A stretch of DNA of 44,027 nucleotides from Clostridiales bacterium (GTDB taxonomy: Bacteria; Bacillota; Clostridia; Lachnospirales; Lachnospiraceae). The stretch lies in NCBI GenBank assembly GCA_021204085.1, contig JAJPZY010000118.1, forward strand, positions 10,426-54,452, read 5' to 3'. Each line of letters begins with the position of its first letter. The stretch's first letter is position 1. A program made the position numbers and the translations under genes. The notes beneath the pieces were generated by a model. It had not been told where the DNA came from and did no database searches. It was given only the letters and a program-made list of their open reading frames with translations. Positions 1-44,027 of this stretch are shown here, piece by piece.

Positions 1-179
1 GACTGATTTTTCTCCTTCTCCATTCTCGTCCGTATCTCCTTGCAGGAATCCAAAAATTCATGAATAAAATATCTTAGACAAACCGACAAAAGATTGTTCC
101 GGCTACCTAAAGCTATAACGCATGCCTCTGCCGCATCCAACAATAAGATACCGGCTTACCTGTCAAAAAAGTCGTGTAT
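1..179. other. Left-edge intergenic sequence with a repeat remnant
   Basis: No coding region is supported here. It lies downstream of the capA-like gene. Positions 27-46 hold CGTCCGTA followed a few bases later by TGCAGG, in a pyrimidine-rich setting very like the repeat units at 21.5 kb. It is probably the end of another array of the same family that continues outside the window, but one half-unit does not prove this. Confidence 0.4.
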
Positions 180-1358
180 TTACTCACTTGTATTCATTCC
201 ATACGCCAGCGTACCCTCTGCGTCAAAGGTCACACTCCCCAGCGCGGACGAATATTCATTAACCAGATCAATGATATTCTGCTTCGTATCTCCGGATGCC
301 ACCGTCGGCTGATAATCATTATAGCCGCTCGCAGAGCTCAATCGGCACGGAATCATGCACGCATCAATCTCACCGGTCTGTACCTCGCCGTCCGCAATTG
401 TAAAGGTCTGCTGAAAAATCATGGTATTTTTATCGGAAGGATTTTTATTTCCTCCGAAGCAGAAATTCCCAAGACTGTAACAGATCACTTTTCCGTCATA
501 GACTTCTACGCCCTGCAGCACATGCGGATGATTACCGATCACCAGATCTGCGCCGGCATCGATCAGTTCATGAGCCGTCGTCTGCTGATAATCATTCGGA
601 TAATATTCTTTTTCGATGCCCCAGTGACAGCAGGCGATGATCACTGCCGCGCCTTCCTCCCGAAGCACCTGAATCTGCTCTTTCAATGCATCAAGTTTCT
701 CCTCCGACTGTGAGAGCAGGCTTGCGGAAACCATCCCTACTTTTATGCCGTCTTCCGTGACATACACACCGCTCTGGTCAGAGTAAGCATAGGTAATCCC
801 GGCTTCTTCCAATACCGACTTTGTCTCCTGAAATCCCTCTTCTCCGTAATCATACGTGTGATTATTCCCCATGGAAGCAGCTTCCACCGAACTGCCGGTC
901 ATAATGCCGGCATACTCCGGCGCACCCTTAAGATTAAATGTTTTTTCCACCCGCTCCGTCGCAGTGGACAGCACACATTCCAGGTTGATGACTGTCATGT
1001 CATCCGCTTCAAAAATATCCCGAACGCCGTCGAAGAAATAATCCTCCCCGTATGAATCATAGTATGCATTGAAAGACCCCTCATAGCTCTGATCCTGAGT
1101 CACGCTAAGCGTACAATCCCCCGTTGCTGTGATGGTCAGCGTGTATATCTCAGCCTCGTGCGCATCCGTGACTTCTCCTGTTATCTCAAGCGCATCCGAT
1201 GCATCCTCCTCTGCATCGCCGGTTCCCCCCGATTGTGATGTGACAGATATTTCCTCCTCGCGATCCGCCGAACTCTGTTTATCCCCGCCGCAGGCTGACA
1301 AAAACATGAGCCCCATCAGACTTGCTGCCAACATGCAGGAAAACACCCGCTTCTTCAT
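180..1358 (-). CDS. CapA/PgsA-family metallophosphatase-like lipoprotein
   Basis: This 392-residue protein starts with a lipoprotein signal (MKKRVF, hydrophobic core, lipobox LSACGG near residue 23), then an acidic Ser/Asp/Glu-rich linker to about residue 60, then a CapA-type calcineurin-like phosphoesterase domain. Recognisable family blocks are GDCTLS, NLECVLS, GNNHTYDYGEEG, CCHWGIEKE and GNHPHVLQGVE, which supply the Asp/Asn/His ligands of a two-metal site. CapA/PgsA proteins are linked to capsule or poly-gamma-glutamate export in bacilli. No capBC partners are visible, so the substrate here is unknown. It is probably anchored on the outer face of the membrane. The start is preceded by GCGGGGGT. 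The gene stands alone, downstream of the methyltransferase gene with a 161-bp gap. Confidence 0.88.
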   Translation of the reverse strand: MKKRVFSCMLAASLMGLMFLSACGGDKQSSADREEEISVTSQSGGTGDAEEDASDALEITGEVTDAHEAEIYTLTITATGDCTLSVTQDQSYEGSFNAYYDSYGEDYFFDGVRDIFEADDMTVINLECVLSTATERVEKTFNLKGAPEYAGIMTGSSVEAASMGNNHTYDYGEEGFQETKSVLEEAGITYAYSDQSGVYVTEDGIKVGMVSASLLSQSEEKLDALKEQIQVLREEGAAVIIACCHWGIEKEYYPNDYQQTTAHELIDAGADLVIGNHPHVLQGVEVYDGKVICYSLGNFCFGGNKNPSDKNTMIFQQTFTIADGEVQTGEIDACMIPCRLSSASGYNDYQPTVASGDTKQNIIDLVNEYSSALGSVTFDAEGTLAYGMNTSE

Positions 1359-1519
1359 ATGTACCCCCGCTTCTTTCTCACTTATCTTTTACTGTTCATC
1401 CTTTACCACAAAATAGCGCAGATTCACCTACTACGTATATCAAATGTCATCTCTGTGACACTTCGTGCGAGCGGTTGCATCGCAAAATTTTCCTTCTGCA
1501 GATTCACTGACACTCGCCT

Positions 1520-2998
1520 TTATTTCTTCTCCATTATAAAAAGATACATCCCGTTTTTCTCTATAATACAGAATTCCTGAAGCAGCCGAAACATTCCCGT
1601 GATGCGCAGATATTTCTTTACGAGCCCCATCTCGCCGGAATAGCAGAAAATCCGTCCGTGTTCCTTCAGAAGCGCTGCCGACTTTTCAAAAAATCGGCGG
1701 TACAGGTCATCAGTCTCCTCCCTACTGCCGACATGCGCCGGCATATCCGTTATAATCTCATCAAATGCATATTCATGCGAAAAATCAAAATAGTCCCGGT
1801 TGATATAATTGATCGGCATGCCGGTAAGCTTTGTATTCGCCCGGGCTTTCTGAACTGCCTCCCCGAAAACATCAATCCCGTAAGCGCTGCGAACCGGGCC
1901 GGCAAACCGACGCTCCAAAAGCAGCGTGCCCACGCCGCAAAACGGATCCAGTACCTGTGCATAATCCAGGAAATACAGCTTTGCCAAAGCAACGATCCCC
2001 GCCGCCACAGACGGACGCATGCTCGCCGCGACATGGTATTTCCGATAACGGAAACGGTGATCCGGCAGCGTAAAGAGCTTCAGATAAGGCGCCGCCTTTC
2101 CTTCCCGGTTCACGATCAGTCGGATCTCAGCCTCGTAGTGGGAGACGGAGTTGACCAGCATTCCTCCGAATGCAGACTCGATCGCCTCTGCCGTTTTTTT
2201 TGCAAAAACACTCTGCTCCTCCCTCGGCATTGCGCCGGCAACACCGACACGGAAATAAAACGGAGCTCCTTCCCGGTGATTTCCCTGAAGAATATCCATC
2301 AGATCTGAAGCGTTAAGTTCTTTCGCTATAAGCTCCGGCTCTGCAGGAGCATCGGTCCTGCATTTTAACACAAAAAGCATTTCCTGCCAGAGCCGATTCG
2401 TAAGAACCGTATTCATATCAGCGACCGACACACGGACTCCGCCCTTTAACATTTTTTTCTGAAAAGGAAGTCCCTCAGACAGAGCATCTCGGAACGCAGG
2501 CAATGTCGTCAAAACCACTTCATTTGTCCTTTGATAGCCGCAAAATGTATGTTTTTTCATTCCCTCTTTTTCAAGGATCAATTCCTGCAGGGCAGAAATC
2601 TCTTCCTGCACATGCTTTCGCTCATTTTCCGACGCTTCATAAGCGCGCAGTTCGTCCAGTCTGCGGTGAAAGTCTCCCAGATAAGCTTCACAACCCATCT
2701 GCGCAAGCGCGGTCAGATACTCCGGCCGCACAAAACGTGTTTCTTCCGCATCATAGGCGTCCATCAGGACATCTACCGCGTCCGGAGCTTTCATCACACC
2801 CAGAATGGAAGCTGCGTTCTTGCGCACTTTCGGATCCGGGTCCACCAGACACTTCATAATGCTGTCATAATTATTCCGGCAGATTGCGCGAAACTCCCTG
2901 CGTCCGGCCTCCTCCTTCAACTGCTTTTTTAATTCGATCAGATTCGCGCGCACATCTTTCCCCGCGCAGATATTCTCATATAGTTTCTGCAAAAACAA
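1520..2998 (-). CDS. HEAT-repeat/THUMP-like class I RNA methyltransferase fusion
   Basis: This 492-residue protein has three parts. Residues ~1-145 look like HEAT-type helical repeats (for example DPDPKVRKNAASILG). Residues ~245-315 resemble a THUMP-like RNA-binding region. Residues ~325-492 form a Rossmann SAM-dependent methyltransferase of the UPF0020/Trm14/RlmL type. Motif I is clear (VLDPFCGVGTLLLE, ~349-362), followed by the acidic GID strand. The motif IV position, usually D/NPPY, reads TDMPAHVG (417-424). The likely substrate is a structured RNA, with base N2-guanine methylation as the family precedent, but the altered motif IV means the target, or even activity, is uncertain. It has its own start after a 210-bp intergenic region that also carries the divergent promoter for the spoIIM-like gene. 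Confidence 0.82.
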   Translation of the reverse strand: MFLQKLYENICAGKDVRANLIELKKQLKEEAGRREFRAICRNNYDSIMKCLVDPDPKVRKNAASILGVMKAPDAVDVLMDAYDAEETRFVRPEYLTALAQMGCEAYLGDFHRRLDELRAYEASENERKHVQEEISALQELILEKEGMKKHTFCGYQRTNEVVLTTLPAFRDALSEGLPFQKKMLKGGVRVSVADMNTVLTNRLWQEMLFVLKCRTDAPAEPELIAKELNASDLMDILQGNHREGAPFYFRVGVAGAMPREEQSVFAKKTAEAIESAFGGMLVNSVSHYEAEIRLIVNREGKAAPYLKLFTLPDHRFRYRKYHVAASMRPSVAAGIVALAKLYFLDYAQVLDPFCGVGTLLLERRFAGPVRSAYGIDVFGEAVQKARANTKLTGMPINYINRDYFDFSHEYAFDEIITDMPAHVGSREETDDLYRRFFEKSAALLKEHGRIFCYSGEMGLVKKYLRITGMFRLLQEFCIIEKNGMYLFIMEKK

Positions 2999-3040
2999 AC
3001 CCCTTTCATCTGTTCAGCATTCTAATGCCGCGTATTTTTG

Positions 3041-3069
3041 TTGTTACAATTCATTCTCAGTTTTATATT
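3041..3069 (+). promoter_or_regulatory. Candidate sigma-A-type promoter for the spoIIM-like gene
   Basis: TTGTTA at 3041-3046 and TATATT at 3064-3069 are separated by 17 bp, on the plus strand, about 140 bp upstream of the spoIIM-like start. A small GGGCAAAA/TTTTCCC inverted repeat follows near 3110-3130. Confidence 0.4.
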
Positions 3070-3208
3070 ATCCACATATCGTCAATTCTGCTTCATATGA
3101 TGATACAAAGGGCAAAAGCCTTTTCCCGTTTATAATCGACCTTACGGCCTCTTGCCCCTGAACCTCATCAATAAACCCTCCGTACAAATCCAACCGGAGA
3201 AATCAGCC

Positions 3209-3775
3209 ATGCCCTCTGTTCGAAAAACAAAACCCGCCCCGAACATCCTGACCGTCCACGCCGTCCTCTTTTTCGGCTTTTTTCTGGCCGGTATCCTGCT
3301 GGCAAATTTTCGCTTTACCGATGAGACGTTCCGGATGGGGTATCAGATGGAAAATGCCTGCCGGATTCTGGACACGGCAGATCGTAATTGGAAAAGCTTT
3401 ATCATCTGGGCAATCAAAAACCGCCTGCTTCTATGGATGGCACTTTGCGTTCTCAAACGAATTTTTCGCAATCCGCTCCCCCTGTTTGGCTGCAACGGAT
3501 GGATTGCCCTGTCCCTGGGATTTATATTTTCCTCGCTCACCGGGCAATTCTCGTTCGCGGGCATTCTCCTCTGCGCTGCTATTCTGTTCCCACAGATTCT
3601 TCTTTATCTGCCGGCCTGTATCCTGCTGATCACAACCCGGATCACACGAAAACGGCCGTCTGTCATCCACGGGCTTCTGATCACCGGCATCTTCCTTTCC
3701 GGAACCCTCAGCGAATACTTCCTGAATCCCTGGTTTTTACAGAAAATCTACTGTCTGATCACACTGATTTCATAA
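3209..3775 (+). CDS. spoIIM: Stage II sporulation protein M-like membrane protein
   Basis: The protein has 188 residues with about four or five hydrophobic segments. The first is near residues 15-35 (AVLFFGFFLAGILLA). The later SLGFIFSSL, FPQILLYLPACILLI and the C-terminal GTLSEYFLNPWFLQK blocks match the way SpoIIM proteins end, with a final E-x-F/Y-x-NPW-x-LKK-type motif. SpoIIM is part of the SpoIIDMP machine that remodels septal peptidoglycan during engulfment. The ATG at 3209 is chosen because GGAG lies 9 nt upstream; the longer reading frame would need a TTG without a good site. An ADP-ribose pyrophosphatase gene lies next door, convergent. In Bacillus nudF and spoIIM are also close neighbours, which supports the call. 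The sequence is divergent, so a general SpoIIM-family name is safest. Confidence 0.75.
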   Translation: MPSVRKTKPAPNILTVHAVLFFGFFLAGILLANFRFTDETFRMGYQMENACRILDTADRNWKSFIIWAIKNRLLLWMALCVLKRIFRNPLPLFGCNGWIALSLGFIFSSLTGQFSFAGILLCAAILFPQILLYLPACILLITTRITRKRPSVIHGLLITGIFLSGTLSEYFLNPWFLQKIYCLITLIS

Positions 3776-3864
3776 TTCAGCACCTCTGAATGACGTTTCC
3801 ATACCATCAGCTTCCCCGCAAATTACTGTATCATATTGCAAAAATACCCGCACTCATGAAACAA

Positions 3865-4410
3865 TCAGTGTTTTGATTTCGGCCATGATGCATATGCCAT
3901 GATCGCCGCCACCGTCTTGGAATCCTGGATTTTCTGGCCGAAAATCATATCCTTCAGTTCCTCGAGCGTATAGCTTTCAATCTCCACAAATTCATCCTCA
4001 TCCAGGTGGCGCTCTGTCTTCGTAAGCTCTGTCGCCAGATAAATCTCAATTACCTCATTGCAGAAAGCTACCGTCGTCGCAACCGTGATCAGAAGCTCCA
4101 TCTTTCCTGCCCGGTATCCGGTCTCCTCCTCCAGTTCCCGCGCTGCACAGTCAATATGCGGTTCGTTCACATCATCCCTCGAACCCGCCGGAATCTCCAG
4201 CGTTTCCCGCTCCAGCGCGTTGCGATGCTGACGAACCATCAAAATCCGCCCGTCGTTCGTAACCGGAAGCACCGCCGCCGCGCCTTTCCGGTGCGCCACA
4301 TAATCCCAGTGCGCAATGTGCCCGGTGGGGGATTCCATCACGTCATCATACAAATCAATAATCGCTCCCTGATATTTTAAAACGCGGTCAATCCGCTTCA
4401 TGTGTTCCAT
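3865..4410 (-). CDS. nudF: ADP-ribose pyrophosphatase (Nudix hydrolase)
   Basis: This 181-residue Nudix hydrolase probably cleaves ADP-ribose to AMP and ribose 5-phosphate in the cytosol. The Nudix box is intact, starting at GSRDDVNE and running through ARELEEETGYRAG. The preceding LMVRQHRNALERETLEIPAG block is typical of the ADP-ribose pyrophosphatase branch. Start choice: the ATG at 4410 has AAAGGAG 7 nt upstream. The open frame extends further upstream but would run into queF, and that part has no family resemblance. The queF stop lies only 37 bp upstream, so the two are probably cotranscribed. Confidence 0.9.
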   Translation of the reverse strand: MEHMKRIDRVLKYQGAIIDLYDDVMESPTGHIAHWDYVAHRKGAAAVLPVTNDGRILMVRQHRNALERETLEIPAGSRDDVNEPHIDCAARELEEETGYRAGKMELLITVATTVAFCNEVIEIYLATELTKTERHLDEDEFVEIESYTLEELKDMIFGQKIQDSKTVAAIMAYASWPKSKH

Positions 4411-4447
4411 ATGAAAACTCCTTTCGCAGTTCCTGTGGACAGACAAA

Positions 4448-4948
4448 TTACCGATTATCCACCTTTTCCGGATAAAGATCGTGATTTGCCAGGCGATTCC
4501 AGGCGACTTCCTCCCACCGGGTGCCAGGCTTTCCGTAATTGCAATACGGATCAATGGAAATGCCGCCGCGGGGAGTAAACTTTCCCCAGACCTCAATATA
4601 CTTTGGATCCATAAGCCGAATCAGATCCTTCATAATAATATTGACGCAATCCTCATGAAAATCCCCGTGATTGCGGAAGCTGAACAGATACAGCTTTAAC
4701 GATTTGCTCTCCACCATTCTTACATCCGGCACATAGGAAATCGTGATCGTCGCGAAATCCGGCTGCCCCGTAATCGGACACAGCGACGTAAACTCCGGAC
4801 AGTTAAACTTTACAAAATAATCATTCTCCGGATGCTTATTCTCAAACGTCTCCAGCATCTCCGGCGCATAATCCGCAGGATATTTATTCTTCTGATTCCC
4901 GAGCAGCGTCAGTTCCTGCTCCTCGTTCCTGTTTCTCCCTGATGACAT
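4448..4948 (-). CDS. queF: NADPH-dependent 7-cyano-7-deazaguanine reductase
   Basis: QueF reduces preQ0 to preQ1, the base later inserted into tRNA by Tgt. The 166-residue size is that of the short, unimodular (Bacillus-type) enzyme. The active-site Cys lies in [12 protein letters not shown]. The family [14 protein letters not shown] motif and HGDFHED follow, the latter with the catalytic Asp and substrate-binding Glu region. AGGAGGAG precedes the ATG. It follows queC after a 154-bp spacer that contains a long-looped hairpin, so it may have separate control although it completes the pathway of the upstream genes. Confidence 0.95.
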
Positions 4949-5038
4949 CCTTTTCTCCTCCTGTCAGACCCTCTTTTTGTGCTACGGAATTCCCTTCTTC
5001 GTGAAATACACCCCTCGCCATCTGACTTCTTTCGGTCA

Positions 5039-5097
5039 GGCGAGTTGGAACCACTTCCTACAGTACAGAGTCATTATACTCCCAATTCCAACTCGCC
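5039..5097 (-). promoter_or_regulatory. 12-bp inverted repeat in the queC-queF spacer
   Basis: GGCGAGTTGGAA at 5039-5050 is perfectly complementary to 5086-5097, with a 35-nt loop. There is no T run on either side, so it is not a standard terminator. In the minus-strand RNA it would form a stem-loop in the leader of queF. Confidence 0.5.
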
Positions 5098-5102
5098 GTC
5101 CA

Positions 5103-5780
5103 TTACAATGCAGGATCCGCCACCCCATTGAGTGCAAATGCCTGTGCGCGGTCGATACATGTCCCGCACTTCCCGCAGGGCTTCTCCCCGCCCTCGTAGC
5201 AGCTCCAGGTCAGCTCATAAGGGACGCCGATCTCCAGTCCTTTTTTTACCACTTCCGCCTTCGTCCAGGTTACAAAAGGCGCCTCGATCGTCAGTTGATT
5301 CCCGCTGCCGATATAAACAGCCTGTCCCATCGCCTGATTGAAAGCGTCCGAGCAATCCGGATAGGCGTTGCCCGCCGCGTCATCACTGTGCGCGCCGTAA
5401 TAAATCACGCTGCACCCCTTCGACAATGCAATGCTCGCCGCACTGGAAAGAAACAGTCCGTTTCGAAACGGCACATAGGTAGACACCGGGCTGCCGTCTG
5501 TCTTTTTTAACTGTTCCGCATAGGATTCCTCAGGAATTTCCTGATCCGAATGAGACAAAAGGGAACAGTCGCTGTACTGAAAAATTTTCTCCAGATCAAG
5601 ATATAAATGTTCCACCTGATACCAGGCAGCCACTTTTTGGGAGGCTTCCATCTCTTTCTCATGCTTCTGTCCGTAAAATATCGATAACGCAATCACATTT
5701 TCCCGACCGTATTTTTCCACAGCCATTCCCAGGCAGGTGGTGGAATCCACGCCGCCGCTCACTAATACCAATGCCTTCAT
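5103..5780 (-). CDS. queC: 7-cyano-7-deazaguanine synthase
   Basis: QueC converts 7-carboxy-7-deazaguanine, ammonia and ATP into preQ0. The N-terminal PP-loop ATP-pyrophosphatase motif LVSGGVDSTTCLG is intact. The C-terminal zinc-binding cluster reads TWSCYEGGEKPCGKCGTC. The protein is 225 residues from the ATG at 5780, chosen because AGGAG lies 7 nt upstream. The alternative upstream ATG at 5804 overlaps the folE stop and has a poorer site. It follows folE with almost no gap, which points to translational coupling. Confidence 0.95.
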   Translation of the reverse strand: MKALVLVSGGVDSTTCLGMAVEKYGRENVIALSIFYGQKHEKEMEASQKVAAWYQVEHLYLDLEKIFQYSDCSLLSHSDQEIPEESYAEQLKKTDGSPVSTYVPFRNGLFLSSAASIALSKGCSVIYYGAHSDDAAGNAYPDCSDAFNQAMGQAVYIGSGNQLTIEAPFVTWTKAEVVKKGLEIGVPYELTWSCYEGGEKPCGKCGTCIDRAQAFALNGVADPAL

Positions 5781-5800
5781 AATCATTCTCCTGTTCCTTT

Positions 5801-6418
5801 TCACAGCGCCAGATTCAGCCGATTCTGAAGCATCATATCTGTCTGAAATCTACCGCGCAATGTTGAAGTATAAGTCTTCGCGTCTGTCTTCTTGATCCCG
5901 CGCGCCGTCATGCAGCTGTGGCAGCCTTCGATCAACACTGCCACATCCTCGGAGCCGGTCACCATCGAGACAATATCGGCGATATCCGTCCCGATGCGTT
6001 CCTGTATCTGCAGCCGTTTGGAAACCATGTCCGCAATCCGCGCAATCTTACTGATACCGATGACTTTTCCGTGAGGCACATAAGCCACTGTCGCCCGCAT
6101 ATCGTACATCAGAGCCATATGATGCTCACAGTAACTGAAAATATCGATATCTTTCACAATAACAAAATCACTGTTTGTCTGCGAAAAAGTCAGATCCTCC
6201 TCAAACGTCTTATCAAACATCCGGGCAATTTCTTCATTCGTATAATTCATTCCCTCGAAGACTTCCTCATACATACGAGCTACCCGGTCGGGTGTATCCA
6301 CCAGCCCCTCCCTGTCCGGATCATCACCCAGTGCAACAAGCAAGCCCCGTATATGTTTTTTTACCGCTTCCGTATCAATCGCTATCTCTTTATCTCCTTC
6401 ATTAGCCGATGCAGGCAT
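5801..6418 (-). CDS. folE: GTP cyclohydrolase I
   Basis: The enzyme converts GTP to dihydroneopterin triphosphate, the common precursor of folate and of queuosine. It has 205 residues, as usual for FolE type IA. The zinc ligands are visible in SYCEHHM and EGCHSCM. Other family blocks are [16 protein letters not shown] and [11 protein letters not shown]. Its place between queE and queC implies a role in supplying the queuosine branch, though it may serve folate as well. The ribosome binding site before the 6418 ATG is weak (AAGAAG), so a coupled start from queE (31 bp upstream) is likely. Confidence 0.95.
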
Positions 6419-6448
6419 CTGCTTCTTATCTTTTATTCCCTGATATCA

Positions 6449-7117
6449 TCACACCCCGCGCATTTCACTGTCCCATATGATCTTGTGTATCTGCAGCTGC
6501 AGGTTCACATCATTCATCTGGTTATTTCTCATATAATAAACAATGTTTTCGAACTCAATCTCCCCATAAACCGGGCTTAAGAAAACATGGCATTTTTCTG
6601 TCAGATTATACTTATGAATAATCTCACGGCTCCGCTCCAGATCTTCATAATTCATAACCACAAACTTCACGGAATCTTTCGCGGTCAGGAACTGCATATT
6701 ATCCAATACCATCTGATCTTCCATGCCGCTCCCCGGCAGCTTATAATCCATCGTAAAAGCCGGCGGATTCTCAATCTGCGCAAACGGCTCCAGCGGAACG
6801 CTTCCGTTCGTCTCAATCTCCACCCGGAACCACGGATCGGCAGCAAACGCCAGGAGCAGTTCCATAATATTCTCCTGGCAGAGCGGCTCCCCTCCGGTCA
6901 GGGTGATATTACGAATCTGCATCTGCTTCGCCAGATCCAGAATTTCCTCCGTAGATGTCCAGTGAAACTTTGCATCCGCCTCGTTGACCCACCGCGTATC
7001 ACAATAACTGCAGTCCAGATTACATCCCTGCATCCGGACAAAAAGAGCGAGCTGCCCCTGTCTGGGGCCTTCTCCGTTAATGCTGCTGAAAATTTCTGCC
7101 ACTTTATAGTTTGCCAT
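6449..7117 (-). CDS. queE: 7-carboxy-7-deazaguanine synthase (radical SAM)
   Basis: QueE rearranges 6-carboxytetrahydropterin into 7-carboxy-7-deazaguanine. The cluster-binding CxxxCxxC motif is in GCNLDCSYCDT, preceded by the family SSINGEGPRQGQ block and followed by LTGGEPL. The protein is 222 residues. The ATG at 7117 (MANYKVAEIF) is preferred over the in-frame GTG three codons earlier, because AGGGG lies 10 nt upstream of the ATG but only 2 nt from the GTG. It is downstream of queD with an 80-bp gap. Confidence 0.94.
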   Translation of the reverse strand: MANYKVAEIFSSINGEGPRQGQLALFVRMQGCNLDCSYCDTRWVNEADAKFHWTSTEEILDLAKQMQIRNITLTGGEPLCQENIMELLLAFAADPWFRVEIETNGSVPLEPFAQIENPPAFTMDYKLPGSGMEDQMVLDNMQFLTAKDSVKFVVMNYEDLERSREIIHKYNLTEKCHVFLSPVYGEIEFENIVYYMRNNQMNDVNLQLQIHKIIWDSEMRGV

Positions 7118-7197
7118 AAATATCACATCCCCTGAAGATTACCTGTTCCCCATGATAAGGAACCGCTTGTTTCCTAATCAAAATATACTTATACGAT

Positions 7198-7635
7198 TCA
7201 CAAATTCTCTCTCCGGTCAGCCGTATACCTCGCGCAGTTATTCGGCGTCTCATAGACCTCCACCGCACACACCGGATACCCCTTCCGGGTCATCAGATCA
7301 AAAAAATATTTTGCAAAATTCTCCGCCGTCGGGCGAAAGGGCAGATCAATCAAAAGGAATCCCTCCTCTTTTAATGCCTGCTCTGTATTCTTCCGCAGTG
7401 TTCCCTTTTCATATAAAAACGCATGGTCATGAGCCTCCGCCAATTCCTTTAAATCCCGCTTAAGATCACCGAAATCAGCGACCATTCCCCGATTTTGTCC
7501 CTCTGCTGAAAGAGCCTCCGCACAGATTTCAACTATGACACGCCAACGGTGCCCATGGAGATTGCTGCATTTTCCCTCATATCTGGCGAGAAAATGTGCC
7601 GAGTCAAAACTCTGTTCCGTCCGAATTGTATACAT
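7198..7635 (-). CDS. queD: 6-carboxy-5,6,7,8-tetrahydropterin synthase
   Basis: QueD makes 6-carboxytetrahydropterin from dihydroneopterin triphosphate, the first committed queuosine step. The zinc ligands are the His in FDSAHFL and the His pair in NLHGHRW. The catalytic Asp-His region is HDHAFL, and VYETPNNCARY closes the domain. The protein is 145 residues from the ATG at 7635, which has GAGGAG 7 nt upstream; five extra codons upstream lack such a site. It is the first gene of the queD-queE-folE-queC operon and is preceded by a structured leader. Confidence 0.94.
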   Translation of the reverse strand: MYTIRTEQSFDSAHFLARYEGKCSNLHGHRWRVIVEICAEALSAEGQNRGMVADFGDLKRDLKELAEAHDHAFLYEKGTLRKNTEQALKEEGFLLIDLPFRPTAENFAKYFFDLMTRKGYPVCAVEVYETPNNCARYTADRRENL

Positions 7636-7660
7636 AATATTTCTCCTCAATGCTTTATCC

Positions 7661-7720
7661 TATATCACAAAAACCGTATTCTTAGGCTCTTTGTAACAGC
7701 TTGGTCATTCCTGTGATATA
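7661..7720 (-). promoter_or_regulatory. Structured leader of the queD operon
   Basis: TATATCACA at 7661-7669 pairs perfectly with TGTGATATA at 7712-7720, closing a 42-nt loop that ends about 25 nt before the queD start codon. The position fits a cis-regulatory RNA for preQ1, but I could not match the conserved nucleotides of preQ1-I or preQ1-II. It is recorded as a structured element only. Confidence 0.45.
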
Positions 7721-7762
7721 AAAAGAAGTCATGAGTACGTAAAACCCATGACTCCTGACTTC
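7717..7762 (-). terminator. Rho-independent terminator upstream of queD
   Basis: On the minus strand, a 12-bp stem with one mismatch (arms 7751-7762 and 7725-7736, 14-nt loop) is followed by TTTTTATA. It should end transcripts arriving from the SseB-like operon. Alternatively it could act as an attenuator ahead of queD if the promoter lies further upstream. Confidence 0.65.
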
Positions 7763-8070
7763 TCTGATACCTATAACACTGTGTTCCGCGGCTCATCTTA
7801 ACTGCTAAACGACTTTGCTAAGCTCAACGTTCGCCTATGGCAGCTTTGCATAAGTTCGACTACGAAAATCGAAGATTTTCTGTCTCACTTATCCGTCTTG
7901 CTAAGCGCCGCATGTATACATGAAAGTTGCCAATCAGCGCTCGCCTGTGGCTCCGCTTCTTGGACTTTCATAGTAAACAGCAACACCGCTTCACACTACG
8001 CATCATTCAATTCGGCAGTCCTGGTTTTATTTATAGACAGGATGGTACAAACGAACTGTCTTTGCTGCTG
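7763..8070. other. Intergenic stretch with small inverted repeats
   Basis: There is no supported gene. The stretch holds an imperfect hairpin at about 7920-7970 (ATGAAAGT/ACTTTCAT outer arms, then CCAA/TTGG and AGCG/CGCT), a GAAAATC/GATTTTC hairpin near 7864-7880, and a segment from 7848 that resembles 19091-19140. Confidence 0.5.
7848..7897. repeat. Dispersed repeat, copy A
   Basis: GCATAAGTTCGA at 7848-7859 recurs exactly at 19091-19102, and the following ~38 bp remain similar (ACGAAAATCGAAGA here, ACGGAAATCAAAGA there, both leading to TCTCACT). Both copies lie downstream of a minus-strand gene. Confidence 0.5.
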
Positions 8071-9045
8071 TCACTCCTCCGCTTCCTCTTCCTTCTCCTC
8101 ACGGATCAGGTCAAGTACCGCCGTCAGCTCACTGCCGACCGGAGGCGCTGTCATCAGCTCCTGATGTTTTTTCTCCGGGGTAATATTGCAGAGAACATCA
8201 CTCTCCCCGCGCTGCCCCTTTTCAATCATGTAATAATATACCTCATCTGTCTGCGGATTCCAGACAATATAAGCAGATCGCGCCATATGGACCGCCATCC
8301 CCGTCTTCGCAGGCAGCTCGATACACAATGCCGTCGTTTCCTCGTTAATATTCAGCGACATCACGCTGAAATCGTCAACCGTATACGGACTCGGGATCTT
8401 GTCTCCGTAAGGCTTTGCATAGAGCTCCTTCAGATACTCTGCTCCCCGCTCTTCCAACTCTCTCACGAAGTCACCTTTTCGCTCAAACAGCAAATGCGGA
8501 ATCTGTCCTTTCTCCACAGTATTGCGGGCAAGAACCGTAAACTCCTGCTTTGAAACCTTCTTCACTTCCCGCCTTGACATTTTTGAGAAATCCGTTTCAA
8601 ATGCTTTTTTACGGAAAATAAATCCCCCGGTCTGCGGATTAAGGAGAATCCCGGCCAGATCCGCCTTGCTTTTTAAAGTGTTCTCAATCACCTGGCTGGC
8701 CGGCACCGGAATCATATACGGGAAGTCCTTCGTCTCCTGAATCTTTTCTCTGGAAGTAAAAGCCGGCGCATACTTATTGCCGTTAGTGTCCGTCACCGTC
8801 AGCGGAAACAGGGGGAATTCCTCTCCTTTTTTCAGCGGTATCCCGTTAAGCATCTTCATTACAACCCGGACATCTGCCTTTTTCGGGAAAGCCACCGGCA
8901 CGATTACCTGAGCGTTCCTGAAAATGCGTATCAGCTCTTCCAGCTTTTTCAGATCATTCTTCGACGCATTGTAGTCCGCGATTGCCGTTTCTAACCCGGC
9001 ATTGTCCAGATTGTACGCCGGGCGGAGTAATATTTTTCTGTCCAT
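8071..9045 (-). CDS. SseB-domain protein
   Basis: The protein has 324 residues. The first ~130 resemble the SseB N-terminal domain found in many uncharacterised bacterial proteins: AQVIVPVAFP, then a block ending YAPAFTSREKIQE, and AGILLNPQTGGF. The C-terminal part (about 150-310) matches nothing I recognise; it includes an ICVxxP-like LCIELPAKTG strand and ends in an acidic EEKEEEAEE tail. SseB homologues have varied or unknown roles, so no function is assigned. The start codon shares its A with the upstream gene's TAA (TAATG), which implies translational coupling and a joint function of the pair. Confidence 0.72.
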   Translation of the reverse strand: MDRKILLRPAYNLDNAGLETAIADYNASKNDLKKLEELIRIFRNAQVIVPVAFPKKADVRVVMKMLNGIPLKKGEEFPLFPLTVTDTNGNKYAPAFTSREKIQETKDFPYMIPVPASQVIENTLKSKADLAGILLNPQTGGFIFRKKAFETDFSKMSRREVKKVSKQEFTVLARNTVEKGQIPHLLFERKGDFVRELEERGAEYLKELYAKPYGDKIPSPYTVDDFSVMSLNINEETTALCIELPAKTGMAVHMARSAYIVWNPQTDEVYYYMIEKGQRGESDVLCNITPEKKHQELMTAPPVGSELTAVLDLIREEKEEEAEE

Positions 9046-9557
9046 TAGGCTTCCTCCGATCGGGTCTGCATAATTCCGCAGATCATCGATATGCTTACAT
9101 TAAACTGCTTACTGTTCTCTTTTATCCGAATCAGTCCGTTCTGCTGATCCACATATAAAATCTTCGCCCCAAAAAATCCGGGCGTCGCCTCGAACATCCT
9201 GGTCTGATGCATATGAATGTCACAGCGGTCTCCCACAAAATAGCAAAATGGGTTCACTTCTTCATCCCAGTCTTCCACAATCAGCTCGGTCTCTTTTTTC
9301 AGCTTACGTTCCGTCATTTTCACTTCCGTGAGGCTTTTTGTGTAAGCTTTAGCTGCCAGCCCGCGTTTCCCTCGAAACTGAAACAAAATAAAATCCTTTC
9401 CGGAGGAGATAATTCCTACCCGGGCATAACCCACATCCTGTCCGGTCATATCAATATTCGCATATTTTCCATGGAACGCTCTGCAGTCAAACGGCACTCC
9501 GGACTCATGTATTAATTTGTTTGCAGCCATAGTCGCTCTCACACCTTTCATGCTCAT
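9045..9557 (-). CDS. Uncharacterised protein coupled to the SseB-like gene
   Basis: I do not recognise this 170-residue protein. It has no signal peptide or membrane segment. It contains alternating short strands (ARVGIISSGKDFILFQF, GAKILYVDQQNGLIRI) and a central Lys-rich segment, and reads as a soluble beta-rich protein. The ATG at 9557 lacks a good ribosome binding site; the ATG at 9530 (MAANKLIHESG) is a plausible alternative. It is the first gene of a coupled pair with the SseB-like gene and lies 58 bp downstream of the S1-domain gene. Confidence 0.65.
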   Translation of the reverse strand: MSMKGVRATMAANKLIHESGVPFDCRAFHGKYANIDMTGQDVGYARVGIISSGKDFILFQFRGKRGLAAKAYTKSLTEVKMTERKLKKETELIVEDWDEEVNPFCYFVGDRCDIHMHQTRMFEATPGFFGAKILYVDQQNGLIRIKENSKQFNVSISMICGIMQTRSEEA

Positions 9558-9615
9558 TCACAATACACATTATACTAAGCTATGCATTGCGTATCACCGC
9601 ATTTTATACAGAAGA

Positions 9616-10431
9616 CTATAATCTAATGTTTTTCAGCAAATCTCCCATGGAAGTGCCAATGGACTCCGCTTTCGGAATGGATACTTTCACTTCATCCTCT
9701 TTCTTTTTCTGCTCCAGAAGCGCCTTGATGCTGAGCTTTAACTTACCATCCTGCTTACCAATGACTTTTACACGAACCTCCTGGCCCTTTTTCAGGACAT
9801 CAGACGGATGCTTTACTCGCTCAAGAGCAATCTGAGATACATGAACCAGACCGGAAATACCATCGCCAAGATCTACAAATACGCCATAATCCTGAATACT
9901 GTCTACCTTTCCGGTGAAAATGCTGCCAACCTCAATTGCGGAAAGCTTCATTTTCTTTGCATTCTCCCGCTCTTCTTTCAAAATCTCTCTGGCAGAAAGA
10001 ACCAGTTTATCTGAATCCTGATCGGCAGTGATCACACGAACCTGAATTTCCTTTCCGAGCCACTCATTCAGATCATTCACCCTCTGCAGGCTGAGTCTGG
10101 AAGCAGGAATAAAACCGCGAATACCCTCTACCATAGCGATCACACCTTTATTCACAACACCACTGATCTCCACAGTCAGATTTTCTTTTGTCTCATAGAG
10201 TTCTTTGATCTTCGCCCATGCAAGCAGCGCATCTGTATCATGTTCTCCGTCACCCATCATCTTATAAGACTCCTCAAGAGCTTTTCCCATATCTTCCATG
10301 GTCTGGACCGGAGCTTCCTCAGCTGCCGCGGTCTCTGCCGTCTCAGCTGCAGCTTCCTCTACTGCCGCCGCAGTCTCCTCCGCTTTGATCTCTTCTGCTG
10401 CCTCTGTTACCTTTGTCTCTGTCGTTTCCAT
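9616..10431 (-). CDS. Two-domain S1 RNA-binding protein
   Basis: The 271-residue protein begins with a ~55-residue Ala/Glu-rich acidic tail, then two S1 oligonucleotide-binding domains at about 80-150 (GVVNKGVIAMVEGIRGFIPASRLS) and 165-240 (GSIFTGKVDSIQDYGVFVDLGDGISGLVHVSQIA). This matches the short RpsA-like proteins of Firmicutes, which bind RNA and may associate with ribosomes but are not the six-domain S1 of proteobacteria. AAGGAG lies 8 nt before the ATG. The signal peptidase gene ends 31 bp upstream, so the two are probably cotranscribed. Confidence 0.88.
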   Translation of the reverse strand: METTETKVTEAAEEIKAEETAAAVEEAAAETAETAAAEEAPVQTMEDMGKALEESYKMMGDGEHDTDALLAWAKIKELYETKENLTVEISGVVNKGVIAMVEGIRGFIPASRLSLQRVNDLNEWLGKEIQVRVITADQDSDKLVLSAREILKEERENAKKMKLSAIEVGSIFTGKVDSIQDYGVFVDLGDGISGLVHVSQIALERVKHPSDVLKKGQEVRVKVIGKQDGKLKLSIKALLEQKKKEDEVKVSIPKAESIGTSMGDLLKNIRL

Positions 10432-10462
10432 AAAACAATCTCCTTATTTCTTTTTCTATTTA

Positions 10463-11125
10463 TCAATCTATCTGATAATCTGCTGTATTTGTAAGGTTGC
10501 TAAAGTGATTATAATAAGTAAAAATAGCCTTTCCCTTAATCTGGTCCTGCCTTACAAAACTATACTGTAAAGCTTCCTCCTCCGTAGAGGCCAGCCCCGC
10601 TTCCATGGCTTTCTCTGCCCAAAAGCGTCCGTCAAGGGAATCATTTCGATTATCTCCCAAAACAAAATAACAGTCTTCGGGAACCTCAAAATAATAGCCG
10701 TCATTCTCCCAATACCATTCCTCCGGGAGATAATTCTCTTCCAGCGGGACTTCACTGCCGTCAATATAGATTCCGCCGTCCCGAATCTCCACGGTTTCTC
10801 CCGGAAGCCCGATGACCCGCTTAATATAAGTCTGTGACTCGTCCACCGGATAGGAAAATAAAATAATATCTCCTCGTTCCGGATCAGAAAACCAATAGGA
10901 AAACCGAAAACCGATCAGACGGTCTCCCGTCATAATCGTCGTCTCCATGGATCCGGAAGGAATCGTTGCATTGATGATAATAAATCGGGTTGCAATAAAA
11001 ACGACAACCATTACAATGACAAACATCCGAATCCAACTGAACACCTCTTTACGGAGTTTTTGCTTTCGCTCCATCTCCCGCCGGCGCCTCAGAGTCTGAG
11101 GTTCTTTCCTCTGATGAAATCCCAT
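10463..11125 (-). CDS. lepB: Signal peptidase I
   Basis: This type I signal peptidase cleaves signal peptides on the outer face of the membrane. It has 220 residues: a basic cytosolic N-terminus, one membrane segment at ~32-52, then the catalytic domain. The nucleophile Ser59 lies in IPSGSM and the general base Lys102 in YIKRVIG. Box D/E reads VLGDNRNDSLDGR. The residues after the Ser-Met pair are Glu-Thr-Thr rather than the more common x-Pro-Thr. An insertion around 165-200 (EKAMEAGLASTEEEALQ) lengthens the C-terminal region. GGAG lies 5 nt before the ATG. Confidence 0.94.
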   Translation of the reverse strand: MGFHQRKEPQTLRRRREMERKQKLRKEVFSWIRMFVIVMVVVFIATRFIIINATIPSGSMETTIMTGDRLIGFRFSYWFSDPERGDIILFSYPVDESQTYIKRVIGLPGETVEIRDGGIYIDGSEVPLEENYLPEEWYWENDGYYFEVPEDCYFVLGDNRNDSLDGRFWAEKAMEAGLASTEEEALQYSFVRQDQIKGKAIFTYYNHFSNLTNTADYQID

Positions 11126-11174
11126 ATCTGCTCCTCATTTTACAACTTAAGTACCCGCTGCTGCACAGGATTCA

Positions 11175-11203
11175 TCTATATATTTCAACGCATACAGGTA
11201 CAA
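11175..11203 (-). promoter_or_regulatory. Candidate promoter of the lepB/S1 operon
   Basis: On the minus strand, TTGTAC (11203-11198) and TATAGA (11180-11175) are 17 bp apart, about 50 bp upstream of lepB. Confidence 0.35.
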
Positions 11204-11252
11204 TAATTCTTCCGGTTACTGCTTATAAATCGAAAGCCTTTTCATCTGATCT

Positions 11253-12008
11253 TCACAGATTCACCACCAGTTCCACCGGACAATGATCAGATCCCATGAC
11301 CTCCGTGTGAATGTCTGCAGATACCAGCGCATCTTTCAGGCAATCGGAAGCGATAAAATAATCAATCCGCCATCCGGCATTCGTCTCTCTCGCCCGCCAG
11401 CGGTAAGACCACCAGGAATACACCCCTGTCTGATCCGGATAAAAATAACGATATGTATCTATCTTACCACTTTTCAGCGCATTTGTCATCTTTTCTCTTT
11501 CTTCATCTGTAAATCCGGCATTATGATGGTTCGTTTTCGGATTTTTCAGATCGATCTCCTGATGCGCCACATTCAGATCGCCGGCATATATCACCGGCTT
11601 ATGTTCCTCCAGCTTCTGAACGTACGCAAGGAAATCATCCTCCCACCGCATCCGGTAATCCAGACGCTGCAACTCATTTTGCGAATTCGGCACATACACG
11701 GCAATAAAGTAAAACCTGTCAAATTCCAGCGTGATCACCCGTCCCTCATGATCATGTTCCTCAATGCCGATTCCATACGAAACCGAAAGAGGCGTCCGCT
11801 TTGTAAAAATCGCCGTGCCGGAATAGCCTTTTTTCTCGGCATAATTCCAATACTGTTCATACCCTTCCAGGTCAAGCGTAATCTGTCCCTCCTGAAGCTT
11901 CGTCTCCTGTAAGCAGAAAACATCAGCATCCGCCTGTTTAAAGTAATCTAAAAATCCTTTTTTTACACAGGCACGCAGGCCGTTTACATTCCATGAAATA
12001 AGCTTCAT
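11253..12008 (-). CDS. xth: Exodeoxyribonuclease III / AP endonuclease
   Basis: This exonuclease III-family enzyme incises DNA at abasic sites during base excision repair. At 251 residues it has the usual family length. The family motifs are in order: SWNVNGLRA (Asn), LQETK (metal-binding Glu), [15 protein letters not shown] (catalytic Asp/Asn), GWRIDYF and the C-terminal GSDHCPV with the catalytic His. It appears to be its own unit, separated from RNase Y by a hairpin-containing spacer. Confidence 0.96.
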
Positions 12009-12094
12009 TACGATTCCCTCTTCAACTGCTCACGGCTCTCCATGCCGCCTGCAGACTTCGATGCACCATGCGCAACGTCGTTTAGTATCAGAAA

Positions 12095-12126
12095 TCCCGT
12101 AAATTCTCAAACGAGAATTTACGGGA
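12095..12126. terminator. 14-bp perfect hairpin between rny and xth
   Basis: TCCCGTAAATTCTC (12095-12108) is followed after AAAC by its exact complement (12113-12126). The stem is strong and the loop short, as in terminators, but no T run follows on the minus strand. It could be a degenerate terminator or an RNA-stabilising 3' hairpin for the rny transcript. Confidence 0.5.
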
Positions 12127-12209
12127 ATCCGTTCCTCATACGCAACTGTCCGGCATCCGCACAGCTGCTTTCATACATCATACGAACTGTGTACTATGGC
12201 AGTCATACC

Positions 12210-13766
12210 TTACTTCGCGTAATCTGTTACACGGCTCTCACGAATCAAATTGACTTTGATCTGCCCCGGATACTCCAATTCAGCTTCAATCTGCTTGGAA
12301 ATATCTCTGGCCAGGAGCACCATGTCAGCATCGCTGACCTGCTCAGGGACTACCATGATACGAATTTCTCTGCCCGCCTGAACTGCAAAAGATTTATCTA
12401 CACCCTTGAAACTGTTAGTTATGTCTTCTAACTTCTTTAACCTGTTTGAATATGTTTCCAACGTCTCCCGTCTTGCTCCCGGACGAGCTGCTGATATCGT
12501 ATCAGCCGCCTGTACAAGACACGCAACCAGAGACTCCGGCTCCACATCACCATGATGCGATTCCACCGCATTGATAATAAGAGCAGACTCTTTATACTTT
12601 CTGCAAAGAGCCACACCCAACTGAATATGCGACCCTTCCATTTCATGATCCACGGCTTTGCCGATATCATGAAGCAAACCTGCCCTCTTGGCCTGCTGGA
12701 TATCTACTCCGACCTCAGCCGCAAGAAGACCGGCAATCTGCGCTACTTCGATGGAATGCTTTAACGCATTCTGTCCATAACTGGTACGGAACTTTAAACG
12801 TCCCAACAGACGCACAAGCTCCGGGTGTATACCATGAACACCCACCTCCAGAGTGGCCGCTTCGCCTTCTTCACGAATCACGCGCTCCACTTCTTTCTGC
12901 GCTTTCTCAACCATTTCCTCGATTCTGGCAGGGTGTATACGGCCATCGACGATTAGTTTTTCAAGAGCGATACGCGCAACCTCTCTGCGGATCGGATCAA
13001 AGCCTGAAAGGATGACGGCTTCCGGAGTATCGTCGATGATCAGGTCGATACCTGTCATTGTCTCCAGTGTGCGGATATTACGGCCCTCACGGCCGATAAT
13101 CCGTCCCTTCATCTCATCATTCGGAAGCTGAACAACGGAAATTGTTGTCTCTGCCACATGATCAGCCGCACATTTCTGAATGGCGTTAACCACATATTCT
13201 CTGGCTTTCTTTCCCGCTTCCTCCTTGGCTCTGTTGTCCATCTCCTTGATCAGCTTCGCTGTATCAAGTTTTACATCTTCTTCAACAGTTTTTAGGAGAT
13301 ATTCTTTTGCCTGTTCAGAGGTGAGTCCTGAAATTCTTTCCAGTTCCTGAATGCGTTCCTCGTTTAACTTTGCAACCTCGGCTCTCTGACGCTTGATATC
13401 CTCTTCCTTTGCAGCGAAACTCTGCTCGCGGCGTTCGGCAGCTTCCAGCTTCTTATCCAGATTCGCTTCCTTCTGCTCGATCCGTCTCTCGTTGCGCGAA
13501 ATCTCCGCTCTGCGGTCCTTAATCTCCTTGTCGAGCTCATTCTTCGTCCGGATGGACTCCTCCTTGATCTCGAGAGAAGCTTCCCGCTTCTTCGCTTCCG
13601 CGCTTTTCACTGCCTCATCAATGATACTGCGTGCCCGGTCTTCCGCACTTCCGATCTTCTCCTCCGTGCTCTTCTTAAAACGGGCATTCGCAACATACCA
13701 GGTGATGAAAAAGGTGAGGACAACAGCGATAACAACCGCGATTGCTACTGCTATACCAGTCTGCAC
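12210..13766 (-). CDS. rny: Ribonuclease Y
   Basis: RNase Y is the membrane-anchored endoribonuclease that starts bulk mRNA decay in Firmicutes. The 518-residue length is standard. It has an N-terminal membrane anchor (residues 5-25), a long charged coiled coil (~30-200), a KH domain with [15 protein letters not shown] (~225), and an HD domain with the metal-binding [12 protein letters not shown] (~365). The start is a GTG with AAGGAGG about 10 nt upstream. It follows recX after 103 bp; the recA-recX-rny order is common in clostridia. Confidence 0.97.
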
Positions 13767-13869
13767 CTCAGGCGCACCTCCTTATTTAGTTTTATTGTGC
13801 ATATAACAAATGAAAAATTAATTTATATGTCATAAACTACAACTATTTGATTTTATACTGTTTTCAAGG

Positions 13870-14466
13870 TTATGTCAAGTCCATCTGGCGCTTAATCTCT
13901 GAATTCGAAAATCCTCTGCGGAGCAGATACTGGTAAATACGATGCTTCTCTTTTTGATCCATATGCTCCGGATCGTAATGCTTTCGAATCAGCAGTTTTT
14001 TAATCTGCGATGCTTCCTGATCCTCCCACACCTCATCCAGAGCCTGGTCGATCAATTCCGCCGCAACACCTCTCTGTTGCAATGCGATTGCAAGCTGCAT
14101 GCGGCTCTTCTCCTCCTGATGAAAACGGATATAGGTCGCCGCATAGCGATAATCATCAATGTAATGATATGATTTCACATAATCTATGGCAACGTCAACC
14201 AGCCGATCCGGATAATTGCTGTCTTTTAACTTCCTCCGAAGCTGCATCTCCGTGCGGTCCATCTGCTGCAAAATATACATGGCCCGGCGGATTACCCTCT
14301 TATTAAGCACCTCCCGGCACAGACGTTCCCATGTATCCTCATCCAGCTCGCTTCCTTCGCTCAGCTGCCAGGCAGCCGCTTCCTTTTCGTAGACAGGGAA
14401 GGATAACTCATCCGTGCGGATCAGGAGGCGGCCTTTCTTCAGCTGTTTGATTTCCCTGATAAACAT
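13870..14466 (-). CDS. recX: Regulatory protein RecX
   Basis: RecX binds RecA filaments and limits recombinase activity. The 198-residue protein carries the repeated three-helix modules: ALxxLxxxxRTEMQLRRKLKDSNYP-type first repeat near 65-95, then YHYIDDYRYAATYIRFH and a final LLRRGFSNSEIKRQM. It lies downstream of recA in the same direction but is separated by 299 bp containing a long inverted repeat, which may uncouple its expression from recA. Confidence 0.92.
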   Translation of the reverse strand: MFIREIKQLKKGRLLIRTDELSFPVYEKEAAAWQLSEGSELDEDTWERLCREVLNKRVIRRAMYILQQMDRTEMQLRRKLKDSNYPDRLVDVAIDYVKSYHYIDDYRYAATYIRFHQEEKSRMQLAIALQQRGVAAELIDQALDEVWEDQEASQIKKLLIRKHYDPEHMDQKEKHRIYQYLLRRGFSNSEIKRQMDLT

Positions 14467-14491
14467 ATGCTACACCTGTAATCCTTTGGAC

Positions 14492-14575
14492 GGATGCGGC
14501 AGATACTGTGTATATATCCTTCAGTCGCCCTGAAAAAGTTGCCTGAAGGATATATACACAGTATCTGCCGCATCC
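14492..14575. repeat. 33-bp perfect inverted repeat between recX and recA
   Basis: Arms 14492-14524 and 14543-14575 are exactly complementary over 33 bp, with an 18-nt loop (TCGCCCTGAAAAAGTTGC). The arm starts GGATGCGGCAGATAC and ends CCTTCAG. In RNA it would be an exceptionally stable rod-like hairpin lying between the recA stop and the recX start. Confidence 0.9.
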
Positions 14576-14730
14576 TACACCGACTTCAATCGCCCTAAAA
14601 AAGTTACCCGAGGAACCAATATACTAACAACACCTGCCGCATCCTGCACCGACTTCAGTCGTCCCGAAAAAATTGCCTGAGAAATATATACGCAGCACCT
14701 GCTGCATCCTGTACCAACTTCAATGTTCAG
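14543..14730. repeat. Degenerate tandem units beside the recX-recA hairpin
   Basis: A block beginning TGCCGCATCCTACACCGACT recurs about every 65-70 bp at roughly 14567, 14636 and 14700, each followed by TTCA(A/G)TCG-type sequence and, in the first two, AAAAA(G/A)TT. The loop of the 33-bp hairpin carries the same TCGCCCTGAAAAAGTTGCC sequence, so the hairpin arose within or from this repeat family. Confidence 0.65.
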
Positions 14731-14765
14731 CTATCAGCAGCAGCTGTATTTCACGCCCTGAAAGA

Positions 14766-15836
14766 TTACTCTTCCTCAGGGAGCTCCTCTGCCTCCGCAG
14801 CTGCAACGGCCTCTGCCGCGGCGCGTTTTCCGTCCAGGTCAAAGTGGTCGCGGACTTTTTCCTCTACCTCCGCAAAAACCTCCGGATGTTCCGCAAGATA
14901 ATTTTTCGCGTTCTCACGGCCCTGCCCGATTTTCTCACCATTGTAGGCATACCAGGCACCGGACTTATTGATCACATTCAGATTCGCAGCCAGATCCAGA
15001 ACATCGCCCTCTCTGGATATACCCTTACCGAACATGATATCAAACTCTGCTTCCTTGAAAGGCGGAGCAACTTTATTCTTTACAACCTTAATACGGGTAT
15101 GATTGCCGATGACCTCTCCGCTTTGCTTTAAAGCTTCCACCCGGCGGACATCGAGACGAATGGACGCATAAAACTTAAGCGCACGACCGCCGGTGGTTGT
15201 CTCCGGGTTGCCGAACATAATACCAACCTTTTCTCTGAGCTGGTTAATAAAGATTACAATGCAGTTAGACTTACTGATTACAGCCGTCAGCTTCCGAAGC
15301 GCCTGCGACATCAGACGCGCCTGAAGGCCAACATGAGCGTCTCCCATATCTCCCTCAATCTCGGCTTTCGGAACAAGGGCAGCCACTGAGTCTACGATTA
15401 CGATATCCACCGCACCGGAACGAACCATCGTCTCCGTGATCTCCAGCGCCTGCTCGCCGTTATCCGGCTGAGAAATATAAAGATTGTCAATATCTACACC
15501 GATATTGCGCGCATAGGCCGGATCCAGAGCATGCTCCGCATCAATAAACCCCGCGATGCCGCCGCGCTTCTGAACCTCCGCTACCATATGAAGAGCAACT
15601 GTTGTCTTGCCGCTGGACTCCGGTCCGTAAATCTCTACAATACGTCCGCGTGGAATCCCTCCGAGGCCAAGCGCAATATCCAGACTCAGGCAGCCGGTGG
15701 GAACAGTCTCCACATCCATATGGATATTCGGATCGCCCAGCTTCATGATCGACCCCTTGCCGTACTGCTTTTCAATCTGCGCGATTGCTGCGTCCAACGC
15801 TTTTAATTTATCATCTTTTCTCTCTTCTTTTGCCAT
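14766..15836 (-). CDS. recA: Recombinase RecA
   Basis: RecA forms filaments on single-stranded DNA, catalyses strand exchange, and stimulates LexA self-cleavage. The 356-residue protein has Walker [10 protein letters not shown] (71-79), Walker [11 protein letters not shown], the DNA-binding loop regions around [19 protein letters not shown] and [10 protein letters not shown], and an acidic C-terminal tail ([10 protein letters not shown]). AAAGGAG precedes the ATG. It is read from its own promoter with a LexA box between promoter and start. Confidence 0.99.
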
Positions 15837-15851
15837 ATCTTTCTCCTTTTT

Positions 15852-15865
15852 CGAACTGATGTTCG
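15852..15865. promoter_or_regulatory. LexA (SOS) box of recA
   Basis: CGAACTGATGTTCG is a perfect match to the Gram-positive CGAAC-N4-GTTCG LexA/DinR operator. It lies just downstream of the recA -10 hexamer, where a bound repressor would block transcription. Confidence 0.9.
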
Positions 15866-15879
15866 CCTATCTGACACCA

Positions 15880-15909
15880 ATAATATTATAGATTCCTTCA
15901 AAAGTCAAT
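15880..15909 (-). promoter_or_regulatory. recA promoter
   Basis: On the minus strand TTGACT (15909-15904) and TATTAT (15885-15880) are 18 bp apart, directly upstream of the LexA box. Confidence 0.7.
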
Positions 15910-16133
15910 CCTGTTTTTATTTTTTACAAAGGGATATTCCGCAAAAACGCACAATCTGATAAATGGAAATGGTATAATTTGTGAAGTGGCTTCATTATAG
16001 GACATATTTTCTGAAATAGCAATCCCCCCGTCCGCTCTTTTCAAACAATTCATTCTCAGAAAAGAATGTTTTTATATTATAGGAGAGCCAACGCTCCAGG
16101 ACTTTATAGAAACCACGTCCTTTTCTGTGACGT
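15910..16133. other. Intergenic stretch between recA promoter and ppdK terminator
   Basis: AT-rich non-coding sequence. Apart from the recA promoter at its lower edge and the ppdK terminator above it, I see no gene or clear repeat. Confidence 0.5.
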
Positions 16134-16164
16134 AAAAAGGGTGCTGCAGTCACCTGCAGCACCC
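16134..16164 (-). terminator. Terminator of ppdK
   Basis: An 11-bp perfect stem (GGGTGCTGCAG, arms 16139-16149 and 16154-16164) with a 4-nt loop is followed on the minus strand by TTTTT. It lies 31 bp past the ppdK stop. Confidence 0.92.
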
Positions 16165-16195
16165 TCTGTTATTAATTTCCGATTAACCGCATTCC

Positions 16196-18820
16196 TTACT
16201 CATTCGCGATAGCTGCCTGAGCCGCTGCCAGTCTCGCAATCGGCACGCGGAACGGAGAGCAGGACACATAATCCAGTCCGATCTTATGGCAATACTCTAC
16301 GGAAGACGGATCTCCGCCGTGCTCACCGCAGATACCGAAGTGCAGATTCGGGTTCGCCGGACGGCCCATGTCGATCGCCATCTCCATCAGCTTGCCGACA
16401 CCGTTCTGGTCCAGCTTTGCGAACGGATCGCTCTCGAAAATCTTCGCGTCATAGTACGAAGTCAGGAACTTGCTCGCGTCATCACGGGAGAAACCGTAGC
16501 ACATCTGTGTCAGGTCGTTTGTACCGAAGCAGAAGAAGTCCGCTTCCTTCGCAATGTCTGCCGCAGTCAGAGCCGCACGCGGAATCTCGATCATGGTACC
16601 GACTTCGTATTTCAGATCAGAACCGGCGTCCGTAATCTCTTTGTCCGCAACTTCCACAACCATCTTCTTTACAAACTTCAACTCGTTGGCATCGCCCACA
16701 AGCGGAATCATGATTTCCGGAACAACGGACCAGTCCGGATGTTTCGCCTGAACATTGATCGCCGCACGGATAACCGCCATTGTCTGCATCTTCGCAATCT
16801 CGGGGAAAGTAACATCCAGACGGCAGCCGCGGTGACCCATCATCGGGTTGAACTCGCGCAGTGCATCAATCTGCTTCCGGATATGCTCCATGCTCTTATG
16901 CTGTGCATCCGCAAGCTTCCGGATATCCTCCTCCTCGGTCGGAACGAACTCATGAAGCGGCGGATCCAGGAAACGGATCGTAACCGGGTTACCCTCCATC
17001 GCCTCGTAAAGCGCTTCAAAGTCCGCCTGCTGATACGGCAAAATCTTATCCAGCGCAGCTTCTCTCTCCTCTGTCGTCTCTGAGCAGATCATCTCGCGGA
17101 ACGCGTCAATTCTCTCCTCACCGAAGAACATATGCTCCGTACGGCAAAGACCGATGCCCTCGGCGCCAAGCTCGCGCGCCTTTCTCGCATCCCTCGGGGT
17201 ATCTGCATTTGTTCTTACTTTCAGCTTCCGATACTGGTCAGCCCATGCCATAATACGGCCGAACTCACCGGCAATCGTTGCATCCACAGTCGGGATAATT
17301 CCCTCATAAACGTTTCCGGTAGAACCGTCGATGGAGATCGCATCGCCCTCATGGAACTCTTTGGTTCCAATGGTAAACTTTTTGCTCGCCTCATCCATCA
17401 TGATATCGCCGCAGCCGGATACACAGCAGGTACCCATACCGCGCGCTACAACTGCCGCATGGCTGGTCATACCGCCGCGGACCGTCAAAATACCCTGTGC
17501 ACTCTTCATTCCCTCAATATCCTCCGGGGAAGTCTCCAGACGCACAAGAACTACCTTCTCTCCTCTGGCTGCCCATTCCTTCGCATCCTCTGCGGAGAAA
17601 ACAACCTTACCGCAGGCTGCTCCGGGGGAAGCACCGAGACCGCGGGTCATCGGAACTGCCTTGTGCAGGATGTAGGAATCAAACTGCGGATGAAGCAGTG
17701 TATCTAAGTTTCTCGGATCGATCATGGCTACCGCCTCTTTCTCGGTCCTCTTACCCTCATCTACAAGGTCGCAGGCAATCTTTAACGCTGCCTGCGCGGT
17801 TCTCTTACCGTTACGGGTCTGGAGCATAAACAGCTTATTATTCTCTACCGTGAACTCCATATCCTGCATATCTCTGTAATGATCTTCCAGAGTCACGCAG
17901 ACCTCTTTAAACTGCTTAAATGCAACCGGGAACTTCTGCTCCATTTCGGAAATATGCATCGGTGTACGCACACCGGCAACCACGTCCTCGCCCTGTGCGT
18001 TCGTCAGAAATTCACCGAACAGTCCCTTCTCACCGGTCGCCGGGTCACGCGTGAAAGCAACGCCTGTACCGCAGTCATCACCCATATTACCGAATACCAT
18101 CATCTGTACGTTTACCGCGGTACCCCAGGAATAGGGAATATCATTGTCGCGGCGATATACATTCGCACGAGGGTTGTCCCAGGAACGGAATACAGCCTTG
18201 ATTGCCTCGACCAGCTGTTCCTTCGGGTCATCCGGGAAATCGGTTCCGATTTTTTCCTTATACTCTGCCTTGAACTGGTAAGCCAGCTCTTTCAGATCTT
18301 CAGCAGTCAGCTCAATATCCAGAGTCACGCCCTTTTTATATTTCATCTTGTCGATCAGCTCTTCGAAATACTTCTTGCCGACCTCCATAACGACATCCGA
18401 GAACATCTGGATAAAACGGCGATAGCAGTCCCACGCCCAACGGGGATTGCCGGACTTCTTGGAAAGCACCTCAACAACAGTCTCATTCAGACCCAGATTC
18501 AGAATGGTGTCCATCATACCCGGCATGGAAGCTCTCGCGCCGGAACGAACCGACACAAGCAGCGGATTCTCTACATCACCAAACTTCTTGCCGGTGATCT
18601 CCTCCATCTTGCCGATCGCCTCGATAATCTGCCCCATAATCTCATCATTGATCTGACGGCCGTCCTCATAGTACTGCGTACAAGCCTCCGTCGTAATCGT
18701 GAAGCCCTGCGGCACGGGAAGCCCTAGATTGGTCATCTCTGCGAGGTTCGCGCCCTTACCGCCGAGAAGCTCGCGCATGTCCGCATTGCCCTCACTAAAC
18801 AAGTAAACCCATTTAGCCAT
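16196..18820 (-). CDS. ppdK: Pyruvate, phosphate dikinase
   Basis: PPDK interconverts pyruvate + ATP + Pi and PEP + AMP + PPi; in anaerobic clostridia it often works in glycolysis or gluconeogenesis. From the ATG at 18820 the protein is 874 residues, the classic bacterial length. It has an N-terminal ATP-grasp domain (GGKGANLAEM, SVRSGARASMPGMMDTILNLGL), a central phosphohistidine domain with GGMTSHAAVVARGMGTCCVSG, and a C-terminal PEP/pyruvate TIM barrel ending in FGICGEHGGDP with the catalytic Cys. AGGAGG lies 8 nt upstream of this ATG; the TTG two codons earlier is less likely. It is monocistronic, with its own promoter and terminator. Confidence 0.98.
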   Translation of the reverse strand: MAKWVYLFSEGNADMRELLGGKGANLAEMTNLGLPVPQGFTITTEACTQYYEDGRQINDEIMGQIIEAIGKMEEITGKKFGDVENPLLVSVRSGARASMPGMMDTILNLGLNETVVEVLSKKSGNPRWAWDCYRRFIQMFSDVVMEVGKKYFEELIDKMKYKKGVTLDIELTAEDLKELAYQFKAEYKEKIGTDFPDDPKEQLVEAIKAVFRSWDNPRANVYRRDNDIPYSWGTAVNVQMMVFGNMGDDCGTGVAFTRDPATGEKGLFGEFLTNAQGEDVVAGVRTPMHISEMEQKFPVAFKQFKEVCVTLEDHYRDMQDMEFTVENNKLFMLQTRNGKRTAQAALKIACDLVDEGKRTEKEAVAMIDPRNLDTLLHPQFDSYILHKAVPMTRGLGASPGAACGKVVFSAEDAKEWAARGEKVVLVRLETSPEDIEGMKSAQGILTVRGGMTSHAAVVARGMGTCCVSGCGDIMMDEASKKFTIGTKEFHEGDAISIDGSTGNVYEGIIPTVDATIAGEFGRIMAWADQYRKLKVRTNADTPRDARKARELGAEGIGLCRTEHMFFGEERIDAFREMICSETTEEREAALDKILPYQQADFEALYEAMEGNPVTIRFLDPPLHEFVPTEEEDIRKLADAQHKSMEHIRKQIDALREFNPMMGHRGCRLDVTFPEIAKMQTMAVIRAAINVQAKHPDWSVVPEIMIPLVGDANELKFVKKMVVEVADKEITDAGSDLKYEVGTMIEIPRAALTAADIAKEADFFCFGTNDLTQMCYGFSRDDASKFLTSYYDAKIFESDPFAKLDQNGVGKLMEMAIDMGRPANPNLHFGICGEHGGDPSSVEYCHKIGLDYVSCSPFRVPIARLAAAQAAIANE

Positions 18821-18854
18821 ATTCAATTCCTCCTGTTAGTCTATACTTGTGATA

Positions 18855-18882
18855 ATTTTAACATAATTTTCCCAGAAAACAA
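18855..18882 (-). promoter_or_regulatory. Candidate ppdK promoter with inverted repeat
   Basis: On the minus strand TTGTTT (18882-18877) and an extended TAAAAT (18860-18855) are 16 bp apart. CAACTGC at 18880-18886 and GCAGTTG at 18904-18910 form an inverted repeat overlapping the -35 region, which could be a regulator site. Confidence 0.5.
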
Positions 18883-18942
18883 CTGCTTTTCCGAAAATTG
18901 ATGGCAGTTGTGTACAAATAAAAACAATGCATCATATATGAT

Positions 18943-19001
18943 ATAAAAACAGCCGCATGCATCATGTTTCAGTATTTCAACTGCATCACAATGCATGCGG
19001 C
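18943..19001. terminator. Terminator between glyS and ppdK
   Basis: An 11-bp perfect stem (GCCGCATGCAT, arms 18952-18962 and 18991-19001) is followed on the minus strand by TGTTTTTATA, giving a good terminator for glyS. An outer, looser pairing between ATAAAAACAG and CTGTTTTTAT (about 18943 and 19019) encloses it. Confidence 0.8.
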
Positions 19002-19090
19002 AATTTTCTGAACATCGCCTGTTTTTATTATATTCTCAGAGCGGCAAAGTGATATGATATTTCGGACCACTGCAAAAAACCTGTTGCCGG

Positions 19091-19140
19091 GCATAAGTTC
19101 GATCACGGAAATCAAAGACTTCCCATCTCACTCTTACCTC
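19091..19140. repeat. Dispersed repeat, copy B
   Basis: This segment shares GCATAAGTTCGA exactly, and much of the following ~38 bp, with 7848-7897. It lies in the 3' untranslated region of glyS. The rest of 19002-19166 holds no gene. Confidence 0.5.
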
Positions 19141-19166
19141 TCAATCTGAAAAACATCTGCTTTCAA

Positions 19167-20564
19167 TCAAAACGCGAATTTCTCTTCGAAGTACGCTTCC
19201 AGCTCTGCAATGGGAATCCGCACCTGCTCCATAGTGTCGCGGTCGCGGACGGTGACGGCCTGATCCTCTACGGAATCAAAATCGTAGGTCACGCAGAACG
19301 GCGTACCGATCTCATCCTGGCGGCGGTAACGCTTGCCGATATTTCCTCTGTCATCGAACTCGCAGTTATATTTTTTCCGCAGCTGTGCAAAAATCTTCTC
19401 TGCGCCCTCGTTCAGCTTCTTCGAAAGCGGCAGGACACCGATTTTCACGGGCGCAAGCGCCGGATGGAAGTGAAGAACCGTACGCATATCCGGCTTCTCC
19501 TCCGTCCCAATATTTTCTTCATCATACGCACCGCAGAGGAACGCTAAAACCACACGGTCCGCTCCCAGCGACGGTTCGATTACATATGGAATATATCTTT
19601 CATTTTTCTGGTCATCAAAGTAGGTAAGATCTTCTCCGGAAGTCTCCTGATGACGGGAAAGGTCATAGTTCGTGCGGTCCGCAATGCCCCAAAGCTCGCC
19701 CCAGCCGAAGGGGAAAAGGAATTCGATATCGCTGGTGGCCTTGCTGTAGAAAGAAAGCTCTTCCTTCTCATGGTCACGCACCCGCATATCCTCGTCCTTC
19801 ATACCCAGCGACTTCAGCCAGTTGATGCAGAACTCTTTCCAATAGGCAAACCACTCCAGATCCGTATCCGGCTCACAGAAAAACTCCAGCTCCATCTGCT
19901 CAAACTCTCTGGTACGGAACGTAAAGTTGCCCGGCGTAATCTCGTTGCGGAAAGATTTTCCGATCTGGCCGATGCCGAAAGGAATCTTCTTGCGTGATGT
20001 ACGCTGCACATTCTTAAAATTAACAAAAATACCCTGCGCGGTCTCCGGGCGAAGGTATACCGTATTCTTTGCATCTTCCGTAACGCCCTGGAAAGTCTTG
20101 AACATCAGATTAAACTGACGGATGTCGGTAAAATTATGCTTCCCGCAGGTGGGACAGCATACATGGTGATCCTCAATAAAATCTACCATCTGCTCCTTCG
20201 TCCAACCATCGATCGAGCCGCCGAGGTCAATTTCATGCTCCTTCGCATAATCCTCGATGATCTGATCCGCGCGAAACCGTTCATGGCACTCCCGGCAGTC
20301 CATCAGGGGATCGGAAAATCCGCCCAGATGTCCGGAAGCTACCCATGTCTGCGGATTCATCAGAATGGCGCAGTCTACACCGACATTATACGGGCTCTCC
20401 TGGATGAACTTCTGCCACCATGCTTTTTTAACATTATTCTTAAGCTCCACGCCCAGATTCCCGTAATCCCAGGTGTTCGCCAGACCGCCATAGATCTCCG
20501 AACCCGGATATACAAAACCTCTGGACTTTGCAAGAGCTACGATCTTTTCCATTGTTTTTTCCAT
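19167..20564 (-). CDS. glyS: Glycyl-tRNA synthetase (homodimeric class II)
   Basis: The enzyme charges tRNA-Gly. It is the single-chain alpha2 type, 465 residues from the ATG at 20564, chosen because GGAGGAG lies 7 nt upstream. The open frame runs 36 codons further up but overlaps the lipoprotein gene and lacks family sequence. Family blocks include [15 protein letters not shown], the CxxC-containing zinc insertion ([10 protein letters not shown] with CCPTCGKH), [12 protein letters not shown] (motif 2 region), [14 protein letters not shown] and EPSLGADRV (motif 3). No T-box leader is visible upstream. Confidence 0.97.
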
Positions 20565-20602
20565 AAGTAATCTCCTCCGTTTTGAAAAAATCAACATAAG
20601 GG

Positions 20603-20630
20603 AATGATACCTTTTGTCCCATGTATCATT
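20603..20630. promoter_or_regulatory. Small hairpin at the lipoprotein stop codon
   Basis: AATGATAC (20603-20610) is complementary to GTATCATT (20623-20630). The upper arm includes the stop codon of the upstream lipoprotein gene. There is no T run, so a terminator role is doubtful. Confidence 0.3.
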
Positions 20631-21285
20631 CATATAATACATATACCAGCACATCCGCTCCATCCTCCGCATCTACGGAAACCTTACTCTTTCCGGTGAT
20701 TGATGCGAAATCTGCAGAAACATATTTTACCGTTCCCGGAACAACCACATCGACGGCGTCACCGATGATCAGCACTTTCAGATCATCCTCTCCGGCGATC
20801 TCGCTGCCCGAAATATAAGATGAAATAATTGTTCCCTCTATGACAGAAGAATCACTCTCCTCATCCTCCGTATCATCACTCGCCGTTTCCGTATCCGCCG
20901 AAATAAAATCCAGATCAAAATCATATCCGGCTGACTGTGCCTGAACAACACTTCCGGAAAACAGCTCTGTTCCGGTAAAATCCGCGTAAGTATCCGCACT
21001 GTCATAAGTAATGGTCACATATGCAGTTCCATCTTCCACCTTATCCTTCGAGACTTTGATACTTCCGTCATTCTCTCCTGTCCAGGCATCCACCTCGGAA
21101 TCGACAAAAGAAGAAAGCTCATCGGCATCATAGTAGGACGCCTCAAAATCCTCCGCAATGTACTCCACGATCTTTCCGTTCTTTTTTAACTCAATCGTGT
21201 TCTCCGTTACAGCCGTGCCCCCGCAGGACGCTAAGGCAAAAAATGAGGCTGCCGCCAGCACAGGAACTGCTATTCTGATCTTCAT
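20626..21285 (-). CDS. Hypothetical lipoprotein
   Basis: The 219-residue protein starts at the ATG at 21285 ([16 protein letters not shown]), with AGAGGA upstream, and has a clear lipobox (ALASCGG). The mature part is acidic and Ser/Thr-rich with no family I recognise. A tyrosine- and aspartate-rich first half ([33 protein letters not shown]) is followed by an Asp/Glu/Ser linker and a C-terminal strand-rich region ([21 protein letters not shown]). It is presumably anchored on the outer face of the membrane. It lies directly upstream of glyS, 61 bp away, but there is no functional reason to link them. Confidence 0.72.
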
Positions 21286-21480
21286 ACTGATCCTCTTCTT
21301 TCCTGTCAGAATCCGTTCTTTCCTATTCATAATGTAACAGCAAATTCTAACAAAAACCCATCGATGATAAAATGATGAAATACGAACCATTCACAGTTTA
21401 TACACTAAAAAGGACTTTGACAAGTCCTTTTCCGGTAAAATCTTTTCTCAATTATTTTTCAAAGGTTACTCCATTATCTT
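21286..21480. other. Intergenic sequence upstream of the lipoprotein gene
   Basis: Apart from the likely promoter zone of the lipoprotein gene, and the start of the repeat array at its upper end, I see no gene here. Confidence 0.4.
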
Positions 21481-21489
21481 TTTCATTCC

Positions 21490-21825
21490 ATATACGGACT
21501 ACTTTTCTGTACCAAACATTTTCGTCCGTTCTTTCATTCTGCTTCTACGGACGATTTTTTCTTTCTTCTTGTTTCGTCCGTACTTCTCTGCAGTCCATAC
21601 GGACGATTTCCTCTTTCTCTTCTTGTTTCGTCCGTACTTCTCTGCAGTCCATACGGACGATTTCCTCTTTCTCTTCTTGTTTCGTCCGTACTTCTCTGCA
21701 GTCTCTACGGACGATTCAACCTTCTCTTCTTGTTTCGTCCGTACTTCTCTGTAATCTCTACGGACGATTCAACCTTCTCTTCCTGTTTCGTCCGTACTTG
21801 GCACACGGAATAGACGACGGATTCA
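21490..21825. repeat. Array of ~53-bp palindromic tandem repeats
   Basis: CGTCCGT begins at 21523, 21575, 21629, 21683, 21736 and 21789, giving spacings of 52, 54, 54, 53 and 53 bp. Each full unit is CGTCCGTA, ~14 bp, then (A)TACGGACGA, then a pyrimidine-rich spacer (TTTCTCTTCTTGTT). The palindromic arms are conserved while loop and spacer vary; the middle units are almost identical and the ends decay. The array fills the recO 3' region and holds no supported gene; apparent reading frames through it are artefacts of the repeat. Confidence 0.92.
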
Positions 21826-21873
21826 ACCTGTAAAATATACCGTTTTTCAACCTCTGTTGTATCCGTCCAGCCT

Positions 21874-22731
21874 TTAACCGAGCAGCTCCAGCGAATGGAA
21901 CTCCCGATCTACATAAAGCTTCAGATATCGCTCCACAATCGCGCTGACTTTCTCATACACTGACTCGGTCACCTTAAAAGTGTAAAGTTTCTCCACAGGA
22001 GAAGCTACTATGTACTGCAGTGTATACAGTGCCGCGGCATCCAGCGGATAGCCGGCAATTTTCGGTCTCTGCACCACGCCATTCGGATATACGCCCGTTT
22101 TGTCCGGCTGACTTTCCACCATCCCTGATCTATTTACTGCACCGACCTGCCGGACATCCGTTACTCCCGCCGGATAACCTGCCATCTTCCCGCAGCAGAC
22201 ACTGCAAAGCACGCCCCTTTTTTCCACAGAAAACAGGGACAGCCCCTCCTTTTTTCCGCAGGACACACAGGAAAACACCCGGGGACTGACTCCGTAAATC
22301 ACCAATGTCTTCAATTCATAAATTGTACGCACCAGACGCACATCCAGGCTCTTCACACTCAGAGCCCGGAGGGTCTGATACAGAAGCTTCAGCTGATCCG
22401 TACCGTCGTCGCCGGGCTGGGTGAAATAGTCCGCCACCTCCAGAAAATAGCAGCCATAACAGGTTTTTTCCAGATCCGTATACAGGTCACGAAAATAATT
22501 CTGAATCTCCGCTTTCACAACTGTGTAAGCGTCACGGCCTTCGTAAGCCTCAAATCTTCCGAAGCAGAACAGCTCTGTTCCCGCCTGCATGGCGCTTTTC
22601 GCACGCCGCGCGCCGCGCGCAAAAGCAGTCACTTTTCCCCGTTCTCTGGTAAGTATCGTAATTCTCTTATCGTATTCTCCCGCAGGAGCAACTTTCAGAA
22701 TCATTCCCGTCAGGATACAAGTCTGCCCCAT
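21874..22731 (-). CDS. recO: DNA repair protein RecO
   Basis: RecO loads RecA on single-stranded DNA bound by SSB (RecFOR pathway). The N-terminal OB fold begins with LTGMILKVAPAGEYDKRI, and RERGKVTAFARGARR is typical. The zinc-binding region has Cys155/Cys158 (CVSC) and Cys176/Cys179 (CSVC). The protein is 285 residues, longer than the usual ~250. The excess is a segment at about 184-230 between the zinc finger and the C-terminal helices, which has two AGYP motifs. It lies at the end of the M16C-era-yqzL-recO cluster. Confidence 0.93.
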   Translation of the reverse strand: MGQTCILTGMILKVAPAGEYDKRITILTRERGKVTAFARGARRAKSAMQAGTELFCFGRFEAYEGRDAYTVVKAEIQNYFRDLYTDLEKTCYGCYFLEVADYFTQPGDDGTDQLKLLYQTLRALSVKSLDVRLVRTIYELKTLVIYGVSPRVFSCVSCGKKEGLSLFSVEKRGVLCSVCCGKMAGYPAGVTDVRQVGAVNRSGMVESQPDKTGVYPNGVVQRPKIAGYPLDAAALYTLQYIVASPVEKLYTFKVTESVYEKVSAIVERYLKLYVDREFHSLELLG

Positions 22732-22748
22732 CCCGCCTCCGTCTCGTG

Positions 22749-22946
22749 CTATTCTTCTTCTACATACCTGCTGTTTCCCGTAATTCCCATATCTTTACCA
22801 GTACAGCCTTTATCCTCACTGTAATTTTCCGCCATGTTCCGACACGTTTCGTACTCGCTGTACTTTCCCGCATCGCTCTGACAGTAAGTCAGGTAATCCG
22901 CCACTCTTCCGCTTTTCTCAAATCGCAGCCACTCGCTCTCTTTCAT
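22749..22946 (-). CDS. YqzL-like small protein
   Basis: The protein has 65 residues. The start, MKESEWLRFEKSGRVADYLTY, matches the pattern of the small YqzL proteins (a Trp/Leu-Phe-x-x-(S/T)G-x-(V/I)-x-x-Y-L-x-Y core) encoded between era and recO in many Firmicutes. The remainder is hydrophilic and lacks motifs. GGGGG lies 7 nt before the ATG, and recO starts 17 bp downstream of the stop. The position is the strongest evidence. Function is unknown in the family. Confidence 0.7.
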   Translation of the reverse strand: MKESEWLRFEKSGRVADYLTYCQSDAGKYSEYETCRNMAENYSEDKGCTGKDMGITGNSRYVEEE

Positions 22947-23006
22947 CGCGCATCCCCCTTCGCCTTCGTGTCACTGTTCACAGTAATGCAAAGAAACTAT
23001 GGTAAC

Positions 23007-23140
23007 TATTCAGAACCAGGCTCGAAAATGCTGCGCATTTCCTCGCTGTCGCGTTCTCGTCAGATAAATTTGTACAAAAAACAGCTTACGAATGCAAACA
23101 TCCGACACTGTTTTTCTACAAATTTGCCTGGTTCTGAATA
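23007..23140. mobile_element. MITE-like long inverted-repeat element
   Basis: The element has 15-bp perfect terminal arms (TATTCAGAACCAGGC at 23007-23021, its complement at 23126-23140). Inside, AAATTTGTA at 23066-23074 pairs with 23117-23125 and AAAAACAG pairs with CTGTTTTT. It has no coding capacity. It sits between era and the yqzL-like gene, interrupting an otherwise compact cluster. A similar end sequence occurs at 36526-36541. It may be a non-autonomous transposon relic or a structured intergenic repeat. Confidence 0.6.
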
Positions 23141-23205
23141 ATTACAAACTATGAAAGAATTCATCTTTACAGTTTCTGAAGTTAGGGTGTGCAATCAAAA
23201 AAACT

Positions 23206-24126
23206 CTATACGTTTTTCGGATCATATCCAAAATTTTTCATCTGCACATCGCTGTCGCGCCAGTTTTTTCGAACTTTGACCCAGAGGCGAAGATTGACCT
23301 TGCATTCCAGCATCCGCTCAATATCCTGCCGCGCCCTGCTGCCGATCTTTTTCAGCATGCTGCCACCTTTTCCTATGATAATCCCCTTATGGGAATCCTT
23401 CTCGCAGATGATCGTGGCCTCAATATCAATGATATCTCCCTTCGGGCGCTCCTTCATTGTTTCAATCGTCACGGCGATGCCGTGAGGAATCTCCTCGTCT
23501 AAAGAGCGCAGCGCTTTTTCACGGATGATCTCCGCTACGATCTGCCGCTCCGGCTGGTCTGTCACCGTATCCTCGTCATAAAACATCGGACCATATGGCA
23601 AATACTTGAAAATCATGTCCAGAATTACATCTACGTTGTCCCCTTTCAGGGCGGACGCCGGAATGATCTCCGCAAAATCATAAATCTTCCGATACGTATC
23701 GATAAAAGCAAGGATTTCCTCGTGCTTCACCGTATCCGTCTTGTTGATAACCAGGATCACCGGAACCTGAACTTTTTCCAGCTGCTCTGCAATATGCCTT
23801 TCGCCGGCTCCGATAAAATCTGTCGGCTCCACCAGCCAGAGGATCACATCCACATCCTGAAACGTGGACTCCGCCACATGCACCATATATTCGCCAAGCT
23901 TATTTTTTGCCTTATGAATCCCCGGCGTATCCAGGAAAACAATCTGTCCCCGCTCCATATCTGTGTAAACGGTCTGGATTCGGTTGCGGGTGGTCTGCGG
24001 ACGCTTTGATGTGATTGCGATCTTCTGCCCGATCAGACGATTCATCAGCGTCGATTTTCCCACGTTCGGCCTGCCGATCAGTGTCGCAAACCCGGATTTA
24101 AACTGTACATTTTTTTCTTCGCTCAT
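23206..24126 (-). CDS. era: GTPase Era
   Basis: Era is a GTPase that binds 16S rRNA and assists 30S assembly. The 306-residue protein has the G-domain motifs GRPNVGKS (18-25), DTPG (66-69) and NKTD (128-131), the TTRNRIQTV switch region, and a C-terminal KH domain with IIGKGGSMLKKIG. The start overlaps the peptidase gene's stop by 4 bp (ATGA), showing translational coupling. Confidence 0.98.
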   Translation of the reverse strand: MSEEKNVQFKSGFATLIGRPNVGKSTLMNRLIGQKIAITSKRPQTTRNRIQTVYTDMERGQIVFLDTPGIHKAKNKLGEYMVHVAESTFQDVDVILWLVEPTDFIGAGERHIAEQLEKVQVPVILVINKTDTVKHEEILAFIDTYRKIYDFAEIIPASALKGDNVDVILDMIFKYLPYGPMFYDEDTVTDQPERQIVAEIIREKALRSLDEEIPHGIAVTIETMKERPKGDIIDIEATIICEKDSHKGIIIGKGGSMLKKIGSRARQDIERMLECKVNLRLWVKVRKNWRDSDVQMKNFGYDPKNV

Positions 24127-27047
24127 AAAACCTCCAGATGTTCAAAAAGTTCTGATTCTTCTTTTAATTTTTCCTCATTTCCGATCACGCAGACACAGGA
24201 ATCCGCAAGCACCGCATCCAGCAGTTCAGCCAGACCGCGGATGCTGTCCTGATCCGCATGCAGAACTTCGTCCCGCTCCTGCTGCAGCATTTCGCAGGTA
24301 GTTCCGGTCAGGTAAGCCGTCAGTGACCGCCGGCCCTGAGACATCGGTGTCAGGGGCATATCCATCTCACTGAACGTGCCGATGACATAGCGCGTCATAT
24401 CCCGCTCGTCCGCTTCGAAGGTTCTCAGATAATCCGCAGCTGCCCGGTAAACCTCCAGCGTTCTGCCCAGATTCGGGTCCCGATAGGAATAAAATACCAG
24501 ATCTCCGGTCCGCCAGGACTGGACGCCGCAGCCATAAGCACCGCCGCGAACACGAATATTCTGCCAGAGATACTCATAATTCATCAGCGTCTTAAAAACT
24601 CTTAAACTGCCGCAATAGGGCAGGCCGCTCTTTTTGAAATTCCCGGCCAGCGCTACATACTGAATCTGTGAAGCATCCATAAATCCTTCGCTCACATGCT
24701 CCGAAAGCCCGATCGTCTGCTCCGCTTCCTGCGTATCCGCGAACAAACCGCCGTAAATCAGCTCCGCATTGGCTTTTACCTGCTCAAATTCTTCTCTCTG
24801 ACAGGTGCAGCTGACAAGCAGATTCTGCGGCTGCATGATCTGCTCCAGAAGATTACACAAAGTTGACTTCAGTTCTTCCTTTTTATTCTCATAATCAGCA
24901 TTCAGCTGTTCCAACACACGGTACTGACTGATACCGCTCAAAAGGTCATTATACTTTTCCCTGCGGGTAAAACCGGATAAAGCTCTGCGCATTGCCGCCA
25001 GATGGCCGCCTTCACTCAGATCGCTCTGCAGACGGGATTTTGCAGTGGCGATCAATTCCTGCATCCGCTTTTCATCCTCAAAAAGCGTATCAATCATCAC
25101 ACTTTTCGCCAGTTCCATGGCTTTCGTAAGATTCATCTCCAATGTACGGATACGGATCTCGAATTTTGCCTCATAGTCCCGCTCCCCTTCACCGGAAGCA
25201 ACCATAACATCCGCCGAAATGCCGCCGGTATACAGGTTAATCTCATTCGTCAGATCTACAAACGGATACTCTTTTGTGTCCAGTTTTCCCAGGAACATCT
25301 GCAGGATGGAAAGATACGGCACCTGTTCCTCCGGAATATGACGGACATCAAAAAGATAATCCAGATAAATAATTCCGTTTGTGTCATACTCATGCCAGAG
25401 AAACGGTACCTGTCCCACAGTTTCCTCCACATTGCTATAAGGATCCGAAACCTTTTTCATGTCGTCTCTGGTAAGCAGCGGAATCGTATCCAGCTCCTCC
25501 TTCGTCGAAGGCGTCTCATGGTACTCCTCCAGCTGTTCGGTCTCCTCAATCAGCCGGGCAATCTCCTCCGGGCTTAGGGAATCCCGGTATGTGTTTAACT
25601 TCTCCTGCAGCGCCTGATCCCGCTTTGCATTTAATCCCTTCTCCGGCTTTACGCAGAGCCTTACCGCATGCGCGTTGTTCAAAAGGTATGTCCGAATCAG
25701 TTCTTCAAAATACCCTGTGCCGATCCGATTGCGAAGCTCCTCGTACACGCGGAGTTCTTCCATATGAAGGAACGGCTGGTTCTCATCATACAGCCAGCTG
25801 TCCATCATCTGCAAGCCGAACATCAGGCCCTTCGGAAAACGCCCGAAATCAGCCTCGCGGAACTTAAACTCCGCCCCATTGATCGCCGCCAGCAGCGTGG
25901 TCTGATTGACTCCGTTTCCCGCCTGATCTGTCAATGTATCAAAAATGATCCGAGCAAACGCCTCCTCCTGATCCGGATTCGCGTTTTTTGCGATAACACT
26001 GAATGTCGGCTGCAAAATTCCACTGTCGTACCCGCCGTAAATGTCATCTCCGATTCCGGCATCAATGAGCGCCTGCTTCACCGGCGCACCCTGACTGTTC
26101 AGCAATGCGTAGGCAAGAATATCAAAAGCGACATACTGCATCGGATCCAACGCGTTTCCCACAGACCAGCTGTAGCTTAAATACGTGTTATTTTCCTCGC
26201 TCTCCCCACTGGAAATCGAATAGGAAAGTTCCTTTTGCACCGGCTGTTCAAAAGAGGGCTGCTTATGAATCACTGAATCCAGCTCAAGCCGGTCATATCC
26301 GGAAAGATACTCCCGGTCTATCCACTCCAGCTTCTCCGCCGCATCCATGTCTCCATAGATATAGATCCAGGAATTCGAGGGGTGATAATAAGTGGAATGA
26401 AAATTCAAAAACTCCTCATATGTCAGTTCCGGAATCACCTCCGGATCGCCGCCGGAATCACGCCCGTAAGGAGTATCCGGATACAATGCGTTCATGACGC
26501 CCCGCTCCACAACGGCGTCGCCACTGGAATATGCCCCTTTCATCTCATTATAAACCACGCCGTTGACCGTCAGATTATCGTCCGCAGATGCCAGTTCATA
26601 ATGCCACCCTTCCTGACGGAAGATATTCTGCTCCCGGTAAATATTCGGATGGAATACCGCGTCCATATAGACATCCATCAGGTTCTGGAAATCCTTGTCA
26701 TTGCAGCTGGCGATCGGATACACCGTCTTATCCGGATAAGTCATCGCATTTAAAAATGTATTTAAGGAGCCCTTCGCCAGTTCAATAAACGGATCCTTTA
26801 ACGGGAATTTCTCACTGCCGCAGAGTACCGAATGTTCAATAATGTGCGGTACGCCGGTGCTGTCCCTCGGCGGTGTGCGGAATCCGATATAAAACACCTT
26901 ATTCGGATCGTCATTCGCGACAACCACAACCCTCGCCCCGGTCTTCTTGTGTACCAGATAATAACCCTCCGAGTGAATATCCTCCAGCGCTTTCTGCTGG
27001 CGGAGCTCATATGCGTCCAAATTCTCCAGTTTCTGTTTCAAAGTCAT
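24123..27047 (-). CDS. M16C metallopeptidase, PreP/Cym1-like
   Basis: This ~974-residue zinc protease resembles presequence protease: two homologous halves forming a closed chamber that degrades unstructured peptides. The inverted zinc motif HxxEH is in HIIEHSVLCGSEKFPLKDPF, with the downstream ligand Glu in the VYNEMKGAYSS region. FRTPPRDSTGVPHI is typical of the family. No signal peptide, so cytosolic peptide degradation is likely. The start is uncertain: GGAGGGA lies only 2 nt before the ATG at 27047 but 8 nt before a TTG at 27041, and two further ATGs lie upstream (27056 and 27086). It is translationally coupled to era. Confidence 0.94.
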   Translation of the reverse strand: MTLKQKLENLDAYELRQQKALEDIHSEGYYLVHKKTGARVVVVANDDPNKVFYIGFRTPPRDSTGVPHIIEHSVLCGSEKFPLKDPFIELAKGSLNTFLNAMTYPDKTVYPIASCNDKDFQNLMDVYMDAVFHPNIYREQNIFRQEGWHYELASADDNLTVNGVVYNEMKGAYSSGDAVVERGVMNALYPDTPYGRDSGGDPEVIPELTYEEFLNFHSTYYHPSNSWIYIYGDMDAAEKLEWIDREYLSGYDRLELDSVIHKQPSFEQPVQKELSYSISSGESEENNTYLSYSWSVGNALDPMQYVAFDILAYALLNSQGAPVKQALIDAGIGDDIYGGYDSGILQPTFSVIAKNANPDQEEAFARIIFDTLTDQAGNGVNQTTLLAAINGAEFKFREADFGRFPKGLMFGLQMMDSWLYDENQPFLHMEELRVYEELRNRIGTGYFEELIRTYLLNNAHAVRLCVKPEKGLNAKRDQALQEKLNTYRDSLSPEEIARLIEETEQLEEYHETPSTKEELDTIPLLTRDDMKKVSDPYSNVEETVGQVPFLWHEYDTNGIIYLDYLFDVRHIPEEQVPYLSILQMFLGKLDTKEYPFVDLTNEINLYTGGISADVMVASGEGERDYEAKFEIRIRTLEMNLTKAMELAKSVMIDTLFEDEKRMQELIATAKSRLQSDLSEGGHLAAMRRALSGFTRREKYNDLLSGISQYRVLEQLNADYENKKEELKSTLCNLLEQIMQPQNLLVSCTCQREEFEQVKANAELIYGGLFADTQEAEQTIGLSEHVSEGFMDASQIQYVALAGNFKKSGLPYCGSLRVFKTLMNYEYLWQNIRVRGGAYGCGVQSWRTGDLVFYSYRDPNLGRTLEVYRAAADYLRTFEADERDMTRYVIGTFSEMDMPLTPMSQGRRSLTAYLTGTTCEMLQQERDEVLHADQDSIRGLAELLDAVLADSCVCVIGNEEKLKEESELFEHLEVL

Positions 27048-27112
27048 TCCCTCCATATGTCTTTTTATAATTACTGCTGTCTCCATATATCATGATATCA
27101 TGAACTCCACCG

Positions 27113-27152
27113 TGCCCGTTCGAGAACCGCTGGTTCTCTCACTGTCCGGGCA
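27113..27152. repeat. Two-part hairpin upstream of the M16C peptidase gene
   Basis: GAGAACC-GCT-GGTTCTC (27122-27138) is a perfect inner hairpin, enclosed by TGCCCG (27113-27118) and CGGGCA (27147-27152). There is no T run. Otherwise 27087-27277 holds no supported gene. Confidence 0.5.
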
Positions 27153-27277
27153 TTCGCCCTATGAAAACAACGTCAGTAAAAACCGACTGCCAGCACTCGT
27201 TTTTTCTTCCGTTATTTTCGCACGGCTCATTGCTTGCGCTCATCATATCATCACATCACGCAATGCAGAGCAACGGG

Positions 27278-27302
27278 AAAAGGCTGCCCTGTCCGGACAG
27301 CC
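27278..27302 (-). terminator. Likely terminator downstream of cspA
   Basis: On the minus strand GGCTG ... CAGCC encloses an internal CTGTCC/GGACAG-type palindrome and is followed by TTTTC. It lies about 90 bp past the cold shock gene. Confidence 0.55.
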
Positions 27303-27390
27303 CCATAGATCATATATTCATCTGTCTATGTATGGAACTCTCACAACCCTAACCTGTGACAGCTCCCTACAGCTGCGAATATGTAGCAGA

Positions 27391-27588
27391 TTAAATCCTT
27401 CTGACATTGGCAGCCTGTACACCCTTATCGCCTGTGATCACGTCAAACTCAACAGCTTCATTTTCTTTCAGCTCTTTGTAACCGTCCATAGCGATAGCAG
27501 AAAAATGTACAAATATGTCATTACCCTCGGCATCTGAAATAAATCCGTAACCCTTTTTGGCACTAAACCATTTGACTGTACCCTGCAT
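27391..27588 (-). CDS. cspA: Cold shock protein (CspA family)
   Basis: This is a 65-residue single cold shock domain, an RNA/ssDNA-binding OB fold that acts as an RNA chaperone. RNP1 is KGYGFIS and RNP2 is IFVHFSAI; the N-terminal [16 protein letters not shown] is typical. The ATG at 27588 is preceded by GGGAG. A strong promoter lies 46-75 bp upstream. The family name is certain, but the paralogue (cspA/B/C/D) cannot be told. Confidence 0.96.
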
Positions 27589-27633
27589 AGCTGACTCCCT
27601 TCTGAGTGCGCATACCTGCGCGATTCTTTTCTG

Positions 27634-27662
27634 AAAATACCACATATCCCGCGATTTGTCAA
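27634..27662 (-). promoter_or_regulatory. cspA promoter
   Basis: On the minus strand TTGACA (27662-27657) and TATTTT (27639-27634) are 17 bp apart, a near-consensus housekeeping promoter. Confidence 0.8.
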
Positions 27663-27709
27663 GAAAAGAAAATTTTCAATGAATTTTTTTGCGTTTTTGT
27701 CTATTTTTC

Positions 27710-29104
27710 CTAAAACCGAACCGTAATTACGGTACCTTTCCCCACTTCGCTATCCAGGGTAATCTCCGCGTCATGGAGTTCTACAATATGTTTTACAATC
27801 GCCAGTCCAAGACCGGTACCGCCGGTTTCCTTTGACCGGCTCTTATCTACACGGTAAAATCGTTCAAACACTCTTTCCTGAAGATCCCGCGGAATTCCGA
27901 TACCGGTATCTGCGACCGTCAGCACTGCGCCGTTTGCCTCCGGACGCACCGTAACAGTTACACGTCCGCCCGGATTGTTGTAACGGATCGCATTCTGGCA
28001 GAGATTATCAATAAGCTCTGTCATCATATTACGGTTTGCGCGAATCGTACAGGATTCGCCGGTCAGAGATAAACGAATATTTCTCTTTTCAGCATTCACA
28101 GAAAGCAGATCGAGCCGCTCTCTTGCCGCCTCGTAGAAGTCGAGTTGTTCAAATGTAATCTGTGTGTCATCCCCGACATCCAGCTCTGAGAGACGAATGA
28201 TATCATTGATCAGTGACACCAGACGGTCAGCGTTTTGACGAATTTGTGCCGCGAACCGGGTTTCCTGCTCCTCACTTACCATATGATTCTCAATCAATTC
28301 CGCATAACCTGAAATAGCCGTCAACGGCGTCTTCAGCTCATGGGAAACATTAGCAGTAAAATCCTGCCGGCTGCGGGCCGCTGAGAGAATATTCTCATGC
28401 TGCCGCCGAATCGTATTCACAAACGGAATCAATTCCTTGTAAACCGGCGTGTGGGAACTGTCCTCAATGTGCTCTGCCAGCTGGGCGATCGGCGCCAGGA
28501 TTTTCCGCGTCAGCACATGTGCCATCAACGCACACAGAACAATGATAACAATCACAATCAGAAGGATTACCGGAAACGCCGTCACAAATACACTGAAGAT
28601 ACTGCGGACGTCAGCGGACAGACGGAGAACCGATCCGTCGTCCAGAAGGACAGCATAGTACATGGTGTTCATATCCATGGTATCCGATTTCCGGGTAATC
28701 TCGCCCTCTCCGTTTTCCAGTGCATCTGCGATTTCCGGGCGGCTTAAGTGATTTTCCAGCTCATCCGCCGATGCGTCGTTGTCATAGAGAACCGTACCGT
28801 CAGAAGCAACCCAGGTAATGCGCAGCGTATCCAGCTCAGAAAGCCGTTCCTCCAGCGTTTCCAGCATCTCACTGCTGCCGGTATCTTTTTCACTTCCTTC
28901 TCCGCTGCTCACACTCTCATTGTCTGTATCCTTCCCGTCTTCTTCAAACAGGCCGGTCATTTTCAGAATTTCGGCATTCGTGCGCAGGTCACTGCGGACC
29001 TGCTTCTGGAACAGGCCGTAAAAAACAAATGTAACGCAGAACATCGTGGCAATTACGGCCACGATGGACATGCCGATCAGACGCAGGTTGATCTTCTTTT
29101 TCAT
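27710..29104 (-). CDS. phoR: Phosphate-type sensor histidine kinase
   Basis: The 464-residue membrane kinase has an N-terminal membrane segment (about 10-33), an extracytoplasmic domain, a second membrane segment (~170-195), a HAMP-like linker, then HisKA with FTANVSHELKTPLTAISGY (phospho-acceptor His near residue 254) and HATPase_c with N box NLCQNAIRYNN, GIGIP and GTGLGLAIVKH. It is the PhoR type, which phosphorylates the cognate OmpR-family regulator encoded 20 bp upstream. The extracellular part has a very acidic Ser/Glu/Asp segment (~45-75). Its place at the end of the pst/pho locus supports phosphate sensing. Confidence 0.92.
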   Translation of the reverse strand: MKKKINLRLIGMSIVAVIATMFCVTFVFYGLFQKQVRSDLRTNAEILKMTGLFEEDGKDTDNESVSSGEGSEKDTGSSEMLETLEERLSELDTLRITWVASDGTVLYDNDASADELENHLSRPEIADALENGEGEITRKSDTMDMNTMYYAVLLDDGSVLRLSADVRSIFSVFVTAFPVILLIVIVIIVLCALMAHVLTRKILAPIAQLAEHIEDSSHTPVYKELIPFVNTIRRQHENILSAARSRQDFTANVSHELKTPLTAISGYAELIENHMVSEEQETRFAAQIRQNADRLVSLINDIIRLSELDVGDDTQITFEQLDFYEAARERLDLLSVNAEKRNIRLSLTGESCTIRANRNMMTELIDNLCQNAIRYNNPGGRVTVTVRPEANGAVLTVADTGIGIPRDLQERVFERFYRVDKSRSKETGGTGLGLAIVKHIVELHDAEITLDSEVGKGTVITVRF

Positions 29105-29124
29105 AATAATCCTCTTCGTATTTT

Positions 29125-29793
29125 TCAGTCTATTACATACCCAACATTCCGTACAGTCCGGATCCGGCTCCCGGCGTCTCCGAGCTTTTGCCGCAGGGTT
29201 TTGATGTGCATATCGACGGTGCGGGATTCGCCTTCAAACTCCGTACCCCATACCTGACGCATGATGGCTTCGCGGGATAACACCATGCTCGGATTGGTCA
29301 TGAGATACCGCAGCAGCTCATATTCCTTGAATGTCAGTTCCAGTTGGCGGTCGTCCACAAATACAATATAGCGGTCATGGTCAATCATGATGTTTCCTAA
29401 CTGAAGCACCTTCGGTTCCTTCGATTCTGTCCTGCGCAGCAGCACTTTCACGCGGGTGATCAGCTCCATGATGGAGAAAGGCTTCTTAATATAATCATCC
29501 GCGCCGTCGTCCAGCCCCCGGATCATATCCATCTCCGTGGTTTTTGCCGTCACCATAATAATCGGCAGACGGCGGGTTGAAGGATTTGTGCGGAGTTTCT
29601 TCAATATATCATACCCGCTTTCATCCGGAAGCATGATGTCTAAAAGGACAAGATCCGGCGTGATTTCTTCCATCTTTTTATAAAAGTCTTTTGCCTTCTC
29701 AAAGGCGCAAACCATGTAATTGCTGTTTTTTAATGCAATCGTTTCTATTTCACGAATACTGCTGTCATCCTCTACAATATAAATTAATGCCAT
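29125..29793 (-). CDS. phoB: OmpR-family response regulator, PhoB/PhoP type
   Basis: The 222-residue regulator has a receiver domain (acidic pair in IVEDD, phospho-acceptor Asp in LVLLDIMLPDESGYDIL, conserved Lys in DDYIKKPFS) and a C-terminal winged-helix DNA-binding domain (LTFKEYELLRYLMTNP, ending RTVRNVGYVID). It probably binds the TTTACA repeats found in front of pstS and the Na/Pi cotransporter gene. It lies 10 bp downstream of the cotransporter ORF and is likely cotranscribed with it. Confidence 0.93.
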   Translation of the reverse strand: MALIYIVEDDSSIREIETIALKNSNYMVCAFEKAKDFYKKMEEITPDLVLLDIMLPDESGYDILKKLRTNPSTRRLPIIMVTAKTTEMDMIRGLDDGADDYIKKPFSIMELITRVKVLLRRTESKEPKVLQLGNIMIDHDRYIVFVDDRQLELTFKEYELLRYLMTNPSMVLSREAIMRQVWGTEFEGESRTVDMHIKTLRQKLGDAGSRIRTVRNVGYVID

Positions 29794-29803
29794 TTTCCCT
29801 CAC

Positions 29804-31795
29804 CTAATTTTTTATTCCATTATAATCATTTGCAGACAACCAGTCCAATACTCTGCCTGTCATGTACTCACTCTGTATGATCCCGTTTATTCTTCTTTTC
29901 CGAAGACTTTTCTTTGGCTTTTTTCTTCTTCCCGGAGGATTTATCTTTCGCTTTTTTCGACTTATGTTTTTCCCGTCAGCGGACGGTGTCTCCTCCCCGG
30001 GTAGCCCCTGAGAAAAGTACACCTGCCGCTCCGGCAAAACATATTTCTCTTTTATCTTCCGGTAATCCTCGCGGAACTCCCGGCTGTCCTCCACCGGAAC
30101 TTTATCCATACCTTCCGGATCCTCCTCCTCGCAGATGCGAATCATGCAGGCGCCGACGTAAGAACAGTGATCCAGCACATGCTCAAAAGAAGTAATCATA
30201 TCCTCCAGCAGCAATCCTGCCTCCATGGAACATTGCCCGGACCGCAGGCGGTCAATGTGCCGCTGTCTGAGCTCCACACTCATGCTGTCTATCGCTTCCT
30301 CATAAGCCTCAATGCTCCGCGCCATAGTCAGATCCGTATATCGGTAAGCCTGAATTGTGTGATTTAAAATATCCTGAGTGGCTCCGGCGTAAACCATCAG
30401 TTCACGCATTCCGGCGTCGGAAATTCGGATTTTTTTCTCATGCAGCGCAAGTACCGCTGATTGAAGCGCCGCTACATGATCGGCAATCCGTTCAAAATCC
30501 CGAATACACTGCAGCATAATCGATACCTGTCGGCTATCCTGGGCAGACAAACTCTTACTGCTGATTTTCATCAGATACACGCTTAATGCCGCATCATACT
30601 GTGAAACCTGATTCCCGAGACGCTCGATCTGTTCCGCTTTTTCTGCTGAATCATCTACCAGCAGCTCAATGCAGCGGTTCAACGCATCGCGCGCCAGCTC
30701 AGCCATGCGCACGGTAGTATCTTTGCAGATTTTTACCGCAAACGCGGGCTTCTCCAGAAAACGATCGTCTAAAACCGCTAGTTCTCTGCTCTCGGTCTCC
30801 TCCGGTTCATCCTGCTGCCGGTCAGGAATCGTCTTTTCGGCAAGCTTCACCAGAAGATTTGCAAACGGGAACCATGCCGCGCAGCAGCAAATATTAAACA
30901 GACTGTGTATCACGGCAATTCCGGCCGCATTCGCCGCATGATCCAGAAATGAAAATCGAACGGCTGCATTCACCGCATAAAAGGCAATCATAAATACGAT
31001 TGTGCCGATCAGGTTAAAATACAGATGTATCATGGAAGCGCGCTTCGCGTTTTTTCCCGCCCCGATTGCAGAAATCAGCGCAGTCACACAGGTACCGATA
31101 TTCTGCCCCATAATAATCGGAAGCGCCACTGAATAAGGAACTGCCCCCGTCGCGCAGAGTGCCTGCAAAATACCGATAGAAGCGGAGGAACTCTGAATCA
31201 CAGCTGTCAGCAATGCCCCGGCAACCACACCGAGAACAGGATTGGAGAACATCGTCAGGATGGAAGTAAACTTCTCATTATCCGCCAGCGGCTCCACTGC
31301 CCCGCTCATCGTCTCCATGCCGAACATCAGAACCGCAAATCCGAGTAAGATCGAGCCGACATCCTTCCTGCGCTCATTTCCCTTTGCCGTCATCGTCAGG
31401 ATAATACCGATTACCGCCAGAACCGGCGAAAAAGAAGACGGCTTCAACAGGGAAATCAAGATCCCGCCGCCGCTGATACCGGTCAGAGAAAGCAGCCATG
31501 AGGTCACTGTCGTACCGATGTTTGCTCCCATGATCACTCCCACAGCCTGTGTCAGGTTCATGATGCCGGAATTTACAAATCCGATCACCATAACCGTCGT
31601 CGCCGAGGAGGACTGAATCACCGCCGTCACAGCCGCGCCCAGAAGAACACCCTTCAGTCGGTTGGACGTCAGCTTCTCTAAAATGCTGTCCAGCTTGCCG
31701 CCGGAAACCTTGACCAGGCCGTCGCCCATCGTGTTCATTCCAAACAAAAACATAGCAAGACCGCCGGCCAATGTCAATAATGAAAAAATATTCAT
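29804..31795 (-). CDS. Na+/phosphate cotransporter with PhoU-like domain
   Basis: The 663-residue protein combines a NptA/YjbB-type Na/Pi cotransporter (residues 1-~315) with a cytosolic PhoU-like helical domain (~350-550). The two inverted QSSSA repeats that mark the family are present: AVTAVIQSSSATTVMVIGF and ALLTAVIQSSSASIGIL, with the matching MGANIGTTVT and MGQNIGTCVTAL motifs. It probably imports phosphate with Na+, or balances it. The tail after residue ~607 looks out of frame: shifting to -1 at 29966-29974 gives a Lys/Ser-rich tail and a stop at 29868-29870. Multiple TTTACA boxes lie upstream, and the ribosome binding site is complementary to an upstream segment. Confidence 0.9.
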   Translation of the reverse strand: MNIFSLLTLAGGLAMFLFGMNTMGDGLVKVSGGKLDSILEKLTSNRLKGVLLGAAVTAVIQSSSATTVMVIGFVNSGIMNLTQAVGVIMGANIGTTVTSWLLSLTGISGGGILISLLKPSSFSPVLAVIGIILTMTAKGNERRKDVGSILLGFAVLMFGMETMSGAVEPLADNEKFTSILTMFSNPVLGVVAGALLTAVIQSSSASIGILQALCATGAVPYSVALPIIMGQNIGTCVTALISAIGAGKNAKRASMIHLYFNLIGTIVFMIAFYAVNAAVRFSFLDHAANAAGIAVIHSLFNICCCAAWFPFANLLVKLAEKTIPDRQQDEPEETESRELAVLDDRFLEKPAFAVKICKDTTVRMAELARDALNRCIELLVDDSAEKAEQIERLGNQVSQYDAALSVYLMKISSKSLSAQDSRQVSIMLQCIRDFERIADHVAALQSAVLALHEKKIRISDAGMRELMVYAGATQDILNHTIQAYRYTDLTMARSIEAYEEAIDSMSVELRQRHIDRLRSGQCSMEAGLLLEDMITSFEHVLDHCSYVGACMIRICEEEDPEGMDKVPVEDSREFREDYRKIKEKYVLPERQVYFSQGLPGEETPSADGKNISRKKRKINPPGRRKKPKKSLRKRRINGIIQSEYMTGRVLDWLSANDYNGIKN

Positions 31796-31870
31796 AGGAA
31801 CTCCTTGTTATTTTACTTTGTAAATTTTTTTTACATTGTAAAATGCCTATGTAAAATCCAGGGAGTTCCT
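31796..31870 (-). promoter_or_regulatory. RBS-sequestering inverted repeat before the Na/Pi gene
   Basis: The minus-strand sequence GGAGTTCCT just before the start codon contains the ribosome binding site. It is perfectly complementary over 9 nt to AGGAACTCC at 31870-31862. If both are in one transcript, the site would be masked. Confidence 0.55.
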
Positions 31871-31889
31871 TTTGTAAATTCTGTGTAAA
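31819..31889 (-). promoter_or_regulatory. Candidate Pho-box cluster before the Na/Pi gene
   Basis: Five TTTACA hexamers on the minus strand (TGTAAA at 31819, 31837, 31850, 31873 and 31884 on the plus strand) are spaced 18, 13, 23 and 11 bp. TT-x-ACA repeats at ~11-bp spacing are the PhoP/PhoB binding pattern in Firmicutes. Confidence 0.6.
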
Positions 31890-31896
31890 TTTTATT

Positions 31897-32538
31897 TTAC
31901 TTCCGCTCGCCGTTGATCATGTACATCACCCAGTTTGCGATATTCTCCGCATGATCGCCGATCCGCTCAAAATATTTTGCAACCAGAAGCAGATCCGGCG
32001 CCGCCTCGGTAAACTCACTGTTCTCCTGAATCAGACGGATCAGCGTCCGCTTCGCCTCCAGGAAAAGCTCATCCATGATATCGTCATGCTGCACAACTTC
32101 CTCCGCTTTCTCAAGATCGCGGTTTACAAAAGCCTGTATCGCGTCCACCACCATCACCATGCTCTCCGCAGCCATTTTCTTGATAACCTCCATCTCCGGA
32201 AGCTGTCTCGCATCCGCCAGATAGATGGAAATCTCCGAGATATCCGCCGCATTATCGCCGATTCGCTCCATATCCGCCACCATCCGCAGTGCAGCGGAAA
32301 CCAGACGGAGATCCGAAGCCACCGGCTGCTGCTTCATCAGAAGCTTCATGCACAGGCCTTCAATGTCCCTCATCTGATGGTCAATCTCTTCATCGTATTC
32401 CACATTGCTCCTTGCCTTGTCAGCATCGTGATGTACGATCGCCTCAATGGCATATTCAATCGCCTGTTCCACCATGTGTCCCATGGTAATCAGCTCACCA
32501 TTTAATTCGTTAAGCTGTTTATCAAAGTAATTTCTCAT
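31897..32538 (-). CDS. phoU: Phosphate transport accessory protein PhoU
   Basis: PhoU links the Pst transporter to PhoR signalling and restrains phosphate uptake. The 213-residue protein has the usual two three-helix bundles, with the metal-binding E/DxxxD motifs MVADMERIGDNAADI and VAKYFERIGDHAENIANW. AAAGGA precedes the ATG. It is separated from pstB by 282 bp of structured DNA and may have its own weak promoter (TTCTGA-17-TATTAT about 30 bp upstream). Confidence 0.95.
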   Translation of the reverse strand: MRNYFDKQLNELNGELITMGHMVEQAIEYAIEAIVHHDADKARSNVEYDEEIDHQMRDIEGLCMKLLMKQQPVASDLRLVSAALRMVADMERIGDNAADISEISIYLADARQLPEMEVIKKMAAESMVMVVDAIQAFVNRDLEKAEEVVQHDDIMDELFLEAKRTLIRLIQENSEFTEAAPDLLLVAKYFERIGDHAENIANWVMYMINGERK

Positions 32539-32611
32539 ACTTATTCCTTTCTTTATAATATATCCGATGTTCCTGCGTCAGAAAATCCTTCCCACACATC
32601 ATACCTTACGT

Positions 32612-32653
32612 TGCGAAACTCTCAACACCCTCACAACCCCGGCGAGTTTCGCA
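32612..32653. repeat. 10-bp inverted repeat upstream of phoU
   Basis: TGCGAAACTC (32612-32621) is complementary to GAGTTTCGCA (32644-32653), with a 22-nt loop. Confidence 0.5.
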
Positions 32654-32665
32654 GCCACAATTACC

Positions 32666-32830
32666 ATTTGGGTGATATACGGATTTCTTCGCGCGATGCG
32701 CTCTCGAAATCCTACATCCATTCGGAATCCGCCCTACCGGGCTACTTCCTCATGTCTGTTCGGGTCCCTAAGTCATAAAAGCAGATGCCCGCATCTGTTT
32801 TATGACTTTTGTCCCCTATATCACCCAAAT
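32666..32830. mobile_element. Inverted-repeat element at the pstB 3' end
   Basis: ATTTGGGTGATATA (32666-32679) is the exact complement of 32817-32830, which is the last codons and stop of pstB. Between them lie GGATTTC/GAAATCC, GCCC-TACC-GGGC and a strong 17-bp hairpin (32771-32807, one bulge). The nested structure with 14-bp ends resembles a MITE-like or structured RNA element, but the end repeats may equally be a simple transcript fold. Confidence 0.45.
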
Positions 32831-33576
32831 CTGCCCGTGATGTAGTCCTCGGTCTTTTTGTTCTTGGGCATGGAGAAAATCTGATCCGTCTGCCCATACT
32901 CGATCAGGTCGCCCAGAAGGAAGAACGCCGTCTGGTCGGAGACACGCACCGCCTGCTGCATATTATGTGTCACCATCACGATCGTGTATTGCTTTTTCAG
33001 CTCCATAACCAGATCTTCGATCTTGGAAGTAGAGATTGGGTCAAGCGCGGAGGTGGATTCATCCATCAAAAGCACCTCAGGCTGAACCGCCAGCGCACGG
33101 GCAATACAGATTCTCTGCTGCTGACCGCCGGACACTGCAAGTGCGCTCTTTTTTAAGGAATCCTTTACCTCATCCCAGATCGCCGCATCCCGCAGGGACT
33201 GCTCCACGATCTCGTCAAGCTTTGCTTTTGCATGGATGCCATGCGTCCTGGGGCCAAAAGCTACATTATCATAAATACTCATGGGAAAAGGATTTGCTTT
33301 CTGGAAAACCATGCCGACTCTCTTGCGTAGAAGGTTGACATCCATACCTTTCCCATAAATATCCTCCCCGTCTAAGGAAATCAGTCCGTCGATCCGGCAT
33401 CCTTCGATCAGGTCATTCATACGGTTTAAAGATTTCAAAAGCGTCGACTTTCCGCAGCCGGAAGGTCCGATAAACGCAGTAATCTAATTTTCCTGGATCT
33501 CCAGGTTAATATTCTTTAACGCATGAAAATCCGAGTAGTGGAGATTCATGTTTTCTACGGTCATTTTAATACTCAC
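32821..33576 (-). pseudogene. pstB: Phosphate ABC transporter ATPase PstB, interrupted by an amber codon
   Basis: The full frame from the GTG at 33576 (AAGGAAG upstream) would give 251 residues, the normal PstB length. It begins VSIKMTVENMNLHYSDFHAL and continues to the Walker A motif GPSGCGKST at 37-45. Codon 31 is TAG (33484-33486), in the position filled by Gln, Glu or Lys in PstB proteins; CAG to TAG is a single transition. The rest is intact: SGGQQQR signature, Walker [14 protein letters not shown], and the switch His in VMVTHN. A restart at the TTG at 33438 would lack Walker A and could not be an ATPase. It is either a real nonsense mutation, a suppressed stop or a sequencing error. Confidence 0.92.
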
Positions 33577-33626
33577 TGTTTTTCTTCCTTTACATATTTT
33601 TTCTGTTCATTGAAATCTTACGGAAA

Positions 33627-34463
33627 CTACTCTTTCTTCATCAGATTCGCCAGCCGATCGGAAATAATATTTATAATCAGCACCATGATCAGCAGCACGA
33701 CAGCTGTCGCAAATGCCTGGTCTGTATGAAGACCCTCCTGGGAAAGCACATACATATGTACGGCCAGCGTACGTCCGGAGGAAAAAAGATTTTTCGGAAG
33801 CTCCGCAACCGTACCTGCTGTATAGATCAGTGCCGCCGTCTCACCTGCGATACGTCCGGTCGCTAAGATGACTCCGGAAAGGATTCCCGGAACAGCGCTC
33901 GGCAGAACGATACGGAACACGGTCCTGAGCTTCCCGGCTCCCAGCCCGAAGCTTCCTTCACGAAAACTGTGCGGGACGGCCAGCAGCGCCTCTTCTGTGG
34001 TACGAAGAACTGTGGGCAGCACCATGATCGCCACCGTCAAAATTCCCGCGAGCAAAGAGTAGCCCATTTTTAAGAAATTTACAAAAAACAGCATACCGAA
34101 AAGTCCATATACGATTGACGGAATACCGGTCAGGGTTTCGGCCATCATCCGGATAACTTTCACCAGCTTGTTTCCCTTCTTCGCATATTCAACCAGATAA
34201 ATTGCGGAAAAAACGCCTACCGGAACCGAGATCAGCAATGCCACACCGATCATGATCAATGTGTTGATAATGGACGGAAGCATGGAAACGTTATCCGAGG
34301 TATATTTCAGGGAAAACAGTTCCAGCGTAAGATTCGGAATGCCTTTCACCAGTATATAAATGATCAGGTAGCCCAGCATAAATATTGTAAATACCGCCGC
34401 AATGTAAACCAGAATTTTCAGGATCAGAGACCCCGCATAAATTTTTTTCTTCGTATTTGTCAT
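33627..34463 (-). CDS. pstA: Phosphate ABC transporter permease PstA
   Basis: The 278-residue inner-membrane permease has about six membrane segments and the PstA/PstC loop motif ETLTGIPSIVYGLFG. The EAA-type loop reads FREGSFGLGAGKLRTVFRIVLPSAVPGI and would dock on PstB. It overlaps pstC by 4 bp and precedes pstB by 50 bp. Confidence 0.95.
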   Translation of the reverse strand: MTNTKKKIYAGSLILKILVYIAAVFTIFMLGYLIIYILVKGIPNLTLELFSLKYTSDNVSMLPSIINTLIMIGVALLISVPVGVFSAIYLVEYAKKGNKLVKVIRMMAETLTGIPSIVYGLFGMLFFVNFLKMGYSLLAGILTVAIMVLPTVLRTTEEALLAVPHSFREGSFGLGAGKLRTVFRIVLPSAVPGILSGVILATGRIAGETAALIYTAGTVAELPKNLFSSGRTLAVHMYVLSQEGLHTDQAFATAVVLLIMVLIINIISDRLANLMKKE

Positions 34464-35317
34464 GACGCAGCCTGTTCTCCTTTCCCTTTGATGATATTAA
34501 ATACAAGGTTGATGATCAGGATAAAGACAAACAGTACTACGCCCGTAGCAATCAGCGCCTCCCGGTGCAGACCGGTGGAGTAGCCCATCTCGAGAACAAC
34601 GTTCGTCGTCAGCGTACGGACGCCTTGCAAAATGCCGCTCGGCATACGCGCCTGGTTTCCCGCAACCATAACCACCGCCATCGTCTCGCCGATCGCACGT
34701 CCGATGCCCAGGACAACGCTCGCCAGAATACCGGATTTTCCGGCAGGGATCACGCAGCGGAAAATACTTGCCTCATTTGTTGCTCCCAGTGCCAGCGCAC
34801 CTTCATAGTAAGCGGGATCCACGGCGCGGATAGACGTTTCTGTCACTCCGATGATCGTCGGAAGAATCATAATGCCGAGAAGGAAAGAAGCCGTCAAAAT
34901 ACTCATTCCGTTTCCGCCAAAAGTATTTCTGACGATTGGGACGATGACCATCAGACCGAAAAAGCCATAAACAACTGAGGGAATGCCCGCCAGAAGATCC
35001 GTCGCCGGCTTAATGATCCTGTACAAACGTTTCGGACAATATCTTGCAAGAAATACCGCGGTGAAAATACCAACCGGAACACCCAGAGCGATTGCTCCTC
35101 CCGTAATATACAGACTGCCGACGATCATTGGGAAAATGCCGTATTTGTCATTGCCCGGTTTCCATGTCGTTCCCCCGAGGAACTTAAAAAGGCCGATTTC
35201 TTTCATGGCCGGAATGCCGTTGATAAAAAGGAATACACAGATGCACGCAACCGCCAGAATGGAAATACAGGCAACAACCAGAAAAATAATCTCAAACAAT
35301 TTTTCTTTAAATTTCAT
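34460..35317 (-). CDS. pstC: Phosphate ABC transporter permease PstC
   Basis: The 285-residue permease pairs with PstA. It has an N-terminal membrane segment, the family motif DLLAGIPSVVYGFFGLM, and an EAA loop YYEGALALGATNEASIFRCVIPAGKSGI. GAGG lies 7 nt before the ATG. It follows pstS by 73 bp and its stop overlaps the pstA start, so the subunits are translationally coupled. Confidence 0.95.
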   Translation of the reverse strand: MKFKEKLFEIIFLVVACISILAVACICVFLFINGIPAMKEIGLFKFLGGTTWKPGNDKYGIFPMIVGSLYITGGAIALGVPVGIFTAVFLARYCPKRLYRIIKPATDLLAGIPSVVYGFFGLMVIVPIVRNTFGGNGMSILTASFLLGIMILPTIIGVTETSIRAVDPAYYEGALALGATNEASIFRCVIPAGKSGILASVVLGIGRAIGETMAVVMVAGNQARMPSGILQGVRTLTTNVVLEMGYSTGLHREALIATGVVLFVFILIINLVFNIIKGKGEQAAS

Positions 35318-35390
35318 AATTAACCTCTTTTTTCAGGAAAATCGGGCACAATGTGCCCGATTTTCTGCTTAGATCTGTTCTTTCCCTTTA

Positions 35391-36362
35391 TTACTCAAAA
35401 TCGCTCCAGCTGGTCGCTTCACCGGTGAAGATCTGATATACATCATCGGAAGTCAGACCGGAAATCGGATTGCCGTTGTTTACGATAACTGCGATACCAT
35501 CCATTGCGATGCAGGTAGCGGTTACACCGTCCTCGCCATCTTTCAGCTCACGGGATGCCATTCCGATGTCGCAGGTACCTTCGATTGCATTGGTGATACC
35601 TGTGGTGGAATCACTGGTCTGGATCTCGACGGTTGCGTTGGTGTTGATCGCCTCATAAGCCTCTTTCAGCTTCTCCATAACCGGAGATACGCTGGAAGAA
35701 CCCGCTACGGAAATGCTTCCGGAAGCGCCGCTCGTCTCAAAAGCTTCACCTTCTGCAACCTCGATGTATCCGTTCTCAGAAATAACCGCCTGGCCATCCG
35801 CGCTCATGATGAAATCGATGAAATCCTGTGCTACATCGCTAAGACCATCCTGCGTCACGATGTTAAACGGACGAGCAATCGCATAGGATCCGTCAGCGAC
35901 ATTGTCTGTGGTCGCTTCCACTCCGTCAATCTCAATTGCTTTTACGGAGTCATTTAAGGAACCTAAGGATACGTAGCCGATTGCATATGTATCGCCGGCT
36001 ACTGTGGACATCATAACCTCTGTGTTGTTTGTGATGGTAGCATCAACAGTGGTCATATCTTCCTTCTCGCCATCCTCGTTCGTCACTTCAATACCGAATA
36101 ACTCGATGAACGCGCCTCTTGTACCGGAACCATCCTCACGGGATAATACGGAAATTGCGGAAGAGGAATCAAAATCAGATGATGTCTCCTCTGCTGTATC
36201 CTCTGCAGTATCTTCAGTTTCTTCTGCAGAATCCCCGGTGGTGTCCTCTGTGGCTGCATCCCCTGTGGAATCAGAGGATGAGCTGCTGCCGCATCCTGTC
36301 AGTGCAAAGCTACCTGCAACTGCGGCGCAAAGTGCCAGTGTCAAAATTTTCTTAAATTTCAT
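35391..36362 (-). CDS. pstS: Circularly permuted phosphate-binding lipoprotein (PstS-like)
   Basis: The protein is a 323-residue lipoprotein (lipobox ALTGCG, Cys24) with an acidic Thr/Asp/Glu linker to ~65. The order of the fold is reversed compared with standard PstS. Residues 69-200 hold what is normally the second half: ISVLSREDGSGTRGAF, AIGYVSLGSL, ARPFNIVT, and DFIDFIMSADGQAVI. Residues 215-323 hold what is normally the first half: ISVAGSSSVSPVMEKL, TCDIGMASRELKDGE, IAMDGIAVIVNNGNP and IFTGEATSWSDF, at which the protein ends. All phosphate-binding loops (GSSSV, SDSTTG, SRE, DGSGTRG) remain. AAAGGAG lies 7 nt before the ATG. It is first in the pst operon. Confidence 0.92.
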   Translation of the reverse strand: MKFKKILTLALCAAVAGSFALTGCGSSSSSDSTGDAATEDTTGDSAEETEDTAEDTAEETSSDFDSSSAISVLSREDGSGTRGAFIELFGIEVTNEDGEKEDMTTVDATITNNTEVMMSTVAGDTYAIGYVSLGSLNDSVKAIEIDGVEATTDNVADGSYAIARPFNIVTQDGLSDVAQDFIDFIMSADGQAVISENGYIEVAEGEAFETSGASGSISVAGSSSVSPVMEKLKEAYEAINTNATVEIQTSDSTTGITNAIEGTCDIGMASRELKDGEDGVTATCIAMDGIAVIVNNGNPISGLTSDDVYQIFTGEATSWSDFE

Positions 36363-36445
36363 TTTTTGTCTCCTTTTTTACTTTTTCAGACTAGTTAACT
36401 CGATCCGACTTCTCTTTCAAAACCGCGATCTCTGTTACAACAGCG

Positions 36446-36510
36446 ATAGTATCAGGAGAATGTAAAATGCAAAATCCCGACAGCGTAAATGTTTTGTAAA
36501 TCTTTGTAAA
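36446..36510 (-). promoter_or_regulatory. Pho boxes and -10 of the pstS promoter
   Basis: On the minus strand TTTACA at 36510-36505, TTTACA at 36500-36495, TTTACG at 36489-36484 and TTTACA at 36466-36461 are spaced 10, 11 and 23 bp, a PhoP/PhoB-type direct repeat. TACTAT (36451-36446) is a plausible -10 element, with no good -35, as expected for an activator-dependent promoter. Confidence 0.7.
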
Positions 36511-36519
36511 GCCAAACAT

Positions 36520-36541
36520 ATTTGTCCGGTTCTGAATAATT
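36520..36541. repeat. Single end copy of the 23-kb inverted repeat
   Basis: ATTTGTCCGGTTCTGAATAA followed by TT closely matches the right end of the 23007-23140 element (ATTTGCCTGGTTCTGAATAA). Only one arm is present, immediately next to the pstS Pho boxes. Confidence 0.55.
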
Positions 36542-36546
36542 GCCCC

Positions 36547-36604
36547 AAAAAAAGAACACCCCGGTGCCGCGGCACAGCATACGCTGTGCCCTGAGCCCCG
36601 GGGT
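36547..36604 (-). terminator. Terminator of the sugar ABC transporter operon
   Basis: On the minus strand, ACCCCGG/CCGGGGT outer arms and a perfect GGCACAGCGTATGCTGTGCC inner hairpin are followed by TTCTTTTTTT. Confidence 0.92.
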
Positions 36605-36638
36605 AAGGAGGATAATGAATATCTCTGTATCGAAACAC

Positions 36639-37508
36639 CTATTCTTTGACGCTGCCCAGCGCCACGCCCTGCACAATATAACGCGACAGGAACAGATATA
36701 CAATAATAACAGGGAATATGGAAAATGCGATCATCATGTAGACCTGACCCATATCAAACTTCAGCCAGTCGGCACTTCTCAGCTGAGCGATCAAAATAGG
36801 GAGCGTCTTTTTATCATCACTTTGCAGTACCAGAGCCGGTACAAAATAATTGTTCCAGCTGCTGACAAAGGTAAAGATCGCCTGTACCGCAATCGCCGGT
36901 TTCATCAACGGCAGCACGATCGTATTGAACGTCCGGAATTCACCGGCGCCGTCAATCCGGGCCGCCTCAATCAATGCCATAGGCAGCGAACTATCCATGT
37001 ATTGCTTCATATAAAAGAAAGTTACAGGCGCGGCAATCGTCGTGCAGATCAGGGGGATCAGCGAATCATCCAGTGAAATGGCTTTTACCAGCTTTACAAA
37101 TCCAAGCGCCGTCACCTGCGTCGGAATCATCATGATCATCAGAATGAACGGATATGCAAACCGTTTCAGCTTAAACTCATAAGCATGAATCGCATATGCC
37201 GTCATTGTTGAAAAATACACGCTGCACAGTGCGCTCAGGCCGGAAACGATCACGCTGTTTTTCAATCCGGACCAGATTGGCAAAGTCCCCGCTGCCAGAT
37301 TTTTAAAATTCTCAATCAAATGCGTGCTCGGAATCGCTGAAAAACCTCTCTGCAGTTCTCCGTTTGACCGGGTTGCGTTAATGAACAGTACATAAAACCA
37401 GAACAGGCAGAAAAATGTAATCACGATCAGCACAATATAAGCAATCACTCGTCTGGTGCGGATACTCATACTCTTTTTTACTTTTCTGTTGTTTTTATTT
37501 TCTTCCAT
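36639..37508 (-). CDS. Sugar ABC transporter permease, MalG type
   Basis: The 289-residue carbohydrate permease (CUT1 family) has six membrane segments and an EAA loop EAARIDGAGEFRTFNTIVLP. It would pair with the MalF-type permease encoded just upstream, which its start overlaps by 31 bp. GGGGAGG lies 7 nt before the ATG. The ending VAQGV-like IVQGVALGSVKE is typical. Cellobiose or cello-oligosaccharides are the likely cargo, inferred from the GH94 gene nearby. No ATPase gene is present; CUT1 systems often share an MsmK-like ATPase encoded elsewhere. Confidence 0.93.
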   Translation of the reverse strand: MEENKNNRKVKKSMSIRTRRVIAYIVLIVITFFCLFWFYVLFINATRSNGELQRGFSAIPSTHLIENFKNLAAGTLPIWSGLKNSVIVSGLSALCSVYFSTMTAYAIHAYEFKLKRFAYPFILMIMMIPTQVTALGFVKLVKAISLDDSLIPLICTTIAAPVTFFYMKQYMDSSLPMALIEAARIDGAGEFRTFNTIVLPLMKPAIAVQAIFTFVSSWNNYFVPALVLQSDDKKTLPILIAQLRSADWLKFDMGQVYMMIAFSIFPVIIVYLFLSRYIVQGVALGSVKE

Positions 37509-38431
37509 TTTCTGGCCTCCCCTCTCGATTCGGCGCCAACCATTCGGAAAACTACCAGGCTCAGCGCTGCGGAAATAAGAAACAGGACAACGGACAATGC
37601 ACCGGCCATACCGTAGTTCTTACTGTACAAATGCTTATTCAGGTACATGATCAGCGTCATTGTACTCCGCATCGGTTCACCGGTACCATTTGTCAGAATC
37701 TGCGGTACATCGAACATCTGCAGGCCGCCGATCAGAGATGTGATCATCACATAAACCATAATCGGCCTGAGGAGCGGCATCGTGATCTTCCAGAAAATCT
37801 GTCTGGAATTTGCCCCGTCTACCTGAGCCGCTTCAAAAAGCGAGGTGTCAATTCCCATCATACCGGCCATCAGCAGGATTGTCGTATTTCCGAACCACAT
37901 CAGACAGTTCATGAATGCAATCAGGCCTCTCGAAGACCAGGTGTGGGAAAGGAACTTATAAGGCTCATCAATAAATCCGATCTGCATCAGCAGGGAATTG
38001 ATCGGACCCGAATCCGAAAACAGGGTAAAAAACAGCATTGCAAACGCAGATGCCATGATCAGATTCGGCAGGTAGATGACTGTCTTAAAAAAACGGCTCC
38101 CCCTCAGTCTCAGCTGCACATCTGAGAACCATGCCCCCAACAGCAGCGACAGCGTCAGCTGCGGAACAAAGCACATGATCCACATGATCATTGTATTTTT
38201 CGCGTAGGTCCAGATATCACCAGAACTAAACAGGGCCTTATAATTTGCCAGACCGACAAAGGTAGGCCCCACCTGCGTCAATCCGGACATATAATTTTCA
38301 AAAAAGCTGTTATATATCGTCGTAATAAGCGGGATCAGCTGAAAGATCACAAACGCTGCGGTAAACGGGATAAGAAAAATATATCCCCATTTATTATACC
38401 GGACAGCCTTCCCGTGTTTTTCCTTTTTCAT
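37478..38431 (-). CDS. Sugar ABC transporter permease, MalF type
   Basis: The 317-residue CUT1 permease has about six membrane segments. Its EAA loop reads EAAQVDGANSRQIFWKITMP, and the N-terminal IPFTAAFVIFQLIPLI segment is typical. It forms the membrane channel with the MalG-type partner. The 196-bp gap to the binding protein gene contains a terminator-like hairpin that could lower permease expression relative to the binding protein. Confidence 0.93.
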   Translation of the reverse strand: MKKEKHGKAVRYNKWGYIFLIPFTAAFVIFQLIPLITTIYNSFFENYMSGLTQVGPTFVGLANYKALFSSGDIWTYAKNTMIMWIMCFVPQLTLSLLLGAWFSDVQLRLRGSRFFKTVIYLPNLIMASAFAMLFFTLFSDSGPINSLLMQIGFIDEPYKFLSHTWSSRGLIAFMNCLMWFGNTTILLMAGMMGIDTSLFEAAQVDGANSRQIFWKITMPLLRPIMVYVMITSLIGGLQMFDVPQILTNGTGEPMRSTMTLIMYLNKHLYSKNYGMAGALSVVLFLISAALSLVVFRMVGAESRGEARKWKKIKTTEK

Positions 38432-38504
38432 ATTGACCCATTACCCTCCTTTTTCGTCCGCTATCCATACGGAAAAAACAAGCACTGCTGTCTTACTTAT
38501 AGTA

Positions 38505-38545
38505 GAAAAACCACGCCTGCCTACCTTTTCGGCCAGACAGGCATG
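38505..38545 (-). terminator. Attenuating terminator after the binding-protein gene
   Basis: On the minus strand CATGCCTG (38545-38538) pairs with CAGGCGTG (38519-38512), followed by GTTTTTC. A partial stop here would give excess binding protein over permeases, a common arrangement. A small CCGTATGGATAGCGG stem follows just before the permease gene. Confidence 0.65.
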
Positions 38546-38627
38546 ATTCCTGTTCATGTGCCGCGGTAATCAGATTACAACGGCTTCTCGTTTCATTTCC
38601 TGCAATTCTAAAGAATGCCCTTCCGGA

Positions 38628-40028
38628 TCAGTAGGTCAGCTCCGGATATTTCTCTGTGATTGCCGTGTAGAACAAATCCAGAGTTTCTTCATAGGTCGCG
38701 TTGCCTTCGAAGTAGTTCTTCATTGCTGCCTGAAACTCCTCGTTGCAGCCCTGATCATAGATAGAGGTGTTGCTCAGGTCGATGCTGCCCGCGTTCTCAC
38801 AGTACATGGACAGCGGGTTCTGGCCGCCCAGGATATCGCTGCTGTAATCGCTTTCAGCCATAGCTTCCATCGCGGACTGATTGTTTACGAAGTCGTCATC
38901 CGCTTCTACGATCTCAGTCATAACGTCTGCATCGCAGGTAAGTGTACGCATGATGTCAGCAATCAATGTAGCGTTGTCAGTTCCGGTGGCTGCGCAGATC
39001 CATGTTCCGCCCCAGTAGAAACCCTGCGGTCCTTCGCAGGCACCCCAGCCACCTTCGTAACCGATACTGCCTTCCGTATCAGCAGCCATGGAGAAATTCA
39101 CCAGCCATGCCGGTCCAAAGTAGCAGAATACATTGCCTTCCGGATAGAAACCGGAGCTCCAGTCATCACTCCACAGCTCAGATATGCCGGTGTAGCCTGC
39201 ATCAACAAGAGCCTTGGAATCCTCAACCCATGCTACCAGGTTGTCGTCGATGTTAATCACGCCGTCCTCAACCCACTTGGAGGTAACATTGTTGGAGTAT
39301 ACACGATAAGTATCATTCACAGTAGATGTAATGGTGTAACCTGCATCCTTTAAGGTAGCAGCAGTCTCATTGAAGGTATCCCAGTCGCTCACATAAGCCT
39401 GAACCTCATCCGGGTCATCCGTGCCGAGCACTTCCAGAGCGGCCGCGCGGTTGTAGAACAGAACGCCCGGGCAGGCCTGCCATGAAACGCCCTTTAATAC
39501 GCCGTCAGAATCAGTCATGACATCCTTTGTATACTGATACTGCTCAGAGAGTTCATCCTCCGTAAGGCCAAGATCAGATACCGACATTGTGTACTCGGTA
39601 TCAACATATTTTAAAGCATAATCAGCCTCTACAAGGAAAATATCAATCTTATCATCGTCTGCTGCGTCCTCCTGCTCTAACAATGTAGCGTCCAGGTTGT
39701 CCTGATAAGCATTGTCATCACTTGGAGTAATATTCCATACTACGGTAACATCGCCGATCTGACCGGTTGTGGAATCAACCTCCTCATAGTCTGCATAGTG
39801 GTCTGTCAGACGGGTCTTAAACTCCTCATTCCAGCAGTAAATATTAAGAACTTTCCCCTCCTCAGAGTCAGCCTCATCCGCAGTGTCTGCGGCGTCTGCC
39901 GTCTCCTCAGCAGCACTTGTCGTATCGTCTGCTGTTGTTGTGTCCGACGAACTATCGGATGATCCGCATGCGGCCAGCGACAATACCATACCAGCACATA
40001 ATAATACGCTTACAGCTTTCTTTTTCAT
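38628..40028 (-). CDS. Sugar ABC transporter substrate-binding lipoprotein
   Basis: This 466-residue family 1 solute-binding protein has a lipobox (SLAACGSS), an acidic Asp/Thr/Ala-rich linker (~25-60), and then the sugar-binding fold beginning LNIYCWNEEFKTRL. Its many Trp residues (GVSWQACPG, ELWSDDWSSGFYPEG, WGGTWICA) suit a sugar-stacking site. It delivers substrate to the two permeases downstream. AAAGGAGGAG precedes the ATG. It lies 87 bp downstream of the LacI-type gene, in the same direction. Confidence 0.92.
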   Translation of the reverse strand: MKKKAVSVLLCAGMVLSLAACGSSDSSSDTTTADDTTSAAEETADAADTADEADSEEGKVLNIYCWNEEFKTRLTDHYADYEEVDSTTGQIGDVTVVWNITPSDDNAYQDNLDATLLEQEDAADDDKIDIFLVEADYALKYVDTEYTMSVSDLGLTEDELSEQYQYTKDVMTDSDGVLKGVSWQACPGVLFYNRAAALEVLGTDDPDEVQAYVSDWDTFNETAATLKDAGYTITSTVNDTYRVYSNNVTSKWVEDGVINIDDNLVAWVEDSKALVDAGYTGISELWSDDWSSGFYPEGNVFCYFGPAWLVNFSMAADTEGSIGYEGGWGACEGPQGFYWGGTWICAATGTDNATLIADIMRTLTCDADVMTEIVEADDDFVNNQSAMEAMAESDYSSDILGGQNPLSMYCENAGSIDLSNTSIYDQGCNEEFQAAMKNYFEGNATYEETLDLFYTAITEKYPELTY

Positions 40029-40057
40029 GGTTGCTCCTCCTTTAATAAAATAATTAT

Positions 40058-40095
40058 ATAACCCTCCATCCTTCCCGGCACGGCGCCGTTCCGGA
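40058..40095. promoter_or_regulatory. Hairpin between the LacI-type gene and the binding-protein gene
   Basis: CCATCC and GGATGG arms enclose a GC-rich region with GGCGCC at its centre. On the minus strand AT-rich sequence without a solid T run follows. It could be an attenuator or mRNA processing site separating regulator from transporter expression. Confidence 0.4.
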
Positions 40096-40115
40096 TGGCT
40101 GTGTCCTCTTATCTG

Positions 40116-41129
40116 TCAACTCTTCATTCTGCACACCGTCTCTCCCGGAACCAGCCGCCCCGGTACTGTCACATGCTTCGGAATCCATGTACGCCGATTT
40201 TCTACCGCATCAATCAAAAGTCCGGCCGCAATCTTTCCGATTTCCTCTGTATCCTGATGAACGGTTGTAAGCCGCGGCCGCAAAATTTCAGAAAGGTAGC
40301 TGCCGTCGTATCCTGCGATACTGATATCATCCGGAATGCAAAACCCCAGCCTCTCCAGACAATTCATTCCGCCAACCAAAGCGAAATCATCCGGATAAAG
40401 AATACAGGTCGGGCGGTTTCGGCCGCTCATCAACTCCTCTGTCAACGCAGCGGCAAACGCAGGATCTCTGTATCTGGACTGTTTTACAGTGCAATCATCA
40501 GAAGAAATACCATAGTCTTCACAACACTTGTAAAAACTCGCCAGGCGGAGTCTCGTTACAGCAGTCAATTCTCCATGTATATAGGCAATTTTCCGATGCC
40601 CAAGGCTGCAAATATATTCCATCAGTGTCTGCATGCCCCCGGCATTATCAGAGATAACCGCCGAACATTCAGCAAAGACATAATCCGTTGTAACAATGGG
40701 AAGACCACTTTTTACCAGCTCGTAAACCCGCTCATCTCCATAATCCGCACAGGCAACCAATACTCCATCAAAATTTCGGTAATGGCACTGCTCCAGAAAG
40801 GTCATCGTCTTTCCGCCGGGCCGATCCGATATAAAAGTAATACTATATTCGCGCTCCTCCGCATCCTTCTTAAAACTGTTTAAAATACCTGTAAAATACT
40901 CATGCTTCAGCCCGCTGCCCAATTCATCAGAAAACAGGATGCCAAGATTATACGTGCGGTTCGTCTTTAAAAAACGCGCAGCAAGGTTAGGCAAATAGCC
41001 CATCTCCTCTGCCTTCGCCCGCACCATCCGTACAGTCTCCTGGCTGACATCATCATAACCATTCATGACTTTGCTGACTGTAGCTCTCGAAATCCCGCAG
41101 GCAGCAGCAATATCCTTAAGCGTAACCAT
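40116..41129 (-). CDS. LacI-family transcriptional regulator
   Basis: The 337-residue repressor has an N-terminal helix-turn-helix (VTLKDIAAACGISRATVSKVMNG), hinge helix (LPNLAARFLKTNRTYNLG), and a periplasmic-binding-protein-like effector domain to the C-terminus. The ATG at 41129 is preferred over the TTG two codons earlier. It is transcribed divergently from the GH94 gene and lies upstream of the transporter genes, so it probably represses both sets; cellobiose or a derivative is the likely inducer (inference). A palindrome over the GH94 promoter is a candidate operator. Confidence 0.94.
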   Translation of the reverse strand: MVTLKDIAAACGISRATVSKVMNGYDDVSQETVRMVRAKAEEMGYLPNLAARFLKTNRTYNLGILFSDELGSGLKHEYFTGILNSFKKDAEEREYSITFISDRPGGKTMTFLEQCHYRNFDGVLVACADYGDERVYELVKSGLPIVTTDYVFAECSAVISDNAGGMQTLMEYICSLGHRKIAYIHGELTAVTRLRLASFYKCCEDYGISSDDCTVKQSRYRDPAFAAALTEELMSGRNRPTCILYPDDFALVGGMNCLERLGFCIPDDISIAGYDGSYLSEILRPRLTTVHQDTEEIGKIAAGLLIDAVENRRTWIPKHVTVPGRLVPGETVCRMKS

Positions 41130-41224
41130 CCCCAAACTCTCTCCCTCTTAATCACATGAAATGATTCTGCAATTCTCCCTGTTTTGCAAATCACGCATTG
41201 TTTCGAACTCATTTTCGTAATTCT

Positions 41225-41253
41225 ATTTTAAGTCTATTTTTAATCTGCGTCAA
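41225..41253 (-). promoter_or_regulatory. Promoter of the LacI-type gene/transporter operon
   Basis: On the minus strand TTGACG (41253-41248) and TAAAAT (41230-41225) are 17 bp apart, about 95 bp before the regulator start. Confidence 0.65.
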
Positions 41254-41328
41254 TCCAGAATTGTCTCCAAAGTTTCGGGCATTATTTTGTTTATGTTGCA
41301 CAATTTTTATCATTTTTTAAGTTATTTA

Positions 41329-41357
41329 TTGAAATTATTGCCAATTTCATGTTTAAT
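41329..41357 (+). promoter_or_regulatory. Promoter of the GH94 gene with overlapping palindrome
   Basis: TTGAAA (41329-41334) and TTTAAT (41352-41357) are 17 bp apart on the plus strand. TGAAATT-ATTGCC-AATTTCA (41330-41349) is a perfect 7-bp inverted repeat lying across the -35 and spacer, where a LacI-family dimer would block polymerase. Confidence 0.6.
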
Positions 41358-41422
41358 GTTAAAAAGGGTTGTTTTATTTTGTCTAAATCGTGTTCGTTCA
41401 TATATTTAAGGAGGTTTAACTT

Positions 41423-43837
41423 ATGAAATACGGCCATTTTAACGACCAGGCAAAAGAATTTGTGATTACTACCCCCGCCACTCCGCTTCCCTGGATCAAC
41501 TATATTGGTTCGGAGGATTTTTTCGGGCTGATTTCCAATACCGGAGGCGGATATTGTTTTTACCGGGACGCACGGCTTCGCCGGCTGCTGCGTTTCCGCT
41601 ACAACAATCCGGCAGGAGATGCAGGCGGACGCTTTTTCTATATCAAGGAGCAGAATCAGCAGGCCTGGAGCCCCTGTTTTCTCCCCTGCAAGACAGATCT
41701 TGATTCATACACCTGCCGCCACGGCATGGGATACACGATTTTCGAATCCGGGAAAAACAACCTGTCAGCCTCCGTCACCATCACAGTGCCAATGGGTGAA
41801 TCCTGCGAGCTGCACCTTCTCACTTTGAAAAATACCGACAGCGAGAAAAAAAAAGTTTCCTGCTATGCAGCCGTGGAGTGGTGCCTCTGGGACGCCGTAG
41901 ATGATTCCCAGAATTACCAACGCAACCTAAGCACCGGTGAAGCAGAGGTTGAAGCAAACCATAACGGCGCTTCCGTTTTATACCATAAAACAGAATACCG
42001 TGAACGGCGCGATCATTACGCTTTCTACGGGATGACTCCCGCCGCTGATGGATACGACACCGATCGGGAATGTTTTACCGGACGTTTCGGCGGGTGGGAA
42101 AACCCTGACTGCGTGTCAGAATCCCGCAATCAACAATCCGTTGCAAGAGGCTGGTATCCGATCGCCTGCCAGAGAAAAGATTTATGTCTGGCTCCAGGTG
42201 AAGAGACTTCACTTGTACTGGTACTCGGTTATGCGGAAAACCCCCGCGACCGAAAGTTCATCTCTCCCGGTGTTATCCGAAAAGACGCTGCTCACCGCCT
42301 GATAGGGAAATATCGTACCAAAGCAGATGTAGAACTGGTCCTGGATGAGCTTGCTGCATACTGGGACTCTCTGCTCGGACGGTTCACACTTCAGTCATCG
42401 GAGCCGTGTCTGAACCGCATGGTTAATATCTGGAACCAGTATCAATGTATGGTCACCTTCAATATGAGCCGCAGTGCCAGTTACTACGAGACCGGAACCG
42501 GCCGGGGCATGGGATTTCGTGATTCCTGCCAGGATCTCCTCGGCTTCGTGCATATGATACCGGAGCGGGCCAGGGAACGAATTCTGGATATCGCTGCTGT
42601 ACAGTTTGCGGACGGCGGCGCCTACCACCAGTATCAGCCGCTGACCAAACAGGGCAATGACACCATCGGTTCCGGCTTCAATGATGACCCGCTTTGGCTG
42701 ATCGCAGCCGCTGCCGCTTATATCAAAGAAACCGGCGATGCGGAAATTTTGGAGGAACCGGTTCCTTTTGATCATGTTCCCGGCAGCGAGGTGCCTTTGA
42801 TGGAGCATTTACGCCGCAGTTTTGATTATACACTCAGCCACATCGGTCCCCACGGCCTTCCGCTGATCGGACACGCAGACTGGAATGACTGCCTGAACCT
42901 CAACTGCTTCTCCGAAGAGCCAGGCGAAAGTTTCCAGTGCCTTTCTCCGAAAGACGCTGACAAATCAAACGCGGAATCCGTCTTTATCGCGGGTATGTTT
43001 GTCCTTTACGGACGTGAGTATGCGCAGCTTAACAGCCGCTTCGGCGATCCGAAAGAAGCCGCTCGCGCAGAGGAAGCTGTTTCGCGCATGGAACAGGCTG
43101 TCATCGCCAACGGATGGGATGGAGACTGGTATATCCGTGCCTATGATGCCGAGGGGAATAAAGTCGGAAGTAAAGATTGCGAAGAGGGAAAGATTTACAT
43201 TGAGCCGCAGGGATTCTGCGCCATGGCTGAGATTGGAAAAGAAGAAGGTCTCTGCGACCGGGCACTGGATTCCGTCAACCAGTACCTGACGTTTGATTAT
43301 GGTACGGAGATTTTATGGCCCAGATATACAAGATATTACAAAGAACTCGGCGAGATTTCCAGCTATCCGCCCGGATATAAGGAAAACGGCGCTGTGTTCT
43401 GTCACAATAATCCATGGGTCAGCATCGCGGAAGCCATCCGTGGAAACGGGAAGCGGGCCTTTGACATCTACCGCCGCGTCTGCCCAGCCTGGACGGAAGA
43501 GTTTTCTGAGATTCACAAGACAGAACCTTACGTCTACAGTCAGATGGTAGCCGGCCGGGATGCCGAGGTTCCGGGAGAAGCAAAAAACTCCTGGCTGACA
43601 GGCACCGCCGCCTGGAGCTTCGTGAATGTAAGCCAGTATATCCTGGGCATTCGCCCCGATTATGACGGGCTCAGGATCCGGCCCTGCCTGCCGGACTGGA
43701 TGGAAGAATACACCGCCACCCGCGTATACCGCGGTGCCGTGTACCATATCCACGTTGTAAATCAGAAGAAAGGCGGCGAAACCTTAATTCCTTTTGCAGA
43801 GGGACAGACAGAATACAGCGTTGAAGTAATCTGTTGA
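41423..43837 (+). CDS. Cellobiose phosphorylase (GH94)
   Basis: The enzyme probably splits cellobiose with phosphate into glucose 1-phosphate and glucose in the cytosol, saving an ATP. The 804-residue length suits cellobiose phosphorylase; cellodextrin phosphorylases are longer. The N-terminal beta-sandwich starts with MKYGHFNDQAKEFVITTP and EDFFGLISNTGGGYCFY. The (alpha/alpha)6 barrel has TGTGRGMGFRDSCQDLLGF, the general-acid region GHADWNDCLN (Asp486/Asp489; the second is the likely acid), and PPGYKENGAVFCHNNPW. AAGGAGG lies 8 nt before the ATG. It faces away from the LacI-type gene and transporter. A related GH94 specificity (for example laminaribiose) cannot be excluded. Confidence 0.9.
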   Translation: MKYGHFNDQAKEFVITTPATPLPWINYIGSEDFFGLISNTGGGYCFYRDARLRRLLRFRYNNPAGDAGGRFFYIKEQNQQAWSPCFLPCKTDLDSYTCRHGMGYTIFESGKNNLSASVTITVPMGESCELHLLTLKNTDSEKKKVSCYAAVEWCLWDAVDDSQNYQRNLSTGEAEVEANHNGASVLYHKTEYRERRDHYAFYGMTPAADGYDTDRECFTGRFGGWENPDCVSESRNQQSVARGWYPIACQRKDLCLAPGEETSLVLVLGYAENPRDRKFISPGVIRKDAAHRLIGKYRTKADVELVLDELAAYWDSLLGRFTLQSSEPCLNRMVNIWNQYQCMVTFNMSRSASYYETGTGRGMGFRDSCQDLLGFVHMIPERARERILDIAAVQFADGGAYHQYQPLTKQGNDTIGSGFNDDPLWLIAAAAAYIKETGDAEILEEPVPFDHVPGSEVPLMEHLRRSFDYTLSHIGPHGLPLIGHADWNDCLNLNCFSEEPGESFQCLSPKDADKSNAESVFIAGMFVLYGREYAQLNSRFGDPKEAARAEEAVSRMEQAVIANGWDGDWYIRAYDAEGNKVGSKDCEEGKIYIEPQGFCAMAEIGKEEGLCDRALDSVNQYLTFDYGTEILWPRYTRYYKELGEISSYPPGYKENGAVFCHNNPWVSIAEAIRGNGKRAFDIYRRVCPAWTEEFSEIHKTEPYVYSQMVAGRDAEVPGEAKNSWLTGTAAWSFVNVSQYILGIRPDYDGLRIRPCLPDWMEEYTATRVYRGAVYHIHVVNQKKGGETLIPFAEGQTEYSVEVIC

Positions 43838-43844
43838 TAATCAG

Positions 43845-43888
43845 ACAGGCGGTCGATTTTGCAGACAAAGCCGATTTCGACCGCCTGT
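43845..43888. terminator. 12-bp hairpin after the GH94 gene
   Basis: ACAGGCGGTCGA (43845-43856) is exactly complementary to 43877-43888. It begins 8 bp after the stop codon. No T run follows on the plus strand, so it may be a weak terminator or a stabilising 3' hairpin. Confidence 0.6.
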
Positions 43889-43912
43889 ACGTACCCAATT
43901 GCTGTATTTTAT

Positions 43913-44027
43913 GATTTGGTCCGTATGTTTTCCGGCGGTATACGGACGAATTCGCTATTTTTGACGATTTAGTCCGTACATTCCCTGGCGGCATACGGAC
44001 TGTTTTGCTATTTTTGGTGATTTGGTC
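43913..44027. repeat. Second ~53-bp palindromic repeat array (cut by window end)
   Basis: GATTT(G/A)GTCCGTA begins at 43913 and 43966, and GATTTGGTC at 44019 starts a third unit, an exact 53-bp period. Each unit has GTCCGTA, ~15 bp with GGCGG(T/C)ATACGGAC, then a GCTATTTTTG spacer. Arms and period match the 21.5-kb array while loops and spacers differ. Confidence 0.88.

Follow-up and report, generated by a model that had tools for sequence, protein, structure and literature searches.

A MITE-like element of one Lachnospiraceae genus contains phased arrays of inverted arms, the probable sites of a predicted DNA-binding protein

Results

A MITE-like element with an internal array lies next to recO

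The window analysed here, a stretch of 44,027 nucleotides (G000:C106:10426-54452) from a 2.93-Mb draft genome (G000), contains an array of short inverted arms with a period of 53 bp, and arrays of this kind are the interior of a MITE-like element, whose ends and target-site duplication were missed in the original prediction of a palindromic repeat array. Our explanation, which we consider probable, is that an old MITE of one Lachnospiraceae genus scattered phased sites for a predicted double-strand DNA-binding protein, and that selection keeps the arms of these sites. The arrays are carried by a group of bacteria of the gut and the rumen.

The main array is located at 21493..21796, with no strand assigned, and consists of six complete R-F units. 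The reverse (R) arms start at 21493, 21546, 21598, 21652, 21706 and 21759, and the forward (F) arms at 21523, 21575, 21629, 21683, 21736 and 21789, with steps of 52, 54, 54, 53 and 53 bp between the F arms. The array opens with the R arm at 21493 (TACGGACT), with no F arm ahead of it. The distance between arm starts is 23 bp from F to R and 29-31 bp from R to F. It had been claimed that six CGTCCGT starts each carry a partner about 14 bp later; the six F arms were found, but an R partner follows 23 bp on in only five of the six cases, the F arm at 21789 having none, and the gap within a pair is 15 bases as measured from 8-base arms. A search of the window for paired arms, in which up to one mismatch was allowed, gave seven matches, all exact; in 100 dinucleotide-preserving shuffles the mean was 0.05, and no shuffle gave as many as seven.

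The left end of the mobile element was recognised at 21451..21499 on the + strand (position 21451 was added by eye); it begins with the tip ATTATTTTTCAAAGGTTACTCC and closes in the first R arm. The right side (21797..21873, no strand assigned), which lies before the stop codon of recO, is eroded, and no recognisable terminal repeat was found in it. The right neighbour is recO (21874..22731, - strand; Pfam RecO_C 1.8e-27, RecO_N 7.8e-18), and the left neighbour is a gene at 20626..21390 on the - strand, which has no Pfam match and looks by eye like a lipoprotein gene. A promoter-like TTGTCA ... TAAACT was seen by eye between this gene and the element. Elsewhere in the window, a Clostridiales-1 RNA (RF01699) was detected at 32673-32823 (-) with 106.4 bits.

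Two further arrays lie at the borders of the window, which is the piece between two scaffold gaps, each of them breaking an outer array. The second array, predicted near 43913-44027, was borne out and runs from 43888 (by eye) to the end of the window (43888..44027, no strand assigned), with R arms at 43888, 43941 and 43994, F arms at 43918 and 43971 and the start of another F arm at 44024; the R arm at 43888 is TACGTAC with one mismatch, and it and the F start at 44024 were assigned by eye. This array is cut by the scaffold gap and continues past it. Directly ahead of it is a gene for a glycoside hydrolase of family 94 (41423-43837, +). At the other border, what had been noted as a trace at 27-46 is real, and its identity is the last F arm (27-34) of a third array, of which the window holds the right edge (1..60, no strand assigned; the end of an R arm at 1-6 by eye), the rest being beyond the upstream scaffold gap (G000:C106 10203-10315). 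The arrays break assemblies in practice: nine of the 58 arrays described below contain or touch a scaffold gap, and 12 more are at contig ends, where 1.3 were expected. Since 21 of the 58 arrays are at a gap or a contig end, the assembled unit numbers may be too low.

Arms alternate with a rigid spacing

Sixty loci were fetched, and 58 of them hold 61 array chains; in L016 and L028 no chain exceeded the score cut, and these two are not counted among the 58. Eight stretches fetched later held a chain in four cases and none in the other four. The arms of the 58 loci, TACGGAC and GTCCGTA, follow each other alternately, mostly at distances of 23 and 30 bp, which add up to 53 bp, or about five helical turns. 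The F-R spacing (n=220) was 23 in 210, 24 in 7 and 22 in 3 cases, and the R-F spacing (n=252) was 30 in 213, 29 in 24, 31 in 12 and 32 in 3 cases; 12 further chain steps skip an arm (52-54 bp). The chaining allowed 22-24 bp for F-R, 28-32 bp for R-F and 52-54 bp for single-arm steps, and wider deviations would not show. The like scan of 171,602 bp of shuffled sequence gave no chain of equal score. Where at least the neighbouring 60 bp of flank were known, the chains begin with R at 43 of 50 left ends and finish with F at 45 of 52 right ends. From the 23/30 spacing it follows that the distance from one 7-bp core centre to the next is alternately 31 and 22 bp, or roughly three and two helical turns.

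In a profile made from one unit of each of 52 loci, with reverse complements included and the arms picked at up to two mismatches, the arm core holds about 1.6-1.9 bits per base, KAWWT beyond it is weaker, and the 15-base loop is near 0. The picking at two or fewer mismatches and the narrow spacing limits raise the apparent conservation of the core and of the spacing. The outermost arms are weaker than the inner ones, with 5.5% against 3.0% mismatches per base. In G006 (L031, L032 and L033), one arm of a pair, on one side only, is often GTCCGTT or AACGGAC in place of GTCCGTA or TACGGAC, which is possibly a species dialect.

Ends, target-site duplication and the search for a transposase

The flanks of some arrays have a common end of about 49 bp (GTTACTTTTCANNNGTTAG ends). 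In most of the flanks inspected an end could no longer be recognised, yet the arms persist. Both ends were recognised in L018, L026, L027 and L212 (E<0.05), in L019 with a weaker right end (E 0.11), and in L236. L212 is a complete copy of 170 bp with four arms, in which the element from GTTACTTTTCA to TGAAAAGTAAC is bordered on each side by CAGTACTC. Among these six elements, a target-site duplication is perfect (8/8) in L212 and 7/8 in L027, and none was found in L018, L019, L026 or L236 (the last by eye). The size between recognised ends is 170 to 515 bp in five copies, with a scaffold gap included in L018 and L019. Open reading frames that overlap arrays have fewer than 155 codons, with two exceptions: one of 608 codons shares 73 bp with the L030 array, and another, of 455 codons, runs across that of L006. 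The element fits a MITE in its terminal inverted repeats, its target-site duplication and its small size without coding capacity.

A sequence-only model, R1, was built from 18 ends. At E<=0.01 it found 30 places in five of the 20 genomes of the genus, namely its own 18 members and 12 new ones. The left end in the window, G000:C106:31877-31924 (window 21452-21499), is a copy outside the alignment of the model and was matched with 28.4 bits and an E of 5.3e-6 for the genome. By eye, some of the 12 new places resemble old ends from which an array is absent, and at least one (G000:C26) resembles a chance match. Over 250 genomes of the family, R1 matched only the genome of the window itself and, weakly, G117. 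G011 and G015 carry arrays, and among the 150 candidates scored in each of them R1 matched no end at E<=0.01.

No transposase-bearing parent with R1 ends was seen in the 20 genus and 250 family genomes, in which at most 150 and 24 candidates per genome, respectively, were scored and part of the matches were read far on both sides. One flank has GTCCGTATAAT in common with a sequence that we take to be an IS256 end; this sequence has 100% matches in plasmid records and, in the one record opened, adjoins an annotated IS256-family transposase. IS256 was rejected as the driver, because PF00872 (IS256-type) was found in five of the 20 genomes and in none of the seven array-rich ones (G000, G001, G002, G006, G007, G011 and G015), and the similarity of flank and IS256 end is not clearly beyond shuffles (0.057). 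An IS256-type transposase may have been lost. The REP/BIME repeats, which go with RAYT, are likewise dispersed intergenic palindromic repeats in clusters. A Y1_Tnp (RAYT) match is present in eight of the 20 genomes and, of the array-rich ones, only in G002, G007 and G015; with no match in the other four (G000, G001, G006 and G011), and with ends and a target duplication in the present element, this system is not supported. The genomes are drafts, so the absence of PF00872 and of Y1_Tnp is not proof.

Copies were found in Lachnospiraceae and Clostridiales records

The array is real and belongs to a dispersed family, as had been proposed: the pattern TCCGTN-N15-NACGGA has 53 matches in the genome of the window against two for the reversed control, and among 50 listed matches, 45 were assigned to arrays, at 14 loci. 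One array is probably split between contigs C93 and C133, since their loops match. Among the 20 genus genomes, paired-arm counts were 67 in G007, 64 in G001, 48 in G002, 22 in G015, 21 in G006 and 10 in G011, with controls of 1 to 4, and the other 13 had 0 to 8 matches against 0 to 7 in controls. A stricter initial search found matches in nine of 41 genomes, all nine within the 20 of the genus, and zero in the 21 genomes outside it; up to 3 matches occurred in its controls, so little weight can be given to the single matches in G005, G011 and G012. A three-arm pattern run over 84,980 species genomes gave 92 stretches, all from Lachnospiraceae or Clostridiales MAG records, which span 16 accession prefixes as counted from the titles. 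The genome and its relatives, in which further copies and a regular period had been proposed as a check, hold many copies with a regular period.

A virus origin was rejected, as the three-arm pattern has no match in the IMG/VR viral contigs. In that collection, 30 stretches have a single paired-arm match, with no further F arm in the next 60 bases (by eye), and one exact end pattern searched there gave no match. A role as an uptake signal was rejected as well: GTCCGTA outside arrays is not unusual, with 71 occurrences against a median of 47 for 630 7-mers of the same composition (70th percentile). In the library searched, no matching account of miniature, interspersed, palindromic or tandem repeats in Lachnospiraceae was found, and published papers containing both arm strings look unrelated by title, among the matches listed. 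We agree with the original prediction that the array is not CRISPR, because only the arms are constant and the spacers inside an array resemble each other.

Arms are kept while filler and ends drift

In 14 orthologous comparisons, some of which have a locus in common, plain alignment gave differences at 41 of 882 sites in the arms, 602 of 2232 in the spacers, 170 of 963 in the 48-bp end zone and 641 of 3936 in the outer flank. Small indels occurred in arrays at 0.58 per 100 bp, as compared with 1.14 for the end zones and 0.84 for the flanks. Because unit gain and loss make plain alignments exaggerate spacer change, units were matched by the spacer alone. In the matched units of 19 comparisons, the arms differed at 18 of 504 and the spacers at 182 of 1404 sites; with one pair per ortholog group, the values were 10 of 308 (3.2%) and 82 of 858 (9.6%), respectively (p = 0.0002). 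The arms change at about a third of the spacer rate, and the constraint is therefore moderate. The end zone drifts like the flank, and the arms do not. Selection on the arms, beyond shared descent, is well supported by these comparisons, and the regular period favours selection on the spacing as well. The arms are also kept alike by the turnover of units within arrays.

These comparisons bear on a purely selfish MITE, in which the arms would be additional sites for the transposase, close to the ends, and would be maintained solely through the transposition of copies with good sites. The mobile ends and the target duplication agree with it, and other transposons are known to have several inverted binding motifs near their ends. 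We nevertheless regard it as unlikely, because fixed orthologous copies keep the arms while the end zone drifts like the flank, because the array-bearing G011 and G015 had no end matching R1 at E<=0.01 among the 150 candidates scored in each, and because neither a transposase with these ends nor, in the seven array-rich drafts, PF00872 was found.

Units turn over, and arrays come and go at the recO locus

The number of units differs between orthologous arrays, and the loops of L030 and L095 match two units out of register (by eye). The mean loop likeness was 0.606 within an array, 0.590 between orthologous arrays, 0.366 between other loci of the same genome, 0.357 between different genomes and 0.325 in shuffles; the ortholog mean includes L033, which was not retained as an ortholog of L086 and was left out of the divergence counts. 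Unit sharing between loci is rare: a loop likeness of 0.8 or more was found in four pairs, L022/L024, L032/L033, L026/L027 and L084/L104, of which the first two may be halves of one array. Such turnover, with loops alike within an array and not across the loci of one genome, is also what would be seen if the arms were sites of a recombinase or nuclease that amplifies the units, so that they persist without benefit to the host. This satellite drive seems quite unlikely to us, since the arms change more slowly than the spacers even in units matched between species and no recombinase was identified in the search for PF00872 and PF01797.

Next to recO, where neighbours were judged by eye, G000 has the array, and 12 genomes (G002, G003, G005, G007, G008, G009, G012, G013, G014, G016, G018 and G019) carry a similar lipoprotein gene there and lack the array. 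In four genomes the neighbour is a different gene, which stands with an array in G011 and G015 and without one in G006 and G010. G017 retains a decayed remnant; the contig of G001 stops too soon for this comparison, and G004 is without a recO match. In G010 the array was deleted, because it is missing together with the end of recO (the last codons) that G006, G011, G015 and G017 keep. A single array is dispensable, as the whole array is gone in G010 (L250 as compared with L251 of G015). G010 keeps another array, which has about 50 bp of flank in common with a G015 array (by eye). The RecO protein of G011 (L248) has an extra stretch ahead of its C-terminal part that looks repeat-like by eye. 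Paired-arm counts differ widely between sister species, with 22 in G015 and 6 in G010. In a RecO tree, the array-rich species fall into two groups mixed with array-poor ones, and the deep forks are weakly supported; from this topology the element is neither dated nor tied to one clade.

Core changes are not compensated, and gene contexts look ordinary

In the 7-bp arm core, 98 changes were one-sided in F-R pairs (n=220) and 117 in R-F pairs (n=252), and no compensated change was found, against 1.6 and 1.8, respectively, by chance. Same-change pairs were below chance at the eighth arm base (10 against 23 and 22 against 27) and slightly above chance at the ninth (11 against 7.6 and 13 against 9.4). 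The doubly changed form GTCTGTA-N15-TACAGA is not enriched, with four single matches in 20 genomes, the reversed control matching in three. With every core mispairing left uncompensated, selection is not acting on hairpins. By their sequence the arms are able to pair, and the slight excess at the ninth base is in the direction expected of pairing; strings of RNA hairpins acting in transcripts, one of the readings offered originally, are nevertheless very improbable in view of the absent core compensation, the eighth base and the doubly changed form, and also because a hairpin needs no fixed 15-base loop. Fixed spacing with changing filler is the need of a protein, not of a loop. As to the proposal that phase and palindrome are both selected, the arms and the period are indeed kept while the filler varies, but the palindrome is not, each arm being held alone and not for its pairing.

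The context of the 42 arrays flanked by a gene on both sides was tandem in 30, divergent in 7 and convergent in 5, as compared with 114, 26 and 27 of 167 other gaps; the genes were called as longest open reading frames, orthologs were counted more than once, 16 of the 58 arrays were left out as lying at contig edges, and the orthologous sets L094/L098/L115 and L091/L100/L117 were called inconsistently. On these rough gene calls, there is no clear orientation bias relative to the neighbouring genes, which also speaks against RNA hairpin strings. No transposase or recombinase, as a neighbour acting in trans, was present among the 25 largest protein groups over the array loci, and the largest group, from 14 loci, looks like an ABC transporter (by eye). 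The placement between genes and the rigid half-site spacing would suit operator arrays of a transcription regulator for nearby genes. The neighbours are varied, though, the gene orientation resembles that of other gaps, and the promoter-like sequence of the left gene is also present in relatives without the array (by eye), which makes operator arrays a rather improbable reading.

Discussion

Protein binding at intervals of about five helical turns, as proposed originally, is the best reading of the regular arm period. In the mechanism that we propose, a non-coding element is bounded by ends of about 49 bp and an 8-bp target duplication and contains the unit R(TACGGACKAWWT)-N-F(AWWTMGTCCGTA) in n copies. 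The ends and target duplication of some copies, together with the loci with and without an array, show that it spread by transposition long ago. The half-site arrays persist, all facing one side of the helix, the core centres lying alternately 31 and 22 bp apart for a period of 53 bp. A sequence-specific double-strand DNA-binding protein would occupy the arms, probably cooperatively along the array. Selection holds the arms, whereas filler and transposon ends drift, and the number of units shifts by tandem gain and loss. Neither this binding protein nor a transposase with these ends was found. Because the gene neighbourhoods look ordinary and the orientation is not clearly biased, our best guess for the role of the array in the cell is a structural or locus-marking one. 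More tentatively, and with considerable doubt, the mobile element may have seeded a genus-specific chromosome-marking system, with at least 14 phased arrays in the genome of the window and a predicted protein assembling cooperatively on them, in the manner of many small centromeres or nucleoid anchors; the host would have retained this system once the transposon was dead.

Several known systems share features with these arrays. The dRS3/NIME repeats of Neisseria have inverted arms with a variable centre and occur in arrays, and their sequence and spacing differ from those of the present arrays. The sopC centromere of plasmid F consists of 43-bp tandem repeats near whole helical turns, each with inverted half-sites; it is one plasmid locus, whereas the present arrays occupy many chromosomal loci. 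Closest in kind are MITEs or modular repeats that enclose an array of inner repeats, namely BrickBuilt and BOX. BrickBuilt of Porphyromonas gingivalis is, in the description cited here, an intergenic MITE in which small inverted repeats form the ends and a tandem array lies inside, present in 19 copies, of which only four have both ends and three of those four have target duplications (PMC4596501). It resembles the present element in its MITE ends, inner array and intergenic position, but its inner unit is described there as a plain 23-base tandem repeat without spacers (PMC4596501), whereas the present arrays have inverted arms in alternation at 23/30 bp, with filler that varies between loci. 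According to the portion of the work cited, BOX of Streptococcus pneumoniae has end modules and a variable number of inner boxB modules, which are gained and lost, and is dispersed on the chromosome, with slow new insertions (PMC3049150). It is likewise modular and dispersed with inner modules that vary in number, but in that portion BOX was modelled as whole sequences and discussed as RNA folds (PMC3049150), whereas here only the arms are conserved and the core pairing is uncompensated.

For finding the predicted protein, TACGGACKA arms at 23/30 bp offer a defined bait. If our explanation is true, this genus would provide a natural case of a bacterial transposon whose interior outlived its ends as phased protein-binding arrays, and the loci with and without an array in several species would allow the gain, turnover and loss of such arrays to be watched.
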